Shown here piece after piece: positions 1 to 64,000 of a DNA stretch of 64,000 nucleotides. The stretch's first letter is position 1; each line of letters opens with the position of its first letter. The translations under genes and the position numbers were made by a program. This stretch comes from Halanaerobium saccharolyticum subsp. saccharolyticum DSM 6643 (GTDB lineage: Bacteria > Bacillota > Halanaerobiia > Halanaerobiales > Halanaerobiaceae). The DNA is taken from contig NZ_CAUI01000005.1 in the NCBI RefSeq assembly GCF_000350165.1, positions 806,001 to 870,000 on the forward strand. The letters run 5' to 3'. Under the pieces are notes generated by a model. The model was given only the letters and a program-made list of their open reading frames with translations. It was not told the DNA's origin and searched no databases.

Positions 1-789
1 TTAAAAAATGATAATTGGCTTGATAAGTATGAATATACAATATATCAAAATGGAATTTTTACTTCCGTTAAAGGTATGCCTACAGGAATTAAAATAAATA
101 ATCCTTCTACAGGATCTGCTGGTTATTGGTCAAATATATTTATTTTGTTTGAAGATCAACAATTAAAATTTGATGTAGGTAGAAAATCAATACATGGTAG
201 TCAGGCAAGTATACATAGAAAATATGCTAAAATATTATTTAATGAATTTTTAGATTATGTTAGAAAATATGTATCTGGTGATATTAATAGTTCAAGACCT
301 GATTGGGATAAAGATGAAATTTTTGATGAAATAGATCAGATTATTGATTTAGATATTCCTGGAATAAAGTTTGCAAAAAATCCAAGAAATCAAGAAGCTA
401 GCATCTCTGCATTGTTTTTTGAATGTATTGGAAGAGATATTATTAAAGATATAAAACCTCTATATTGTGGTTACAAAAGAAGGTATGATCTCTATGCTTT
501 ATGGAATAATAAAAAATTAGTCATAGAATTTAAATCACAATTAAGAAATATATTAAAAGATTTTAATGACGAACAAAAAATGTTTAACGAAATAGATTGT
601 ATTGTTTGTTGGAATATTGATGAAGATGATCATCAAGCTATGGTTAATAAAGGTTTAAGTATTGAGGAAGTTAATGGATCTATTTTTTCTAAAAGAAATC
701 GTAAAGTACCACATTCAACTCATAAGTTAATTCTTTCCGGATTAACCTCCCCTATATATTTAATTGATCTAAAAAAAGTGTTAGAATAA
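1..789 (+). CDS. C-terminal part of probable GHKL-ATPase/PD-(D/E)XK defence protein (5' end outside window)
   Basis: The frame is open from base 1, so the ATG at 76 is internal and the gene begins upstream. The visible part starts with a segment containing GYWSNIFILFED and FDVGRKSIHG, which I recall from C-terminal regions of bacterial HSP90/MORC-like (GHKL) ATPase proteins; that family link is from memory. A nuclease-like domain follows, with the acid of FFECIGRDI, the D of YDLYALW and an EFK (VIEFKS) near the end, the order expected of a PD-(D/E)XK core. The GIY-YIG nuclease gene follows after 23 bases and is probably co-transcribed. The likely role is a DNA-targeting restriction or defence effector. 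The nuclease fold is fairly likely; the ATPase half cannot be seen here. Confidence 0.6.
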   Translation, partial: LKNDNWLDKYEYTIYQNGIFTSVKGMPTGIKINNPSTGSAGYWSNIFILFEDQQLKFDVGRKSIHGSQASIHRKYAKILFNEFLDYVRKYVSGDINSSRPDWDKDEIFDEIDQIIDLDIPGIKFAKNPRNQEASISALFFECIGRDIIKDIKPLYCGYKRRYDLYALWNNKKLVIEFKSQLRNILKDFNDEQKMFNEIDCIVCWNIDEDDHQAMVNKGLSIEEVNGSIFSKRNRKVPHSTHKLILSGLTSPIYLIDLKKVLE

Positions 790-812
790 TTGTTAATTTG
801 GAGTGATAAAAT

Positions 813-1676
813 ATGAAAGCAATCTTTTCTAAAACAATAAAACTATTCTTATTAGATGGCGATCCAAACAAACGAATGTCTTGTGAATTATCTAATTGGG
901 TTGGGAAAGCTTATAAAATTCCACGTTCTTTAATGAAAGAGTCGTACGATAGGAATGACCTTCAAAATATTGGAGTATATTTTCTCTTTGGCAAAGATCC
1001 TAATAATCCTGATGATAATATGGTCTATATAGGTCAAACAGAAAATATTTTCAATCGTTTAAAACAACATCTTGATCAAAAAGAATTTTGGAATGAAGTA
1101 GTTACAGTAATTAGTAAAGATGATAATTTAAATAGAGCCCATGTAAGATATTTAGAATATAAGTTATACGAAATTGCAGACCAAGTTGGTAGGTATAAAT
1201 TAGAAAATAGTACTATTCCAAAAGCACCATCTATATCTGAACCTGATAAAGCTGAAATGGAAGAGTTTATATATAACGTTAAGTTATTAGTAAACTCTTT
1301 AGGTTATAAGGTTTTTGAAGAAATAAAAGAGAAACAAAATAAAAATGAAAATTATTTTTATATAGATTCTGTTAGAGGGGCAAAGGGTAAAGGCCAAATT
1401 ACTAGTGAGGGTTTTGTAGTACTAAAAGGATCTAAAATGGCTAATAATACCGTTGATTCAGCTCAAAATTGGGTAATTAAAAAGAGGGAAAAGTTATTAG
1501 AAAAAGAAATTGTAATTGAAAATAATGAAAATTATATTTTCAAAAAAGACTATTTGTTTTCTAGTCCTTCAACTGCAGCTGCAATAGTTATGGGAAGAAA
1601 TGCTAATGGTTTAAGAGAATGGAAATTAAAAAATGGAATGACTTTAAAAGAATTTGAAAAGCCTGATGAAGAATAA
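813..1676 (+). CDS. GIY-YIG nuclease family protein with C-terminal DUF4357
   Basis: The 287-residue protein has the GIY-YIG signature near residues 50-75: GVYFLFG, then MVYIGQTENI with R and H downstream (FNRLKQH). An E in RYLEYKLYEIA could be the metal-binding acid. The C-terminal part (about residues 195-280), with SEGFVVLKGSKMA and SPSTAAAIVMGRNANG, is the DUF4357 domain that often follows GIY-YIG domains in restriction-type or phage-related proteins. It probably cuts DNA. The start is supported by GGAGTGA 8 bases upstream. It follows the truncated nuclease gene by 23 bases and is followed by a bidirectional hairpin, so the two + strand genes probably form the end of one operon. Confidence 0.85.
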   Translation: MKAIFSKTIKLFLLDGDPNKRMSCELSNWVGKAYKIPRSLMKESYDRNDLQNIGVYFLFGKDPNNPDDNMVYIGQTENIFNRLKQHLDQKEFWNEVVTVISKDDNLNRAHVRYLEYKLYEIADQVGRYKLENSTIPKAPSISEPDKAEMEEFIYNVKLLVNSLGYKVFEEIKEKQNKNENYFYIDSVRGAKGKGQITSEGFVVLKGSKMANNTVDSAQNWVIKKREKLLEKEIVIENNENYIFKKDYLFSSPSTAAAIVMGRNANGLREWKLKNGMTLKEFEKPDEE

Positions 1677-1690
1677 ATTTTAACTATGAA

Positions 1691-1730
1691 AAGGAAAAAA
1701 CACCTGATAAAATATCAGGTGCCTTCATAA
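1691..1730. terminator. Bidirectional rho-independent terminator between convergent genes
   Basis: A perfect 9-bp stem (CACCTGATA, loop AAA, TATCAGGTG) lies at 1701-1721. On the minus strand it is followed by TTTTTTCCTTTTC, a good U-tract for the toxin-like gene. On the plus strand the tail is weaker (CCTTCATAATTTT). Confidence 0.8.
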
Positions 1731-1805
1731 TTTTAATTTTGCCCATTTAAGAGCTCTTTGTAATTTTATTTTCTATATTAATAATACTATTTTAATAGTA
1801 AATTG

Positions 1806-2333
1806 TCAAGCACTTTTAAACAGAATTAAACTTATTTTCTGGTTAAGAACTGCTGGGTTTTCTTTAATTTCATATATAGCTTTTTGTTCATTAATTCTCT
1901 GAATATCAATTGCTCTCATATCACTTAAATGAAGGCGTGAAATTTTATCATTTTTAAAATCTTTAATTTTAATATCAATTTCCATTTTAGAATTAGGTGG
2001 ATTGGAATTTTCTTTTACTGATGTAGTAGGAATAACTAAATATTTTGAACCAAAATCTTTTAATATATAACAGTAATGACCACCATGAATTTCTTTTGGA
2101 TAGCCTCTTCTTAAATTAAAATATGCAATTTGACCTGTGATTGGCCTATTTGCTGGTTTTATTTTATAAAAAGAAGTTGATGGATCATTTGTTTCGTTCG
2201 GGACAATTATATTATAAAAAAAGTGTAGTTCTCTAATCCAATATTTTAATTCTCTAGCAAAACCTTTAATATCATAGTTTTTAATTTTTTTGAGTGTTGC
2301 TTTAGCTTCTTTCATATCATCAGAAAAGCTCAT
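1806..2333 (-). CDS. MazF/PemK-like toxin-family protein
   Basis: The 175-residue protein has a central PemK/MazF-type barrel: RPITGQIAYFNL, then GHYCYILKDFGSKYLVIPTTS, then SRLHLSDMRAIDIQRI. This is the order of the start strand, the core V(I)P strand and the terminal 'D..R.ID..RI' strand of the family. Family members are usually sequence-specific endoribonucleases. About 60 residues precede the barrel, longer than a classical MazF. The start has GGAGGTGG 7 bases upstream. No small antitoxin gene lies beside it on the same strand, so it is either a solitary domestic copy or has an unlinked partner. It is transcribed towards the bidirectional terminator. Confidence 0.7.
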   Translation of the reverse strand: MSFSDDMKEAKATLKKIKNYDIKGFARELKYWIRELHFFYNIIVPNETNDPSTSFYKIKPANRPITGQIAYFNLRRGYPKEIHGGHYCYILKDFGSKYLVIPTTSVKENSNPPNSKMEIDIKIKDFKNDKISRLHLSDMRAIDIQRINEQKAIYEIKENPAVLNQKISLILFKSA

Positions 2334-2444
2334 ATTTAGTCCACCTCCATTAAATTATGTTAATTATAACATAATTTCTATAAAAAGGAAATATATTTAT
2401 CTAAATTTCAAACATTATACTGAAAAATAAAAGAGGTAGATACA

Positions 2445-4232
2445 ATGTCATCAATTAAAGATTATTTAGTCAAAATAGTTTCAGAATATAAAGAAGCAAG
2501 ATTACACGAAGAATTTGCTGGTCATCAACTTGGAGATCTAATGCGTCATGAGCTACCAGAATTTATTGAAGAAGAACTTTCTTCAAATTTTAGGATAGAA
2601 AATTATATAATCAAGGGTTCAATTGGAATGGGGAATTGGGCTAAAGTTCCTTGGCTTGCAATAATGTATAAAGATATAACAACTACAACTCAAGAAGGAA
2701 TCTATGTTGTCTATCTTTTTTCTCAAGATATGGAGAGAGTTTATTTAACCTTTAACCAGGGAGTAACCCTTAGCACCAAAGAAGAATTTACAAATAAGCG
2801 TGACAAATTAAGAGCTGAGATGAATTTAGATGATTTTAGAATTGATAATGAGATTGATCTTGCTGAATCTGGTAAAGGCAAAGCTTATGAGTTATCAAAT
2901 ATTTGTTATCAGAAATATGAAGCTGATCAATTAATTAATAACAAAATTACAGAAAAAGAACTAATAGAAGATTTAATGAAAATGATGGGTATTTACCAGA
3001 AATATTATGACCAATATTATTTAGAACTAGATGCAGCTGAAATTGAAACAGGAGAAGGAGTTTCTGAAAAGATGGATAACTTAACAACTAAAGAAAAACT
3101 AAACCAAATCAAAACCTACATCAAAGCTCAGGGCTACACTTATCCTGATAATTTAATTGAAAACTTCTATCTTTCTCTAAAAACAAAACCCTTTGTCCTG
3201 CTGGCTGGTATCTCAGGTACAGGTAAAACAAAACTGGTAGAACTATTTGCCAGAGCTATTGGCTGCAGTTCAGATAATGATCGCTTTAAGTTGATTTCAG
3301 TTAAACCAGACTGGAATGACAGTGCAGATCTCTTAGGTTACAGCAATATCAGAGGAGACTTTCAGCCTGGCCCGATCTTAGAAACTATCAAAAAAGCAGC
3401 TGAAGATCCTGCTAATCCATATTTAGTCTGTCTTGATGAAATGAACTTAGCTCGAGTTGAATATTATTTTAGTGACTTTTTATCAAAGATGGAAACCCGT
3501 CACTATGAGGGTAATCAGATTAAAACAGATAGATTACTAAATGAAAATGACTTTGATCAAAATGACAGCAATGATTCTCAGGCTAAATATTCTGATCTAC
3601 ATATTCCGGACAACCTATATCTCATTGGAACGGTTAATATGGACGAAACAACCCATCCTTTCAGCAAAAAGGTATTAGATAGAGCAAACACAATTGAGTT
3701 TAATCAGATCGATTTAACAGCCTTTTTGGAGGAAGATTATTCTGATCAGGTTAAGAGTTTAAAAGTTAATAATCAATTTCTAAAAACAGAGTATCTAAAT
3801 TTAAAAGATCTGCTGCCTGTTAAAAAAGATGAGGTTAGAAGAACAACTGAAGAGCTGGAAAGATTAAACCAGATACTTAAAAAGGCAAATCTGCAGGTGG
3901 GCTACAGAATCAGAGATGAAATCAACTTTTACATAGTTGAAGCTCTAGATAAAGAGCTGCTTGCTAAAAACACTGCTTTTGATAAGGAGATTCTGCAGAA
4001 AGTATTACCCAGGATTCAGGGTAGTTCAGCTATCATTAAAGAGATACTGCTGGAGTTATTTGATTTCTTTAGTGGAAGTAACTTCAGCAAAGAAAACGGT
4101 CAGCTGGCTAATAGAGTCTGGAAATATTATCAGGCAAATCAGGAGAGCTTTAAGTATCCGGAGTCAGCAGAAAAAATAGCATATATGCTGCGTAGATTTG
4201 AAGAGGATGGTTTTACTTCTTACTGGTTATAA
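2445..4232 (+). CDS. McrB-like AAA+ GTPase of a type IV restriction system (DUF3578 N-terminus)
   Basis: Residues 1-190 match the MrcB/DUF3578 N-terminal region (GNWAKVPWLAIM, YVVYLFSQD), thought to recognise modified DNA. The AAA+ motor follows: Walker A GISGTGKTKL near residue 255, Walker B YLVCLDEMNLARVE near 328, and the sensor GTVNMDETTHPF near 395. McrB proteins are GTPases that translocate DNA and activate an McrC nuclease. The expected nuclease gene is not next to it; the following gene is an unrelated PucR regulator. A DUF2357 McrC-like gene of the type normally paired with such McrBs sits at 45731-48175. A decayed copy of this gene's last 80 or so bases occurs at 23145-23224. The 3' half has more GC-rich codons than the 5' half. 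Confidence 0.85.
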   Translation: MSSIKDYLVKIVSEYKEARLHEEFAGHQLGDLMRHELPEFIEEELSSNFRIENYIIKGSIGMGNWAKVPWLAIMYKDITTTTQEGIYVVYLFSQDMERVYLTFNQGVTLSTKEEFTNKRDKLRAEMNLDDFRIDNEIDLAESGKGKAYELSNICYQKYEADQLINNKITEKELIEDLMKMMGIYQKYYDQYYLELDAAEIETGEGVSEKMDNLTTKEKLNQIKTYIKAQGYTYPDNLIENFYLSLKTKPFVLLAGISGTGKTKLVELFARAIGCSSDNDRFKLISVKPDWNDSADLLGYSNIRGDFQPGPILETIKKAAEDPANPYLVCLDEMNLARVEYYFSDFLSKMETRHYEGNQIKTDRLLNENDFDQNDSNDSQAKYSDLHIPDNLYLIGTVNMDETTHPFSKKVLDRANTIEFNQIDLTAFLEEDYSDQVKSLKVNNQFLKTEYLNLKDLLPVKKDEVRRTTEELERLNQILKKANLQVGYRIRDEINFYIVEALDKELLAKNTAFDKEILQKVLPRIQGSSAIIKEILLELFDFFSGSNFSKENGQLANRVWKYYQANQESFKYPESAEKIAYMLRRFEEDGFTSYWL

Positions 4233-4277
4233 AATATACTGGTTGTATAATTAATATCTTATATGAGGAGGCATGCA

Positions 4278-5876
4278 GTGAATATAAAAGAAATGATAGA
4301 GCTTGAACAAATGGCAGGAATGAAAATCCTTGCTGGTGAAAAGGGCATAAATAGAAAAGTTGTCACAGTTAGTGTTATGGATGCTCCTGATATATATAAC
4401 TGGATTAAAGGTGGAGAATTTTTAATTACAACTGCTTTTGTCATGAGAAATAACCCTTTAGAATTAAAAGATTTAATTATTAAACTAGAAAAAAGAGGAG
4501 CAGCTGGATTTGGAATAAAAATAGGTAGATTCATCGATAAATTGCCAGATGAAGTTTTGGAAACAGCCGATAAATTAAATTTTCCAATTGTTTTTATTCC
4601 GAATAGATTTTCTTTTGTAGATGTTATAAATCCAGTTTTATCTAAATTGGTTAATGTACAGGCAGATAGACTTGAAATATCAGAAAAAATACATAATTCT
4701 TTTACAGATATAGTCCTAGAGGGCGGAGATACCGAAAAAATTTTAGATACCCTAAAATCGATTATTCATAAAGATACAATTTTTATAGATGAATTTTTCT
4801 GTAAACGGTTTTTTAGTAAGATTAAACCTGAAATAAAAGAAGAAATTGAAAACAAAAGAACTGATTATTTTAAAAATAATTTTCTTTATCTGCCTCTAAA
4901 AGTTGATAAAAAAACATTTGGGTATTTGATTGTTTTAGATGAGACAATAAGCGGTAATGACATAAATAATAAAATGAAATATGAAAAAATTGCTTTAGAA
5001 CATGCATTGACCATCTTGAAACTGGATTTGCAAAAAAGAATATCTAAACATGAAGTTGAAGAAAAATATAGAGATAAATTTATTCATGACTTAATTTTTT
5101 CTAATATAAAATCTAAACGGGAAGTGCTTCATCAGTCTGAATTATATAATTGGGAATTTGAATCTAAATATTGTGTTGTAGATGTTGACATTGATAATTT
5201 TAAAAAACAAATTGTAAGAAAAGATTTCAAAAAAATAAATTCTTGTTTAAAAAAATTAAGAGAAGATATGTATCGTTATATTATTTATAATTTTAAAAAA
5301 ATATTTAATAAACCTATTTATACTACCTTCAGTGATAATATTATATTTTTAATTTCAAATAGTGAGATTAATAAAAATTTAGAATCAAAGCTCATTTCTC
5401 TGCAGAAAAAAGTTAAAGATAAATATGATTATACAGTAACAATTGGTATTGGAAATAGTGTAAAAAATTTATCTGAGGTAGATGTAAGTTACCAGGAAGC
5501 AAAAAAAACAGTTTCATTGATCAGAAAAATAAATGGAGATAATTCTATTAAAAAGTATAATAATTTAATTTCTTTTAGACTGCTTGATTCTATTACAGAT
5601 GCTTCATTTGTAAAGGAATTTTTAAGTATTTTCATTAAAAAAATAAATAAATATGATAATGAACATGATGGAGAACTGCTTTTAACATTAGAAGTTTTAA
5701 TTAAAAATAATTGGAATTTAAGCAAAACTTCAGAAAAATTGTTTATACATTATAATACAATAAAATATAGATTAAAAAAAATAGAAGAACTACTTTCTTT
5801 AGATTTATCTAAACATCAAAACAGATTAAATATTTCTCTAGCATTACATCTTATTCAACTTCAAAAAAATAAATAA
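4278..5876 (+). CDS. PucR family transcriptional regulator
   Basis: The N-terminal PucR domain is seen in MDAPDIYNWIKGGEFLITTA and the following GAAGFGIKIGRF. A central GGDEF-like degenerate region is seen (residues about 290-420). The C-terminal HTH_30 domain is LLLTLEVLIKNNWNLSKTSEKLFIHYNTIKYRLKKI in the last 75 residues. PucR proteins activate purine or allantoin and other nitrogen-compound catabolic genes. An ATG at 4263 lies upstream of and includes the GAGGAGG site (4265-4271), so I choose GTG 4278, which has 6-base spacing and gives 532 residues. A strong terminator separates it from the amidohydrolase operon, which it probably regulates. Confidence 0.85.
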   Translation: MNIKEMIELEQMAGMKILAGEKGINRKVVTVSVMDAPDIYNWIKGGEFLITTAFVMRNNPLELKDLIIKLEKRGAAGFGIKIGRFIDKLPDEVLETADKLNFPIVFIPNRFSFVDVINPVLSKLVNVQADRLEISEKIHNSFTDIVLEGGDTEKILDTLKSIIHKDTIFIDEFFCKRFFSKIKPEIKEEIENKRTDYFKNNFLYLPLKVDKKTFGYLIVLDETISGNDINNKMKYEKIALEHALTILKLDLQKRISKHEVEEKYRDKFIHDLIFSNIKSKREVLHQSELYNWEFESKYCVVDVDIDNFKKQIVRKDFKKINSCLKKLREDMYRYIIYNFKKIFNKPIYTTFSDNIIFLISNSEINKNLESKLISLQKKVKDKYDYTVTIGIGNSVKNLSEVDVSYQEAKKTVSLIRKINGDNSIKKYNNLISFRLLDSITDASFVKEFLSIFIKKINKYDNEHDGELLLTLEVLIKNNWNLSKTSEKLFIHYNTIKYRLKKIEELLSLDLSKHQNRLNISLALHLIQLQKNK

Positions 5877-5914
5877 ACATAAAGATATAGCTCTAAAATA
5901 ATATAAAGAACTCT

Positions 5915-5961
5915 ACAGGATATTTTTTGTCAAAGATGGCTAAAAAATATCCTGTTTTTTT
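5915..5961 (+). terminator. Rho-independent terminator after the PucR gene
   Basis: The 14-bp stem (ACAGGATATTTTTT at 5915-5928 with AAAAAATATCCTGT at 5942-5955) is followed by an uninterrupted T run to 5961. Confidence 0.9.
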
Positions 5962-6051
5962 GTCCTGTTTTGCTATTATATTACCTAAACATTACTGATA
6001 TAATTTAATTATAATAAAAATTTCAAATAATTAAAAAATGGAGGGAAAAGC

Positions 6052-7401
6052 ATGTATAATACTGATTTTGCTCTGCCAGACATGGTGATGAATGTCACAA
6101 AGAATGAAATGAAAAATCCTATTCCAAAAGAATCTGATATTAAAAGACTGATTTTAAAAAATGGTTTTGTTGTTGACCCCAAAAATGGAATTAAATCTGA
6201 AAAAGATATTGCTGTGATAGGTGATAAAATAACTGAAGTTTCATCTGAAATTAAAGCAGTAAAAGGGGATATGATTGTTGATTGTAGCGGTCTTCTTGTT
6301 GTTCCTGGACTTATAGATATGCATTTACATCTTGGAGATCTTTTTGAAGTGAGCACTGATCCAATTTATGGTTCGGTGAGTGATGGAGTAACAATGGGTC
6401 TCTCACCTGGTGCAGGAAATACGTTGATGGCACCATCTTTACTAGGCGCAGAAATAGATAGAGGATTACCTATGAACCTGGGTGTTTATCTTGGAGCTCC
6501 TATGGTTTTAGGCACAATGTTAGATCAAGATGAATTAATAAAAATGTTTAGAGGAGAACTGGATTCAGAAGTTGCAAAAAAGAAAATGAGTCGAAATGGT
6601 ATTACAATTGCAACTGCCCCTTTGACAGTGGGTATAAAAGATCATATGGGTCATTTTATAATGAGTGATGAAAATATAAATAAAATTTATAATATTACTG
6701 ATAAGGCAGAAATGGTTTTTATGTCTCATACTCAAGATCCTGCACATGCTGAAAGGCTAGTTTCACTTTCTCAGGGAAGATCCATTCATTTAGCTCATGC
6801 AACTGCAGCTGGTTGTGGATCCCATGATAGTAAAGTAAGTGGAATGGAGAGAATAAATAATCTTTTGAAGAAGAAAAATGTTAGTGGAGAATTTGTTACT
6901 ACAATGATGAGACCAGGCCTTGGAAGTAGAGAAGGACTTAGTATGAATAAAAAGTCACAGCAGCTTGCTTATGATGCTTTGGAATCAGGTCTTGTTGATA
7001 TATTAATTTCTGATGGCCAAAATGATGCAACTATGAAAGGCTTTGGAGATACCAGAGATAATATTCCTTGTATTTTAGAATTAGCTGAGATGGGGGTATT
7101 ATCATTAGAAGATTCTATTGCTTCTATGACAATCAATCCTGCTAAATTAATATCCGAAAAAACCAAAAATAACTGGTGGACAGAAAAAGTTGGTCATTTA
7201 GGAGTAGGAGCCCTTGCTAATATAACTGTAATTAATAGAGATTATAAGAGAATGGCATATACTTTTGTTAATGGAGAAATGGTAGGCTTTGAAGATAGAG
7301 CGGTTCGTAAAGGTAATGGCGCTGGGGGTTGGGTTAGCCGTTTTGGTATGGTTAAAAAAACTGGTGTCGGAGATCTTGTTACAAGAATATATCAAAAATA
7401 A
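6052..7401 (+). CDS. Amidohydrolase superfamily protein (dihydroorotase/hydantoinase-like)
   Basis: The 449-residue protein has the amidohydrolase layout. It starts with LILKNGFVVDPKNG and the metal motif PGLIDMHLHLGD (His91 and His93). Further likely metal or catalytic residues are in MSHTQDP (about 223), IHLAHAT (about 247) and ILISDGQND (about 318). It ends with NPAKLI and an IAVIN-type beta sandwich return. Members hydrolyse cyclic amides, N-acyl groups or related C-N bonds; the substrate cannot be read from sequence. An unusual 30-residue N-terminal extension precedes the sandwich. It is the first gene of an operon with an M20 deacylase and a membrane protein, downstream of PucR. Together these suggest uptake and stepwise hydrolysis of a nitrogen compound. 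The GGAGGG site is 7 bases upstream. Confidence 0.8.
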   Translation: MYNTDFALPDMVMNVTKNEMKNPIPKESDIKRLILKNGFVVDPKNGIKSEKDIAVIGDKITEVSSEIKAVKGDMIVDCSGLLVVPGLIDMHLHLGDLFEVSTDPIYGSVSDGVTMGLSPGAGNTLMAPSLLGAEIDRGLPMNLGVYLGAPMVLGTMLDQDELIKMFRGELDSEVAKKKMSRNGITIATAPLTVGIKDHMGHFIMSDENINKIYNITDKAEMVFMSHTQDPAHAERLVSLSQGRSIHLAHATAAGCGSHDSKVSGMERINNLLKKKNVSGEFVTTMMRPGLGSREGLSMNKKSQQLAYDALESGLVDILISDGQNDATMKGFGDTRDNIPCILELAEMGVLSLEDSIASMTINPAKLISEKTKNNWWTEKVGHLGVGALANITVINRDYKRMAYTFVNGEMVGFEDRAVRKGNGAGGWVSRFGMVKKTGVGDLVTRIYQK

Positions 7402-7408
7402 ATAAAAT

Positions 7409-7432
7409 GGGCAGTTTTTGGCTGCCCTTTTT
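7409..7432 (+). terminator. Intra-operon terminator or attenuator hairpin
   Basis: GGGCAG (7409-7414) pairs with CTGCCC (7422-7427), followed by TTTTT. It lies in the 46-base gap before the M20 gene and may reduce read-through into the distal genes. Confidence 0.65.
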
Positions 7433-7447
7433 AATGGAGTTGATCCA

Positions 7448-8593
7448 ATGACTATAAAAGACTTACCGCTTAATAAAAGTGAAGAAATTTTACAGAAACT
7501 GATCAGAACAAATACAGAAAACCCACCAGGAAATGAAAAAGATGCTGTGGATGTTATTTTAGATTATTTTGAAAAATATGATTTAGAAAAAAACATAATT
7601 GACCATGGTGATAATAGGGCCAGTTTATATCTAAAAATTAAAGGGATTAGCGATAAATCTATCGCTTTTATAGGACATATAGATACAGTCCCAGTAGAAA
7701 ATAAAGATGGCTGGGAATTAGATCCATTTGATGCAAAAATAGTTGGAGATTATATTTATGGAAGAGGATCTGCAGATATGAAGGGAGGAGTTGCAGCAAT
7801 GATTACTGCTGCACTTCATATACTAGATAATAATATAATACCAAAGAAAACCCTTTATTTTTGTTTTACTGCAGATGAAGAGTCAGGCGGTTTAGGAGCA
7901 AAAGCACTTATAAAAGAAAATATATTAAAAAACACTGAATTTATCTTTATACCAGAACCAACTGGATGCCAACTTGGTTTAGCAGAAAAAGGTGCATTAT
8001 GGTTAAAAATAACTGCTCATGGGAAACCAGCTCATGCATCGATGCCTGACAATGGCGTAAATGCCATAGAAAATATTTTTTCATTTATTAGTAGTTTGAA
8101 AAATGAAATTTTAGATGATAAAAAACATTATTTGTTGGGAAAAAGTTCTGCAGAAATAACAACCATTAATGGAGGAATTAAAACAAATATAATTCCGGAA
8201 TTAGCAGAAGCTACAGTTGATATTAGAACAATACCTGGAGATAAACATGATCTCATCATTGAAAAAGCTAATAAATTAATTGAAAAATTTAAAGAAAAAA
8301 GTGGTGTTGAAATAAGAATAAAAATAGAAAATAATAGACCACCATTAAAAGTAAAAGAAAATGATGATAACATTATCAAACTTAAAGAAATTTTTGCAGA
8401 TTATAAATTTAATCCAAATATAAAAGGGCTTAATTTTTATACTGATGCTTCACAAATAATTCCTGAACTAAACTGTCCTTTTGTAATATTTGGTCCCGGT
8501 GAAGATTCCATGGCACATCAAACAAATGAAAAAACAAAATTAAAATCTGTTAAAGAAACAGCTAGAGTTTTTCTGGAATATATTTTAAGATAA
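7448..8593 (+). CDS. M20 family metallo-deacylase (ArgE/DapE/ACY1-like)
   Basis: M20 metal-binding motifs are in order: IGHIDTVP (His, Asp), GRGSADMKGGVAAM (bridging Asp), TADEESGG (catalytic and metal Glu pair), FIPEPTG (metal Asp/Glu position), and the last His in GPGEDSMAHQTNE. The enzyme removes an acyl or carbamoyl group from an amino acid-like substrate with two zinc ions. An ATG at 7418 lies within the preceding terminator hairpin. ATG 7448, with TGGAGT 8 bases upstream, is the better start and gives 381 residues. It probably acts after the upstream amidohydrolase: ring opening first, then deacylation. Confidence 0.85.
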   Translation: MTIKDLPLNKSEEILQKLIRTNTENPPGNEKDAVDVILDYFEKYDLEKNIIDHGDNRASLYLKIKGISDKSIAFIGHIDTVPVENKDGWELDPFDAKIVGDYIYGRGSADMKGGVAAMITAALHILDNNIIPKKTLYFCFTADEESGGLGAKALIKENILKNTEFIFIPEPTGCQLGLAEKGALWLKITAHGKPAHASMPDNGVNAIENIFSFISSLKNEILDDKKHYLLGKSSAEITTINGGIKTNIIPELAEATVDIRTIPGDKHDLIIEKANKLIEKFKEKSGVEIRIKIENNRPPLKVKENDDNIIKLKEIFADYKFNPNIKGLNFYTDASQIIPELNCPFVIFGPGEDSMAHQTNEKTKLKSVKETARVFLEYILR

Positions 8594-8606
8594 AAATAGG
8601 AGGTAA

Positions 8607-9791
8607 ATGATGGAAGATATCAAAAATAAAAAAACTGGATCATTTATTGGTTTTGTGACGACCTTAGTTATAGCATTTCTGCTTTATTTTATAATGAAAA
8701 GTGCAGGCAGTGTAAATGATATTTTAAACTATAACAATATAATATCGGGAATGGGAAGTAATATTAAATCAGAAATATACTGGTTTCTGATGAACTTTAC
8801 AGAAGCACAGTTTTATGCAGGTGTTTTTGCTTCTTCAGGTTTGATTATAGGTGGTTTTTTAGCATGGAGACTTGATGAAAGCAAATCAAAATTTGCTGGT
8901 TTCAGAATTTCTTACGGTAGTCGTCTATGGCCCTGGGTGATTTCTTCTCAAATTTTATCATTATTTATAGGCAATATTCTACTTAATTATACAGGATTAT
9001 TTTTAAATTCGGAATATAATTGGCTGCCAACATTTATTACTGTTGTAAGTGTTGCACCATCTTTAATGCTTCTTTATGGTCCTGGATTAAAAAATCTAAT
9101 TACAGCTTCAATAATTGGTGGAACTATCTGTTTTCCAGTAGGACTCTGGTTTATGGTTAACATCGTTCCAATTTTTGATGTCCATGGTGTTACAGGTAAT
9201 GTTTTTACAATGGCACTTACAGGTATTATTGCTATGTCAATAGCCCGTGTCATTCCATGGGTAGATAAAAGATCAATGCCTGATTTTGAAAATGATCAAC
9301 GAGAATCTCTTTCGGAAAAAGGAAATGCTATCTGGTTTATAAGAAGAGTTTTTGCAGATTTTACAGAAGCTCAGTTTTATGGAAACGAGCTTGCTGGTGT
9401 ATTTATGATAACTGCACTGATAATGGGTTGGTTTATAAATACTGCTCATAGTGGATATGGTAGTGGAGTGGTTCCTGCTATTTTACTTTCCCAATTTATA
9501 GCTTCCTCAGTTGGAATCTATTTTTACTATCACAAATACAGAGATGAAGGATTTTATTCTACTTTTGTTCCAGTAGTGAGCGTTGGACCTGCCTGTGTAT
9601 TGACTTTCGGTGGAACCATACCAGTTGCAATTGCAGCTGGAATTATGGGTGGATTAATAGGTGCTCCAATGGCTGAATTTATTATAAAAAAACTTCCTGA
9701 AGATTTTCACCCTTTTATAGGAAATGTTTCTTCTATGGGAATCAGTACAATTGTTGTAACTGTTATTATGCAGGCAATGCCCTGGTTTTAA
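8607..9791 (+). CDS. Polytopic membrane protein with internal duplication, probable transporter
   Basis: The 394-residue protein has about ten hydrophobic segments. I do not recognise the family. It contains two related halves. The motif NFTEAQFYAGVFASSGLIIG (about residue 63) is echoed by DFTEAQFYGNELAGVFMITA (about residue 252). TFITVVSVAPSLMLLYGPG (about 145) is echoed by TFVPVVSVGPACVLTFGGT (about 318), each followed by a Gly-rich helix (IIGGTICFPVG and IMGGLIGAP). Such inverted or tandem repeats are typical of secondary transporters. It is the last gene of the amidohydrolase/M20 operon, with AGGAGG 6 bases upstream of the ATG, and is followed by a strong terminator. It probably imports the operon's substrate. 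Confidence 0.6.
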   Translation: MMEDIKNKKTGSFIGFVTTLVIAFLLYFIMKSAGSVNDILNYNNIISGMGSNIKSEIYWFLMNFTEAQFYAGVFASSGLIIGGFLAWRLDESKSKFAGFRISYGSRLWPWVISSQILSLFIGNILLNYTGLFLNSEYNWLPTFITVVSVAPSLMLLYGPGLKNLITASIIGGTICFPVGLWFMVNIVPIFDVHGVTGNVFTMALTGIIAMSIARVIPWVDKRSMPDFENDQRESLSEKGNAIWFIRRVFADFTEAQFYGNELAGVFMITALIMGWFINTAHSGYGSGVVPAILLSQFIASSVGIYFYYHKYRDEGFYSTFVPVVSVGPACVLTFGGTIPVAIAAGIMGGLIGAPMAEFIIKKLPEDFHPFIGNVSSMGISTIVVTVIMQAMPWF

Positions 9792-9812
9792 AATTAAATA
9801 AAGTATTTTTCT

Positions 9813-9850
9813 AACCAGTCAAAAATTAAAATTTGACTGGTTATTTTTTT
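9813..9850 (+). terminator. Rho-independent terminator of the amidohydrolase operon
   Basis: AACCAGTCAAA (9813-9823) pairs with TTTGACTGGTT (9832-9842) and is followed by ATTTTTTT. Confidence 0.9.
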
Positions 9851-9870
9851 AAAAAAATAAAATTAATTAT

Positions 9871-10075
9871 AATATATTTAGTAAAAAAACACCAGTTCGC
9901 GACATACTGCTGTCACTTCCCCATGTTACTATTTAAATAGAAAGTAGTAATAGATAAAGATAATATTTCATCATTTATTTTTCTAATAAAAGGAAAAGTG
10001 TAATTAATCTAGAAATATATAATAATGATGTATATTTTTTAACTAAAGCCCAATATAAGAGGGGAAGTGGTAGCA
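9871..10075 (+). repeat. Duplicated leader/promoter region, copy A
   Basis: This non-coding stretch shares blocks with 24255-24419 (copy C) and 33571-33780 (copy B). With B it shares AATATATTTAG and a segment ending TTYGCGACATA. With C it shares TAATAAARGGAAAA, AACTAAAG, CAATATRA and the GGGGARTGKTAGCA ribosome-binding segment right before the start codon. It is the upstream region of the 200-residue unknown gene at 10076. Confidence 0.6.
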
Positions 10076-10675
10076 ATGGCCAAAAATAATCCATTCTTAC
10101 CTGCTAAGACCATAAATAAAACAGAAGATTATCAGCCTTTCTATAATTCCAAAGCATATTTAAAACAAAAAGTAGGTTCTTTAACTTATTTTAAGGATCA
10201 AATTCCTGAGCTCAGAAAAATTGCTGAAAAAGTAGGCTATCAAGACTTTAATCAGTTTATAAAACACCGTAAATTATGGCATAACTTTGATAGAAAAATT
10301 CCGATTAGTTATCTAACAGCAATAGGTGTGGAACTTGAAGTTTTAGAATTTACTATTGAACTTGACCAAAATGACTATCAAAAAGCTCTAAAAGTCCCAC
10401 GATATCCTAAATCATACATCATTCAAACTAGACCAATTCCTCTTGCCAGAAGACTTCCAGATAATATTTCAGAAGATAAAGCAATAGAATTAGTAAAAAG
10501 AAAGGCAATTATAGAAAATATAAGCTGTGTGATCAATTATCCATCTCTTAAAAAGATTTTTATTGACACTGATGGTTCAGTTTTACCTGCTTATTACCAA
10601 CCAGAGATCAAAATTAAAGGGAAATACATTGTTCCAAGCAAGATTAATGGTTATGAAAGTAATATAAGCTTATGA
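10076..10675 (+). CDS. Conserved hypothetical protein, paralog of the 24420-25019 gene
   Basis: The 199-residue soluble protein belongs to no family I recognise. It is closely similar along its whole length to the product of 24420-25019. Shared blocks include EDYxPFYNSK, DFNQFIKHRKLWH, ELDQNDYQKAL and KSYIIQTRP. No signal peptide or membrane segment is visible, and Lys, Tyr and Ile are abundant. GTG 10067 is possible, but ATG 10076 fits the GAGGGGA site (10-base spacing) and aligns with the GTG start of the paralog. Upstream lies the duplicated leader. A frameshifted gene follows 31 bases downstream. Function unknown; the duplication together with its leader suggests a unit copied as a cassette. 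Confidence 0.8.
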   Translation: MAKNNPFLPAKTINKTEDYQPFYNSKAYLKQKVGSLTYFKDQIPELRKIAEKVGYQDFNQFIKHRKLWHNFDRKIPISYLTAIGVELEVLEFTIELDQNDYQKALKVPRYPKSYIIQTRPIPLARRLPDNISEDKAIELVKRKAIIENISCVINYPSLKKIFIDTDGSVLPAYYQPEIKIKGKYIVPSKINGYESNISL

Positions 10676-10706
10676 TTTATAAAACATTAAATCTGGAGGT
10701 ATAAAA

Positions 10707-11316
10707 ATGGATTTATCCTGGAGAAAAGATTTATACCATTTAGTAAATAATAAAAAGAACAAGATTAGTTATCGGAATAGTTCTGCTGCCAGCCGCAGAA
10801 TAAGAGGACAGTACGGAAGTGACAGAAGCTTTTTTGGTTATCGAACCATCCTGCTTTATTTTCAGATGAATTCAAATTATTCAATTGAAGGTATAACTTT
10901 TAATTTAATACTTGATACATTAAAAAAATTTACTGATCCAGGGAAAACTGATATGCGGAGATTTTTACCGATATATTTTAATAATACAGAAGGTAATTTA
11001 GTGCCAAGTAAAAAGTTAGCTAACAATAATTTTTCTGTTATTAATAAATTTGAAGAATACTCCAGCAAAAATGCAGAAAACTTCTTTCAGTATTCACAAA
11101 AACTGAATGAGTTAAATCCCAATATATATATTTATTTATGCCAAACAGGAATTTCCAGCTCCTAATGATTTGTGTGTGTTCTTTTTTGAGGAGAATACTT
11201 TATCAGTTTCAGATGAAGTTAAAAAGGAATTAGACTGGATGCGGAACAATGCAGTTTGGATTAGTTTTAAAAATGATGAAATCAAAAACATTTCTGATCA
11301 GGCTCCAGAAGCTTAA
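10707..11316 (+). pseudogene. Frameshifted gene of unknown function
   Basis: The first reading frame runs from ATG 10707 (AGGAGG-type site upstream: TGGAGGT) to a stop at 11163-11165, giving 152 residues. Around 11130-11145, in an AT-rich ATATATATTTATTTA stretch, the coding pattern switches frame. The continued frame reads IYAKQEFPAPNDLCVFFEEN and ends with a stop at 11314-11316 just before addB. Joined, the product would be about 202 residues. The length is near that of the preceding paralog family, but I see no clear sequence similarity. Either a genuine frameshift or a sequencing slip in the AT run explains it. Confidence 0.65.
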
Positions 11317-11344
11317 TATAATTTAATATTAGAGGAATGATATT

Positions 11345-13984
11345 ATGTCAGAAAATAAAAATTTAGAGCTTAAAGAAATAATCAAAAAATATCCCCAAAA
11401 AAGAAAAATGCTGCTTATGCCTTCTTTCAGCTCAGGCAGGCAGCTTTTACATAATTTAAATCAAGAGGGAATAAAAATTTTTAATTGTGACTTAGAAACA
11501 CCACTGGGACTGCTTAAAAAATCTTTGGAGCTGCAGCTTTTTAATGATAATTTAACTTTAATTGAAAATCAGCAGGCATCATATTTAATTTATCGAGTGC
11601 TAATTGAACTTAAAGCTGAAGCTAAACTTAAATATTTTGATCAGCTGCAGTTAAGCAGCGGCAGTATAAATCTCTTAGCTGGAACAATTTTAGAATATAG
11701 AATGGCAGGTTATAATACTGAAGATATTGAGGCCAATAAATTTATTAAGGCTGAAAAGACAGAAGATTTGAAATTAATAAATAAAAGCTATCAGGAAAAA
11801 CTTAAACAGGAAAACTATCTCGATCAGGCAGCAGCCTATCACTTGGCCTTAACAATGGAGAAATTTAATCTGAAAGAGGCTGTAATTATCCAGCCTGAAG
11901 ATATTGAACTTTCCTCTTTAGAAAGGAAATTTTTAAATAAAATTAAAAGTCAGTCTTCTGCAGCATATAATTTTAAACTGAATAGAAATAATGAAGAGAA
12001 CTTTGAGGCAGAATTCTTAGCTGCCTATGGCAGTACAAATGAAGTTAACAATATTTTAAGAAAAATAACTGAAGCTGATTTTAAAGCTGATCAAACAACA
12101 GTATATTATCTTAGTCAGGAACCCTATAGCCAGCAGTTTTATAATTTAGCTCAAAACTATAATTTAGCTGTCAGCTTTGCCGGCGGTATTTCAATCAATA
12201 ATACTAAAGCAGCTGCAGTATATTATAACTACCTGGCTGAGCTGAGAGAAAACCCTAATTATGAAAATCAGCTTAGAGCTGCAGATGTTGCTCATACACT
12301 TTTAAATATAATTGCTCAGCTAAAAGTGAAAAAAGATATAGATCAGGAAGCAAAAAATATAATTCTAAGGAAATTAAAGCTTTTTATTAAGTACTTTGAT
12401 TTATTAGAGGCTAAAGAAGTGGTAATCAGGAGGCTGCAGGATTTAATCAAAGATGAAAGAGTAAATATTTCGGGTCCTGAACCGGGGAAAATATATTTAG
12501 CGCCCTCTACCGCTGCCCTATATTCAAATAGAAAAAATGAAATTTTTATTGGTTTAGAAGAAAACAATATCTCTGAATCTCAGAGTGAAAATCCGGTTAT
12601 TCTAGATTTTGAAAGAAATTACTATCCAAATTTAAGCTTGAGCACTGAAAAAAATAAAAAAGCACTGCTGGATTTAGAAACGGTAATATATAAAAATAGT
12701 GCCAATAAACTTTTAAGCTACTCTAATTACAGCATCCAGGACAGCAGAGAACAGCTGCCTTCATTTCTGCTCTTAGATGCCTACCGGAAAAGAGAAACTG
12801 ATCAGACGCTGACATTTAAAGATTTTAAAGCTGATGCAGTTAAAACAACTGCCTTTGCCCCTGATTCAGCTGCTAATTCATTAAATTTAAATGAGTATTT
12901 TTTAAGCAATTTTAAAGCTGCTGACAAGATAACTAATAAAAAAGAGCTGCTTTTAAACTTTTATCCTAATTTTGAAAAAGGGCTGGAATTTTTAGATGCT
13001 GAATTAGAGCCTGAATTTAATAAATACAGCGGCAGATTAAGCTCCATTTTTAAAAGTGAAGCTCAGCTGCAGGCTGAAGAGCCTGTTTATTCCAGCAGCA
13101 GGCTGGAAACAATAGCGAAATGCCCTTATAAATATTTTTTAAATTATGTTTTAGGAATTTCAGCTCCAGAGGAAGCTGAACTTGATCCATTCAGCTGGCT
13201 TTCTCCTTTAGAACAGGGTACACTGCTCCATTCTGTTTTTGAACATTTCATTAAAGAGATGATAGAAAGCAGTAAGCAGCTGGATTCTGAAGAAAAAAGA
13301 AGGCTGATCAATAAAATTTTAAATGAAGAAGCAGAAAAAATGAGGTTAGAGGTCATCCCACCTTCAGAACTTATCTATCAGTTAAAGCTAAAAGAATTAA
13401 GAGAAAGAACTGATCTATTTTTGAGTCTAATCGAAATGGAATTAAAAGATTCGGAACCCGTATTTGTAGAAAGATTTTTTGATAACTATATCTTAAAACT
13501 AAATTCTGGCAGAGAAATCAAACTTCGGGGTAAGATTGATAGAATTGATAGGCTTAATGACGGAAGTTACAGAATAATTGACTATAAAACTGGTGGGGAT
13601 TACAGCTACAGTGAGCAGGAATATTTTAAAGAGGGTACTCAGCTGCAGCCTGCACTTTATTCTGCTGCCTTTGCAGAAGAACTTGAGGCAGAAGTAAGAG
13701 AATTTCTCTATCTTTTTGTTAATCAGGGGGCAGTTAAAAAGAAATATATCAGAAAGAATAATAGAAAAGAAAAACTTAAAGAAATATTAGATATTTTATT
13801 AAATACAGCTGAAGCAGGTACATTTATAGCAGCAGCTTATGATAAAGATAATAAGGAATGTAAGTACTGTGACTACAATCAGCTGATCTGTGAAAGAGAA
13901 AAAGATGATAAATTATCAGAGCTTTTTAAAACTTCTGCAGAAGCTGCTGTAAAAAAGCTGAGGGGGCTTAAAGACTATGAATAA
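11345..13984 (+). CDS. addB: AddB-like ATP-dependent nuclease subunit
   Basis: The 879-residue protein ends in a RecB-type nuclease: IIDYKTGGDYSY (about residue 743) with the preceding D of LRGKIDRID. Cysteines at about 592 (AKCPYKYF) and in CKYCDYNQLICE (about 839-850) form the four-cysteine iron-sulfur staple typical of AddB. The N-terminus has PSFSSGRQLL where AddB helicase-like subunits have a P-loop; no GKT/S is present, so that site is probably inactive. At 879 residues it is shorter than Bacillus AddB (about 1160). It overlaps addA by 8 bases. AddAB resects double-strand breaks for RecA-dependent repair and degrades foreign linear DNA. Confidence 0.85.
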   Translation: MSENKNLELKEIIKKYPQKRKMLLMPSFSSGRQLLHNLNQEGIKIFNCDLETPLGLLKKSLELQLFNDNLTLIENQQASYLIYRVLIELKAEAKLKYFDQLQLSSGSINLLAGTILEYRMAGYNTEDIEANKFIKAEKTEDLKLINKSYQEKLKQENYLDQAAAYHLALTMEKFNLKEAVIIQPEDIELSSLERKFLNKIKSQSSAAYNFKLNRNNEENFEAEFLAAYGSTNEVNNILRKITEADFKADQTTVYYLSQEPYSQQFYNLAQNYNLAVSFAGGISINNTKAAAVYYNYLAELRENPNYENQLRAADVAHTLLNIIAQLKVKKDIDQEAKNIILRKLKLFIKYFDLLEAKEVVIRRLQDLIKDERVNISGPEPGKIYLAPSTAALYSNRKNEIFIGLEENNISESQSENPVILDFERNYYPNLSLSTEKNKKALLDLETVIYKNSANKLLSYSNYSIQDSREQLPSFLLLDAYRKRETDQTLTFKDFKADAVKTTAFAPDSAANSLNLNEYFLSNFKAADKITNKKELLLNFYPNFEKGLEFLDAELEPEFNKYSGRLSSIFKSEAQLQAEEPVYSSSRLETIAKCPYKYFLNYVLGISAPEEAELDPFSWLSPLEQGTLLHSVFEHFIKEMIESSKQLDSEEKRRLINKILNEEAEKMRLEVIPPSELIYQLKLKELRERTDLFLSLIEMELKDSEPVFVERFFDNYILKLNSGREIKLRGKIDRIDRLNDGSYRIIDYKTGGDYSYSEQEYFKEGTQLQPALYSAAFAEELEAEVREFLYLFVNQGAVKKKYIRKNNRKEKLKEILDILLNTAEAGTFIAAAYDKDNKECKYCDYNQLICEREKDDKLSELFKTSAEAAVKKLRGLKDYE

Positions 13985-16900
13985 AATATTAGAAGATCAG
14001 GCTGCCCGTGATGCCATTGAAAATGACTTAATGAGCAACTTTTTAGTAGAAGCAGGAGCTGGATCAGGCAAAACCTACAGCTTGGTCAAACGCTTTATTT
14101 CTCTGGTTAAAAATGGAGAATCTGAGGGCAAAATAGCAATTATAACTTTTACCAGAAAAGCGGCAGCAGAACTTAAATTAAGGATACAGATCAAACTGGA
14201 ATCTGAATTAAATAATCAAGAATTAGGTTCAGCAGAAGCTGAAAATATTAAAGAAGCTTTAAGTAATTTCAGCAGTTATTATATTGGGACAATCCATGCC
14301 TTTGCTGCTCGAATTTTAAGAGAAAGGCCGATAGAAGCAGCTGTAGATCCTGACTTTCAGGAACTTTCAGGCAGAGAAGAAAAAGAACTCAACCGCAGAA
14401 GCTATCAGCTGTACTTAAATCAACTCCGCTTAAATCAGCCAGAGAAACTTGAAAAATTAGAAGAAATCGGGATTGATCCCCACAGTTTAAAAGACTATTT
14501 TGTGGATTTAACTCAATACCCTGATGTAGAATTTCAAACAGCCTCTAATGATAAGCCTGATTTTGATCTGGCTGTTAATGAAATTAAAGAATTAATTAAG
14601 AAAGCTAAAATATTTATGCCGGATCAGGAGCCGGAAAAAGGTTATGATAAAGCTCAAAAAAGGATATTAAAGGCTGAAAATATTATTAAATACAATAACC
14701 TTAAAGATAATAAATTAAAAAAGGCAGAACTTCTATCAGTCTTTGATAATAAAACCGATGTTACCCTCAACCGGTGGCAAGATAAAAAACAGGCTAAAAT
14801 ATTTAGAGATCAGATTTTAGTAAAGCTTAGAGAAGAATATATTGAGCCAGCACTGAAGGATTGGAATTTGTACAGGCATCGGATTATCCTATCTTTTCTG
14901 CAGCAGGGAATAGATCATTTTAGAAGTCAAAAATTAGCAGAGGGAAAGTTAAGCTTTCATGATCTGCTGCATATTACAGCTAAAACTTTAAAAAATAATC
15001 CAGAGCTTAGAAAATATTTTAAAAAGAAATACAGCACCATTATGGTAGATGAATTTCAGGATACCGATCCCCTACAGGCAGAAATAATCTTTTATTTAAC
15101 TGCTGAAAATATTGAGGAAAGAATTTACCAGAAGCTCCGACCTGAAGCTGGATCACTTTTTGTAGTGGGAGATCCAAAACAGTCGATTTATCGCTTCCGC
15201 CGAGCAGATATCAATATCTATAATCAGGTTAAAAAGCAGATTAAAGAAAGTGGAGGTGAAGTACTCAAACTTTACAGTAATTTTAGAACAGTGCCTGAGC
15301 TGACAGAGTATTTGAGTGATGTATTTAAGGATATTTTTGTTAATGAGGAGTCTTTAAATCAGGAGATCTATGCTCCCTTAGTCAGTGTTAGAGATCAGAG
15401 CAGTTTTCAACTTAAGGGAATCAAAACACTAACTGTTGCTGCAGATTACAGTAAAAAAGATGAGATCAGAGCAAAAGATGCCGCTCATATTGCAGATTTT
15501 ATTGAAGCTGTAGTTGAAAATAAATTTAAATTGAGCCGGGCAGAAGCCAGTAAAAAAGATGAAAAAGCTGATTACAGTGATTTTATGATTATCCTCCGCT
15601 ATAAAGAGGGGATACAGGAATATATCAAAGCCCTTAAAGATCGAGGAATTCCTGTGGATGTTACTGGAGGCAGCACATTTGAAAGATCAGCAGTTGAATT
15701 AAGAGATCTGCATAAAGTATTAAAGGTTGTTAATCAGCCTGAACCAGCTTATTTAGTAGGCGCTCTAAAAACTATCTATTTTGCTTTTGATGATCAGGAG
15801 TTTTTTGAATGCAGAAAAGCTGGAGCAAATTTTGAGCTTTTTAAAGATGAAGAACTTGGAATTAAAAGATATGATCAGAGTTTAGAAAAATTAAAAAAAT
15901 ATTATCACTGGAAAAAAGAATATTCAGCAGCTGTAGTACTTGAAAAAATAATAGAAGATCTAGGCATCTTTCCCTTTGTATTTACGCAGGAGCTGGCAGG
16001 AAACAGAGCCAGCAGCATCTTATATTTTTTAGAGGCTGTAAAAGCAGAAGAAGCTGAATCATATTTTAGTTTTAAGCTGCTTCTATCCAGGCTGGAAGAA
16101 TTCTTTGAAGATGGAATTGAAGAAGAACTTGATTTAGAACCAACTGCTGATGCTGTTAGAATTTTAAATCTGCACCGAGCCAAGGGCTTAGAAGCACCTG
16201 TCGTAATTCTAGCTGACCCTGCTAAATCAGGCAGACACAGTCCACAAAAACATATATCCAGAGAAGAGCAGGAAAGCAGAGGTTATTATCTTTTCAAGGA
16301 AGGCTATCATCAAACACTGGGTCAGCCACCTGAATGGGAAAAATATCAGGAGCTAGAAAGCTTAGAAAATGATGCTGAAGAGGAAAGATTGCTCTACGTT
16401 GCTGCAACCAGAGCCAAGAATATGCTTCTTGTCAGCAGTTCAGCCAAAAAACCTGATAAAAGTCCCTGGCACAGAATACTGAAGCCAGAAACTGCTGAAT
16501 TAGATCTTGATTTTTACAGAGAAAATTTAAATCAGAAAAATGAAATCAGCAGAGAAATATCAATCGCTGAGCTGGAAACCTTTAAACAAAATAATCAAGA
16601 CTGGGCTGACAGTCTGGCAGAAAACACCTATCAGCTAAAAACAGCTACAGATTATAATAAAAAAGAATTATATCAGCATTTAAATGCTGAAAATAAAAAT
16701 GGAATGAATTTTGGTAATGCTGCTCACAAATTAATGGAGTATTTGATTGAAGAGATCAAGAGAAAACCAGAAGCAAGTAAAATTTATTTGAAGAAGTATA
16801 TTGACCAATATTTAAAATTAATAGTGAATAAGTATGAACTCAAAGAAGATGATCAGCTTTCACTGCAAAAAATGATTAATGATTTTTTAGAGTCAGAACT

Positions 16901-17177
16901 TTTTCAGAAGCTCCAAACTGCAGAAAAAGCAGAAACTGAGCTTGCTTTTTACTTAAAAATTGATGAATCAACTTATTTAAATGGAATCATTGATTTAGCT
17001 TTTAAGCTCGAGAATAAGTGGACTATTATTGATTTTAAAACAGGCAGACCTGAAAACAAAGAAGATAAATTAACAAAGGAAAAGGCATATCAGCCCCAGT
17101 TAGATGTCTACAGACGGGCCTGGAAGCAGATACAGGGAAGAAAACCTGATGAGACCAAACTTTACTGGCTGGATTAA
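13977..17177 (+). CDS. addA: AddA-like UvrD-type helicase/nuclease subunit
   Basis: The 1066-residue protein has superfamily 1A helicase motifs in order: Walker A EAGAGSGKTYSL near residue 28, TFTRKAAAEL (Ia), TIHAFAARIL, Walker B MVDEFQDTDPLQ near 356, GDPKQSIYRFRRAD (III), LYSNFRTVPEL (IV), LNLHRAKGLEAPVV (V) and LLYVAATRAKN (VI). The C-terminus is a RecB nuclease: FGNAAHKLMEYL, NGIIDLAF, WTIIDFKTGRP (about 1016) and YQPQLDVYRRAW. It pairs with AddB in DNA break processing. The ATG lies within the end of addB, indicating translational coupling. The next gene begins 15 bases later. Confidence 0.93.
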   Translation: MNKILEDQAARDAIENDLMSNFLVEAGAGSGKTYSLVKRFISLVKNGESEGKIAIITFTRKAAAELKLRIQIKLESELNNQELGSAEAENIKEALSNFSSYYIGTIHAFAARILRERPIEAAVDPDFQELSGREEKELNRRSYQLYLNQLRLNQPEKLEKLEEIGIDPHSLKDYFVDLTQYPDVEFQTASNDKPDFDLAVNEIKELIKKAKIFMPDQEPEKGYDKAQKRILKAENIIKYNNLKDNKLKKAELLSVFDNKTDVTLNRWQDKKQAKIFRDQILVKLREEYIEPALKDWNLYRHRIILSFLQQGIDHFRSQKLAEGKLSFHDLLHITAKTLKNNPELRKYFKKKYSTIMVDEFQDTDPLQAEIIFYLTAENIEERIYQKLRPEAGSLFVVGDPKQSIYRFRRADINIYNQVKKQIKESGGEVLKLYSNFRTVPELTEYLSDVFKDIFVNEESLNQEIYAPLVSVRDQSSFQLKGIKTLTVAADYSKKDEIRAKDAAHIADFIEAVVENKFKLSRAEASKKDEKADYSDFMIILRYKEGIQEYIKALKDRGIPVDVTGGSTFERSAVELRDLHKVLKVVNQPEPAYLVGALKTIYFAFDDQEFFECRKAGANFELFKDEELGIKRYDQSLEKLKKYYHWKKEYSAAVVLEKIIEDLGIFPFVFTQELAGNRASSILYFLEAVKAEEAESYFSFKLLLSRLEEFFEDGIEEELDLEPTADAVRILNLHRAKGLEAPVVILADPAKSGRHSPQKHISREEQESRGYYLFKEGYHQTLGQPPEWEKYQELESLENDAEEERLLYVAATRAKNMLLVSSSAKKPDKSPWHRILKPETAELDLDFYRENLNQKNEISREISIAELETFKQNNQDWADSLAENTYQLKTATDYNKKELYQHLNAENKNGMNFGNAAHKLMEYLIEEIKRKPEASKIYLKKYIDQYLKLIVNKYELKEDDQLSLQKMINDFLESELFQKLQTAEKAETELAFYLKIDESTYLNGIIDLAFKLENKWTIIDFKTGRPENKEDKLTKEKAYQPQLDVYRRAWKQIQGRKPDETKLYWLD

Positions 17178-17191
17178 GAGAGGAGCTGGAT

Positions 17192-17524
17192 ATGGAATAT
17201 TATAAGTATGTAGACAAAAGTGATGATAATAATAATTTTGATGATTCACATTCAATAAAGAGCGACTATATTGAGCTTGATGACGGCAGAAAAGTTAAAG
17301 CTGACTTCTGGGCAGAACATGAATATGCTTTTTTATCCTATTATTTTTCAGTTCAGGGATTAGAAGACTTGAGCAAAGAGAAACTGATCAAATACTTAAG
17401 TGACAATGGGATTAAAGATTTAGATGATCCAGATAAGTACCCGCTGGATATTATCAGCATCAGGAAAGCTAAGGATAAAAACAGTAATGATTTTTATGTT
17501 TTGACAATTAAAATGGAGGAATAA
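17192..17524 (+). CDS. Small acidic hypothetical protein downstream of addA
   Basis: The 110-residue acidic protein is Asp-rich at its N-terminus. I do not recognise the family. A strong site (GAGGAG, 7 bases before ATG) and a 15-base gap from addA suggest co-transcription. Its last 25 codons (ISIRKAKDKNSNDFYVLTIK) are echoed in decayed form at 19141-19209, beyond the two nuclease-unit genes. That indicates a duplicated or split neighbour around an inserted segment. No signal peptide is seen. Confidence 0.65.
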   Translation: MEYYKYVDKSDDNNNFDDSHSIKSDYIELDDGRKVKADFWAEHEYAFLSYYFSVQGLEDLSKEKLIKYLSDNGIKDLDDPDKYPLDIISIRKAKDKNSNDFYVLTIKMEE

Positions 17525-17553
17525 ACTAAGTTTAATATATGGAGTGAGGTAAA

Positions 17554-18486
17554 TTGGATTTTAAAAATAATAGTTTTGATGCAAATAAAAACATAGATAA
17601 ATTTAAAAATGTTATTAAGAGTATAAAAAAAGCTTCCACCAATAAGGAGTATACAATTCAAAACAAAATAAAGAAAATTAAAGAGTCCTATATTAAAAAT
17701 TGGGAAGAAGAAAATCAACTTATCCTTAATAAAATTACAAAGCAAATTAATTTTAAATCTGGCATCCCCTTACCTGTTTTATCTATTTGTGGTAAGGGAA
17801 CGAGAGAAATAAGGTTTACAGAATATTTATCATATTTTCTTAATCCTAAAAATAGTCATGGGATTAGCGATAAACTTTTGAAATCTATATTCTCTCAAGA
17901 AGCTAAAAAACATAATTTGAGACCAGACTGGAATCAAGAAGTGGAAGTATTCTCAGAATTTAATCTAGGAGCTATAGAAAAAAATAATAAAAAAATTTAT
18001 GGTTATGCAGACATTGTAATTTTGTCTGATGATTTTATAATGATAATCGAACATAAAATATTAAGTAATGAAAGCGATCATCCGGATTCAGATTTAAAAC
18101 AGTTAGAAAGATATAATCAAATTTTAAAAAATAATAAGAAATTTAAAGATAGAAAGCAAATAAAAGTATATTTAGTTCCTGAAGTTTCTAATAATATTAA
18201 TAATGAGTGGAGTTCTATGACTCATCAAGAATTAGTAAATAAGGGATTAGAATTAATTAATGATAACACTTTATCTGTGACAGCAAAAGAAAATTTAATA
18301 CGACTATTAATGGATCTCGCAATTGGTCCTTATGAAATATTAGAATCAAATTTAACTAAACTTTTTAATTTAGCTTGTGATTTACAAAATAATGGGTTTA
18401 AATTAAATAAAGCATTAAAATTTGAAAATCTTTTAGAAGAAAATGAATTAATAATCGATTTATTAACTATTAGAAAAGGAGAGTAA
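17554..18486 (+). CDS. PD-(D/E)XK nuclease family protein (PDDEXK_4 type)
   Basis: The 310-residue protein has an N-terminal coiled helix, then the PDDEXK_4-like core. REIRFTEYLSYFLNPKNSHG supplies the entry helix with its acid. YGYADIVILSDDFIMIIEHK (about 149-168) gives D followed by E-x-K, the metal-binding set. The start is TTG 17554 with GGAGTGAGG upstream. The next gene begins 6 bases after the stop, so the two form a tight unit. The base composition is more AT-rich than addAB upstream. It is likely a defence or restriction-type nuclease. The specific system is not recognised. Confidence 0.75.
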   Translation: MDFKNNSFDANKNIDKFKNVIKSIKKASTNKEYTIQNKIKKIKESYIKNWEEENQLILNKITKQINFKSGIPLPVLSICGKGTREIRFTEYLSYFLNPKNSHGISDKLLKSIFSQEAKKHNLRPDWNQEVEVFSEFNLGAIEKNNKKIYGYADIVILSDDFIMIIEHKILSNESDHPDSDLKQLERYNQILKNNKKFKDRKQIKVYLVPEVSNNINNEWSSMTHQELVNKGLELINDNTLSVTAKENLIRLLMDLAIGPYEILESNLTKLFNLACDLQNNGFKLNKALKFENLLEENELIIDLLTIRKGE

Positions 18487-18492
18487 ATTGTT

Positions 18493-19020
18493 ATGGAAAA
18501 GCTATCAGAAGCGGGTAAATTATTTCTTAAAGATTATTTAGTCTTAAATGAAGCCAAAAATGATGTAGATAGATATTTAAACACAACTGTGAGGAAAGTT
18601 CATGATATTATATTAGAGCAATTAGATGATTTTAACACTGAATACTTGCAGTTAAATGTTTGGGAAAACAAATCAACAAGAGGAAGATTACAAATAAGAT
18701 TTAAGAGTTTAATTGAACATGAGTTGTTTAGAGAAGATAGATATGATATTTATATTATGTATAGAGATATTAGAAATGCCACCGATTTATTTACAAATAA
18801 CTCTGTCAAAATCTTTTTGCATTCACCAGCAGCTGTTTCTAATTTAAAAGACTCATTAATAAAATTATCTCAAAAGAAATTAAATTATAATATTTACAAT
18901 AAAAAAATAATATTATTAGATTTAGATAGCTCTACACAATCTGCAGAAAAAATTGCAGAAGAAATATTTGATATGATTAATATTATAAAAGAATTATTAA
19001 AAGATATTTATAAATCTTAA
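18493..19020 (+). CDS. Hypothetical protein paired with the PD-(D/E)XK nuclease
   Basis: The 175-residue soluble protein is highly charged, with a predicted helical C-terminus (SAEKIAEEIFDMINIIKELL). No recognised motif is seen. The middle, RGRLQIRFKSLIEHELFRED and YDIYIMYRDIRNATDL, looks like an alpha/beta fold. It starts 6 bases after the nuclease stop, with AAAGGAGAG 8 bases upstream, so the genes are translationally linked. It may be a specificity, partner or immunity factor for the nuclease; this is only inferred from the pairing. Confidence 0.6.
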   Translation: MEKLSEAGKLFLKDYLVLNEAKNDVDRYLNTTVRKVHDIILEQLDDFNTEYLQLNVWENKSTRGRLQIRFKSLIEHELFREDRYDIYIMYRDIRNATDLFTNNSVKIFLHSPAAVSNLKDSLIKLSQKKLNYNIYNKKIILLDLDSSTQSAEKIAEEIFDMINIIKELLKDIYKS

Positions 19021-19140
19021 ATAGAAAAATTAGTCACTTATCAAAAGAAAATGAAACTTAATTTTTGACAAGCCTTTCATTTATTTAAAAAAGACGATAT
19101 TTTTCCTGCAAAAATAAGGTTAAATTATTTATGGAATACT

Positions 19141-19209
19141 TAATTAATATTAAAAATGATGAGGATAAAAATGGTAATAATTTTCATGTTTTATAATTAT
19201 AATAGAAGA
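19141..19209 (+). pseudogene. Decayed copy of the 3' end of the 17192-17524 gene
   Basis: The frame starting at 19150 reads INIKNDEDKNGNNFHVL and then stops. The corresponding end of the intact gene is ISIRKAKDKNSNDFYVL. Matching DNA blocks include GATAAAAA and TTTTYATGTTTT. The rest of 19021-19275 holds no gene I can support. Confidence 0.6.
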
Positions 19210-19275
19210 CTAAAAAGTAATTATTTAATTTGATTAGTTTCTGAAATCTAGAATAACATAATAGGAGTTGTTATA

Positions 19276-20685
19276 ATGAAAAATAAAAATTATTTTTGGA
19301 TTACTGCTAACCCTGACATATGGAAAATTGATAAAACGAAGAAAAATGAAAATAGATTTTATCCAGCCTATAATTCAAATAATAATAAACATAGAAAATT
19401 TGATAATTTTAAAAAAGCTGAAAAAGGAGATAAGTTAGTTTTTTACCAATCCTCTCCCATAAAAAAAATAAAAGGATTTGGTAAGGTGGTTAAAAGTTTT
19501 TATGAAAATCAAAATAATGAAGAAGGAATTGAAATAAAATTAAATTATTTGACAAATAAAACTAGTTGGAAAGATCTTAAAAATGATCCATTACTAAAAA
19601 ATAGTGAAATTATAAAGACAAATGCTCAAGGTAGTTTATTAGAATTAACCAAAAATGAATATAATAAAATAATGGAACTTTCTGAATTAAATTATGAAGA
19701 TATTTTAATTAATATTATTGATTTTAATGTTAAATTAAATTTAGATCAAAAATTACATTTCCCTCCAGCGATGAAAGAAAACTTAATCAAACGAATTGAA
19801 ACTAACCTAAAACAGGGCAAACATATTATTTTAATAGGACCGCCAGGAACTGGAAAATCAAAACTTGCCAAAGAGATTGCAGAGACTTATGTTGATAATA
19901 ATTATCAGATGGTGACTGCTACATCAGACTGGTCAACATTTGATACTATTGGAGGCTACAGGCCTAATAAAAATGGTAATTTAGAATTTAGTCCAGGAGT
20001 TTTTTTAGACTGCTTTAAAAATAATCATGCTCAAAAAAGTAAATGGCTTATTATTGATGAAATTAATAGGGCCGATATTGATAAAGCTTTTGGTCCCTTA
20101 TTTTCTGCTTTAACTGGTGATGAAATTACTCTTTCTTTTAAAGATGAAGGTGATAATTATATCAAGGTAGTTCCAGAAGTTAAAAATGAAAATATCGATG
20201 TCTTAGATAATATTTTTCAAATCAAAGATGACTGGAGAATAATTGCAACAATGAATACTCTTGATAAAACTTCACTTTATGAGATGAGTTATGCTTTTAT
20301 GCGCCGTTTCGCATTTGTGCCAGTTCCTATTCCAGAAGAAATTGATAAGGAATTATTAGAAAATTATTTTGATAAATGGGGTGAGGATACTAATGATACT
20401 AAAAATATAGTTGAATTATGGAGCACCATTAATGATTATAGAAAAATTGGACCAGCAATTGTCAAAGATATTATTAATTATCTAAGTGAAAATGATAATG
20501 ATTATGTTTCAGCATTAATTTCATATGTACTGCCTCAGTTTGAAGGATTGAGTTATGATAAATTAAATGACTTCTATAAGCAAATATCTAAATTGAATTT
20601 AAGTCTAAAAGAAGAACAAAAATATGAACTAAAAGCATTTATGACTGACTATTTTCAATTAAGAGAGGGAGAAGAAATTGGCTAA
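19276..20685 (+). CDS. McrB-like AAA+ restriction GTPase with N-terminal EVE domain
   Basis: Residues 1-140 form an EVE (PUA-like) domain: YFWITANPDIWKI, then KGDKLVFYQ and KKIKGFGKV. Such domains bind modified bases. The AAA+ motor has Walker A IGPPGTGKSKLAKE near 187, Walker B WLIIDEINRADIDKAFG near 257, and the sensor and arginine-finger region IATMNTLDKTSLYEMS plus AFMRRFAF. The likely role is the DNA-reading and motor subunit of a type IV restriction complex against modified DNA. It overlaps the mcrC gene by 8 bases. AGGAGT is 6 bases before the ATG. Upstream are defence-type nuclease genes. Confidence 0.88.
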   Translation: MKNKNYFWITANPDIWKIDKTKKNENRFYPAYNSNNNKHRKFDNFKKAEKGDKLVFYQSSPIKKIKGFGKVVKSFYENQNNEEGIEIKLNYLTNKTSWKDLKNDPLLKNSEIIKTNAQGSLLELTKNEYNKIMELSELNYEDILINIIDFNVKLNLDQKLHFPPAMKENLIKRIETNLKQGKHIILIGPPGTGKSKLAKEIAETYVDNNYQMVTATSDWSTFDTIGGYRPNKNGNLEFSPGVFLDCFKNNHAQKSKWLIIDEINRADIDKAFGPLFSALTGDEITLSFKDEGDNYIKVVPEVKNENIDVLDNIFQIKDDWRIIATMNTLDKTSLYEMSYAFMRRFAFVPVPIPEEIDKELLENYFDKWGEDTNDTKNIVELWSTINDYRKIGPAIVKDIINYLSENDNDYVSALISYVLPQFEGLSYDKLNDFYKQISKLNLSLKEEQKYELKAFMTDYFQLREGEEIG

Positions 20686-22018
20686 ACACAAGCTTAAACC
20701 TGAGGAAATGATTAAGGAAATAGCTGATATGTTAATTATTTATTTAAAACAGGGAAATACTGTTAAACTTGATTCTTATATAAAAAAGCTGAATCTAAAT
20801 ATCAATAATTTTGATCAGCTTCTTAGAATTCATTTTCTATTAAATAAAGATGTAATGAGTTTTATAGAAGAACTTCCTCATTTAATTAGAAATATAAAAA
20901 CTTCTACTCAGAAAAATAATAGAGAAGTTAATGGTGAAATACGAGGTAGAATTGACTGGCAGGCAACAATAGCTAACAGATGTAAAAATAATTTTAATGA
21001 CAAGAGCCGATTTGTCTGTCAGCAGGTGGATAAAGATTTTAATATTAAAGAAAATCTTGTTTTGAAGAAGTTTTTAAAGATTATTGATGAAATTTTGATT
21101 AATGATTTAAAAAGAAGCTGGTCTGATTATCATTGGCTTTCTAATTGGTTTGAAAATGATGGTTTATTTAATAGTTTTGATCAAATAATAAATAGAAATA
21201 TATATTTAAAAAGAATAAATTTGGATAATGTAATAGTCACGGATAGGATGATTAATGACAGCAAAAAAAGCAGAAATATTCTCTATAGAAAAGCAGCTGA
21301 ATTATTAAAATTATATTATAATTATGTTGAAAATAACATCTGGCAGGAAAATGAAGAAAAGATAATCAAATTACTAAATGATAGTTTCATTAAGCCCCAA
21401 AAAGACAGTGTACTCTTTGAATTATATTGGGTGATGAAATTAATTGAAACAAATACTAACAAATATAGTCTAGAATTATTAGATAAGAAAAGTAATCTGA
21501 CTGCAGAATGGAGCAAAGGGAATTATAAATACAGCCTCTATCACGACTCAACTGGATCTGATGAATTAAATTGGAAAGTAAAGTTAAGTGAAGTCGAAAA
21601 TAGCTGTAATTCTTATTTAAAAAGAAAAGCTTTAAGCTATAAAAATGCTAAAAAAATATCTAGTATTTTTAATTCTGAAATCACCAGTAGTTACTGGAAC
21701 GGTAGACCTGATATAATAATTGAAATTAGAAATAGATCCGATAATAGTTTAAAAAAGATAATTGTGGCTGAAGTGAAATATACCAGAAATAATGATACTG
21801 CTAAGAAAGGTCTTAAAGAACTTCTGGATTATATGTATTTAATTAAAGACAGTAACGAAAAATATCTGGATTTGAGCCAGAATGAGATTGAAATCGAAGG
21901 CTTATTATTAGTTGACCAAATTAAAAATAAGGATAATATTTTTAAAGCATTAAAGATTAAAAAAAGTCAAGATGAAATAAATTTTGAAAAATCATACAAT
22001 AAGAAAATTATATTTTAA
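20678..22018 (+). CDS. McrC-like nuclease subunit of type IV restriction
   Basis: The 446-residue protein starts with TTG inside the end of the mcrB gene. The N-terminal half contains GEIRGRIDWQATIANR and the FVCQQVDKDFNIKENLVLKK segment shared by McrC/DUF2357 proteins. The C-terminus holds the PD-(D/E)XK core WNGRPDIIIEI (Asp about 344) and VAEVKYT (Glu365, Lys367). McrC supplies DNA cleavage when driven by the McrB motor. The overlap and order mcrB-mcrC are standard for the family. Confidence 0.85.
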   Translation: MAKHKLKPEEMIKEIADMLIIYLKQGNTVKLDSYIKKLNLNINNFDQLLRIHFLLNKDVMSFIEELPHLIRNIKTSTQKNNREVNGEIRGRIDWQATIANRCKNNFNDKSRFVCQQVDKDFNIKENLVLKKFLKIIDEILINDLKRSWSDYHWLSNWFENDGLFNSFDQIINRNIYLKRINLDNVIVTDRMINDSKKSRNILYRKAAELLKLYYNYVENNIWQENEEKIIKLLNDSFIKPQKDSVLFELYWVMKLIETNTNKYSLELLDKKSNLTAEWSKGNYKYSLYHDSTGSDELNWKVKLSEVENSCNSYLKRKALSYKNAKKISSIFNSEITSSYWNGRPDIIIEIRNRSDNSLKKIIVAEVKYTRNNDTAKKGLKELLDYMYLIKDSNEKYLDLSQNEIEIEGLLLVDQIKNKDNIFKALKIKKSQDEINFEKSYNKKIIF

Positions 22019-22031
22019 ATATAGCTAATTT

Positions 22032-22255
22032 TATAAGATAGCATGTTAAATATTTAAAAAAGGAGTTGAAAATATGGGCAAAAATGATCAAAATGTTCAA
22101 GATAATCATGCTGATCAACTAAATTCAAATAATACTGATTTGAGTCATAATAATGATGCATATAAAGCTGCACAGGATAATCGTTCAGAACAATTAAATC
22201 CTAATAGCTCTAAATAGAGAAAAAAAATTTAATAACATTAACATGCTATCTTATA
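22032..22255. repeat. 18-bp perfect inverted repeat bounding a tiny gene
   Basis: TATAAGATAGCATGTTAA at 22032-22049 recurs as its exact reverse complement at 22238-22255. The 188 bases between them contain a complete 47-codon gene with its ribosome binding site. This may be the end repeats of a small non-autonomous element, or a long-range hairpin in the transcript. No transposase is present and no convincing target-site duplication was found. Confidence 0.75.
22074..22217 (+). CDS. 47-residue small protein with repeated Asn-rich motif
   Basis: ATG 22074 has AAAAGGAG 8 bases upstream and the frame runs 47 codons to TAG. The sequence repeats a motif: DNHADQLNSNN at residues 10-20 and DNRSEQLNPNS at 35-45, with HNNDAYKAAQ between. 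Small Asn-rich proteins of this DN..xQLNPN type occur widely and are often misannotated; their function is not known to me. It is very hydrophilic, with no Cys and no Trp, and probably disordered. It lies wholly inside the inverted repeat described at 22032-22255. Confidence 0.65.
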   Translation: MGKNDQNVQDNHADQLNSNNTDLSHNNDAYKAAQDNRSEQLNPNSSK

Positions 22256-22343
22256 TTTTCAAAAATAAAGTAAATGATTATTTGATTACTTATTTATATT
22301 AAAACTTTTTTAATAATCTAGAAAAAAATGAGGAGTTTTAAAA

Positions 22344-23111
22344 ATGAAAAAGATGACTAAAGCTAAAAAGTTTCAGGCCTGGATTAATCAACTAAAATCT
22401 TATCAGAAAAAAGCACCAGATCTTTTTAATGAAAATGTTAAAAAGTCAGATTCAGAATTTAAAATAGACCACTACTTTGATATTCTAGAGAATCTTGAAC
22501 TAGAACCAGGATGGCTGGTTGATTATCTCTATCTGCAGCAGAGACTGGGTGGGGAGCCAGTAATTATTGCCTATCCTGAGTCTAAAAAAACAGAATACCA
22601 AAAAATAATAAATAAAATAAATAATAATGAGCTTAAATCCAATGACTCAGAAAACATTATTAGTACTTTTTTAAACTATGATGATCTAGATAATTATTTG
22701 GATCACCTTATATTGGATGGAAGTGAAGAAAGCTATTTTCAATTTGTAATTTTAGCTACACTGGGATCTCAATTTGCTCTTTTCTGGCATGCTGCATATA
22801 ATGATCTGAAGTTTATCTGCACTCCAGAGGCAGCTGAAAAGCTAATAAAAAAAATTGGAGTAGAAGCTGAAGATATTGGCACTATGGAAAATCAGTTATT
22901 TGATCAGGAGAGCGTTGAAAAAATAAGAAAAATTGATTTTGAGCCCAAAATAAAGATTAAAGCAGATAAGGTAGTTGTTAGATTAGTCTTTTTTACCAAA
23001 TGGGGAGGATTTATCGAAGCAAAATATGTTGTTAAAAAGACATTTCCCCATCAAATAATCGAAAAAGAAACTAAAGTTTTAGTTGGATATGATTGTGGTT
23101 ATAATTATTGA
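22344..23111 (+). CDS. Hypothetical protein, 255 residues
   Basis: This soluble acidic protein belongs to no recognised family. It has a Lys-rich N-terminus (KKMTKAKKFQAWINQLKSY), a middle segment LDGSEESYFQFVILATLGS, and a C-terminal beta-rich region VVVRLVFFTKWGGFIEAKYV. No signal peptide is visible. The start has GAGGAG 8 bases upstream. It sits between the inverted-repeat element and a decayed mcrB end. It could be a relic partner of a former defence operon, but nothing in the sequence proves that. Confidence 0.65.
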   Translation: MKKMTKAKKFQAWINQLKSYQKKAPDLFNENVKKSDSEFKIDHYFDILENLELEPGWLVDYLYLQQRLGGEPVIIAYPESKKTEYQKIINKINNNELKSNDSENIISTFLNYDDLDNYLDHLILDGSEESYFQFVILATLGSQFALFWHAAYNDLKFICTPEAAEKLIKKIGVEAEDIGTMENQLFDQESVEKIRKIDFEPKIKIKADKVVVRLVFFTKWGGFIEAKYVVKKTFPHQIIEKETKVLVGYDCGYNY

Positions 23112-23144
23112 TCTGAAGATAATGAGTTCACACTTTTGAGTTAT

Positions 23145-23224
23145 TCTTTAAATATCTGAAGTCAGAAAAAAGCATATATGCTGCCTGCTTTGAAGAAGAT
23201 GGCTTTACTTCTTACTGCTTGTAA
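23145..23224 (+). pseudogene. Decayed copy of the 3' end of the DUF3578 mcrB gene
   Basis: The stretch matches 4148-4232 (end of mcrB) with shared blocks GCATATATGCTGC, TTTGAAGA and TTTACTTCTTACTG and the terminal stop. One base is missing before the FEEDGFTSY segment, so the frame is broken, and the final Trp codon reads Cys. It marks a second mcrB of this type that has been lost here. Confidence 0.75.
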
Positions 23225-23254
23225 ATTAAATTTATTTAACCTAGGGTGATAATA

Positions 23255-24250
23255 ATGAATATTAATCATAAATCAGCTCAATTTATAAATAAAAAAGCAA
23301 TTAGATATTTTTCTATAATAACTTTAATTTTTATTTTAGAATTAGTATTACTATCAGGTTCAGTAGAAATAGTAAATGCTCAGGATAATACCTTTATTTC
23401 TGGCCAGATTAAAGTAAGAAGAGGGAATGCAGCTTCTAATGTGAAAAATGCTCTTGTTAAAATCGGTGAGAAAAAGGCAATAACAGATGAGAATGGTCAT
23501 TATAAAATTTCTGATTTAAAAGGTAATAATATAAAAATTAAAATTTATACAGGATCTTCAGTGTTTAAATCCAGCTCAAACTCAGATAATGATAAAATAT
23601 TTTTATGGCAAAAAACAATTGCAATTAAACCAGGTGAAAATACTTTAAACATTACTTTAAATCCAATAATTTCAATACTAAAATATTATTCAGATTTTCA
23701 TGAACAAGAGACATGGCAGATAGCGTTTTATGCATATTCTAATACTAATAAAAAGATTGAATCAGGTAAAATAATTACTCCTAACGATAAAGAGTATAAG
23801 ATGGAGCCTCATTTTAATTCTCAATGGCATAAATGGTGGAATTTAAATGAAAAGATTACTGGCAATTATATTCGTAAAATTAATTTTGAAGATGGAACAA
23901 AAGAGAGTTTTAGTTTGATAATTTCAGAAGCAGATTTTAATATGGATTTTCCAGAATTGAAATATCCAACAAGCAATCAAAATATAACTACTAAAAGTCC
24001 TATATTCAAATATGATTTTTCTTCTGTAAATCAAGCATATTTGCGAATTGAAGTGAAAAATAAAGATGATAAATGGGAAAGATTAGATAGAATCATTCTA
24101 AATAATAATAAAGAATATAAAATCAAAGATAATATATTGGAGTTTGGAAATAAATATCGCTGGACTATCCAAACTGTTATCTCTGCAGGTATAATTCCAT
24201 GGAAAGAAGCAAAGGCACCATATAAATATTTTCAAATACAAAAAAATTAA
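23255..24250 (+). CDS. Secreted protein with carboxypeptidase-regulatory-like domain
   Basis: The 331-residue protein has a basic start, a hydrophobic stretch ISITLIFILELVLLSG-like near residues 20-37 and probable cleavage after VNA, so it is exported. The mature part begins with an Ig-like, carboxypeptidase regulatory-type repeat: ISGQIKVRRGNAASNVKNAL, then AITDENGHYKISDL. The rest is beta-rich, and two regions mention Trp-rich strands (HKWWNLNEK, YRWTIQT). It is possibly a cell-surface carbohydrate or matrix protein. GTG 23246 also opens the frame, but ATG 23255 has the better spacing from TAGGGTGA. Its neighbours are unrelated. Confidence 0.65.
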   Translation: MNINHKSAQFINKKAIRYFSIITLIFILELVLLSGSVEIVNAQDNTFISGQIKVRRGNAASNVKNALVKIGEKKAITDENGHYKISDLKGNNIKIKIYTGSSVFKSSSNSDNDKIFLWQKTIAIKPGENTLNITLNPIISILKYYSDFHEQETWQIAFYAYSNTNKKIESGKIITPNDKEYKMEPHFNSQWHKWWNLNEKITGNYIRKINFEDGTKESFSLIISEADFNMDFPELKYPTSNQNITTKSPIFKYDFSSVNQAYLRIEVKNKDDKWERLDRIILNNNKEYKIKDNILEFGNKYRWTIQTVISAGIIPWKEAKAPYKYFQIQKN

Positions 24251-24254
24251 AATG

Positions 24255-24419
24255 TAACTCCCCTATAATATCCTTTGGTTAAACTAAAGTTATTAATAAT
24301 CTTTGAGTTTATATTATCTGTTTAATAAAGGAAAAAAATCATTAATAAAGAAATATATATATATAGAAAAGTTAATTATAATTTTAACTAAAGTGTCAAT
24401 ATGAAGGGGAGTGTTAGCA
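24255..24419 (+). repeat. Duplicated leader/promoter region, copy C
   Basis: This region is similar to copy A (9871-10075): TAATAAAGGAAAAA, AACTAAAG, CAATATGA and GGGGAGTGTTAGCA directly before the start of the paralogous gene. A TATAAT occurs at 24377-24382. Confidence 0.6.
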
Positions 24420-25019
24420 GTGGGAAGAACTATTCCATATTTATCTTCCAGGAATATTAATAAAGTTGAAGATTATATACCCTTTTATAACTCAAAGATT
24501 TATTTAAAACAGAAATCAGGCAGTCTAAAATATTTTGAAAATCAAATTTCTCAAATTAAAAAGATTGCTGAAAAGGTCGGCTATAAAGATTTTAATCAGT
24601 TTATAAAACACCGAAAACTATGGCATGATTTTCAAAAAAAGATACCTATCAGTTATTTGAAAGCAATAGGTGTAAAACTGGATGTTTTAAAATTCACCAT
24701 TGAACTCGATCAAAATGACTATCAAAAAGCATTAGAAATTCCACTATATTCTAAATCATATATCATTCAAACCAGACCATTTCCTCTTACCAGAAGACTT
24801 CCCCAAAGAACATCAGAAGCTAAAGCCATAGAATTGGTCAGAAAAGAAGCTATTTTAAAAAATAAAAGCTGTGTAATTGATTATCCATTACTAAAAAAGA
24901 TTTTAATAGAAAGTGATGGCTCAGTAAAAACTACTTTTTACCGACCTGATATAAAAATTGAAGGAGAATATGTTATTCCAACTAAGATTAATGATTATAC
25001 TGGTGATATAAGTTTATGA
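24420..25019 (+). CDS. Conserved hypothetical protein, paralog of the 10076-10675 gene
   Basis: The 199-residue protein is nearly collinear with the 10076 product, with invariant blocks DFNQFIKHRKLWH, KIPISYL, ELDQNDYQKAL and SYIIQTRP and the same ending INxYxxxISL. No family is recognised and no membrane segment or signal peptide is seen. GTG 24411 directly abuts the AAGGGGA site, so GTG 24420 (9-base spacing) is preferred. That position matches ATG 10076 in the paralog. Terminated by a bidirectional hairpin. The two copies with their leaders lie about 14 kb apart in the same orientation and could recombine. Confidence 0.8.
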   Translation: MGRTIPYLSSRNINKVEDYIPFYNSKIYLKQKSGSLKYFENQISQIKKIAEKVGYKDFNQFIKHRKLWHDFQKKIPISYLKAIGVKLDVLKFTIELDQNDYQKALEIPLYSKSYIIQTRPFPLTRRLPQRTSEAKAIELVRKEAILKNKSCVIDYPLLKKILIESDGSVKTTFYRPDIKIEGEYVIPTKINDYTGDISL

Positions 25020-25030
25020 GCTAAATAAGA

Positions 25031-25065
25031 AAAAGCACTATCCTGGTTTTGGACAGTGCTTTTAT
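25031..25065. terminator. Bidirectional terminator between convergent genes
   Basis: GCACTATCC (25035-25043) pairs with GGACAGTGC (25051-25059) with one mismatch. It is followed by TTTTAT on + and by TTTTTCTTA on the minus strand. Confidence 0.75.
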
Positions 25066-25079
25066 AATAATTTATTAAA

Positions 25080-25547
25080 TTAACGTGTATATTCACCTTT
25101 TAAAACAGCTTTCTGTAGAACATGGCCTTCCATTGCGTTTAGAAGGCTTTCTTTGTCTGCTCCAGCTTTTAAATCCAGTTCATCATCAAGAGCATAGACA
25201 TAGAATCTGTAGGTATGAACTCCACTGGGAGGAGCAGGTCCCATATAACCTAAGTTGTTGAAATCATTTTTACCCTGTAAGGCTCCGTTAAGTCCTTTTG
25301 CTTTTTCCTTCTTTTCAATATTTTTTGAAATTTCCTTAACATCTGCTGGAATATTCCAGATCAGCCAGTGGGTAAAAGCACCTCCAGGAGCATCTGGATC
25401 ATCGACAATAATAGTTAGAGTTTTAGCTTCTGGCAGTACATTTTCAATAATTAGTGGAGGAGAAATATCCCTTCCATCGGCTGTATATTCTTCTGGAATA
25501 TAGCCACCATCTTCAAAAGCAGATTTAATAACTAAATCTTCTTCCAT
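25080..25547 (-). CDS. YbhB/YbcL family (PEBP/Raf kinase inhibitor-like) protein
   Basis: The 155-residue PEBP fold protein carries the family signatures DGRDISPPLII, IIVDDPDAPGGAFTHWLIWN (conserved ligand pocket DPDAP and H) and GYMGPAPPSGVHTYRFYVYAL. Bacterial members are cytoplasmic with uncertain function, possibly binding anionic ligands. A strong AAAGGAGG lies 9 bases from the ATG. It is a monocistronic minus-strand gene ending at a bidirectional terminator. It is divergent from the GntR operon. Confidence 0.92.
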   Translation of the reverse strand: MEEDLVIKSAFEDGGYIPEEYTADGRDISPPLIIENVLPEAKTLTIIVDDPDAPGGAFTHWLIWNIPADVKEISKNIEKKEKAKGLNGALQGKNDFNNLGYMGPAPPSGVHTYRFYVYALDDELDLKAGADKESLLNAMEGHVLQKAVLKGEYTR

Positions 25548-25631
25548 AAGCTTAAGCCTCCTTTCATATTTTCAAAAATTAATCAAGCCTTTTCAAGCTA
25601 TATTTAATCAATTTAAAGACCTTTGCTTTCG

Positions 25632-25666
25632 ATTATATAATAACAAAAATCATTCAGAAAATAAAG
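25632..25666 (+). repeat. 35-bp direct repeat, left copy (matches 33534-33568)
   Basis: ATTATATAATAACAAAAATC followed by ATTCAGAAAATAAAG differs from the copy at 33534-33568 at about four positions. Both contain TATAAT and have the same orientation. They flank the GntR/FGGY-kinase operon on both sides. Confidence 0.55.
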
Positions 25667-25746
25667 TCTATTTACTTTGGGTGGTATCAAATTCATTGTA
25701 AATTAATAAACTGGTATTTATTTTTTATTAAATTTTCAGAAAATTA

Positions 25747-25775
25747 TTGACAATTAAAGAAAAAGTAATTATAAT
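25747..25775 (+). promoter_or_regulatory. Sigma-A promoter of the GntR operon
   Basis: TTGACA (25747-25752), a 17-base spacer and TATAAT (25770-25775) match the consensus exactly. A weak inverted repeat, ACAAT at 25793-25797 with ATTGT at 25805-25809, lies just downstream. It is a possible operator for the GntR protein, which would then autoregulate. Confidence 0.85.
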
Positions 25776-25829
25776 TAATTTAAATCATTATAACAATATT
25801 AAAAATTGTAATATACAGGAGGCGGGCAT

Positions 25830-26561
25830 ATGTCTGAAAAAGCATTATACCTACAGGTAAAAGAATCACTTGCCGAAAAAATTAAAGATGATGAGTTTGC
25901 AATCGGCAGTTACCTGCCTACAGAAAGAGAACTCTGTGAGGAATATGATGTCAGCAGAATTACTGTCAGAAAAGCCTTAGAAGAACTTGAAGATGAAGGC
26001 TTTGTTGTTAAAGAGAGGGCAAAAGGAGTTAAAGTGATCAATCAATCAATTCAGTATATTAAATCTGCTCTAAATCAGTATCAGGGCTTTCACGAAAAAA
26101 TAAGGAATAAGGGCTTAGAACCGATGTGTTTTTTAAAAGAGCTGGAGATCAGCCAGCTGCCAGAAAAATTCTCCAATAATTTTAGCGGGATAGAAGAATT
26201 TTATGATAAGCAGCTGCTGCTTTTAAAAAGATTACTGGGAGTAGAGAACAAACCAATGATCTATTTAAAAACATATTTAACTAAAGAAACAAAGATAAAT
26301 GTGGAGGATTATCAGGATGGATCACTTTATTCACTAATCAAAAAAAAATCAGGTAAAAGTATTGCTTATAGCAGGGAATGTGTAAGTGCACAAATCAGCA
26401 GTTCAAAAATGGAGGAGCTGTTCAGGGTTGACCACAAAATCCCAATCCTGCAGCGAACTCAGATAGGCTATACTAAAGAAGGGAAAATATTATTTTTTAC
26501 AGAAGCGTTTTACAATAGTGAAATCTATCAGCATAACTTTCTGGCACTAAAATATGACTAA
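25830..26561 (+). CDS. GntR family regulator with UTRA domain (HutC subfamily)
   Basis: Residues 5-70 form the winged helix: YLQVKESLAEKI, GSYLPTERELCEEYDVSRIT and VRKALEELEDEGFVVKERAKG. The remaining 170 residues are the UTRA ligand domain (KPMIYLKTYLT-like strand and terminal ILQRTQIGYTKEGKILFFTE). Such regulators respond to sugar phosphates or related effectors and usually repress the adjoining operon. It has a consensus promoter and AGGAGGCGG. The catabolic genes follow 38 bases later in the same direction, so it probably controls them and itself. Confidence 0.92.
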   Translation: MSEKALYLQVKESLAEKIKDDEFAIGSYLPTERELCEEYDVSRITVRKALEELEDEGFVVKERAKGVKVINQSIQYIKSALNQYQGFHEKIRNKGLEPMCFLKELEISQLPEKFSNNFSGIEEFYDKQLLLLKRLLGVENKPMIYLKTYLTKETKINVEDYQDGSLYSLIKKKSGKSIAYSRECVSAQISSSKMEELFRVDHKIPILQRTQIGYTKEGKILFFTEAFYNSEIYQHNFLALKYD

Positions 26562-26599
26562 TTTTAAATATCTTAATTTAATAGAAGAGGTGTGTTAAA

Positions 26600-28006
26600 T
26601 TGAAAAAATCAAATGAAGAATACATAAAGGAATTAAAAAAAGAAATGCCTCAACTTGAAATCTATACTCAAAAAGAAGAAAGACTGATTTATGCCCATGC
26701 AACATTTCCGGTTGAGTATAAGTGGATTCTGCAGGAAGATTATAAATATCTGCCTGATGCGATAATCGTTCCGGAGAGCGAAGCAGTTATTGCTGAGCTG
26801 TTGGCAAAAGCGAAACAAAAAAAGGTAAGCGTAATTCCCTATGGTGGAGGCTCAGGTATTGTTGGGGGAACTATAGCTGAAGAACAGGAAATAATGATAG
26901 ACACAAAAAAATTACGGAAATTTGAAATTAATCCCACAAATTGTACAGCGGTGGCTGGTGCAGGTCTGACTGGAGCAGAATTTGAAAATATGCTGAATGA
27001 AAAAGGTTATACAAGCGGCCATTATCCTCAGTCATTTCAGAGTGCCGTATTTGGGGGAATGGCAGCAACAGATGCTATAGGTACATTTTCTACTAAATAC
27101 GGGAAAATGGATGATATGGTAAATTCACTCCGGGTAGTTCTTCCAGATGGTCAGGTTCTTTCTACCCATAAGGCGCCACGTAAATCTTCGGGTCCTGATC
27201 TTAAATATTTTTTCATCGGAAGTGAAGGAGTCTACGGGATTATTACAGAGGTTGAGATGAAAATATATCCACTTCCCGAAAAAAGGGTCTTTGAAGCATT
27301 TACATTTCCAGATACTCATTCCGGTTTAGAGGCTGTTAGGAATTTTATGAGACAGGGAATTCGGCCACCGGTCGTCAGGCTCTATGATGAGGTAGAATCA
27401 GAATCAAAAATAAGGGCTTTAGGCTATGAAAAAGGAATGTGTGTAATTTTTCTTGGTTATGAAGGATTGGCAGAGATGGTTGAGCTTGAGCGCAAAAAAG
27501 TAAAAGAAATCTGTCTGGCTCATGGTGCCAATTATAAAGGAGAAGAAGGCGGAAATAAGTGGTTTGAAAATCGTTTTTCTACAAAGGGTATGCTAGAATA
27601 TGACCGTGAAAAAGGTGGTACAGCTGATGCAATAGAAGTAGCAGCACCTTGGGATAAAATTGAAAATGTCTGGAAAGAGATGAGAAACGTACTTGAGCCT
27701 TTCTGTGATTACGTAGACTGCCATTTTTCTCATTTTTACCACACAGGTGCAAGTGTTTATGTGATTTTTCATGCAAAAGCTGATGATGATTATCAGGGAG
27801 AAGAATTGTACAGAAAATGTTTAAAACTAGCAGTTGAGGCAAGTCTGAAAAATGGTGGTAATGTTTCTCATCATCATGGTATTGGTAAAGCAAAAGCAAA
27901 TTGGTTAGAAGAAGAACATGGAGAAGCTGGGATCTATTTAATGAAGGCACTTAAAGAAAAAATTGATCCAGATAAATTACTGAACAGGGGGGTGTTAGGT
28001 TTATGA
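26600..28006 (+). CDS. FAD-binding oxidase, GlcD/alkyldihydroxyacetone-phosphate synthase-like
   Basis: The 468-residue protein has the vanillyl-alcohol-oxidase (PCMH) FAD fold. AIIVPESEAVIAELL is followed by the FAD loop VIPYGGGSGIVGGT, SAVFGGMAATDAIGTFSTKY, and FFIGSEGVYGIITEVEMKIY. The C-terminal cap ends with VSHHHGIGKAKANWL and DPDKLLNRGVLGL, a His-rich pattern as in AGPS-like proteins. It oxidises (or otherwise transforms) a hydroxy acid, polyol or phosphorylated substrate. The start is TTG with GAGGTG upstream. It overlaps the next gene by 4 bases, so it probably works with that protein. Confidence 0.85.
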   Translation: MKKSNEEYIKELKKEMPQLEIYTQKEERLIYAHATFPVEYKWILQEDYKYLPDAIIVPESEAVIAELLAKAKQKKVSVIPYGGGSGIVGGTIAEEQEIMIDTKKLRKFEINPTNCTAVAGAGLTGAEFENMLNEKGYTSGHYPQSFQSAVFGGMAATDAIGTFSTKYGKMDDMVNSLRVVLPDGQVLSTHKAPRKSSGPDLKYFFIGSEGVYGIITEVEMKIYPLPEKRVFEAFTFPDTHSGLEAVRNFMRQGIRPPVVRLYDEVESESKIRALGYEKGMCVIFLGYEGLAEMVELERKKVKEICLAHGANYKGEEGGNKWFENRFSTKGMLEYDREKGGTADAIEVAAPWDKIENVWKEMRNVLEPFCDYVDCHFSHFYHTGASVYVIFHAKADDDYQGEELYRKCLKLAVEASLKNGGNVSHHHGIGKAKANWLEEEHGEAGIYLMKALKEKIDPDKLLNRGVLGL

Positions 28007-29136
28007 TTTCCTATAAATTAGAAAACTATATCGAAGAGCTGAATAAACAGGTTATCAGTATGGATCAGGGGTTGTCTTATAATCCAGAATTTAGGGCGAC
28101 TCAAAAAATGCACGATTATCCCTCCCGTAAGGCTCAGGTTATCCGCTCACTTTATTTTGGGGAATTAGAAGTTTCTAAATATAATGCTGAAATAATTTAT
28201 CAGTCAATCTTATCTAGACAGGGAGAGCGCTGGCAGAACTTTGTTGAATCATCAGAAGACTATACGGATATTATGCTCCTTGGCAGAGAAATGATCAGCC
28301 GCTCAAATATTATGAAAAGAGAATTAGAAAAAATTATTATGCAGATTGAAGACAACTTTGATCATCTTATAGAAATTGATGAAGATAAGTTTGCTTACTG
28401 TTTAGAAGCAGTTCCACAGGTTGACGGTTCTAAAAACTACCTCTTTATAGATGATCAGACAGTAAAATATGTGCCAGGTGCAATTAAAAAAATAGGACGT
28501 TTTTTTGCAGCTCAAAACATTCAATTTACTTCAGAACTTGAACACCACTTCCCGGGCTGGGAATATTTTGCCTATGGCTTAATTGAGCAGGGTAAATCTC
28601 ATTTGTGTGAACTCTTTGCTGAGCTGAAAGAAAAAAATATCAAAAAAATATTTACTATTACCGGTCAGAGTCATTACTTACTTAAACATTTTGCTAAAAA
28701 AGTTGGAATAGAACACAACTTCAAGATTATCAACATTATAGATATTTTAGAAGGGATTAAAGCTGAGCAAGATGTTTATCTACATGCAGGTAGCTTTTAC
28801 AGCAGGTATTTAAAGTATAATAAAAAAATTAACAAACTTTTAACGGCAGAGATTGATAGTAAGCTTTCATCTTCAATTGAGTTTCTGCCGCTATATTCAA
28901 AAGGTCCGCGGATTAACCAGGTAAATATCTGGCAGTTTCCACTGACTGCAGAATATGAGCTCTACTTTTTTCCCGAAGAAATTAGAGAAGCAATTTATAA
29001 AGATGGGCTGCAACAGATCGAAAAATCTACACACAAGAAATTAATAGTTTTTGACCCCTATGCTTATAATGTTTTAAGTGAGCATAATTATGTTAATGAC
29101 TATGGTTATTTTACAGATTTAATTGAGGTCTGGTGA
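28003..29136 (+). CDS. Cysteine-poor homolog of CCG-domain (GlpC/GlcF/HdrB-like) subunits, uncertain
   Basis: The 377-residue protein is not assigned by any motif I can name with certainty. By eye the C-terminal 240 residues follow the CCG-domain pattern of GlpC/GlcF. NYLFIDDQTVKYVPGAIKKI matches the first beta-alpha unit. FPGWEYFAYGL sits where CCG.P lies, ITGQSHYLLKHFA replaces a C-P-G-C segment, HAGSFYSRY replaces HDPCH, FDPYAYNVL replaces ACPFC, and it ends FTDLIEV. The cluster-binding cysteines are absent; only two Cys occur in the protein. It overlaps the FAD oxidase by 4 bases, as glcF-type genes often accompany glcD. It may be a structural subunit without metal clusters. Confidence 0.5.
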   Translation: MISYKLENYIEELNKQVISMDQGLSYNPEFRATQKMHDYPSRKAQVIRSLYFGELEVSKYNAEIIYQSILSRQGERWQNFVESSEDYTDIMLLGREMISRSNIMKRELEKIIMQIEDNFDHLIEIDEDKFAYCLEAVPQVDGSKNYLFIDDQTVKYVPGAIKKIGRFFAAQNIQFTSELEHHFPGWEYFAYGLIEQGKSHLCELFAELKEKNIKKIFTITGQSHYLLKHFAKKVGIEHNFKIINIIDILEGIKAEQDVYLHAGSFYSRYLKYNKKINKLLTAEIDSKLSSSIEFLPLYSKGPRINQVNIWQFPLTAEYELYFFPEEIREAIYKDGLQQIEKSTHKKLIVFDPYAYNVLSEHNYVNDYGYFTDLIEVW

Positions 29137-29140
29137 TTAT

Positions 29141-29944
29141 ATGGATGCCCGCACAGGGAAAGCGATTCGCCTCAATAGAATATTTAATCCAGAAGACGGT
29201 AAGGCTTTAATCAATGCCTATTCTCATTCAGTTATCTATGGCCCGATTAAAGGTGCTGAAAATCAAGCTCAGATAAGGAAAAATTTAGAGTTAATTACAG
29301 CTGAACTGGATGCAGTTATTTTAAATCCTGGTTTGGTTAATCAGCTTGAGGACCTCTTTTATGGTAAAGATAAGGCTTCACTTATCATCCAAATCGATTA
29401 TCAAAATTACAGCCGCAAAAAAATAATTCCTTATGATGAAGGATCAGCAGTATCACTTTTTACAATTGAAGATGCTCTAAAAGCAGGGGCAGATGCTGTG
29501 ATGTCATATCTTTATATAGGGGCAGAAGATCCGGAACGGGAAGCGTTAGAGATCAAGCGAAACAGGAATTATGTCAGTCAGTCAAGGAAATATGGACTAC
29601 CTCTGATTATCGAACCACGTTTTGCCAGAGAGGCGGTTGAGCCGGAGAAAAAATACGATTTAGAATTACTAAAGTTTTATACAAGAATTGCTCAAGATAT
29701 CGGTGCTGATATGATCAAGATGATTTATCCGGCTAATGATCATAAACTGGCAGAAATTGCAGAGCTAATAGATATTCCAATTTTAATTGCAGGAGGTGAA
29801 AACAGAGGAGAAGCAAGGACTATTTCTAATGCCAGACGTTATTTAGAAAATGGAGCTTCAGGTCTAATATTTGGCCGTTCTATTTTTCAATCTGAAAATA
29901 TGCAGGAATTAATTAAAAAATTGAAAAGAATTGTTCATCCATAA
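29141..29944 (+). CDS. DhnA-type class I aldolase
   Basis: The 267-residue TIM barrel resembles DhnA/LsrF/LacD-family aldolases. KALINAYSHSVIYGP is the first strand region, EDALKAGADAVMSYLYIG follows, and GADMIKMIYPAND carries the probable Schiff-base lysine (DMIKM). ILIAGGENRGEA is the phosphate-loop region and ASGLIFGRSIFQ is the last strand. It would cleave a ketose (or ketose phosphate). A TTG 18 bases upstream (29123) overlaps the previous gene, but ATG 29141 with GAGGT and GGTGAT upstream gives the start that fits family length. It lies between an oxidase pair and the FGGY kinase in one operon. Confidence 0.8.
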   Translation: MDARTGKAIRLNRIFNPEDGKALINAYSHSVIYGPIKGAENQAQIRKNLELITAELDAVILNPGLVNQLEDLFYGKDKASLIIQIDYQNYSRKKIIPYDEGSAVSLFTIEDALKAGADAVMSYLYIGAEDPEREALEIKRNRNYVSQSRKYGLPLIIEPRFAREAVEPEKKYDLELLKFYTRIAQDIGADMIKMIYPANDHKLAEIAELIDIPILIAGGENRGEARTISNARRYLENGASGLIFGRSIFQSENMQELIKKLKRIVHP

Positions 29945-30000
29945 ACTTAAATGAGGAATCAATTTATTAAATTAAAGTTCAAAATTGAAGGGAGAAAAAG

Positions 30001-31506
30001 ATGAAAAAATATGTACTGGTTATTGATGAAGGAACTACAGGCACTAGATCACTAATATTTGATCATGATTTCAATATTGTAGGACAGAGCTATCAGGAAT
30101 TCACTCAGTATACTCCCGAAGAAAATATGGTAGAACATGATGCAGAAGAAATTTATGAAAAAAGTTTAGAAAACTGCCATAAAGCGATGGCAGAAGCTGA
30201 AATCAGTGCTGAAGACATTGACTCTATTGGAATTACCAATCAGCGGGCAACCTGTGTACTCTGGGATAAAAACACGGGTAAAACTCTAGATAAGGCCATT
30301 GTCTGGCAGGATAGCAGAACAGCTAAAGAATGTGAAGAACTTAAAAATAGTGAGTGGGGAGAAAAGGCAAGGCAGAAAACTGGCTGGGAAGTTGCTCCCG
30401 TATATTCTTCAATGATGGTCAAGTGGCTTTTAGAAAACAAACCGGAAATTAAAGCAGAAGTTGAAAAAGGAGATATTTTATTGGGAACAATGGATACCTG
30501 GTTGATCTGGAAGCTGACAGGAGGTAAAAAACATGCGGTTAGCTATTCAAATGCTTCAGTAATGGGAAGCTTGAACCTGGAAACAGGTGAGTGGTACCAG
30601 GAATTTTTAGATCATCTGGGAGTACCGGTTAGTATTTATCCAGAAATAATCAATGACTCAGGCGATTTTGGAGAAACAGATCCAGAAATATTTGGGACAG
30701 CAGTTCCAATTAGAGGCTCAATTGCTGATCAGCATGCAGCATTATTTGCTCAGGAATGCCGCACAGCCGGAACAGCAAAAATCACAAATGGTACAGGCTC
30801 ATTTGTCGACATCAATATCGGTAATCAGCTTGTTATACCTGGAGCCGGCCTCAATACTGTAATAGCCTGGAAACTAGGAGATACAACAACCTATGCTGTA
30901 GAAGGCTATGCAGGAACAACTGGTTCAGCTATTCAGTGGCTCAAAGAAGGAATGGGAATTATTTCAGATGCAGCAGAAACTGAAGCAATGGCAGAATCAG
31001 TTGATGACAGCAATGGCGTCTATTTTGTTCCGGCACTGACAGGACTTAATGCACCATTCTGGGATTCATTTGCCAGAGGTACAATTATAGGTATCACCCG
31101 CGGCACAAAAAGAGAGCATATTGTCAGAGCAACACTTGAAGCAATAGCTTTTAGGATTAAAGATATTTGTGATGTAGTTGAGAACAAGGCAAATATTGAG
31201 ATGAAAAAGGTACGTATTGATGGTGGAGTTTCTAAAAACAACTTTCTCGCTCAACGAATTGCAGATATTTTAAATGCACAGGTAGGCAGGCCAGGTTCGA
31301 TTGAAGCCACAAGTCTGGGAGCTGCTCAAATGGCAGGACTATATACCGGATTTTGGGAAGAAGAGGATTTGGATAAAGCAGTTGAGATTGAAAGAACGTT
31401 TATGCCTGATCTTAGTCCTGAACAACGAAAAAAAGAATATTTTATCTGGAAGCGGGCAGTAGATCGAGCAGCTAAATGGCTTGATTTTAACCTGGACGAT
31501 ATCTAA
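30001..31506 (+). CDS. FGGY-family carbohydrate kinase (glycerol kinase-like, altered substrate site)
   Basis: The full-length 501-residue FGGY kinase has the ATP motifs DEGTTGTRSLIFD (N-term), NGTGSFVDI and DGGVSKNNFLAQRIADIL, plus ADQHAALF with the catalytic Asp243. It is globally closest to GlpK. However, residues known to hold glycerol in E. coli GlpK differ. R83-E84 is R82-A83 here (NQRATC), and the Tyr135 position is Val134 (VAPVYSS); Asp245 and Phe270 equivalents are kept. The substrate may therefore be another polyol or sugar. AGGGAG is 7 bases upstream. The neighbours are an aldolase and a GlpA-like dehydrogenase. I leave out the gene symbol because specificity is doubtful. Confidence 0.85.
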   Translation: MKKYVLVIDEGTTGTRSLIFDHDFNIVGQSYQEFTQYTPEENMVEHDAEEIYEKSLENCHKAMAEAEISAEDIDSIGITNQRATCVLWDKNTGKTLDKAIVWQDSRTAKECEELKNSEWGEKARQKTGWEVAPVYSSMMVKWLLENKPEIKAEVEKGDILLGTMDTWLIWKLTGGKKHAVSYSNASVMGSLNLETGEWYQEFLDHLGVPVSIYPEIINDSGDFGETDPEIFGTAVPIRGSIADQHAALFAQECRTAGTAKITNGTGSFVDINIGNQLVIPGAGLNTVIAWKLGDTTTYAVEGYAGTTGSAIQWLKEGMGIISDAAETEAMAESVDDSNGVYFVPALTGLNAPFWDSFARGTIIGITRGTKREHIVRATLEAIAFRIKDICDVVENKANIEMKKVRIDGGVSKNNFLAQRIADILNAQVGRPGSIEATSLGAAQMAGLYTGFWEEEDLDKAVEIERTFMPDLSPEQRKKEYFIWKRAVDRAAKWLDFNLDDI

Positions 31507-31528
31507 TAGTTGTGATGGGAGGTACAAA

Positions 31529-33259
31529 ATGATTGCTCATCTGAAAAAATTAATTAAAGAAAATGAGAAGCTAAATCGATATGATATTAATATAGAAGAG
31601 CTTGAGAATAATGTTATCAAATTAAATGGCAAGGTAGACAGTTGGGGTGATGTAGTTGATTTTGGACATCTGGCAGCCAGTCTTGATCAGGTAAAAGGTG
31701 TAATTAATGAACTATATACAGCAGAAAGTATAAAAAAGAATATGGAAAAAAAGGTGAAAATAAATTTAGAAAAAGATAAGATTATAAAAAAAACAGATGT
31801 CTTAATAGTAGGTGCAGGTATCACAGGTTCAGCAATAGCAAGAGAGCTGGCAAAATATGATCTCGATATTACAGTAATTGAAAAGAATTCTGATATAGCT
31901 GAGGGAACCACAAAGGCTAATAATGGTATGGTTCATTCAGGCTATGCAGCGACTCCTGGTAGCCTAAAAGCAGAATTAAATGTAAAAGGAAATGCAAAAT
32001 ATGATAAATGGTCTAAAGAGTTAAAATTTGATTTTGATCGAACAGGATCATTTGTTGTCGGGTTTGATGAAGATGACAGCGCTCATATTCAGGAATATTA
32101 CGAAAAGGGAGAGAAGAATGGAGTTCCAGGAATCGAGATTCTGACAGGAGACAAAGCAAGAGAAATTGAAGAAAATTTATCAGAGGATGTTAAATCAGCC
32201 TTATGGACACCTAGCGCAGGTTATGTAGCACCATATGAAGTAGCAATTGCACTTGCAGAAAATGCAGTCGAAAATGGAGTCGAGATATTATTAGATACAG
32301 AACTGATTGCAGTAGATAATGCAGCAGATAAAATCAATATTGCTTATACTAATCAGGGCCGCATAGAATGCAGTTATTTAATCAATGCAGCAGGAGTTTA
32401 TGCAGATCAGGTAGCAGAAATGGCAGGAGATAGGCAGTTTACAATTCATCCCCGTAGAGGAACCCTGATTATTTTTGATAAAGAAAAAGCAAAGGTTCTC
32501 AAAAGTGCAGTCGGGACAACTCCTTCTAAGCATACAAAGGGAGGGGTTGCACAGCGCACACCTGAAGGAAATCCACTTTGGGGACCAACTGCAGTCGAAG
32601 TAGCAGATAAAACAAATACAGCAGTCAGCCAAGAAGATCTCGATACAATAATTAATAAATTCACTACTATAGTCGGAGGAATAGATAAAAAAGATATGAT
32701 AACAAGTTTTAGTGGAGTTAGAGCAGCAAACTATAAAGAGGACTTCGTAATCGAAGCATCAGAAAAAATAAAAGGCTTAATTCAGGCTGCAGCTATCCAG
32801 TCACCAGGTTTGGCATCATCCCCTGCTATTGCCGAAAAAATTGTTAATATATTATTAAATGAAGAAAAAAAATTAAAACTGCTGGGCAGAAAAATAAAGA
32901 AAAAAAATAATTTTCAAGCAGAAAGAGTGGTAAATAAACCTTTTCATCAGTGCAGCAATCATGAAAAAGAAAAACTATTGGCTGAAGATCCGGCCTATGG
33001 CCATGTGATCTGCCGATGCGAAAACGTAACAGAAGCAGAAATAGTAAGTGCGATTCACGGTAAGATTCCAGCCCGTACAGTAGATGCAATAAAGAGAAGG
33101 ACAAGAGCAGGAATGGGCCGCTGCCAGGCAGGTTTTTGTGGACCAAGAGTTGTAAAAATCCTTGCCAGAGAGCTTGGTATTGATTCTGAAAAGATAACTA
33201 AAAAGGGAGAAGGCTCAAATATAGTTAATTACAGAATAAAAGAGCTGCTCTTTGATTAA
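31529..33259 (+). CDS. GlpA-like FAD dehydrogenase with N-terminal BON and C-terminal BFD [2Fe-2S] domain
   Basis: The 576-residue protein starts at ATG 31529 (GGGAGG at 31517-31522); the frame also opens upstream, inside the kinase gene. Residues about 20-70 look like a BON domain (VIKLNGKVDSWGDVVDFGH). A DAO/GlpA FAD-binding fold follows: VLIVGAGITGSAIARELA near 90, then IEKNSDIAEGTTKANNGMVH and INAAGVYADQVAEMAG. The C-terminus is a BFD-like [2Fe-2S] site: VICRCENVTEAEI near 494 and MGRCQAGFCGPRV near 531. Such enzymes oxidise glycerol-3-phosphate or related hydroxy compounds. No GlpB/GlpC is nearby, so the electron acceptor is unknown. Last gene of the operon. Confidence 0.87.
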   Translation: MIAHLKKLIKENEKLNRYDINIEELENNVIKLNGKVDSWGDVVDFGHLAASLDQVKGVINELYTAESIKKNMEKKVKINLEKDKIIKKTDVLIVGAGITGSAIARELAKYDLDITVIEKNSDIAEGTTKANNGMVHSGYAATPGSLKAELNVKGNAKYDKWSKELKFDFDRTGSFVVGFDEDDSAHIQEYYEKGEKNGVPGIEILTGDKAREIEENLSEDVKSALWTPSAGYVAPYEVAIALAENAVENGVEILLDTELIAVDNAADKINIAYTNQGRIECSYLINAAGVYADQVAEMAGDRQFTIHPRRGTLIIFDKEKAKVLKSAVGTTPSKHTKGGVAQRTPEGNPLWGPTAVEVADKTNTAVSQEDLDTIINKFTTIVGGIDKKDMITSFSGVRAANYKEDFVIEASEKIKGLIQAAAIQSPGLASSPAIAEKIVNILLNEEKKLKLLGRKIKKKNNFQAERVVNKPFHQCSNHEKEKLLAEDPAYGHVICRCENVTEAEIVSAIHGKIPARTVDAIKRRTRAGMGRCQAGFCGPRVVKILARELGIDSEKITKKGEGSNIVNYRIKELLFD

Positions 33260-33272
33260 AATTATAACTATT

Positions 33273-33312
33273 AATACCAGACAACTTAGTTATGTTGACT
33301 GGTATTTTTTTG
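33273..33312 (+). terminator. Rho-independent terminator of the GntR/FGGY-kinase operon
   Basis: AATACCAGACAAC (33273-33285) pairs with GTTGACTGGTATT (33294-33306) with one mismatch and is followed by TTTTTT. Confidence 0.88.
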
Positions 33313-33533
33313 TTTTATAAGTCGAAAAAAAATAGTTAGAAAGTTTTAAACTTATCTAATTCAGTTTTAAACCTTTTAAAAGCTGTCTCCAAGCCTTAAT
33401 AAAATATACCAGATTAAAATAATAAATAATAGAATGATTGCACTGTGAAAAGTCTAAAACAATCTGAAACGAACCGAATTTAAGAAAATATTACAAAGAC
33501 AGAGTATTTAAGCCTGGTCATCTATGCTTGAAT

Positions 33534-33568
33534 ATTATATAATAATAAAAATCATTTTGAAAATAAGG
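33534..33568 (+). repeat. 35-bp direct repeat, right copy (matches 25632-25666)
   Basis: It contains ATTATATAATAATAAAAATC followed by ATTTTGAAAATAAGG and is in direct orientation to the left copy. The stretch 33313-33533 before it holds nothing I can identify. Confidence 0.55.
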
Positions 33569-33570
33569 AG

Positions 33571-33780
33571 AATATATTTAGGTTATTTTAACAAAACACT
33601 AATTTGCGACATAATACTCTCACACCCCTGTGGTATTTTTTAATTGAAATTGCTTTTATTAAACTAAATTTGGACTGATAAAACAAGAAGCTCCAATACT
33701 GCCATATTCTGAATAAAATTATTAATGTAGAAAAAAAGGATTATTTATTAACGAAATAATATTATAAAGTTTTCTGGAGA
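33571..33780 (+). repeat. Duplicated leader, copy B, without its gene
   Basis: It shares AATATATTTAG, AAAACAC, TTTGCGACATA and the later AAAAAAAGGATTATTTATTAA with copies A and C. Here it is not followed by the 200-residue unknown gene, only by eroded sequence, suggesting a lost third copy of the cassette. Confidence 0.5.
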
Positions 33781-33990
33781 GATAGAGTGAGATGGTGAAT
33801 TAAGCATTTAAGAAAAATTAGAGTTAGATATTTAAGACAGCAGTGAATCAAAAAATGTATTGGCAAGTTCAATTTTTAGAAAAAAGGTGGATAAATTTGT
33901 AGAAGTTGTAAATAAAGATGATCATATAATTAATAGTTATATAAGGGATACTTTATTTATAAGATAAATTGGATAAATTGTACAATTAGA
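33781..33990 (+). other. Eroded non-coding stretch with a short coding remnant
   Basis: No intact gene is seen. A stop-bounded frame ending with TAA at 33964-33966 reads NVLASSIFRKKVDKFVEVVN and continues about 18 codons, without a convincing start. It could be the end of a destroyed gene. Origin not recognised. Confidence 0.3.
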
Positions 33991-33991
33991 T

Positions 33992-34020
33992 TTGACAAAA
34001 TTATCAGAAAATGATAAATT
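33992..34020 (+). promoter_or_regulatory. Probable promoter of the cyclase-family/iclR genes
   Basis: TTGACA at 33992-33997 is followed after 17 bases by TAAATT, a weak -10. It lies just upstream of the putative IclR operator. Confidence 0.5.
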
Positions 34021-34035
34021 TAAAGTATATTAAAA

Positions 34036-34063
34036 ATATTGAACAAAGTTCACATATGAGAAC
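34036..34063 (+). promoter_or_regulatory. Putative IclR-type operator, copy 1
   Basis: The near-palindrome TTCACATATGAGAA (34049-34062) is preceded by ATATTGAACAA. The exact reverse complement of the palindrome, in the same ATATTGAACAA context, occurs at 35610-35623 before dgoK. Placed downstream of the -10, it could block transcription of the cyclase-family gene. Confidence 0.75.
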
Positions 34064-34090
34064 TCAAAAATGAAGAAGGAGGAAAAATTC

Positions 34091-34753
34091 ATGTATGATA
34101 TTTCAATGGAAATAAAAGAAGATATGATTGTATATAAAAATATCGAAGATTTGAAACCTAAATTTAAAACTAATTTAACATTTGAAAATGATGATGTTTA
34201 TGATAGTCAAATTGAAATGAATCTTCATACTGGTACACACATTGATACACCTTTTCATAGATTTAAAAATGGGAAAAAAAGCAATGATTATTTTGAAGAA
34301 AATCCTTTTTATGAAGCTAAAGTATTAGATTTAAGTCACAAAAAAGAAAAAATAACAAAAAATGATTTAGAAAAATATGAAATTAAAAAAAATATGTTTA
34401 TAATTTTAAAAACTAAAAATTCTGAAAAAAATTATTTAAAAAATAATCCGGAAAAATTTATCTATCTTGGTATCTCTGGTGCTGAATATTTAAAAAATAT
34501 GAATATAAGTGGTGTAGGAATAGATACTAATGGAATCGAAAGAGATCAAGAAGGTGCCCCCACTCATAAAATTCTTTTAAAAAATAATATTATAATTTTA
34601 GAGGGATTGAAATTAAATAAAATCCCCGAAAAAGAATATATATTATTGCTTTCTCTTTTAAAAGTGTCTAATAGGGAAGGGATGCCAGGTAGAGCATATC
34701 TTTTTGACAAAAAAGAAATTGATGTTTCTAATATAATAAATGATAAATATTAA
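34091..34753 (+). CDS. Cyclase (kynurenine formamidase-like) family hydrolase
   Basis: The 220-residue metal-dependent hydrolase has the signature NLHTGTHIDTPFHRF (HxGTHxDxPxH) near residue 45. It also has GVGIDTNGIE and the closing LLLSLLKVSNREGMPGRAYL typical of the cyclase family. Members open lactams, lactones or formamides using a bound metal. An ATG at 34070 lies before the ribosome site. ATG 34091 with AAGGAGG at 34075-34081 is the start. It sits at the head of the galactonate block, so hydrolysis of galactono-lactone to galactonate is a reasonable but unproven role. It is preceded by an IclR operator. Confidence 0.8.
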   Translation: MYDISMEIKEDMIVYKNIEDLKPKFKTNLTFENDDVYDSQIEMNLHTGTHIDTPFHRFKNGKKSNDYFEENPFYEAKVLDLSHKKEKITKNDLEKYEIKKNMFIILKTKNSEKNYLKNNPEKFIYLGISGAEYLKNMNISGVGIDTNGIERDQEGAPTHKILLKNNIIILEGLKLNKIPEKEYILLLSLLKVSNREGMPGRAYLFDKKEIDVSNIINDKY

Positions 34754-34796
34754 TTATTTTTTATAAATATTATATAAATTATAAAGGAGAATATTT

Positions 34797-35576
34797 ATGG
34801 TCAGACTAAATAAATCTGCATTACGAGTTACTGAAATATTATCATTAATTTCTAAATCACAAGAATCGTTAACAATATCTGAAGTAAGTACTACTTTAGA
34901 TATTCCCAAAAGCAGTACTTTTAATCTTCTATATACTTTAGTAGAAAAGGATTTTTTAGAAATTGATGATGATAAATTAAAAACCTTTAAGTTAGGATTA
35001 AAATCATTTGAGGTAGGCACTTCTTATTTGCAGGATAGAAAAGTATCTCAAGTAGCCGTTCCATTAGTTGAAAAATTAATGAGTGAAGTAAAAAATACTG
35101 TTTTTTTAGCAGTAGAGGATAAGAATGAACTTGTATATTTGAATAAATCTGAACCTTTAAATGAAGTAAGAACTACTGCTAAACTTGGTTCTAGAATGCC
35201 TATGTATTGCACCGGATTGGGAAAAGCAATACTTGCTACTTATTCTAATGAACATATAAAAACAAAATTTTCAAATGAAAATTTAAAAGCTGTCACTAAA
35301 TATACAATAACAAATATAAACGACTTGATAAAAGATTTAGAAATGATAAGATCTAGAGGTTATTCAATTGATAATAGAGAAAGTGAAGAAAAATTATTTT
35401 GCTTGGCAGCACCAATTTATGATTTCAGTGAAAAAGCAATCGCTACAATAAGTATAGCTACACTTTATTCTGAAATAACTGAAGATAAAATTGAAGAATA
35501 TAGTAGAAAAGTCAGAGAAACTGCTTTAAATATTTCAAGAAAATTAGGATTTATGAAAAAAGATTTATATTTTTAA
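34797..35576 (+). CDS. IclR family transcriptional regulator of the galactonate cluster
   Basis: The 259-residue protein has an N-terminal winged helix (LTISEVSTTLDIPKSSTFNL, about residues 28-47) and a C-terminal IclR effector domain containing KLGSRMPMYCTGLGKAILA and the conserved Cys (FCLAAPIYD). IclR proteins bind sugar-acid or aromatic effectors. Its position between two identical-type palindromes (34049-34062 and 35610-35623) makes it their likely ligand. It is probably a repressor released by galactonate or KDPGal. AAAGGAGA precedes the ATG. A sugar-acid kinase gene follows. Confidence 0.9.
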   Translation: MVRLNKSALRVTEILSLISKSQESLTISEVSTTLDIPKSSTFNLLYTLVEKDFLEIDDDKLKTFKLGLKSFEVGTSYLQDRKVSQVAVPLVEKLMSEVKNTVFLAVEDKNELVYLNKSEPLNEVRTTAKLGSRMPMYCTGLGKAILATYSNEHIKTKFSNENLKAVTKYTITNINDLIKDLEMIRSRGYSIDNRESEEKLFCLAAPIYDFSEKAIATISIATLYSEITEDKIEEYSRKVRETALNISRKLGFMKKDLYF

Positions 35577-35596
35577 AAGCAAATTATTTTATCTAA

Positions 35597-35642
35597 ATAT
35601 TGAACAACTTTCTCATATGTGAACATTGTTTTATATTATAAT
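35597..35642 (+). promoter_or_regulatory. Putative IclR-type operator, copy 2, with dgoK promoter
   Basis: TTCTCATATGTGAA (35610-35623), preceded by ATATTGAACAA, is the reverse complement of the palindrome at 34049-34062. TATAAT lies at 35637-35642, so the operator covers the -35 region and bound regulator would block RNA polymerase. Confidence 0.75.
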
Positions 35643-35674
35643 ATTCAGAAAATATAGAAAAAGGAGGAATGATT

Positions 35675-36661
35675 TTGAAAAATATATTAACTATAGATAC
35701 TGGAACAACGAATACCCGGGTAAAAATTTTTTTAGATGATAAAATAATTGCTAAAGCTGATAAAAAAATAGGAGTTCGAAATAACACTAATTTAAAAAAG
35801 AACCAAAAATTTAAGAAAGAGATAGATAATTTAATTACAAAGGTTTTATCAAAAGCTAATATAAAAAAGAAACAATTAGATTTGACTCTTGGAATTGGTA
35901 TGCTTTCCTCTGATATTGGCTTGTATGAAGTTCCTCATGTCTTTTTTCCAGCTGGTAAAGTTGAAATTGCTAAAGGAATTAAAAAAAAGAAAATCTTTGA
36001 TATTCCAATAAATTTTATTCCAGGAGTTAGAACAGCTATTGAAAATGTCACTTTAAATAACTGTGAGGAAGTAGATATGATGAGAGGAGAGGAAGCAGAA
36101 GTTTTTGGAATAGTTAAATATTTAAAATTACAGGGTCCATTGTTAATAATTTTACCTGGTTCACATACTAAATTTATTTTTTTAAATGACAAAAATAAAA
36201 TTAGTAAAAGTATCACTACTTTGGCAGGAGAATTAATAGCAGAATTAACTAATAACTCAATATTATCTAGTTCATTAGAAAGTACATTTGCGAAAAATAT
36301 AGAAAAAGATTTTTTACTAAAAGGAGCTGAGCTTTCAAATAAAATTGGTTCAAATAGATCCAGTTTTATTACTAGAATCTTAGAACAATTCGGTAGTAAT
36401 ACAGTTAATCAAAGAGCTAATTATTTATTGGGAACTATTTTAAGTAATGATTTATTAGCAGTTAAAAGTTATCAAGAATCAAATATGCATCATAAATTAC
36501 CTGTAGTTATTGGAGGGAATAATTTAATTAAAGATGCTTTTGGTCTTCTTATAAAGGAAGATGATTATTTTAAAACGGACCCTATAATTATTGAAGACAA
36601 TATAATAAAAAATATGTCATCAATTGGAGCTATTGAAATTGCTAAAAATTTAAATTTATAA
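35675..36661 (+). CDS. dgoK: 2-dehydro-3-deoxygalactonokinase
   Basis: The 328-residue protein of the DgoK family carries the ATP-binding start TIDTGTTNTRVKIF, GIGMLSSDIGLYEVPH, MRGEEAEVFGI, LPGSHTKFI and a terminal glycine-rich loop PVVIGGNNLIKDAF. It phosphorylates 2-keto-3-deoxy-galactonate (step 2 of the De Ley-Doudoroff pathway). ATG 35669 lies one base after AAGGAGG, too close; TTG 35675 has 7-base spacing and is preferred. It follows an IclR operator and precedes the transporter, dgoD and dgoA. Together these make the assignment strong. Confidence 0.88.
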   Translation: MKNILTIDTGTTNTRVKIFLDDKIIAKADKKIGVRNNTNLKKNQKFKKEIDNLITKVLSKANIKKKQLDLTLGIGMLSSDIGLYEVPHVFFPAGKVEIAKGIKKKKIFDIPINFIPGVRTAIENVTLNNCEEVDMMRGEEAEVFGIVKYLKLQGPLLIILPGSHTKFIFLNDKNKISKSITTLAGELIAELTNNSILSSSLESTFAKNIEKDFLLKGAELSNKIGSNRSSFITRILEQFGSNTVNQRANYLLGTILSNDLLAVKSYQESNMHHKLPVVIGGNNLIKDAFGLLIKEDDYFKTDPIIIEDNIIKNMSSIGAIEIAKNLNL

Positions 36662-36780
36662 ATTTTATTAACTACTAAATTTTTTAATAGGGAGGTGACT
36701 GTAAATCATAATTAAATTAAAAGTAGTTTAAAAAGTAAAATTATTAGAAAAAGTCAAAATTTATAAGGGGGATATTAATA

Positions 36781-37872
36781 ATGAGAAAAATATTTTCTTT
36801 GGTGTTGGTAACAATTTTTTTGGTAAGTATGATTACTATTTCTGTATCTGCGCAAGAAAGTGATTTTTTTAAAAAGAATATTGAAAATCAAGGAATTAAA
36901 GAAAATGGAGAACCTTTACAAGTAGGGATAACTGTAGCAGAAATGGCAAGTGAATTTATAGTTTCATTACAACAATATTCTAAATGGATGTTAGAAGAAG
37001 CAGGGGCAGAAGTTACAGTTTCTAATCCAAACTATGATGTAAATAAACAGATGTCTCAAATAGAAGATTTTATTCAAACTGGTAAAGATGTAATTATTAT
37101 TCAGGCTACTGACAGTGAAGCTATTGCACCTGCAGTAAAAAAAGCAAATGAAGCTAATATACCAGTTATAGCAATTGTTAGACCTATACATGGTGAAGAT
37201 ATTACAGTAAATATGACCACATATGGTGATGATCAATTAATGGGTAAAAAAGCAGCACAGGTTCTTGTAGAAGAATTTGAGGAAAATAATGTTGAAAATG
37301 CTAAAATAGCAACTGTTCAGGGAGATTTAGCTACTGCAAACGCAAGAGGAAGATCCGATGGATTTACAAATGAAATAGCAAAATATGATAATATAGAAAT
37401 AGTAAGTCAGAGAGCAAGTGAATGGAAACCAGAAAAAGCAATGGCCGCTATTACTGATGTTTTAAATGCTCATCCTGATTTAGACGGAGTCTTCAGTCAT
37501 AATGATGGAATGGTTCCTGGAGTAATTTCTGCATTAAAACAATCTGGAAAACCTATTTCTCAAGAAGCTGACGGACATGTAACCATAGTATCTGTAGATG
37601 GTTCCCCATATGCTTTGGAGCAAATTCGCGAAGGAAATTTAAAAGCTTCAGTTGAATATTCTCCTTTAATGATGGCAACTATAGCTGTAAAAGGTTCATT
37701 AACCCGAGTAGCAAAAGGGTTACCACTTAATGAGGAAGTAGTTCAATTTGAGCCAATAGTAATAACAAAAGAAAATGTTGATTCTCAGAAATTATGGGGT
37801 AATTTTGACGTATCTTCAGAAACAATATGGCCTATGACAGAGGGAATTTGGAACAATTACCTAAATTATTAA
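36781..37872 (+). CDS. Ribose-type ABC transporter substrate-binding protein
   Basis: The 363-residue lipoprotein-less secreted binding protein has a signal peptide, MRKIFSLVLVTIFLVSMITI and VSAQ. It has the periplasmic-binding-protein-like (RbsB) fold: LQVGITVAEMASEFIVSLQQ, DVIIIQATDSEAIAPAVKKA, DGVFSHNDGMVPGVISAL and VTIVSVDGSPYALEQIREG. It binds a sugar or sugar acid outside the membrane for the following ATPase and permease. It is separated from them by a strong hairpin. Given its neighbours the ligand is likely galactonate or its precursor. Confidence 0.88.
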   Translation: MRKIFSLVLVTIFLVSMITISVSAQESDFFKKNIENQGIKENGEPLQVGITVAEMASEFIVSLQQYSKWMLEEAGAEVTVSNPNYDVNKQMSQIEDFIQTGKDVIIIQATDSEAIAPAVKKANEANIPVIAIVRPIHGEDITVNMTTYGDDQLMGKKAAQVLVEEFEENNVENAKIATVQGDLATANARGRSDGFTNEIAKYDNIEIVSQRASEWKPEKAMAAITDVLNAHPDLDGVFSHNDGMVPGVISALKQSGKPISQEADGHVTIVSVDGSPYALEQIREGNLKASVEYSPLMMATIAVKGSLTRVAKGLPLNEEVVQFEPIVITKENVDSQKLWGNFDVSSETIWPMTEGIWNNYLNY

Positions 37873-37879
37873 AATTAAT

Positions 37880-37910
37880 AAGGGATGCATTAGTAACTAA
37901 TGCATCCCTT
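37880..37910 (+). terminator. Intra-operon stem-loop between binding protein and ABC ATPase
   Basis: A perfect 13-bp stem (AAGGGATGCATTA at 37880-37892, loop GTAAC, TAATGCATCCCTT at 37898-37910) has no long U-tract. It more likely stabilises the upstream mRNA or acts as a partial attenuator, giving more binding protein than ATPase. Confidence 0.7.
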
Positions 37911-37929
37911 TAAAATAGGGTGATATTAT

Positions 37930-39432
37930 ATGGAGAATAAATTATTAAAACTTGAAAAAATTTCGAAAAGTTTTGGTGGAGTTCAGGCATTAGATAAAGT
38001 TGATTTTGATGTAAATAAAGGAGAGATACATGGTTTACTGGGGGAGAATGGGGCTGGTAAATCTACTTTAATGAAAATTATAAGTGGAGCACTTAACCAG
38101 GATGAAGGCAAGATAAAATTAGAAGATGAGGAAGTAAAATTGAAGTCACCTTTAGATGCAGAAAATAGAGGTATAGCAATGGTTTATCAGGAATTGAATT
38201 TGCTTAATGATCTAAGTGTTACAGAAAATATTTTTATTTCTGAATTCAATCAGAAAAATTATGGGAAAATAAATTGGAAAGATCTATATAAAAGAGCGGA
38301 AAATGAAATGAAAAAGCTAGAAGTAAATATTGATGTTAGAAAAAAAATAAAAGAAATTAGTGTAGCCGAACAACAAATTGTTGCTATTATAAGAGCTTTA
38401 GTTTCTGAAAGTAAAATTTTAATAATGGATGAACCAACTTCTGCTTTATCATTAAAAGATATCGAGTTTTTATTAGAATTTTTACAAAAATTAAAAGAAA
38501 AAGGTTATTCTATTATTTTTATAACTCATAAATTAGATGAAGTTCTAGAAATAACAGATAGAATAACTGTTTTAAGAAATGGAAAAAAAATTAAGAATTT
38601 AAAAACTGATCAAACCGATGAAAATGAATTATCTAAATTAATTATAGGACGCTCAGTAGAGAATATTTATCCAAAAATAAATCAAAATAGAGGTAAAAAA
38701 TTATTAGAATTAAATGATATTAGTTTAAAAAATAAATTGAAAAATATTTCTTTTAGTCTGTTTGAGGGTGAAATACTTGGAATAGTTGGATTATTGGGTG
38801 CAGGAAAAACTGAGATAGGAAAAACAATATTAGGAGCATATAAAAGAAAAGAGGTTACAGGAGATATTTATTTTAATGAAGAAAAAATATTTAATAAAAA
38901 TCCTCATCAAGCTATAGAAAGAGGGATTGGTTTTGTACCTGAAGATAGATCTTCTGAGGGTTTACTTACTAAACAGGATGTGAAGTTTAATATTTCTTTA
39001 AGTGCTTTAAAAGAAATTTCTGAAAAGAAAATTATTAAAAATAACAAAGAAAAAAAACTAGTAAAAAATTTAGTAAATAAATTACAAATTAAGTGTTCTT
39101 CTATTAATCAAAAAGTAACAGATTTAAGTGGTGGTAATCAGCAGAAAGTTGTATTATCAAAATGGCTGGCCAATCAATCAAAAATAATTATTTTTGATGA
39201 ACCGACTCGCGGTATAGACGTTGGAGCAAAAATTGAAGTTTATAACTTTTTTAAAGAGTTATTAGATATGGGAGTAGGTATTTTACTTTTATCTTCTGAA
39301 GTGCCTGAAATTCATGGTATAGCTGATAGAATTTTAGTATTAAATAATGGCCAAATAACAAATGAGCAAAACAAGTCTGAAGTTTCAAAAGATGAGTTGC
39401 AAAAATTAGTTATGGCAGGGGGGTTAAAGTAA
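37930..39432 (+). CDS. Ribose-type sugar ABC transporter ATP-binding protein (two ABC domains)
   Basis: The 500-residue protein has two ABC cassettes. The first has Walker A GENGAGKSTLMK, signature-like ISVAEQQIVAIIRAL and Walker B ILIMDEPTSAL. The second has GLLGAGKTEIGK, signature LSGGNQQKVVLSKWL and IIIFDEPTRGIDVG. This is the RbsA/MglA layout. It energises uptake of the ligand delivered by the binding protein at 36781. The stop overlaps the permease start (TAATG). Confidence 0.93.
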   Translation: MENKLLKLEKISKSFGGVQALDKVDFDVNKGEIHGLLGENGAGKSTLMKIISGALNQDEGKIKLEDEEVKLKSPLDAENRGIAMVYQELNLLNDLSVTENIFISEFNQKNYGKINWKDLYKRAENEMKKLEVNIDVRKKIKEISVAEQQIVAIIRALVSESKILIMDEPTSALSLKDIEFLLEFLQKLKEKGYSIIFITHKLDEVLEITDRITVLRNGKKIKNLKTDQTDENELSKLIIGRSVENIYPKINQNRGKKLLELNDISLKNKLKNISFSLFEGEILGIVGLLGAGKTEIGKTILGAYKRKEVTGDIYFNEEKIFNKNPHQAIERGIGFVPEDRSSEGLLTKQDVKFNISLSALKEISEKKIIKNNKEKKLVKNLVNKLQIKCSSINQKVTDLSGGNQQKVVLSKWLANQSKIIIFDEPTRGIDVGAKIEVYNFFKELLDMGVGILLLSSEVPEIHGIADRILVLNNGQITNEQNKSEVSKDELQKLVMAGGLK

Positions 39433-40397
39433 TGAATAATGTTTCAAAAAAATTCAAAGAGGTAGTTCAATCTGAATTTGCTATTTTATTTATTTTAATT
39501 GGGATTGGTATTGTTGTTTCTTTTCTTTCTCCACACTTTCTAACTGTAAATAATATTCTAAATATATTACAAAGATCTGCCATTATAGGTGTGGTAGCTT
39601 TAGGAATGACATTTGTAATTTTAACAGGTGGGATTGATTTATCTGTTGGAGGCCAGGTAGTTCTTATTGGTATGGTTGGGGCCATGATGATGGTAAATGG
39701 CATGAGTATGATACTTGCAGTAATAATGATGATAGGGTTGGGCATCATTTTAGGAGCAATAAATGGTTTTAACGTTTCAGTATTAAAATTACCACCCTTT
39801 ATTGCTACTTTAGCCATGATGAACATATCAAGGGGTTTGTCTTTATATATAAGTAAAGGTAAAACTATTTTTGGACTTCCTAGTTCATATGAATTTTTTG
39901 GTTTAGCAAGAATTTTTAAAATACCAGTGGCTATATATATTTACGGATTACTATTTATAGCAACTTATTATATTTTAAATTATACAACATTTGGGAGAAA
40001 AGTTTATGCTTCTGGTAGTAATAAAAAGGCAGCCTGGCTGTCAGGTATAGAAGTGAATAAAATTAAATTTTTTGTATATATAGTTAACGGTATTATGGCT
40101 TCTGTTGCAGCCATTATATTAACATCAAAATTAACTGCTGCTCCAGGAACTATGGGAGAAGGTTTAGAACTAGATGCTATAGCTTCTGTTGTTATTGGAG
40201 GGACTAGTTTATTTGGTGGCGAAGGTAATATTGCAGGTACAGTAGTAGGTACTTTAATTATTGTTACGATTGGAAATGCTATGAATCTTTTAGCAGTTTC
40301 ACCATTTTTGCAAAGTGTAATTAAAGGATTAGTAATACTTTTTGCTATTATTCTTGATATGTGGAGAAAAGGATATATAGGTAATAAAAATGTATAA
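39432..40397 (+). CDS. Ribose-type ABC transporter permease
   Basis: The 321-residue integral membrane protein has about ten helices. The family motif GGIDLSVGG is near residue 67, SGIEVNKIKFFVYIVNGIMA follows, and VIGGTSLFGGEGNIAGTVVG is the conserved cytoplasmic loop that contacts the ATPase. It forms the channel of the RbsABC-type importer. Translationally coupled to the ATPase. Confidence 0.93.
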   Translation: MNNVSKKFKEVVQSEFAILFILIGIGIVVSFLSPHFLTVNNILNILQRSAIIGVVALGMTFVILTGGIDLSVGGQVVLIGMVGAMMMVNGMSMILAVIMMIGLGIILGAINGFNVSVLKLPPFIATLAMMNISRGLSLYISKGKTIFGLPSSYEFFGLARIFKIPVAIYIYGLLFIATYYILNYTTFGRKVYASGSNKKAAWLSGIEVNKIKFFVYIVNGIMASVAAIILTSKLTAAPGTMGEGLELDAIASVVIGGTSLFGGEGNIAGTVVGTLIIVTIGNAMNLLAVSPFLQSVIKGLVILFAIILDMWRKGYIGNKNV

Positions 40398-40423
40398 TAT
40401 CTTAATTAAGGTAGGGGAATAAA

Positions 40424-41569
40424 ATGAAAATTACTAAAATAGAGCTATATAAAGTGCCTCCAAGATGGCTTTTTTTAAAAATGATAACTGATAAAGGTAT
40501 TATTGGGTGGGGGGAGCCTGTTATTGAAGGAAGAGCTGAAACTGTTAAATCAGCTGTATTAGAAATGAGTGATTATTTAATTGGAAAAGATCCTTTAAAA
40601 ATTGAAGATCACTGGCAAAAACTTTACAGAGGGGGCTTCTATAGAGGTGGACCAATTTTAATGAGCGCTATTTCAGGAATTGATCAGGCATTATGGGATA
40701 TTAAAGGAAAATATTATGATGCACCAATTTATGAATTTTTGGGTGGAAAAGCCAGAAATAAAATAAAAGTTTATTCCTGGATAGGAGGAGATAGACCTGA
40801 AAATGTTGCTGAAGAAGCTGAAAAAAAATTAAAACAGGGTTTTCAAGCCATTAAAATGAATGCTTCAGAAGAAATGCATTATATTGATGATTATGATAAA
40901 GTTGAAAATGTTATAAAAAGAGTAGAAGCAGTTAGAAAAAAAACTAATAAAAATTTTGGTATTGCAGTAGATTTTCATGGAAGAGTTCATAGAGCAATGG
41001 CAAAAGTCCTTTTTAAAAAATTAGCTGATTATAATCTTATGTTTATTGAAGAACCAATATTATCAGAAAACCTTGAATCTTTAAATCAATTAACTAGTTA
41101 TGGAATTCCTATTGCATTAGGAGAAAGATTATTTAGTAGATGGGATTTTAAAGATGTAATAAGTAATGGCAATGTGGATATATTACAGCCTGATTTATCT
41201 CATGCTGGCGGGATTTCAGAAGTGAAAAAAATTGCAACAATGGCAGAGGCGTATGATATAGCAATAGCTCCTCATTGTCCCTTAGGACCTGTTAGCTTAG
41301 CTGCTGCAATTCAAGTTGACACCTGCACTCCTAATGTTTTCATTCAAGAACAAAGTTTAGGAATTCATTATAACAAAGGCAATGACTTGTTAGATTATAT
41401 TAACAATAAAAAAATTTTTAAATATAATGATGGATATTTAGAAATACCCCAAAAGTCTGGATTGGGTATAAGTATTAATGAAGAAAAAGTTAAACAAATG
41501 GCTAGTCAAGGTCATGATTGGAAAAATCCAATTTGGCGAAATAAAGATGGTACTATAGCAGAATGGTAA
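40424..41569 (+). CDS. dgoD: D-galactonate dehydratase
   Basis: The 381-residue enolase-superfamily (mandelate racemase subgroup) enzyme strongly resembles DgoD along its length: KITKIELYKVPPRWLFLK, ITDKGIIGWGEPVIEGRAE and LYRGGFYRGGPILMSAISGI. Catalytic features are VDFHGR (metal Asp and His), FIEEPI, ALGERL (metal Glu) and APHCPLGP (catalytic His). It dehydrates galactonate to 2-keto-3-deoxygalactonate. It has AGGTAGGGG upstream. It lies between the transporter and the KDPGal aldolase. Confidence 0.92.
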   Translation: MKITKIELYKVPPRWLFLKMITDKGIIGWGEPVIEGRAETVKSAVLEMSDYLIGKDPLKIEDHWQKLYRGGFYRGGPILMSAISGIDQALWDIKGKYYDAPIYEFLGGKARNKIKVYSWIGGDRPENVAEEAEKKLKQGFQAIKMNASEEMHYIDDYDKVENVIKRVEAVRKKTNKNFGIAVDFHGRVHRAMAKVLFKKLADYNLMFIEEPILSENLESLNQLTSYGIPIALGERLFSRWDFKDVISNGNVDILQPDLSHAGGISEVKKIATMAEAYDIAIAPHCPLGPVSLAAAIQVDTCTPNVFIQEQSLGIHYNKGNDLLDYINNKKIFKYNDGYLEIPQKSGLGISINEEKVKQMASQGHDWKNPIWRNKDGTIAEW

Positions 41570-41592
41570 GTATATTATAGGGGTGAATATAT

Positions 41593-42228
41593 ATGAATAA
41601 AAAATCAGATATTATAAAATCAATAAAAGATAATAAAATTATAGCTATTATTCGAGGTGTTGATAATAGTAATCAAGCTCTCGAAGTAGTTCAATCTCTT
41701 TATGAAGGAGGAATAAAATTAGTAGAAGTAGCCTTTAATACAAATAATGCTGAAAAAATTATAGAAAGTATTGATAAAAAATTTGGTGATTCTATGCATA
41801 TTGGGGCAGGAACTGTACTTGATAGTGAAACTGCAAAGACAGCAATTCAAGCAGGATCAGACTTTATTCTTAGTCCTATTGTAAATAAAGAAATGATTCA
41901 TTGTTGTAATCGATATGGAAAAGTATCTATCCCTGGTGCAGCTACGCCAACTGAAGTTATTAATGCAATGAATGAAGGAGCAGACTTAATAAAATTTTTT
42001 CCGGCTGAAGCTTCTGGTGTTAAGTATATGAAAAGTTTACAGGGTCCCTTAGATCACGTTGAATTTATAGCAGTAGGAGGCGTTAATTTAAATAATATAA
42101 ATGAATTTTTAAATAGTGGAGCAGTTGCAGTAGGAATAGGAAGTTCTTTGATTAATAATGAAGATGTAAAAAATAATAATTATGCGACTATTACTGAAAA
42201 AGCTAAGAATTTTATTGAAATAATTTAA
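41593..42228 (+). CDS. dgoA: 2-dehydro-3-deoxy-6-phosphogalactonate (KDPG/KDPGal) aldolase
   Basis: The 211-residue class I aldolase has KIIAIIRGVD (catalytic-site Arg), LVEVAFNT with the active-site Glu, HIGAGTVLD, and the Schiff-base lysine in ADLIKFFPAEASG. FIAVGGVNLNNI and AVGIGSSLI form the phosphate site. It cleaves KDPGal to pyruvate and glyceraldehyde-3-phosphate. Sequence alone cannot separate KDPG from KDPGal use, but adjacency to dgoD and dgoK supports dgoA. It is directly followed, without a gap, by a truncated DUF2202 pseudogene. Confidence 0.88.
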   Translation: MNKKSDIIKSIKDNKIIAIIRGVDNSNQALEVVQSLYEGGIKLVEVAFNTNNAEKIIESIDKKFGDSMHIGAGTVLDSETAKTAIQAGSDFILSPIVNKEMIHCCNRYGKVSIPGAATPTEVINAMNEGADLIKFFPAEASGVKYMKSLQGPLDHVEFIAVGGVNLNNINEFLNSGAVAVGIGSSLINNEDVKNNNYATITEKAKNFIEII

Positions 42229-42516
42229 CTAATCATATTATTAACTTCAGCTGCAGGCATTATCATGGCACAGAGACCGAGAAATGGTATTCACAGTCCA
42301 GAAAATATCGTAAATAACTATCCAGTATTTGAACTTAGCGAAAAACAAATAGCAGATTTAGAATTCATGTTTTAGGAAGAAAATCTGACCAGAGATTTAT
42401 ATGCTCGCTTAGCTGAAGAATGGAGTCTGCTCGCTTTTGAGAACATCTCCCAATCAGAAGCACAGCAATGGCAGTCTTAGCAGCTTTATTATGATAAATA
42501 TAAGTTAAAATACTAA
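42229..42516 (+). pseudogene. 5'-truncated DUF2202 (ferritin-like) gene with two in-frame TAG stops
   Basis: In frame directly after the dgoA stop, the DNA reads LIILLTSAAGIIMAQRPRNG, the rest of a signal peptide. It continues with FELSEKQIADLEFMF, a TAG, EENLTRDLYARLAEEW, ISQSEAQQWQS, a second TAG and QLYYDKYKL, then TAA. This is the DUF2202 pattern (LEFM..EEKLARD, SEQ.H). Both TAGs sit where CAG (Gln) is expected. The N-terminal start and upstream region have been replaced by the dgo block, so the gene was cut by that insertion. A terminator follows at 42571. Confidence 0.78.
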
Positions 42517-42570
42517 TAACAGACCAAATCATATTGAAAATAGAAAGTAATATAAGAATAAATTTAAGAG

Positions 42571-42603
42571 GAGCCTCTAGTTGATAACTGGAAGGCTCTT
42601 TTT
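42571..42603 (+). terminator. Rho-independent terminator after dgo block/DUF2202 relic
   Basis: GAGCCTCTAG (42571-42580) pairs with CTGGAAGGCTC (42588-42598; one bulged A) and is followed by TTTTT. Confidence 0.75.
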
Positions 42604-42718
42604 CTTGTTATTTCAGATAGCTTAGAATTTAGAAATTATTTAATTACCCGATCTTCTGTGATATAATTTAAGTAGTTTAAATTATAGATAAATTAATATT
42701 AAAAGATTTTCAAGTATT

Positions 42719-42775
42719 CTGATCCAGACAACTAAATAAGGTAAGAGATGATTTAAATTTGGATGAACTTAAGGA
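42719..42775 (+). pseudogene. Decayed copy of the 5' end of the DUF6933/pRiA4b gene
   Basis: The stretch can be read LIQTTK then, after a frameshift, VRDDLNLDELKE. This matches LIQATNKLRDELNLKELK at the start of the intact gene at 43007. The AAGGAGG that serves the next gene (42784) lies at the end of this relic. Confidence 0.7.
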
Positions 42776-42783
42776 GGCTAATT

Positions 42784-42981
42784 GTGACTTGCAAATGGTA
42801 TCCAGTCTGTCCAATGAAAAGATTTTATGAGGCTGGTGAAATAGATAAAAAGTGGGTTGAAAACTACTGTCATGGTCAAAATAAAAGCTGTCATCGTTAT
42901 CAAATGGAAGAAAAAGGAGAATATCACCCTGATAATATGCTGCCTGATGGCAGTATTAACCAGAATTTAAGCTGTAAATAA
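42784..42981 (+). CDS. Small cysteine-rich conserved protein
   Basis: The 65-residue protein starts at GTG 42784, 6 bases after AAGGAGG (an ATG at 42763 precedes the site and is rejected). It has TCKWYPVCPMKRFYEAG, WVENYCHGQNKSCHRYQMEE and a terminal Cys. Six cysteines and three His suggest a metal site. I recall similar short proteins in other bacteria, without an established function. It sits between a relic and the intact copy of the DUF6933 gene start. Confidence 0.7.
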   Translation: MTCKWYPVCPMKRFYEAGEIDKKWVENYCHGQNKSCHRYQMEEKGEYHPDNMLPDGSINQNLSCK

Positions 42982-43006
42982 AAATATAAATAAAGGATTG
43001 ATAATT

Positions 43007-44161
43007 ATGCTGATTCAGGCAACAAATAAATTAAGAGATGAATTAAATTTAAAAGAGCTTAAACCGAAAGAAAGACCTCCCTTATTTTCCTGGCATGCTA
43101 ATTTTTTTAGATTAAACCGCCGTAAAACAGTAGTTTTGGTTAATGATGCTACTGATTATACAGTGATTTTATATGGATTAAAAAAAGATGATTTTAATAA
43201 TTTTGAGGATCGAGTCAAAGCAGGAATAAGAAGAGCTTTTGAACGAGAGGGAATTAAAGCAAGTTTAATCGAAAAATATTTAGATCAATTTGAAGATTTT
43301 TGCTATCAGAAAGCAAAAGATAGAAGTTACATAGCGAGAATGAATAATTCCTGTAAAATGACGAAGCGATTTGCTGATAGATTAAATGAAAATGAAATTT
43401 ATCAGTCGCGCGTAGCAAAAAATATAAATAATATGTCGCGCAAAGATGATAAGAAAGATTACTTTTATCCTGATGAAACATTACAGCATGAATTAGCAGA
43501 ATATTTTGGCGAAAAAGAGGTAATTCAAACTCAGGCTGCAGTTTTAAAAGTTGAACTGGAACTCGGTGAATATCAAGCCTGGAGAAAGATAATAGTGCCT
43601 TTAAACTATACATTTCGAGAACTGCACAATATTCTTCAAAAACTATATAACTGGCAGGATTATCACCTGCATGATTTCTTTGTTTACAGTGAAGAAAAAG
43701 ATAAAACTAAAAATTGGAATCAATCAGAATATCACAGAGATGGATTCAAAGCTGTTTTAAATCTGGCTATGAACCAGGAAAATCTTGATTATAATAGAGA
43801 TCAGTTAAACTTTGCCGCTGAGGATTTTGAGCAGGCAATAGAAAATGAAGTTAAACTGAAAGACGTTCTACCTGCTAGGATCAAGTATATTTATGATTAC
43901 GGGGATAACTGGCATCATTATTTAGAAACTGAAGAAATTATAGAAGATTATAATAAGAATACTCCGAGCTTTTTAGAAGGAGAAGGAACTGCCCCCCCAG
44001 AAGATGTAGGAGGAGTAGGCGGGTTTAGTGAATTTATGAGCATTATCTCCAATCCAGATCATGAAGAATATGAGTCTATGCTGGAGTGGGCTGAAAGTCA
44101 GAGATTTAAAGAGTATGATCCGGAAGATATTAAATCTGATTTAAGACTTTATATTTATTAA
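43007..44161 (+). CDS. DUF6933 - pRiA4b ORF-3-like fusion protein
   Basis: The 384-residue protein has two domains. Residues 1-130 match DUF6933 (LIQATNKLRDEL, LFSWHANFFRLNRRKTVVLV, KDRSYIARMNN). Residues about 180-380 match the plasmid pRiA4b ORF-3 domain: YQAWRKIIVPLNYTFRELHN, LPARIKYIYDYGDNWHHYLE and LEGEGTAPPEDVGG. The function of neither domain is established. ATG 43007 (AAAGGA 9 bases upstream) is preferred to TTG 42998. A decayed copy of its start lies at 42719. It is mobile-region-type content. Confidence 0.8.
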   Translation: MLIQATNKLRDELNLKELKPKERPPLFSWHANFFRLNRRKTVVLVNDATDYTVILYGLKKDDFNNFEDRVKAGIRRAFEREGIKASLIEKYLDQFEDFCYQKAKDRSYIARMNNSCKMTKRFADRLNENEIYQSRVAKNINNMSRKDDKKDYFYPDETLQHELAEYFGEKEVIQTQAAVLKVELELGEYQAWRKIIVPLNYTFRELHNILQKLYNWQDYHLHDFFVYSEEKDKTKNWNQSEYHRDGFKAVLNLAMNQENLDYNRDQLNFAAEDFEQAIENEVKLKDVLPARIKYIYDYGDNWHHYLETEEIIEDYNKNTPSFLEGEGTAPPEDVGGVGGFSEFMSIISNPDHEEYESMLEWAESQRFKEYDPEDIKSDLRLYIY

Positions 44162-44232
44162 ACTTTTAGATAATTATGCTTAATCTTGAATTTAAAAATA
44201 GCTTGCTTTAAAAGAATAGGAGGATGATAAAA

Positions 44233-44925
44233 ATGGATAGTCTAAAACAATTATTAAATGACTTCCTAGCAGACCAGGATCAAAGGTTAAGCAAGAGAAC
44301 ATATAATGACTACACTAATGTAATATCTCTTTTTGAAGATTATTTAAATAGTTATGCTTATATGTTTTTACCAGAGGAAGAACAGGATAACTTTGAAGAA
44401 AAAGCTATCTATGGAGAAGATAATTACTGTGAGATGTATTCGATTGATAAACTCAGCAGTATGCAGATCGATGAATTTATGACTGATTTTATGATTCGGA
44501 AAGTAATGGCTGAAAAATATTTAATGAAAAAAACAGCAACTGTAATGCGGCGCTTCACTAAATGGTTGAAAAATAATAATTATATTGATAATAAAAAATT
44601 TGATGAGATTTATTCAACAATTAATGAGTTTAAAGATGTTCTACCCAAAGTGGTAGAGTTTTCTGATTTACTTTATGATGAATCAATTAAAAATGAATTT
44701 AATAACTATAATTCCTATGAGGAAGGTAATTATGCCATAACTAAAATCAAACAGGGTAAATTATGGGTTAAGGATTATATGGAAGGTAAAGAAGAGATAG
44801 GACCAGTTGTAGTTCCTAAAAAAATAACTGATTTAGCAGTAAAAGATTGTTTTGTTTATTTAGAACTCGGCAAAAAGGGAGATAAATATTATATAGTAAA
44901 TAGCGGTAATGTTTATCCGCTTTAA
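44233..44925 (+). CDS. Hypothetical protein with integrase SAM-like N-terminus
   Basis: The 230-residue acidic protein starts at ATG 44233 with AGGAGG 9 bases before. Its first 40 residues (LLNDFLADQDQRLSKRTYND) and YTNVISLFEDYLNSY resemble the core-binding (SAM-like) domain of tyrosine recombinases. No catalytic R/H-R-H/Y domain follows, so it is not an integrase. The C-terminal 60 residues are beta-rich (GPVVVPKKITDLAVKDCFVY). It may be a DNA-binding protein of a lost mobile element; function unknown. Confidence 0.6.
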   Translation: MDSLKQLLNDFLADQDQRLSKRTYNDYTNVISLFEDYLNSYAYMFLPEEEQDNFEEKAIYGEDNYCEMYSIDKLSSMQIDEFMTDFMIRKVMAEKYLMKKTATVMRRFTKWLKNNNYIDNKKFDEIYSTINEFKDVLPKVVEFSDLLYDESIKNEFNNYNSYEEGNYAITKIKQGKLWVKDYMEGKEEIGPVVVPKKITDLAVKDCFVYLELGKKGDKYYIVNSGNVYPL

Positions 44926-45017
44926 TATTAAATAATCTTTAAGAGCGGATAATGTTAAAGGATTAGAAGAATATAAGAATTAGATAATTTTTCTTGTCAT
45001 TTCAAAAGGAGTTAAAA

Positions 45018-45236
45018 ATGAATGCTTACAGCAAAAAAACTAAAAAAGAAGTTAGGCGGCTGGCTGCTCTTGCACATGAAAGAGAACTAAAAAAAGCTTT
45101 ATCTGATCTCAATGTAAAATTTAAGCAGTGGGAAAAGGAAAAAATTGATTCTTTTGAATTGGACAGTGAAATACACAAATTTCATAATAAGATATCAAGA
45201 GAAATCTTCAAAAAATATAACAGCTATTATTTTTAA
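45018..45236 (+). CDS. Small conserved coiled-coil protein (partner of 45251 gene)
   Basis: The 72-residue protein starts at ATG 45018 with AAAGGAG 7 bases upstream. It is basic and helical: YSKKTKKEVRRLAALAHERE, then DLNVKFKQWEKEKIDSFELD, ending EIHKFHNKISREIFKKY. This looks like a small conserved family that I recall next to a second small basic protein, as here 14 bases downstream. It could be a toxin-antitoxin-like or nucleic-acid-binding pair, by inference only. Confidence 0.65.
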   Translation: MNAYSKKTKKEVRRLAALAHERELKKALSDLNVKFKQWEKEKIDSFELDSEIHKFHNKISREIFKKYNSYYF

Positions 45237-45250
45237 TTGGAGGGGTACTA

Positions 45251-45532
45251 ATGTTTGCACCCAAAAGAAATAGATATAACAAAAAACAGAGACTTGCTGC
45301 TGCAGAAAAATGGATTACTGAATATGAAGGTAAAAATCTGGTTAAAGGTTATAGCAAATGGTTTGGAGTCGACAAAATCTGTGCGATAAATGAACTGGAA
45401 CTACTGGGCCATGATATAGATTCAGAATATAAAGAGCAGATTTATAAACATGAAATAGAGAAAGAAGATGCAAAAAAGGCAAATAATATCAGTAGAAATT
45501 ATGATAAAGATGATTTTGATGTATCTTTTTGA
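45251..45532 (+). CDS. Small conserved basic protein with possible HTH
   Basis: The 93-residue protein has KRNRYNKKQRLAAAEKWITE, then YEGKNLVKGYSKWFGVDKIC, and AINELELLGHDIDSEYKEQI. The middle (LVKGYSKWFGVDKICAINEL) could form a helix-turn-helix. It starts at ATG with GGAGGGG 6 bases upstream and is 14 bases from the preceding gene, so the two are co-translated. Function unknown. Confidence 0.65.
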   Translation: MFAPKRNRYNKKQRLAAAEKWITEYEGKNLVKGYSKWFGVDKICAINELELLGHDIDSEYKEQIYKHEIEKEDAKKANNISRNYDKDDFDVSF

Positions 45533-45563
45533 TTATTATTATCAAGAATAGAGGTGTTAAAAA

Positions 45564-45641
45564 ATGACACTAAAAGTTGATTTAAAAGATGTTTTAGAAG
45601 CATTAGTACTTAGAATCAGAGAGAGTAATTTTCTTAGCTAA
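45564..45641 (+). pseudogene. Possible truncated gene start (25 codons)
   Basis: ATG 45564 has GAGGTG 7 bases upstream and the frame runs TLKVDLKDVLEALVLRIRES before TAA at 45639. It has a good ribosome site but a very short product, and the 90 bases to the next gene hold nothing recognisable. It is probably the beginning of a deleted gene. Confidence 0.4.
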
Positions 45642-45730
45642 AAAGTTCACCCAATTTAAGGTTAAAAATTAAAATTTACCTGTTATTCGGTGAAACTAGC
45701 AATAAGTCGAAAGTTATTAAGGATGATAAA

Positions 45731-48175
45731 ATGGCCACTAAAAAAATAGATCTAATCACAATCAAAAATGATAAACTTTCTCTAAATATTAAAGGTAAGC
45801 CTCTGCATCCTGATCACGAAAAGGAGTTTCCAGAGGCAAATACGGCTCAGGCTGCCTGCAGTTTCAGTTCAAACTTAGAAGATGACTTTGACTTTAAATA
45901 CCATGATCCAGAAATGGATCAGCTCAAAAGAAGTCAATTTAATTCTATTAAAAGCTATCCCCTCTTTTTTGAATATCAGAATTATGATTTTTACATAGAA
46001 GCCGAGCTGCCAATTGAACTCTACCACCCCAATCGTGAAATTAGAGAATCTCTGTCACATCCCAATGACAATCCGAATGTGCTTTATGGCAGTGTCAATT
46101 TCGGCAGTGATATTGGTTATTCGGAATTTGAAATTAGAAGTAATTCTCGAGTGATTTTAACTTTAAAGTTAGAAGTATTTCCCAGTAAGATTGACTATCA
46201 AAAAGACTACAACCAGCTTTTAGAAGAGGTAAACAAGGAAGTATATAATTTAGCCTATGACTTTTTAAGAAAAACCTATCAGGAAATGAAAATTTCTGAA
46301 AAGCAGAACATAACTGAGGCTGAGTTTTTTGTAATCATAGAAAATATTTTTGAAGATTTATTTAAAGCCTTAAAAAGAGTAGAAGAGTCACCTCACCACC
46401 GGATTATTAGAAAAAGAAATGTCAGACCCGCCTCCAGAGTTAAAAAAGTCGGCAGACAGAGCCTCAAATGGTTAAATAAGAACAGCCGCCACTATGACAA
46501 AGAGCTTAAACTGCCGGAAAAGATGCTGGCAGTGGAGAAAAAATTGAGTTATGATAATTTTGAAAATAAATTTATCAAGTGGAGTTTTTCTGAACTGATC
46601 AAAAGACTCAAACACTTTAAAATTAATTATATTAATTCAAAAAGAAATCCTGATCAGAATTTAGTCACTAAAATTGAGAAGATGATTAGAAAGTTGAAAT
46701 TAAAGCTTAATCATTCATTTTTGGCTGAAGTTGGTGAGCTGCAGAAAATTGATTCAATTTCATTAGTGCTGCAGATGGCCCCCGGATATAAAGAATTATA
46801 TAAGTATTATTTAATGCTTTTAAAGGGACTTTCTCTCAATGGAGATATCTTTAGGCTTTCAATTAAACAACTCTGGCAGCTCTATGAATACTGGACCTTT
46901 CTCAAATTAAACAGCCTGCTGCAGGATAAATACAAAATGCTCAAAAATAATATTATTGAATTAGATTACAGCGGCATCAATGTTACTTTATCTCAGGGAG
47001 CCTCAGCCGAGGTCGAATACCAGAATCCAATTACCGGTGAGAAATTCACTTTAAGCTATAATAGATCAAGTGGAGATAGTATCACTACCAATCAGAAACC
47101 GGATAACATTTTATCACTTAGTAAAAATGATTCTGAGCACCAGTATAAATTTATTTTTGATGCTAAATATCGGCTTAATCAGGCAGAAGAGGGAACAGGC
47201 TATGGCAGTCGCTATGATTATATTCCTGGCCCTGAAGAATCTGACATCAATACCATGCACCGCTACCGGGATGCAGTAGCAGCAGAAATGGGAGCAGATT
47301 ACAGAAGAACAATGGTTGGGGCCTATGTGCTTTTTCCCTACCATGATCAAGAAAAATTTAAAGAACACAAATTCTATCAGAGTATAGAACAGGTTAATAT
47401 TGGAGCCTTTCCATTTTTGCCGGGCAGTACAGAACTTTTAGCTAAATTTTTAGAAAATATTATTGATGAATCAGCTCAGAGTAACTTTGAGCGCAATCTG
47501 CTGCCGGCAGCTGCAGAAGAATTTAGACCAGAGTCAGAATTTAAGGTTGACCTGCTGCTTGGATCACTGAAAAGAAAAAAGCAGCTGCAGTATTTGTTAG
47601 ATAATAATTTATATTATTTACCCTTACAGCAGCAAGTTTTAAATTATAATTTAGAATACATTGCAATTTTTCAGAGTAAAGCAAAGTTTGGTCAGCAGAG
47701 TGGAGTCCGCTATTACGGCAGGATAAAAAATAAAAAAATAGTTGAAAGAAAAGAAATTAATTTTCCTTCAAGCAGTAAAAGAACTAATCATAATTATTTG
47801 CTCTTTGAAGTTGAAAGCTGGCAGCAGCTTGGTAAAAAGATTAAAGCAGAGGGTTATGGAGTCAGCGGCAGCCACATTTATTCAAATTTGATGCTGCTCA
47901 AAAAGGCTGATACCCTGCCTGAACTGAGTATCAGATCATTAAAAGAATGGCGGCTCTGGCTGGAATTAAAACGGCTCAAAGAAGATATCAAGCTTAAGTT
48001 GAAAAATAATAATCTGGATCAGATTAATAAAATTGAGGGCTTTAAGGTTGGAGAAATTGAGCTTAAGCTGCAGGCTAATAAACTTCAGGCTGAGTTAAAA
48101 AATGAGCTCTTAGAATTTTCTTATTCAAAGTTTATTCAAAATCCAAGGGCTGTTTTAAATAAGATATATAAATAA
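45731..48175 (+). CDS. DUF2357 McrC-like restriction nuclease
   Basis: The 814-residue protein has an N-terminal beta region, then the DUF2357 helical part (RPASRVKKVGRQSLKWLNKN, LSYDNFENKFIKWSF). The PD-(D/E)XK core is in KPDNIL and FIFDAKYRLN (about 475-480), with the HRYRDAVAAE helix. The last 200 residues form an extra domain (YNLEYIAIFQSKAKFG, GRIKNKKIVE). DUF2357 proteins normally lie beside a DUF3578/AAA McrB and provide cleavage in a type IV-like system. None is adjacent here; a matching McrB is 41 kb upstream at 2445. Codon style resembles that mcrB's 3' half. Confidence 0.82.
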   Translation: MATKKIDLITIKNDKLSLNIKGKPLHPDHEKEFPEANTAQAACSFSSNLEDDFDFKYHDPEMDQLKRSQFNSIKSYPLFFEYQNYDFYIEAELPIELYHPNREIRESLSHPNDNPNVLYGSVNFGSDIGYSEFEIRSNSRVILTLKLEVFPSKIDYQKDYNQLLEEVNKEVYNLAYDFLRKTYQEMKISEKQNITEAEFFVIIENIFEDLFKALKRVEESPHHRIIRKRNVRPASRVKKVGRQSLKWLNKNSRHYDKELKLPEKMLAVEKKLSYDNFENKFIKWSFSELIKRLKHFKINYINSKRNPDQNLVTKIEKMIRKLKLKLNHSFLAEVGELQKIDSISLVLQMAPGYKELYKYYLMLLKGLSLNGDIFRLSIKQLWQLYEYWTFLKLNSLLQDKYKMLKNNIIELDYSGINVTLSQGASAEVEYQNPITGEKFTLSYNRSSGDSITTNQKPDNILSLSKNDSEHQYKFIFDAKYRLNQAEEGTGYGSRYDYIPGPEESDINTMHRYRDAVAAEMGADYRRTMVGAYVLFPYHDQEKFKEHKFYQSIEQVNIGAFPFLPGSTELLAKFLENIIDESAQSNFERNLLPAAAEEFRPESEFKVDLLLGSLKRKKQLQYLLDNNLYYLPLQQQVLNYNLEYIAIFQSKAKFGQQSGVRYYGRIKNKKIVERKEINFPSSSKRTNHNYLLFEVESWQQLGKKIKAEGYGVSGSHIYSNLMLLKKADTLPELSIRSLKEWRLWLELKRLKEDIKLKLKNNNLDQINKIEGFKVGEIELKLQANKLQAELKNELLEFSYSKFIQNPRAVLNKIYK

Positions 48176-48288
48176 TTAGTCGAATTAAAAAGAATATTAT
48201 ACATAAGTTTTGAACTTCTAGCTTGATTTAAAAAAGCAGCTGCATTTTAAAATAGAATATTAAATTATAATTGAGGAAGTGACACGAG

Positions 48289-49185
48289 ATGAAAATTGAT
48301 TTAAATGACATTTTAGATAATATATATGGTGGAGTATATTATGTTGATCAAAACAGAAAGATAAGATATTGGAATAAAGAGGCTGCAGAAATTACAGGTT
48401 TTTCAAAAGCAGAAGTAATAGGAAAACATTGTTATGACAACATTCTCCAGCATGTAGATGATCAAGGAACTAATTTATGTCATAATGGCTGCCCACTTCA
48501 TGCTACAATGGAAGATGGCAAAAAAAGAGAGGCAAATGTATATTTACATCATAAAGATGGTCAGCGAATTCCAGTAACAATTAGAACTGTTCCTTTAAAA
48601 GATGAAAAGAATGAAATAGTAGGAGCGGTAGAATTATTTTTGAAAAATATAAAAATGAAGTCTTTAGAAGAAAAAATTAATGAATTAAAACAGGAAAATC
48701 ATAGAGATAAATTAACTGAAATTAATAACCGAAACTATTTAGAAAAGATTTTAGCTGAAATAATTGAGCGAAATGATATAAATAAAGATAATATAGCATT
48801 TTGTTTTTTAGATGTTGATGATTTTAAATATATAAATGATAATTATGGTCATTTAGTTGGAGACAGAATTTTAGCGATGATTGCTAATACCCTAAAAAAT
48901 AATCTGAGAGATGCTGATAAAGCTTTTAGATGGGGCGGAGATGAATTCGCGCTAATACTCTTTGATATAAATAATAACACATATCTTAAAAATTTATTAG
49001 AAAGACTTAAATTATTAATTAATGAATCTTTTATCGAACACAAGCAGGAAAAGATAAATGTTACAATGTCTTTTGGTGCTACTAAATTTAGCAAAAATGA
49101 TACAATTGAATCTCTTACCAAAAGAGCAGATAATAACATGTATGAAAGTAAAAAACAGGGCAAAAATCAGATTACAGTGAACTGA
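48289..49185 (+). CDS. PAS-GGDEF diguanylate cyclase
   Basis: The 298-residue protein has an N-terminal PAS domain (residues about 1-125: GGVYYVDQNRKIRYWNKEAA, FSKAEVIGKHCYDNIL, NLCHNGCPLHATMEDGKKRE). A linker coiled coil and a GGDEF domain follow: DKLTEINNRNYL, FCFLDVDDFKYINDNYGHLV and RWGGDEFALI near 214. The intact GGDEF site indicates c-di-GMP synthesis. Cysteines in the PAS (HCYDN, LCHNGC) may sense redox or bind a cofactor. It is cytoplasmic, with no membrane segments. Confidence 0.9.
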   Translation: MKIDLNDILDNIYGGVYYVDQNRKIRYWNKEAAEITGFSKAEVIGKHCYDNILQHVDDQGTNLCHNGCPLHATMEDGKKREANVYLHHKDGQRIPVTIRTVPLKDEKNEIVGAVELFLKNIKMKSLEEKINELKQENHRDKLTEINNRNYLEKILAEIIERNDINKDNIAFCFLDVDDFKYINDNYGHLVGDRILAMIANTLKNNLRDADKAFRWGGDEFALILFDINNNTYLKNLLERLKLLINESFIEHKQEKINVTMSFGATKFSKNDTIESLTKRADNNMYESKKQGKNQITVN

Positions 49186-49239
49186 TATTCAAATAATTTT
49201 AATAATATTATTTCAGATTCTAATCAGAGGATTGATATT

Positions 49240-49476
49240 ATGCTGACTATTAAATGTGCTAAATGTAAAACTAAACTTTTTAAATACAAAAAAATTGGGC
49301 AGGGAAAAGTTCTTCGCTGCTGGAAATCTAAAATAACAAGACTCTATGATGGAAAAGTTTCAGGCCGGGACTTTGTCTGTGGACATTGTGGAAATGTCAT
49401 CGCCGAAATCAAAGATGACCGGCTTGAGATGAATAGTGATGCTTTTACTTATACTGGAACCAAAATTAGGAAATAA
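49240..49476 (+). CDS. Small zinc-ribbon protein
   Basis: The 78-residue protein has two CxxC knuckles, KCAKCKTKLFKY at residues 5-16 and FVCGHCGNVIAEI at about 46-58. They can chelate one zinc ion. The middle is basic (VLRCWKSKITRL), suggesting nucleic-acid contact. Function unknown. ATG has GAGG-type site upstream. Confidence 0.75.
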   Translation: MLTIKCAKCKTKLFKYKKIGQGKVLRCWKSKITRLYDGKVSGRDFVCGHCGNVIAEIKDDRLEMNSDAFTYTGTKIRK

Positions 49477-49561
49477 TTAAATAGCTGAACGCTTTTTAAC
49501 TTAAAAATTTTTTCTTTAAAAAATCAAAAAATGAGAATAAATAATTATTGGGTGATTCTTA

Positions 49562-50116
49562 ATGAATAAAACAAAACTTTCGAAAACAGTCTCCTATATT
49601 CTGAGGCACCATCCGGAAGACTTTGATTTGAAACTGGCAGCAGATGCTTCAGTTAAAACAGATAAGTTACTGGCTGCTCTGCAAAATAGATTTCAGGATA
49701 TAACTAAAGTAGATTTAATTCAGCTGGTAAAGAATGATTCTAAAGGACGCTTCAGTTTTTTAGATAATAAAGAAAGAATTAGAGCTAATTATGGTCACAG
49801 CATTGAAGGAGTTAGCCCTGATTATCAAGCCGTAGAACCTCCAGAGATTCTCTATCACGGAACAAGGCCGGAGGTTAAAACTAAAATTATGGCTGCCGGG
49901 CTGAAGCCAATGGCCAGAAATTATGTTCACTTAAGTCTTGGAGTTAAGGAAGCTAAAAAAGTGGCCCGCAGGAGAACCAGGCAGCCGGTAATCTTTAAGG
50001 TCAAAGCTCTGAAAGCCCATCATGAGGGACAGGACTTTTATAAAACAGCCAAAGATATTTATCTGACAGATGAAATTTCTGCTATATATTTATCATTATT
50101 AACTGAAAACGACTAA
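49562..50116 (+). CDS. kptA: RNA 2'-phosphotransferase (KptA/Tpt1 family)
   Basis: The 184-residue protein has the N-terminal winged helix KLSKTVSYILRHHPEDF and the ADP-ribosyltransferase-like core: IRANYGHSI (Arg and His), LYHGTRP, NYVHLSLG and the late VIFKVKALK strand. The enzyme transfers a 2'-phosphate from RNA to NAD. In bacteria lacking tRNA splicing its natural substrate is uncertain. Full length for the family. Confidence 0.9.
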   Translation: MNKTKLSKTVSYILRHHPEDFDLKLAADASVKTDKLLAALQNRFQDITKVDLIQLVKNDSKGRFSFLDNKERIRANYGHSIEGVSPDYQAVEPPEILYHGTRPEVKTKIMAAGLKPMARNYVHLSLGVKEAKKVARRRTRQPVIFKVKALKAHHEGQDFYKTAKDIYLTDEISAIYLSLLTEND

Positions 50117-50160
50117 ACTTAAAGCTTAGATAAAATAAATCAGTAAGGGAAGTGTAGTCT

Positions 50161-51075
50161 TTGATCTATTTATTTTTAGCAGTCTTATGCAGTTCATCAA
50201 TTGCTTTAATCTTTAAATTCAGCGAATCAAATAATTTAAATAGATATCTAGTTACTTCGATTAATTATTTTACTGCAGCAGCAATTTCTTTATTTCTCAT
50301 TTTTAATCAGGGGATTAAGTTTTTTGATTTTAATCACAGTGATTTTAGGGCAAATTTCAACCGCGTTATTTTTGAGGGAGAAGGATTATTTTCGGCTCAA
50401 TCCAGTCAGCAGTGGGCAACTTTAATTGGCTTGGCTGCCGGTATTTTTTTCTTCACCTCTTTTATCTATTATCAAAAGAGTGTACGCGAAAATGGAGCCA
50501 GCCTGGCCGGAACTTTCGGCAAGTTAGGAATTTTAATTCCGATGCTCTTTGCAATAATTATCTGGCGGGAATATCCAGAAGACTTGCAGTGGGTTGGTAT
50601 TCTGCTGGCTATTAGTTCAATTATTCTGGTTAACTTTCCTTTTAAGAAGGACTTAGGGCAGGCTCTGAGGTTAAATTTAATCTTTCTTTTTCTCTACGGT
50701 GGTATTGCAGAATTTAGCAATAAGATATTTCAAAAATATGCTCTGGTTAATTATAAGGTATTATTTTTGTTCTGGGTTTTCTTTTCTGCTTTTTTGATCA
50801 GTTCTTTCTATAGTTTTAAAAAGGTAGGCCGCTATCCCAAAAAATCAGAACTATTAACCGGATTTGCAGTTGGGATTCCCAATCTGTTTTCTTCATTTTT
50901 TCTGATCAGCGCCTTAAACTATCTTAAAACAGCAGTTGTCTTTCCGATATTCAGTGCAGGAAGTATTGTTTTGATAACGGCTGCAGGCTGTTTGTTTTTT
51001 GGCGAAAAACTAAAGACTAAAGAATGGCTTTCGATTTTGATGACAGTAGTGGCCTTAATTTTAATCAATATCTAA
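50161..51075 (+). CDS. EamA/DMT-superfamily transporter
   Basis: The 304-residue membrane protein has about ten helices in two halves, beginning MIYLFLAVLCSSSIALIFKF. It has GASLAGTFGKLGILIPMLFA at the end of half one and TAVVFPIFSAGSIVLITAAG near the end of half two, the DMT signature. It starts at TTG 50161 with AAGGGAAG upstream. Substrate unknown. Confidence 0.8.
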   Translation: MIYLFLAVLCSSSIALIFKFSESNNLNRYLVTSINYFTAAAISLFLIFNQGIKFFDFNHSDFRANFNRVIFEGEGLFSAQSSQQWATLIGLAAGIFFFTSFIYYQKSVRENGASLAGTFGKLGILIPMLFAIIIWREYPEDLQWVGILLAISSIILVNFPFKKDLGQALRLNLIFLFLYGGIAEFSNKIFQKYALVNYKVLFLFWVFFSAFLISSFYSFKKVGRYPKKSELLTGFAVGIPNLFSSFFLISALNYLKTAVVFPIFSAGSIVLITAAGCLFFGEKLKTKEWLSILMTVVALILINI

Positions 51076-51164
51076 AGCCAATAAAAATATTATCTGCTCA
51101 AATAAGTTGATCAGAAAGCTTTAAATCCTAAAAATAACTAAAAGATAGGAGTTATGATTATATA

Positions 51165-51665
51165 ATGAAAGAAATTTTTGAAAGAAGAAGTATTAGAAAA
51201 TATACAGCTGAGAAAGTTGAAAAAGAAAAAATAAAAAAGATTGTTAAAGCTGGCTTTGCAGCACCTTCCTGTGGAAATCAGCGGATAAACCACTTCATAA
51301 TTATAAAAAACAAAAAAATATTAAATAGTATTGCTGATATACATGGGTATGCAGAGGCCCTTCGAGAAGCTGATACGGCTGTAGCTGTCTGTGCAAATTT
51401 AGAAGAAGAGCTTTATCAAGGTTTTTGGGTACAGGATTGTGCTGCTGCAGCTGAAAATATGCTGACAGAAGCAGTTCATTTGGGTTTAGGAGCTGTCTGG
51501 CTTGGAGTTTATCCTAAAGAGAGAATTATAGAGCATGTAAATTCTATTTTAGAAATTCCTGAAAAAGTAAAGGTTCTTTCAATAATTTCTCTCGGTTATC
51601 CAGCAGAAGAAAAAGAAGCTTCAGATAGATATATAGAAGCTAAAGTTCATTTTGATAAATGGTAG
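51165..51665 (+). CDS. Nitroreductase family protein
   Basis: The 166-residue flavoprotein has FERRSIRKYTAEKVEKEKI and FAAPSCGNQRINHFIII, the FMN-binding start. WVQDCAAAAENMLTEAVHLG, LGAVWLGVYP and a terminal short IISLGYPAEEK follow. It is a minimal nitroreductase-fold oxidoreductase using FMN and NAD(P)H. Size is typical for the small subfamily. Confidence 0.9.
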   Translation: MKEIFERRSIRKYTAEKVEKEKIKKIVKAGFAAPSCGNQRINHFIIIKNKKILNSIADIHGYAEALREADTAVAVCANLEEELYQGFWVQDCAAAAENMLTEAVHLGLGAVWLGVYPKERIIEHVNSILEIPEKVKVLSIISLGYPAEEKEASDRYIEAKVHFDKW

Positions 51666-51703
51666 TATGAGTTTCTTCAATATATTCAAAAAAGGTGATA
51701 AAA

Positions 51704-52540
51704 ATGAAATTAAAAGTTTTAGTTGAAAATAATACCTTAATTGACCGCTACTTTAGAGGAGAACCTGGTGTTTCCTATTATCTTGAAGCTGATGGCAAAA
51801 AGATATTATTTGATACCGGCTATTCTGATCTTTTTATAGAAAATGCTAAAAAAATGGGCATAGATTTATTAGATTTGGATTATCTTGTGCTTTCCCACAG
51901 CCATCTTGATCACACTTGGGGCTTACAGCATTTAATTCAATTTTATACTGAAGCCCAAATTGAAAATAGGAAATATAAAAAACCTATACTAGTGACCCAT
52001 CCTGAAACTTTTGCTTCCAGAAAGGTAGGAGGAATTGATCAGATTGGCTCTTTGATTTCTAAGGAAAGGGCAGGCCATCATTTTGATTTAAATTTGAGCA
52101 GAGAATATATTCAGCTGACTGAAAATCTAGTTTTTTTAGGAGAAATTGAGAGAAATAATAATTTTGAAGCTCAAAATCCTATCGGAAAAGTAATAATTAG
52201 CGGTAACGAAAAAGATGATTATATAATTGAAGATTCTGCCTTAGCTTATCAGACTTCTGAGGGATTAGTAATTATCACCGGCTGCTCACATGCTGGGATC
52301 TGCAATATCATAGAAGAGGCCAAAGATATATTTAAGGATGATAGAATAATTGATGTAATTGGTGGCTTTCATCTGCAGAATCCTTCCAAAAAGCAGCTGG
52401 AAGGAACAAAAACTTATTTTGAAAATCTTAAACCTAAAGTTATTCACGCATCGCACTGCACGGATCTGCATTCTAAAATAGAATTAGCTCAAGTAGTAGA
52501 TCTTAAAAAAGTTGGGGTAGGACTGGAATTAATTTATTAA
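51704..52540 (+). CDS. MBL-fold metallo-hydrolase
   Basis: The 278-residue protein has the metallo-beta-lactamase motif LSHSHLDHTWG (HxHxDH), FDTGYSDLFI upstream, GCSHAGICNI (third metal His) and DVIGGFHL, HASHCTD at the end. This is the pattern of the small hydrolase group related to MTH/7,8-dihydropterin-type MBL proteins. It starts at ATG 51704, with AAAGGTGA overlapping an upstream GTG that is rejected. Substrate unknown. Confidence 0.88.
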   Translation: MKLKVLVENNTLIDRYFRGEPGVSYYLEADGKKILFDTGYSDLFIENAKKMGIDLLDLDYLVLSHSHLDHTWGLQHLIQFYTEAQIENRKYKKPILVTHPETFASRKVGGIDQIGSLISKERAGHHFDLNLSREYIQLTENLVFLGEIERNNNFEAQNPIGKVIISGNEKDDYIIEDSALAYQTSEGLVIITGCSHAGICNIIEEAKDIFKDDRIIDVIGGFHLQNPSKKQLEGTKTYFENLKPKVIHASHCTDLHSKIELAQVVDLKKVGVGLELIY

Positions 52541-52616
52541 ATTTATCTAAAACCCAACTCAGATAAGATGGAATGTTTTTAATGTCTACAGATAAAAAAA
52601 TATGGAGGCGATAACC

Positions 52617-55600
52617 TTGAATTCTATAGGAATTTGTATGGGATCATCTAAAATAAAAGTCCTTAAAACAAAAAGAAATAGTAATGACTTGAAAATTGTA
52701 GATTTTAAGGGACTTCCACATGAGGGCAGTGCAGTTAAAACTTTGGAAAAAATACTGGCTGATTTTAACTTAGATGAAGAAATTAATTTTGCAGTTACAG
52801 GTCGTAAATCCAAAAAATTTGTTAACCTTCCCTCTCTTTCAGAACCTGAGGCTACAGAGCTTGCATATAACCATATAAAGGACAAATATCCTGCTGTTGA
52901 AGCAATTGTAAGTGCAGGTGGAGAAACCTTTATGGCTTATGAACTAGATGAAAGAGGGAGAATAGCGGATGTTCACAGCGGTAATAAATGTGCTTCCGGA
53001 ACGGGTGAGTTTTTTCTGCAGCAGCTAAAAAGAATGGATATCAAATTGGAAGAGGCGATGGAAATTGCTCAATTAGATAATCCCTATCATCTTTCCGGTA
53101 GATGTTCAGTTTTTTGTAAAAGTGACTGTACACATGCTTTAAATAAGGGAGAAGAAAAGGGAAAGATTGTTGCTGGTTTGTGCAGTATGATGGCAGATAA
53201 AATTATGGAATTACTTTCTAATTTTAAAGCACAATCAATTATGGTAGTTGGAGGAAGTAGTAAAAATAAGGTAATGATTGATTACCTGAAGCAGAAGTTA
53301 ACTGCAGTAATTGTGCCTGAAGAAGCGGATTATTTTGAGGCCTTAGGTACTGCTCTCTGGGGAGAAAAGTATGGAGATGATTTAGATTTAACTAATCTTT
53401 ACAATAAAGATCAGAGTTCTTTTAATTTTCTGCCCGCATTAGAGAACTATAGAGATAAAGTTAGTTTTAAAAATATGGAAACAGGAACAGCTAAGCCTGG
53501 AGATAGATGTATTCTTGGGATAGATGTGGGCTCAACGACTACTAAAGCAATAATTTTGAGAGTGGAAGATGATGCACTTTTAGCTTCTGTTTATTTAAGA
53601 ACAAATGGAGATCCAGTTAAAGCTGCCAGAAAATGTTATACAAAACTGGCAGAGAAAATTGGCGAGACAGAAATTGAAATTATAGGGCTTGGAGTAACCG
53701 GTTCTGGGAGACAGATTGTAGGTTTACATGCTCTTAGTAAATCAATTCACAATGAAATTATGGCCCATGCGAAAGCTGCTGTTTTTTTCGATAATGAAGT
53801 AGAAACTATCTTTGAGATAGGTGGTCAGGATGCTAAATATACTTACATAGTCAACGAAGTACCAACTGATTATGCAATGAATGAGGCCTGTTCGGCAGGT
53901 ACGGGTTCATTTTTAGAAGAAGCTGCAGCAGAATCTTTTAATATTGAAGTAGAGGCTATAGAAGAAATTGCTTTAAAGGGAAGAAAACCGCCAAATTTTA
54001 ATGATCAATGTTCAGCCTTTATTAGCAGTGATATTAAAAGTGCTGTCCAGGAAGGGCTAAAGGTTGAAGATATTTGTGCAGGCTTAGTATATTCTATCTG
54101 TTTGAATTATACCAACAGAGTTAAAGGCAACCGAGCAGTTGGAGATAAGGTTTTCATGCAGGGAGGCGTCTGTTACAATAAGGCAGTACCGATTGCTATG
54201 GCAGCTCTCACAGAGAAGGAAATTATTGTACCACCAGAACCTGGTCTGATGGGAGCTTATGGAGAAGCACTGCTGGTAAAAAATAATTTAAAACTAGCAC
54301 TAACTGAAGAGAAAGAATTTAAGCTAAAAGAACTTGCTGAAAGAAAGATAAAATATCATAAGTCTTTTGTCTGTCAGGGAGGTAAAGAAGACTGTGATCG
54401 CAGGTGTAAGATTAATGTAATGGAGATTGAAGGCGAAAAGCACCCTTTTGGAGGGGCCTGTAATAAATACGTTAATCTTTCTAATAATCTAGATTATGAT
54501 GTCAAAAACTTAGACTATGTAAATCAAAGAGAAAAAATGGTTTATGAAAAATATTTTGCTGTGCCCAAAAAGAATAAAGTCAGAGGGAAAATAGGCATTA
54601 ATCGCTCGCTTACAGTAAACACTCTACTTCCGCTTTATTCTAAGTTCTTTTCTGAGCTGGGCTATGAAGTTATTATTCCTGAAAATCCAGCAGAAGATGG
54701 TGTGCAAAAGCAGTCAGCTGCATTTTGTCATCCGGTGGGATTGAGTCACGGTTATATATATGACCTGCTTAAAAATCACAAGTATGATTATATATTTCTG
54801 CCTCATGTTAAAGGCTTATATGTGGAAAATGGAGCTGATGAAAGTATGCTCTGCCCCCTGGCTCAAGCTGAGCCATATTATTTAGCTGCTGTTTGGCCTG
54901 AGCTAAAAGCAGATAATGTTTTTTCACCAGTAATTAATTTTCAAAAAGGTTTTATAGCTGCAGAAGAAAAATTTGTAGATATTGCTCTTAAATTAGGTTT
55001 ATCTAAAAACAAAGCCCAGACTGCCTATCAGAAAGCAATTGAACATCAGCAGCAATTTAAAAAAGAGCTGAAATCAAAAGGGAAAGAAGTGCTCAGCTAT
55101 CTTGAGCAAAATCCTGATCAAAAAGCAGTAGTCATTTTTGGCCGCCCTTATAATGCTTTTGTTTCAGAGGCTAATATGGGGATTTCTCATAAATTTGCTT
55201 CCCGTGGAGAAATAGTTTTACCCTATGATATGCTTAATCTTGAAGAAAGTGGAGTTTCTTCAAAAATGTACTGGTCAATGGGCCAGTTAATAATGAAGGG
55301 AACTAAAATTGTAAGTGAAAACCCAAATTTGTTTGCAGCCTATATAACAAATTTTAGCTGTGGACCTGATTCATTTCTTTTAAACTATTTCCGCAGAGAA
55401 AATGGAAGCAAACCTTCTTTAACCTTAGAGCTGGACAGTCATACAGCTGATGCTGGTTTAAATACCAGGATTGAAGCCTTTTTAGATGTTGTAGAAAGCT
55501 ACCGAAAGCTCGAGGAAGATGAAGGGATTCCCAAAGCAGAAAGCAATTTTAAAAAAGCAGAAATAAAATATGATAATTCTGTCAGAGTAGTTGACTCAAA

Positions 55601-56897
55601 AGCTAATAATCATTCACTTGATTCACAAAATGTAAAAGTTTTAATACCTTCAATGGGAGGTAATTCCAGTCGAGCTGTTGTTTCAGGACTAAGATATAGT
55701 GGAGTTAATGCTGAAGCTGCTCCTCCACCTGGTGAAGCTGAGCTAAAAAGGGGGAGAGCTAATTCAAGTTCAAAAGAGTGTCTGCCCCTCCAACTGACCT
55801 TGGGAACGATGCTTAATTATTTAGATAAAAGAAAAAACAATGGAGAAATACTTGCCTATTTTATGCCCGAAGCTTCCGGACCGTGTCGCTTTGGCCAATA
55901 CAATGTATTATTGAATAATCTGATTGAAGACAAAAAAATAGAAGATACAGCTGTGCTTACTTTAAGTGCTGACAATGGTTATGCAGGTTTAGGAAGAAAA
56001 TTTACCATGCGAGCCTGGCAGGCAGTAATTATTGCTGATGTACTGGATGATATTGAGAGTGTTATTTTGGCTCTGGCCACTGATAAAGAAAAAGCATTAA
56101 AACAGCTTGAAAAAAGTAAAAGAAAAATATTTAATGCTCTAGATAATAATACGTGGGGTCAAATCAAAAAATTACTAAAAAATGAAGCGGCAGTACTAGC
56201 TAATATTAAATTAAATGAAAGTTATAAGCAAGCAAAAAAAGTTGCTCTTACAGGAGAAATCTATGTGAGAAGCGATAAATTTTCTCGTAGATTTCTGGTA
56301 GAAAAACTTGCTAAAAAAGGAATAGTAACAAAGGTGGCTCAAAAAAGTGAATGGATATATTATGTTGATTATTTAATTGAAAATGGAATTAATAAAAAAC
56401 AGCCCGGTTTTATCGGGAAGCTTAAACAGAAAGCAAAAAATACCTATCAGAGACAGATAGAAAAGACAATTAAATCGATTTTTGCAGAGACAGGACTTTA
56501 TAATTACAGCCTAACAAATATAGATGAGCTGATCGAAACAGCTGAAACTGCTTTGTCAAAGGAATTAACAGGTGAGGCAATTTTGACTGTAGGCAGCAGT
56601 ATTGATGAGATTATTGATCAGGTAGATGGTATTATTATCATTGGTCCTTTTGGCTGTATGCCAAATCGGGTTGCAGAATCAGTATTAAGTAATTCTTTAG
56701 AAAAAGAAAAACTAAAATTAGCAAAAAAATATGGTAATAATTTGACTAAAAAAGTGCTGAATGAGTTTTCATCTTTACCATTTCTTGCCTTAGAGACAGA
56801 TGGTAGTGTATTTACTCAGGTTATGGAGGCCAGACTAGAATCTTTTACACTTCAGGTAGAAAGAATAAGTCAGTTTAAAAAAGAAATAGATAAATGA
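52617..56897 (+). CDS. Large acyl-CoA dehydratase activase / 2-hydroxyacyl-CoA dehydratase-family protein
   Basis: The 1426-residue fusion has two BadF/HgdC-type ATPase modules. The first is SIGICMGSSKIKVLK with NKCASGTGEFFL and cysteine-rich SGRCSVFCKSDCTHA. The second is canonical: LGIDVGSTTTKAIIL near 300, IFEIGGQDAKYTYI and EACSAGTGSFLEEA. A DUF2229 region (GINRSLTVNTLLPLY, FCHPVGLSHGYI) and a dehydratase-like C-terminal half with cysteines in SKECLPLQLT, SGPCRFGQY and FGCMPNRV follow. The family uses ATP to drive electrons to a [4Fe-4S] partner at very low potential. TTG 52617 follows GGAGG; ATG 52602 contains that site and is rejected. The reaction is unknown. Confidence 0.87.
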   Translation: MNSIGICMGSSKIKVLKTKRNSNDLKIVDFKGLPHEGSAVKTLEKILADFNLDEEINFAVTGRKSKKFVNLPSLSEPEATELAYNHIKDKYPAVEAIVSAGGETFMAYELDERGRIADVHSGNKCASGTGEFFLQQLKRMDIKLEEAMEIAQLDNPYHLSGRCSVFCKSDCTHALNKGEEKGKIVAGLCSMMADKIMELLSNFKAQSIMVVGGSSKNKVMIDYLKQKLTAVIVPEEADYFEALGTALWGEKYGDDLDLTNLYNKDQSSFNFLPALENYRDKVSFKNMETGTAKPGDRCILGIDVGSTTTKAIILRVEDDALLASVYLRTNGDPVKAARKCYTKLAEKIGETEIEIIGLGVTGSGRQIVGLHALSKSIHNEIMAHAKAAVFFDNEVETIFEIGGQDAKYTYIVNEVPTDYAMNEACSAGTGSFLEEAAAESFNIEVEAIEEIALKGRKPPNFNDQCSAFISSDIKSAVQEGLKVEDICAGLVYSICLNYTNRVKGNRAVGDKVFMQGGVCYNKAVPIAMAALTEKEIIVPPEPGLMGAYGEALLVKNNLKLALTEEKEFKLKELAERKIKYHKSFVCQGGKEDCDRRCKINVMEIEGEKHPFGGACNKYVNLSNNLDYDVKNLDYVNQREKMVYEKYFAVPKKNKVRGKIGINRSLTVNTLLPLYSKFFSELGYEVIIPENPAEDGVQKQSAAFCHPVGLSHGYIYDLLKNHKYDYIFLPHVKGLYVENGADESMLCPLAQAEPYYLAAVWPELKADNVFSPVINFQKGFIAAEEKFVDIALKLGLSKNKAQTAYQKAIEHQQQFKKELKSKGKEVLSYLEQNPDQKAVVIFGRPYNAFVSEANMGISHKFASRGEIVLPYDMLNLEESGVSSKMYWSMGQLIMKGTKIVSENPNLFAAYITNFSCGPDSFLLNYFRRENGSKPSLTLELDSHTADAGLNTRIEAFLDVVESYRKLEEDEGIPKAESNFKKAEIKYDNSVRVVDSKANNHSLDSQNVKVLIPSMGGNSSRAVVSGLRYSGVNAEAAPPPGEAELKRGRANSSSKECLPLQLTLGTMLNYLDKRKNNGEILAYFMPEASGPCRFGQYNVLLNNLIEDKKIEDTAVLTLSADNGYAGLGRKFTMRAWQAVIIADVLDDIESVILALATDKEKALKQLEKSKRKIFNALDNNTWGQIKKLLKNEAAVLANIKLNESYKQAKKVALTGEIYVRSDKFSRRFLVEKLAKKGIVTKVAQKSEWIYYVDYLIENGINKKQPGFIGKLKQKAKNTYQRQIEKTIKSIFAETGLYNYSLTNIDELIETAETALSKELTGEAILTVGSSIDEIIDQVDGIIIIGPFGCMPNRVAESVLSNSLEKEKLKLAKKYGNNLTKKVLNEFSSLPFLALETDGSVFTQVMEARLESFTLQVERISQFKKEIDK

Positions 56898-56928
56898 TAA
56901 AAAACAATAAAATTTAGGAGGATTAATA

Positions 56929-57231
56929 ATGGTTATAGCAGAATTAACAGTTGTTCCACTGGGTACAGAAAGTACAAGTTTAAGCAGCTATGTTGCTGAC
57001 TGTCATCAAGTTTTAAAAAATCAAGATAAGGTTAAATATAGGTTAACTCCAATGGGAACTATTTTAGAAGGAGAGCTTAGTGATATTTTTGATATCACAA
57101 AAAAGATGCATGAAGTTCCTTTTGAGAATGGTGCTTTAAGAGTTACAACTAATTTAAAAATTGATGACCGTCGGGACCGAGAAGCAGCAATGGATAAAAA
57201 AATAAATTCAGTAGAAAATAAACTTAAATAA
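56929..57231 (+). CDS. MTH1187-family thiamine-binding protein
   Basis: The 100-residue ferredoxin-like fold protein of the DUF77/YkoF group carries IAELTVVPLGTESTSLSSYV, YRLTPMGTILEGELSDIF and RVTTNLKIDDRRD. Members bind thiamine pyrimidine-like ligands as oligomers. AGGAGG 7 bases upstream and a 31-base gap from the preceding gene suggest one transcript. Confidence 0.85.
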   Translation: MVIAELTVVPLGTESTSLSSYVADCHQVLKNQDKVKYRLTPMGTILEGELSDIFDITKKMHEVPFENGALRVTTNLKIDDRRDREAAMDKKINSVENKLK

Positions 57232-57269
57232 TCATAAATATTTAAAATAATTAAATAGGGGGTGTGACT

Positions 57270-57662
57270 ATGTTTTATCTTTTACTGCTTGTTACTTTTT
57301 TGGTGGCCCTTCTCGTCTGCTATATAGTCAGCAGATTATTCAATGATTCAATTTATAAAATTTTAAATTTAATAGTACCTGAGGCAATTAATGAAGCCTG
57401 GCTTAAATATATTAAGTTTGCCATTTATGTTGTTGGTATTTCCGGTGGTGTCAGGGTCTGGGATTTAGAAAAATATATAACATCTAGATATAATAACCAG
57501 GAAGTTGTACAACTGACAACTGAGCGCTGGACTTTAGAAATCTACAGAACTTTAATCGGTTCTCTACAGAGTATTGCCACAGTCCTACTGATCTTTTTTG
57601 TTTTCACTTTGATTGCCTATGTTGTTTTGAGAATCTTTTCTTCAAAAAATGAAAAGAAATAA
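57270..57662 (+). CDS. Small membrane protein, unknown function
   Basis: The 130-residue protein has an N-terminal helix (MFYLLLLVTFLVALLVCYIV), a middle helix (YIKFAIYVVGISGGVRVW) and a C-terminal helix (SIATVLLIFFVFTLIAYVVL), with a basic tail. ATG 57270, 7 bases after the GGGGG site, is the best start; GTG 57264 abuts it. No family recognised. Confidence 0.65.
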   Translation: MFYLLLLVTFLVALLVCYIVSRLFNDSIYKILNLIVPEAINEAWLKYIKFAIYVVGISGGVRVWDLEKYITSRYNNQEVVQLTTERWTLEIYRTLIGSLQSIATVLLIFFVFTLIAYVVLRIFSSKNEKK

Positions 57663-57825
57663 TTAGTGGTGATAGAGTAAAAGTCTGCTAGCAAACCTCG
57701 TGGGCTTGCCCCAAAGAGGGTCAAATTTATTAAAACTCAGATAGCTTGAGACTATACTATATAGATAAATTAATTTTATAATTATATTTAAGATCACAAA
57801 TCATCAGGGGAAAGAGGTAATTTAA
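57663..57825 (+). other. Intergenic region with short hairpin, no gene seen
   Basis: It contains a small GC hairpin (GGGCTTGCCC, 57702-57711) in an otherwise structured-looking, AT-flanked leader of the pirin gene. I do not recognise a known riboswitch; possibly an untranslated leader. Confidence 0.3.
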
Positions 57826-58722
57826 ATGTTTAGAAAAGTGAAAAGTTATTTTGAAGGTAGAGAAACTCAGGATGGTGCAGGAGTTAAACTCAGACGCTGT
57901 TTTGGTTATCATCAGATTCCAGATTTTGACCCCTTTTTGATGATGGATTTTTTTGATTCAACTGATCCTGCAGACTACAGCCGTGGATTTCCCTGGCATC
58001 CACACCGGGGAATTGAAACAGTTACCTATCTGATTAAAGGAGAAATTGAACATGGAGACAGTATAGGAAACAGTGGAGTAATTAATGACGGACAGTGTCA
58101 GTGGATGACTGCAGGCTCAGGAATTCTGCATCAGGAATTACCCCAGCCATCAGAAGAAATGCTTGGGGTTCAGGTCTGGTTAAACTTAGCTGCCAGTAAT
58201 AAGATGACTGAGCCTCAATATGGAGATATAACCGAGGCTATGATACCAGTTTATGAAGATGATCAGAAAAAAGTTAAGATTATTGCCGGTGAATATCAAG
58301 GTTTAAGTGGTGAGATTCAGAGAACTGACACCAGACCAACCTTTTTTGATGTAGAATTAGCTGCGGAGAGCGAATTTATTTTTGAACTGCCAGCAGATTA
58401 TAACGCCTATGCTTTTTTAATTAGAGGAGAGGCCAATTTTGAACCCGGGAAAGAAAATCTCAAAAAATATCCACAGGGAGTTTTATATGAAAACGGCAGT
58501 AAAATAAAAGTTAATACATCTCAAAATACGGCGAGGTTCCTCTTTCTTGCAGGCAAAAAATTAAACGAACCTGTAGCCTGGGGTGGTCCAATTGTTATGA
58601 ACAGCAGAGAAGAACTTGCTCAAGCTTCAAAGGAGCTTGATAATGGAACATTTATTAAAGGTAAAAACGAGAAAAAGCCAACTCAGATTAATAAATTTTA
58701 CCAGGAAAATAATACAAAATAA
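57826..58722 (+). CDS. Pirin family protein
   Basis: The 298-residue bicupin has DFDPFLMMDFFD, RGFPWHPHRGIETVTYLIKG with the metal His pair, GDSIGNSGVINDGQCQWMTA and SGILHQE completing the HxH-H-E metal site. The C-terminal cupin has RFLFLAGKKLNEPVAWGGPI. Bacterial pirins may be quercetinase-like dioxygenases or redox regulators. GGGGAAAGAGG precedes the ATG by 11 bases. Confidence 0.93.
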   Translation: MFRKVKSYFEGRETQDGAGVKLRRCFGYHQIPDFDPFLMMDFFDSTDPADYSRGFPWHPHRGIETVTYLIKGEIEHGDSIGNSGVINDGQCQWMTAGSGILHQELPQPSEEMLGVQVWLNLAASNKMTEPQYGDITEAMIPVYEDDQKKVKIIAGEYQGLSGEIQRTDTRPTFFDVELAAESEFIFELPADYNAYAFLIRGEANFEPGKENLKKYPQGVLYENGSKIKVNTSQNTARFLFLAGKKLNEPVAWGGPIVMNSREELAQASKELDNGTFIKGKNEKKPTQINKFYQENNTK

Positions 58723-58734
58723 GGAGAAATTAAA

Positions 58735-59487
58735 GTGACAGAATTGGAATTAATGCTTGATTTTCATCTAGAAGCTAAAAGACAGGGACCAGGCAGTACC
58801 GATGATACACTAAAGGCTCTGAGCTTTATGGATTTAAAACAAGATAAAGTTTTAAAAATTGCAGATATTGGCTGCGGCTCGGGTGGGCAGACAATTACTC
58901 TGGCCCGCAAGCTAAACGGAGAGATTACAGCTGTTGACCTTTTCCCTCAATTTTTAGCAAAGTTAAAGACAAAGGCAGCAGAACTGGGTTTAGCTCCTAA
59001 AATAAAGACCTTAAAAAAATCAATGGATGAACTTCCTTTTGGCAGTGAAGAATTTGATATTATCTGGTCAGAAGGAGCAATCTATATTATGGGCTTTGAA
59101 GAAGGAATCAAGCAGTGGAAAAAGCATCTAAAAGTTGGTGGTTATTTAGCAGTCAGCGAAATAACCTGGACTACAGCTTCCAGACCAGCTGAAATAGAAG
59201 AATATTGGCATAATGAGTATCCAGAAATTAATACAGCCTCCGCTAAAATTAAAATATTAGAAGAGAATGGATTTTCACCGGTCGGATATTTTTATCTGCC
59301 TGAATCAAGCTGGATCGATAATTATTACAGGCCGATGGAAGAACGCTTTGAAGATTTTCTGATAAAACATAATTATTCTGAAGCGGCTGAGAGATTAATT
59401 GAAAATGAAAAAGATGAAATTAGCCTCTACCAGAAATATAAAGATTATTTTAGTTATGGCTTTTATATCGCCCAAAAATTAAATTAA
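58735..59487 (+). CDS. Class I SAM-dependent methyltransferase
   Basis: The 250-residue protein has motif I IADIGCGSGGQTITLA at about residues 40-56, ITAVDLFPQFL (motif II acid) and FDIIWSEGAIYIMGF, then a C-terminal part with many aromatic residues (FYLPESSWIDNYY). It starts at GTG 58735 with AAGGAGA upstream, 12 bases after the pirin stop, so the genes are probably co-transcribed. Small-molecule methyl acceptor unknown. Confidence 0.87.
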   Translation: MTELELMLDFHLEAKRQGPGSTDDTLKALSFMDLKQDKVLKIADIGCGSGGQTITLARKLNGEITAVDLFPQFLAKLKTKAAELGLAPKIKTLKKSMDELPFGSEEFDIIWSEGAIYIMGFEEGIKQWKKHLKVGGYLAVSEITWTTASRPAEIEEYWHNEYPEINTASAKIKILEENGFSPVGYFYLPESSWIDNYYRPMEERFEDFLIKHNYSEAAERLIENEKDEISLYQKYKDYFSYGFYIAQKLN

Positions 59488-59500
59488 GAAGGAGTAGATT

Positions 59501-60577
59501 ATGAAAAAGAATAATTCGATTAATTTAATTAAAGATTTATCAAATGCAAATGGTGTCTCAGGCTATGAAGATCAAGTTTTAGAAGTAGTTAGAAATAAGT
59601 TAGCTACTAATATAAAAACAGAAGTTGATTCAATGAGAAATATGTATTTATATCCAGAAAATATAAACCCTCAAAAACCGATTTTAATGCTGGACAGCCA
59701 CTCAGATGAAGTGGGTTTTATGGTCAAATCAGTTAATAAAAATGGTAGTTTAAAATTTGTTAATTTAGGTAGTTGGTTTCCACAGAATATTCCGGCTCAT
59801 AAAGTTAGAGTGAGAAATAGTGAAGGGAAATATATCAAAGGGGTTGTTGCTTCTAAACCACCTCATTTTATGAAAGCAGAAGAAAAAGAAAAGCTGATTG
59901 GAATAGATGAGATGATAATTGATATTGGTGCTTCTTCTAAAAAAGAAACAGTTAAAGATTATAAGATTGAAGTTGGAGCTCCAATTGTACCAGATGTTGA
60001 TTTTGAATTCGATCAAGAACGGGGAATAATTATGGGTAAGGCCTTTGATAACCGTCTGGGAACAGCAGCTGTAATTGATCTATTAAATGAATTAAGCACC
60101 GAAAAGTTTGGTCTTAATTTAGTGGGAAGTCTTTCAGCTCAGGAAGAAGTTGGAACAAGAGGGGCTGAAGTTACTTCTAGAAAAATTAAAGCTGATATAG
60201 CAATTGCTTTTGAAGGTACACCAGCCGATGATACATTTAGAGATCAATATGATGCTCAATCTGTATTAAAAAAAGGTCCTCAGATCAGACATCGGGATAT
60301 CTCCATTATTGCAAATCCCAGATTCATTAAATTTGCCAGAGATATTGCTAAAAAACATCAAATTCCATTTCAGGATGCAGTCCGGATTGGCGGGGGAAAT
60401 GATGGGGCAAAAATTACTTTGAGCAATTATTCTGTACCCACAATAGTCATAGGTGTACCGGTACGCTATGCCCATACACATTACTCTATTTCAGCTTACG
60501 AGGACTATAAAAATACTATTAGCTGGGCAGCTGAAATTATCAGAGCCCTAGATTCAGAGCTTATAGCAGCTTTTTAA
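59501..60577 (+). CDS. M42 family metallopeptidase (glutamyl aminopeptidase/endoglucanase-like)
   Basis: The 358-residue peptidase has the metal residues in LMLDSHSDEVGFMV, KAFDNRLGTAAVIDLL (bridging Asp), LSAQEEVGTRGA (catalytic and metal Glu pair), AFEGTPADD and PVRYAHTHYSISA (last His). M42 enzymes form tetrahedral dodecamers that trim peptides from the N-terminus. AAGGAG is 7 bases upstream; it follows the methyltransferase by 13 bases. Confidence 0.92.
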   Translation: MKKNNSINLIKDLSNANGVSGYEDQVLEVVRNKLATNIKTEVDSMRNMYLYPENINPQKPILMLDSHSDEVGFMVKSVNKNGSLKFVNLGSWFPQNIPAHKVRVRNSEGKYIKGVVASKPPHFMKAEEKEKLIGIDEMIIDIGASSKKETVKDYKIEVGAPIVPDVDFEFDQERGIIMGKAFDNRLGTAAVIDLLNELSTEKFGLNLVGSLSAQEEVGTRGAEVTSRKIKADIAIAFEGTPADDTFRDQYDAQSVLKKGPQIRHRDISIIANPRFIKFARDIAKKHQIPFQDAVRIGGGNDGAKITLSNYSVPTIVIGVPVRYAHTHYSISAYEDYKNTISWAAEIIRALDSELIAAF

Positions 60578-60618
60578 TCAAAATATTGAACTATAGACTC
60601 CACTAAAAAATTTTAGCC

Positions 60619-60647
60619 TTGACTTGAAAATAATATTACAATATAAT
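60619..60647 (+). promoter_or_regulatory. Promoter of the YkvI-like carrier gene
   Basis: TTGACT (60619-60624), a 17-base spacer and TATAAT (60642-60647) sit 75 bases before the GTG start. Confidence 0.8.
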
Positions 60648-60722
60648 AAAAACGACTTTATCTCATTAAAGTGCAAAATTTAATATTAGACACAACAAAA
60701 AACTAGTAAAGGAGAATTAGTA

Positions 60723-61823
60723 GTGGAGAAGAAGAGTAGTTTTTCAATTCCGGTTTTTTTCAGTGTAGCTTTTGTCTGGTTTACAACCCATTTTGGGGGA
60801 GGTTTTGCCTCAGGTAGACAGGCAGCAGAATTCTTTGTCAGCCACGGCTGGTATTCAATTTTCACCCCGGTTATTGCCATGGGAATTGATGCAGTTATTT
60901 TTTATTATGCCTGGGATTTTAGTGTAGTTAATGATACCTATGATTACAGAAGTTGGACAGATGAGTTTTACTACCCATACCAAAAGCTTTTTTCAAATTT
61001 ATATGAAATTATTTTTGTTTTAACAATGGGGGTGGCAACAGCAGTTGCCTTTGCGACCGGTGGAAGTACAATTAAATCTGCCATAGGAACTCCTTATTTA
61101 GCAAATACTATTGCTATAGCAGCTATTATATTTTTACTTACTATCTTTGGGGCTAAACTAGTCCGTGAATTTGCTACTTACATAGGAATAGCAATTATTA
61201 TCGGAGTTATCATAGTTTATGGGGCAAATGCTGTAGTTAGTTTTCCTAAGATAATTAATGTAATTTCTGCTCAGACTGCAGACACTAATATTTGCTCTGC
61301 CCTCTGGAGCATGTTATTATATGCAAGTTTTCAGGCGCTGGCAGTTGGAGCCTACGTAGCGGTAGCAGATGTTTTAAAAACTAGAGATGATGCACTGAAG
61401 GCTGCCTGGGCAGGTTTTGCAATCAATGGTATCTTATTAACTCTCGCCTCAGTCACAGTTCTGGCCTATTATCCAGGGATTTTAGAGATACCGGTTCCAA
61501 CAATTTATGTGGTCAATAATGGAGTTGGAGGAGTTTTAGCCGAAAATATCATTTCAATTTTAATAGTACTTGGAGTAATTTCTACCGGAGTAAATTTTGT
61601 TTTTGGTGGTGTCAAAAGAATAGTTTCCTGGTGGCCTAATGATAACACTGGTCACAGTCATTCAATAGTGGCTTCTTTAATTTTTGTCTTAATAACCTGG
61701 TCTATTGCCCGTTTTGGTTTAATTCCTTTAGTTGCTAAAGGATATAGTTTTTTAGGTTATTTAGGAATACCGATGCTCATTTTACCGGTAATATATAAAT
61801 TAATTAAAAGAAGATTTAACTAA
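60723..61823 (+). CDS. YkvI-family membrane carrier
   Basis: The 366-residue protein has about ten helices. The first resembles the broken helix of LeuT-fold carriers (FGGGFASGRQAAEFFVSHG). The fold appears to be APC/LeuT-like as in YkvI. GTG 60723 follows AAAGGAG by 9 bases. A consensus promoter lies upstream. It probably takes up an amino acid or related solute; substrate not inferred. Confidence 0.75.
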   Translation: MEKKSSFSIPVFFSVAFVWFTTHFGGGFASGRQAAEFFVSHGWYSIFTPVIAMGIDAVIFYYAWDFSVVNDTYDYRSWTDEFYYPYQKLFSNLYEIIFVLTMGVATAVAFATGGSTIKSAIGTPYLANTIAIAAIIFLLTIFGAKLVREFATYIGIAIIIGVIIVYGANAVVSFPKIINVISAQTADTNICSALWSMLLYASFQALAVGAYVAVADVLKTRDDALKAAWAGFAINGILLTLASVTVLAYYPGILEIPVPTIYVVNNGVGGVLAENIISILIVLGVISTGVNFVFGGVKRIVSWWPNDNTGHSHSIVASLIFVLITWSIARFGLIPLVAKGYSFLGYLGIPMLILPVIYKLIKRRFN

Positions 61824-61880
61824 AATATAATTTTAAATTTTAGCTAGAAAAAAGTAATAGATTATGGAGGAGTTGATTTT

Positions 61881-62696
61881 TTGCAGATTTTAGTTTTAAT
61901 TAAACAGGTACCAGAGATGGAAAAGGTTCAATTTGATGCTGAAAAAGGAAAGATAGATCGCAATTCAGCTGGAGTTGAGGTAAACCCATTTGATTTAAAT
62001 GCTTTGGAAGCTGCTGTCAGAATCAAAGAAAAATTAGGAGGAGAGATTACAGCTTTAAGTATGGGTCCTAAAAGAGCCGAATCTGCTTTAAAAGAAGCAG
62101 CAGCTCGCGGAGCAGATAAAGTTTTTTTACTAACAGATAAAAACTTTGCAGGAGCTGATACAATTTCAACTTCCGCAGTTCTATCTGCAGCAGCAAAAAA
62201 ATTAGGTGATTTTGATTTAATTATTGCTGGCGAAATGAGTGTTGATGGAGATACAGCTCAGGTTGGCCCTCAGACTGCTGAGTTTTTGGATATCAATCAT
62301 GCAGCTTATGTAAGTGAAATAGCAGCTGTCTCAAATAGTGAAATTACAGTCAGTACTTCCCTCTGGGAAGCCAATTACAATAAGACTTATAGTTATCCGC
62401 TTTTAATTACAGTAACTAAAGATCTTAATAATCCAAGTCTGCCATCATTTAAAGGTAAAATGAAAGCCCGAAAAATCGAGGTAGAAAAACTTGATTATGA
62501 AACAATAAAGGAGCAGCTGCCGATTAAAGAAGTTGGTTTTAAAGGTTCACCAACCTGGGTTGAAAACATTGTTGTACCTCAGAAAATAAAAAGAAAGACT
62601 AAAAGCTATAATAAAAGCGAAACTGCAGCAGCTGTTGCTGATATAAAAGGAATATTAACAGTTAAAAATTTGATGGAGGCTAATCATGGCAGATAA
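61881..62696 (+). CDS. etfB: Electron transfer flavoprotein subunit beta
   Basis: The 271-residue protein has ILVLIKQVPEMEKVQFD, NPFDLNALEAAVRIKEKLGG, DKVFLLTDKNFAGADTISTS, GEMSVDGDTAQVGPQTAEFL and the closing PSLPSFKGKMKARK. The DGDTAQVGP form is the one I recall from clostridial EtfB that pairs with bifurcating dehydrogenases. It starts at TTG 61881 with GAGGAGT upstream. It overlaps etfA by 11 bases. With etfA and the GlcD-type gene it probably forms a hydroxy-acid dehydrogenase complex. Confidence 0.92.
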   Translation: MQILVLIKQVPEMEKVQFDAEKGKIDRNSAGVEVNPFDLNALEAAVRIKEKLGGEITALSMGPKRAESALKEAAARGADKVFLLTDKNFAGADTISTSAVLSAAAKKLGDFDLIIAGEMSVDGDTAQVGPQTAEFLDINHAAYVSEIAAVSNSEITVSTSLWEANYNKTYSYPLLITVTKDLNNPSLPSFKGKMKARKIEVEKLDYETIKEQLPIKEVGFKGSPTWVENIVVPQKIKRKTKSYNKSETAAAVADIKGILTVKNLMEANHGR

Positions 62697-63669
62697 TAAT
62701 AACTTATTAATAATAGCTGAATACAGTAAAAATAGAATTCATCCGGTGATTTTAGAATTATTAAATAAAGGAAGAGAGCTGGCAGATAAAGCTGATTTAA
62801 AAGTTAATGTTTTAATTCTAGCTGCAGAAAATATAGAAAATAGTGAGCTAAATGAACTAATTTATCATGGTGCAGATCAGATTCAATTATTAATTAATGA
62901 TAATTTTGCTTATCCAGATGAATATTTATTTAAAAAAGCAATTCTTAAATTTCTAGAGCAAAAGCTTCCAGAAATTATTTTAACTGGGGCCACAAATTTT
63001 GGACGTTCTCTGGCACCAAGACTGGCAGCTGCCTTGAAAACAGGTCTGACAGCAGATTGCACTGAACTTGATATAGCAGAAGATGGTTCACTGGTGCAGA
63101 TTAGACCTGCCTTTAGTGAAAATATACTGGCCCATATTAAAAGTGATACAAAACCACAGATGGCAACAGTTCGTTATCAGGAATTTGCCAAAGCAGCTAG
63201 AAATGAAAACAGAAAAGGTAAAATTACTATTGAAGAAATTGATTTAAAGGAAAATGATTCAGTAAAAGAGATTGAGAAGATAAGTGATCAGCAAATAAAT
63301 ATTACAGAAGCCGAAGTTGTTGTAGCAGGTGGAAGCGGTGTCAAAAATGCCGAAGATTTTAAAATGCTGCAGGAGCTGGCTGATATTTTAAATGGAGTTG
63401 TAGCAGTTTCTAGAGATGTTGTAGATCAGGGTTTAATGCCTAAAGAGCGACAGGTTGGTTACAGTGGTCAGCGGGTTAAACCAAAAGTCTATTTTGCCTT
63501 TGGTATTTCGGGAGCGCCACAGCATCTGGCAGGGATGAAAGAAGCTGAAACTATTATTGCAGTGAATACCGATCCTTCAGCCCCAATCTTTAAAGCGGCT
63601 GATTATGCAATTGAAGGAGATTTATATGAAATTATTCCTGAAATGATAAAAGAATATGGAAGCAAATAA
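62686..63669 (+). CDS. etfA: Electron transfer flavoprotein subunit alpha
   Basis: The 327-residue protein has the C-terminal FAD-binding pattern AEVVVAGGSGVKNAEDF, AVSRDVVDQGLMPKERQVG, YSGQRVKPKVYFAFGISGAP, QHLAGMKEAETIIAVNTDPS and APIFKAADYAIEGDLYEIIP. No N-terminal ferredoxin domain or cysteine cluster is present, unlike some bifurcating lactate-dehydrogenase EtfA proteins. It binds FAD between its domains and the beta subunit. Confidence 0.93.
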   Translation: MADNNNLLIIAEYSKNRIHPVILELLNKGRELADKADLKVNVLILAAENIENSELNELIYHGADQIQLLINDNFAYPDEYLFKKAILKFLEQKLPEIILTGATNFGRSLAPRLAAALKTGLTADCTELDIAEDGSLVQIRPAFSENILAHIKSDTKPQMATVRYQEFAKAARNENRKGKITIEEIDLKENDSVKEIEKISDQQINITEAEVVVAGGSGVKNAEDFKMLQELADILNGVVAVSRDVVDQGLMPKERQVGYSGQRVKPKVYFAFGISGAPQHLAGMKEAETIIAVNTDPSAPIFKAADYAIEGDLYEIIPEMIKEYGSK

Positions 63670-63707
63670 TATAATTTTTTAAGATATTAAAAATTTGGAG
63701 GGCGAAT

Positions 63708-64000
63708 ATGCAGAATCAGATAATCGAGAAGTTAGAAGCAATTGTTGGCGAAAAATGGGTTGATACAGACTCAGAACGAGTACTTTCCTACAGTCTGGAA
63801 AGCACAAATGATAATTATAGTCTGGTAGCACCAGAACCTGTATCCGGCTCGGTAGTGGTAAAAGCTGCTGACAGTGAAGAAATAGCTGCTGTTTTAAAAT
63901 TTGCAAATCAAGAAAAAATTAATGTTATTGCTAGAGGTGCAGGAACTGCACTGGCAGCTAATACTATACCAGATCAGGAAAGTATAATTTTATCATTAGA
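63708..64000 (+). CDS. FAD-binding oxidase, GlcD/lactate-dehydrogenase type (3' end outside window)
   Basis: The first 97 residues are visible. IIEKLEAIVGEKWVDTDSER, VVVKAADSEEIAAVLKFANQ and VIARGAGTALAANTIPDQES mark the PCMH FAD-binding start (R-G-x-G-T loop). GGAGGG is 6 bases before ATG 63708. The gene is cut by the window edge. Directly after etfBA it probably encodes the substrate-oxidising subunit of a lactate or 2-hydroxy-acid dehydrogenase. Confidence 0.87.
   Translation, partial: MQNQIIEKLEAIVGEKWVDTDSERVLSYSLESTNDNYSLVAPEPVSGSVVVKAADSEEIAAVLKFANQEKINVIARGAGTALAANTIPDQESIILSL

Follow-up and report, generated by a model that had tools for sequence, protein, structure and literature searches.

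A gene of 47 codons with its own ribosome-binding site lies between the two arms of a perfect inverted repeat in the window (the whole 64-kb stretch of Halanaerobium saccharolyticum DNA that was analysed), as a preliminary description had reported. The locus raises the question of what such an arrangement is for: whether the gene is genuine, and whether the arms are the ends of a mobile element, paired DNA sites for a protein, a stem in RNA, or a relic. The features of the bracketed unit, compared where applicable with those of G005 (the second genome of the genus in which it was found), are:

22032..22049, plus strand: left arm, 18 bp, with a conserved 15-bp core at 22033-22047, identical in G005
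22060..22065, plus strand: ribosome-binding site AAGGAG, 8 nt 5' of the ATG (AAAGGAG also in G005)
22074..22217, plus strand: ORF of 47 codons for a hydrophilic peptide with two DN[HR]xxQLNxN motifs
22238..22255, minus strand: right arm, 18 bp, with a conserved 15-bp core at 22240-22254, identical in G005

The inverted repeat

The arms are 100% complementary over 18 nt and separated by 188 nt, exactly as first described; within them, 12 nt separate the left core from AAGGAG and 22 nt separate the stop codon from the right core. One perfect inverted repeat of at least 13 bp is ordinary for a window of this size (one observed in 64 kb at gaps of 30-500 bp, against a mean of 2.2 in 100 simulated windows with the window's dinucleotide frequencies), but a length of 18 bp is not: the longest repeat in any of the 100 simulations was 17 bp, with none at 18 bp for a gap of 30-500 bp. 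A chance repeat is rejected on the grounds of this length and of the presence of the unit in G005.

At up to three mismatches the 18-mer is found in the window only as the two arms (6 of 100 shuffles also yield at least two matches as loose as this). The search of the whole genome that had been proposed at the outset returned two exact copies and five places with three mismatches; a reversed control gave five places. A dif/XerCD module was considered, as the left arm ends in GTTAAAT. Dif sites consist of two 11-bp halves with a free spacer in between, and the candidate was rejected because it is the central 15 bp that are conserved here.

Conservation of the bracketed unit

The peptide is encoded in two of 12 genus genomes, the window genome itself and G005, and the G005 version is 81% identical over 47 residues. 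The same two genomes are the sole matches in a peptide search of 38 genomes of the order. A two-row profile run against the phylum (398 genomes) gives matches in 26 at E <= 0.5, of which only the window genome and G005 lie below 0.03, all others being at 0.037 or weaker. Protein scans with this profile yielded 128 candidate stretches in the genome_contigs collection and 58 in viral_contigs, none of them confirmed.

The DNA of the arms is distributed in the same way. The 14-mer TAAGATAGCATGTT occurs in 2 of 12 genus genomes (own and G005), exactly twice in each and bracketing the gene, and the exact 15-mer ATAAGATAGCATGTT occurs in the same 2 of 38 order genomes and is absent from the other 36. 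Single-mismatch copies of ATAAGATAGCATGTT lie at nine places in eight other genomes of the order, against three for a reversed control, and form no pair (two copies in G014 are on different contigs). A DNA search with the whole unit finds matches at E <= 0.01 in 21 of the 38 order genomes; those of the window genome (7.8e-114) and G005 (2.0e-56) are strong, and the remainder (not inspected individually) are at most 58 bases long, the best with an E of 9e-7. The reservation attached to the original proposal, that the repeat might have no conservation in relatives, does not apply: the unit is present in one of the 11 other genus genomes.

Between the window and G005, blastn aligns 22029-22254 at 82% identity and stops at the arm ends on both sides; the flanking intergenic DNA has no blastn match, and similarity resumes in or near the neighbouring genes. 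The core-to-core distance is 192 nt in the window (from coordinates) and 190 nt in G005. Within the unit, the core is 15/15 identical in each arm (30/30 in total, all four arms being alike), compared with 33/48 in the interior noncoding DNA (P 3e-4, Fisher test) and 33/47 at third codon positions (P 5e-4); in view of this difference the arms are constrained. The repeat as originally delimited is perfect in the window; in G005 only its inner 15 bp are conserved, and the base pairs at the outer end (one) and the inner end (two) of the 18-mer are not fully kept.

Differences between the two ORFs fall 6/4/15 by codon position, with dN 0.115 and dS 0.755 (NG86). On this pattern of substitution the 47-codon ORF is evidently a genuine protein gene under purifying selection, and a spurious ORF is rejected on the same dN/dS evidence. 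The unit is, in short, a single-copy conserved module, a small-protein gene with two inverted 15-bp sites bracketing its translational unit; its conservation and the pairing of its arms rest on two species.

The peptide does contain the two DNxxxQLNxN repeats ascribed to it (DNHADQLNSN and DNRSEQLNPN). It has no match among the Pfam, NCBIfam and PADLOC models or the PDB sequences; PHROGs offers one family at E 0.46. AlphaFold predicts a single helix for it (pLDDT 74.9 on average, pTM 0.34), and the four further models score 57-61.

Neighbouring genes

Upstream of the unit, on the same strand, lie three genes that bear on its setting:

17554..18486, plus strand: PD-(D/E)XK nuclease family protein, further upstream (PDDEXK_4; PADLOC candidate PDC-S26)
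19276..20685, plus strand: EVE domain and AAA_5 ATPase, McrB-like
20678..22018, plus strand: nuclease-like gene, 446 aa, upstream of the unit, McrC-like by position and by a D...E-K motif seen by eye

The 19276-20685 protein has the marks of an McrB-type ATPase, with AAA_5 (1.4e-22) and EVE (1.7e-10) above the Pfam cut-offs; its NCBIfam McrB match (1.1e-17, 63.9 bits) is far under the cut-off of 637. For the 446-aa protein nothing rises above cut-off in Pfam and NCBIfam (McrC DUF2357, PD-(D/E)XK), and it has no match in viral_contigs. It has relatives in 24 plasmid records, five of them with an AAA, MoxR or DUF3578 gene under the same match; from their names, we take 23 of the 24 to be haloarchaeal. 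The upstream pair is probably McrBC-like, the McrC label resting on position, the by-eye motif and the plasmid relatives. Known EVE-McrBC type IV restriction systems (PMC11090510, PMC7641849) share with this locus the EVE-AAA and nuclease-like pair; a DNxxxQLNPN protein is not mentioned in the accessible part of PMC11090510, and the main text of that paper nowhere uses the term 'inverted repeat'.

Of the 12 genus genomes, only the window genome and G005 have the nuclease-like gene, and these are also the two with the unit; order and orientation agree between them. Along G005, an IS110 transposase gene is followed by the nuclease gene, the unit, genes for a DUF4268 protein (PADLOC candidate PDC-S11) and a C_GCAxxG protein, and a relative of the 255-aa gene that in the window lies directly 3' of the unit. 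The left neighbour of the unit has thus been kept, and its right neighbour is different between the two species. In the window the left core lies 14 bp after the nuclease stop codon and the next gene 89 bp after the right core; the corresponding distances in G005 are 126 bp and 28 bp. In G005 the nuclease match begins at residue 149 and is interrupted by two in-frame stops, and the 255-aa relative is split into two frames; the unit is intact there. The 255-aa gene is also present in G010, where the sequence upstream of it is a different one. Outside the genus, the two near full-length relatives of the nuclease in the phylum (G331 and G414) have no QLNPN-type motif in about 1.5 kb on each side, so that the small gene is no obligatory partner.

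Several other elements were observed in the course of these comparisons. In G331, the nuclease relative is directly followed by a 17-bp perfect inverted repeat (L057, 1220-1403) that folds over its whole length (z -11.6). As a second case of the arrangement it was rejected, being the end of a whole-length hairpin without a QLNPN-type motif; it looks like a different, foldback-type element. A dispersed intergenic element, CACCAGTTTGCGACAT...CCCCTGTGTTAT, is present in three genomes, at these places:

Window: 9885-9942 and 33568-33642
G005 (L014, reverse complement): 10011-10093
L054: ~1367-1420

Its first 16 bases match two places in the window at up to two mismatches, and its full 40-base form has no window match at up to three. 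Positions 1689-1820 of the window are 87% identical to the G005 stretch that separates the 255-aa gene from the gene after it, and are perhaps another dispersed repeat. Two 202-aa proteins, alike by eye, are encoded at 10067-10675 and 24411-25019, the second without a Pfam match.

Relatives of the DNxxxQLNPN motif

Back-translated DNxxxQLNPNN picks out eight viral contigs encoding six distinct proteins, three of them small with two motifs or variants and three from longer frames with a single motif close to the start. A wider profile confirmed seven viral loci, one of them new, and with the new locus as query 5 of 72,556 plasmid records were found; among 50,697 phages there were 0 matches with it or with other members as query. 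These proteins form an unclassified DN[RH][SA]xQLNxN set (L091-L095 from plasmids, L041-L048 and L089 from viral contigs). For four of the viral-contig relatives, neither Pfam nor NCBIfam gives a match above cut-off, and no occurrence of the motif strings was found in the literature. In L091-L095 and L089 the motif is followed by a DAYW..RGxDERPxxW tail or something near it; this tail is absent from both genus peptides.

The window peptide carries DN[RH][SA]xQLNxN within a protein shorter than ~60 aa. Profile comparison gives 95% over 33 columns against the two-motif viral set (n=3) and 92% over 15 columns against a second set (n=6; five plasmid sequences and one viral contig). This supports a relationship of the peptide to the DNxxxQLNPN small proteins, if by a partly circular route, the relatives having been found via the motif. 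Clear defence genes lie near the motif gene in two of the five plasmid loci (a ThsB-type TIR protein close by in a Vibrio plasmid; a type IV restriction match, a UzuA match and an annotated AbiEii-type toxin family protein in a Thioclava plasmid), the other three being without a clear call.

The examined stretches around the motif relatives (all except L043 and L046) contain no exact inverted repeat longer than 11 bp. In this small sample, then, the brackets appear to be a feature of the Halanaerobium lineage and not of the motif set. The absence of such repeats around the relatives, and the occurrence of the arms in two species only, are what one would expect if the small gene were a defence-island gene in its own right, with the arms as a two-species relic, or old recombination edges, of no present function. 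This is improbable, in that 30 of 30 core bases are invariant while about 30% of the other noncoding and third-position sites have changed.

Mobile element or paired DNA sites as possible readings

The unit had been suggested at first to be a minimal mobile element, that is, a non-autonomous one with the arms as terminal inverted repeats and the small gene as cargo. The sharp ends of the cross-species match at the arms, the unmatched intergenic DNA beyond them and the greater conservation of the arms than of the interior all fit this suggestion. The resemblance is to a MITE (as described in the accessible part of PMC10969869): about 220 bp, with inverted ends, sharp homology edges and a small ORF inside. 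The unit differs from a MITE in being single-copy, in having the same neighbour in both species and no consistent target duplication, in containing a selected gene, and in that no source element was found. Each of the two genus genomes (of 12) that carry the unit has it once, the exact core is present in 0 of the other 36 of 38 order genomes, and neither several copies nor different positions between genomes were seen. (One MITE is present in 1 to 22 copies per genome, according to the same part of PMC10969869, so that a single copy does not by itself exclude a MITE.) The upstream gene is identical in kind in both species, and the ORF within the arms is under selection. Possible target duplications, judged by eye in flanks that are AT-rich throughout in both genomes, are TTT or TA in the window and TTA in G005, depending on where the ends are placed; no choice of ends gives the same kind in both. 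A partner element with the same ends was sought as a second use of the exact 15-mer in the 38 order genomes and was not found, and paired arms up to about 210 bp apart had no match in genome_contigs and viral_contigs (from which records of very near genomes may have been omitted). Copy number, shared upstream gene, lack of target duplication and selection on the ORF thus weigh against the mobile unit, which we regard as unlikely.

Alternatively, the arms may be paired DNA sites, either operators of a regulator or crossover sites at which a recombinase flips the segment (an inverton, in which an outside promoter would turn the bracketed gene on or off). A 15-bp core that is invariant in all four arms is what a protein-recognised site would show, and each core contains an imperfect palindrome, AGCATGTT (6/8 symmetric; by eye). 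The length of the arms falls within the 10-40 nt of the inverted repeats that surround the short segments of invertons (according to the available part of PMC11892184). Unlike invertons, the unit has been seen neither in inverted orientation nor with a partner recombinase, and what it contains is a gene and not an evident promoter: the orientation of the segment relative to the upstream gene is alike in both genomes (one assembly per species), the own genome holds no extra copies of the site above control, and tblastn of the window with one query each for a serine recombinase and the G005 IS110 transposase (tyrosine recombinases being left out) found no relative at E <= 1. Paired DNA sites are a serious possibility, if a rather doubtful one. 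A much more specific proposal, that a recombinase- or regulator-operated cassette uses its fixed inverted 15-bp sites to switch a small-protein companion of the EVE-McrBC-like system independently of the restriction genes, is very unlikely to be right as it stands.

The arms as a proposed RNA stem

The reading that we favour, tentatively and at less than even chances, is that the arms form an RNA stem that isolates the small-protein message; paired DNA sites are its close rival. Transcripts of the small gene would arise by read-through out of the genes upstream, from its own weak promoter 5' of the left arm, or in both ways. In the RNA the arms would pair as a stem of 15-18 bp, closing the small ORF into a loop of its own with the ribosome site exposed, and the stem would shield the small-protein message or cut it out. 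The small protein would thereby be made independently of the upstream genes, and it may be an accessory or companion of the defence island, outside the core of the restriction enzyme.

Both the window and the G005 sequence have paired arms when folded at minimum energy. The window fold has a z of -4.1 (0 of 200 shuffles as good), and that of G005 is only marginally better than its shuffles (z -1.7; 10 of 200 as good), so that predicted pairing is clearly above chance in the window only. All four cores are identical, which means that no compensatory change supports pairing, and the invariance of the core fits a sequence recognised by a protein at least as well as it fits pairing in RNA. The regulatory RNA structure that had been put forward together with the mobile unit is consequently allowed, on predicted folds, and somewhat favoured, but unproven.

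A promoter-like match (9/12) at 21984-22011 would place the left arm in the transcript; such matches are common here, 10 being found against 5.2 (sd 2.5) in shuffles, or about twofold. No Rfam family is found in 21900-22400, and no simple short-loop terminator in 21900-22450. Among known messages, hok folds its 5' and 3' ends back on each other. The unit would be like hok in that the ends of a short mRNA pair around an ORF, and would differ from it in leaving the ribosome site free and in encoding a hydrophilic peptide that is no membrane toxin.

Significance

A conserved gene within invariant inverted sites offers a compact system in which to test how a small protein might be regulated separately from the defence genes next to it, and the set of proteins that share its motif merits a family model.
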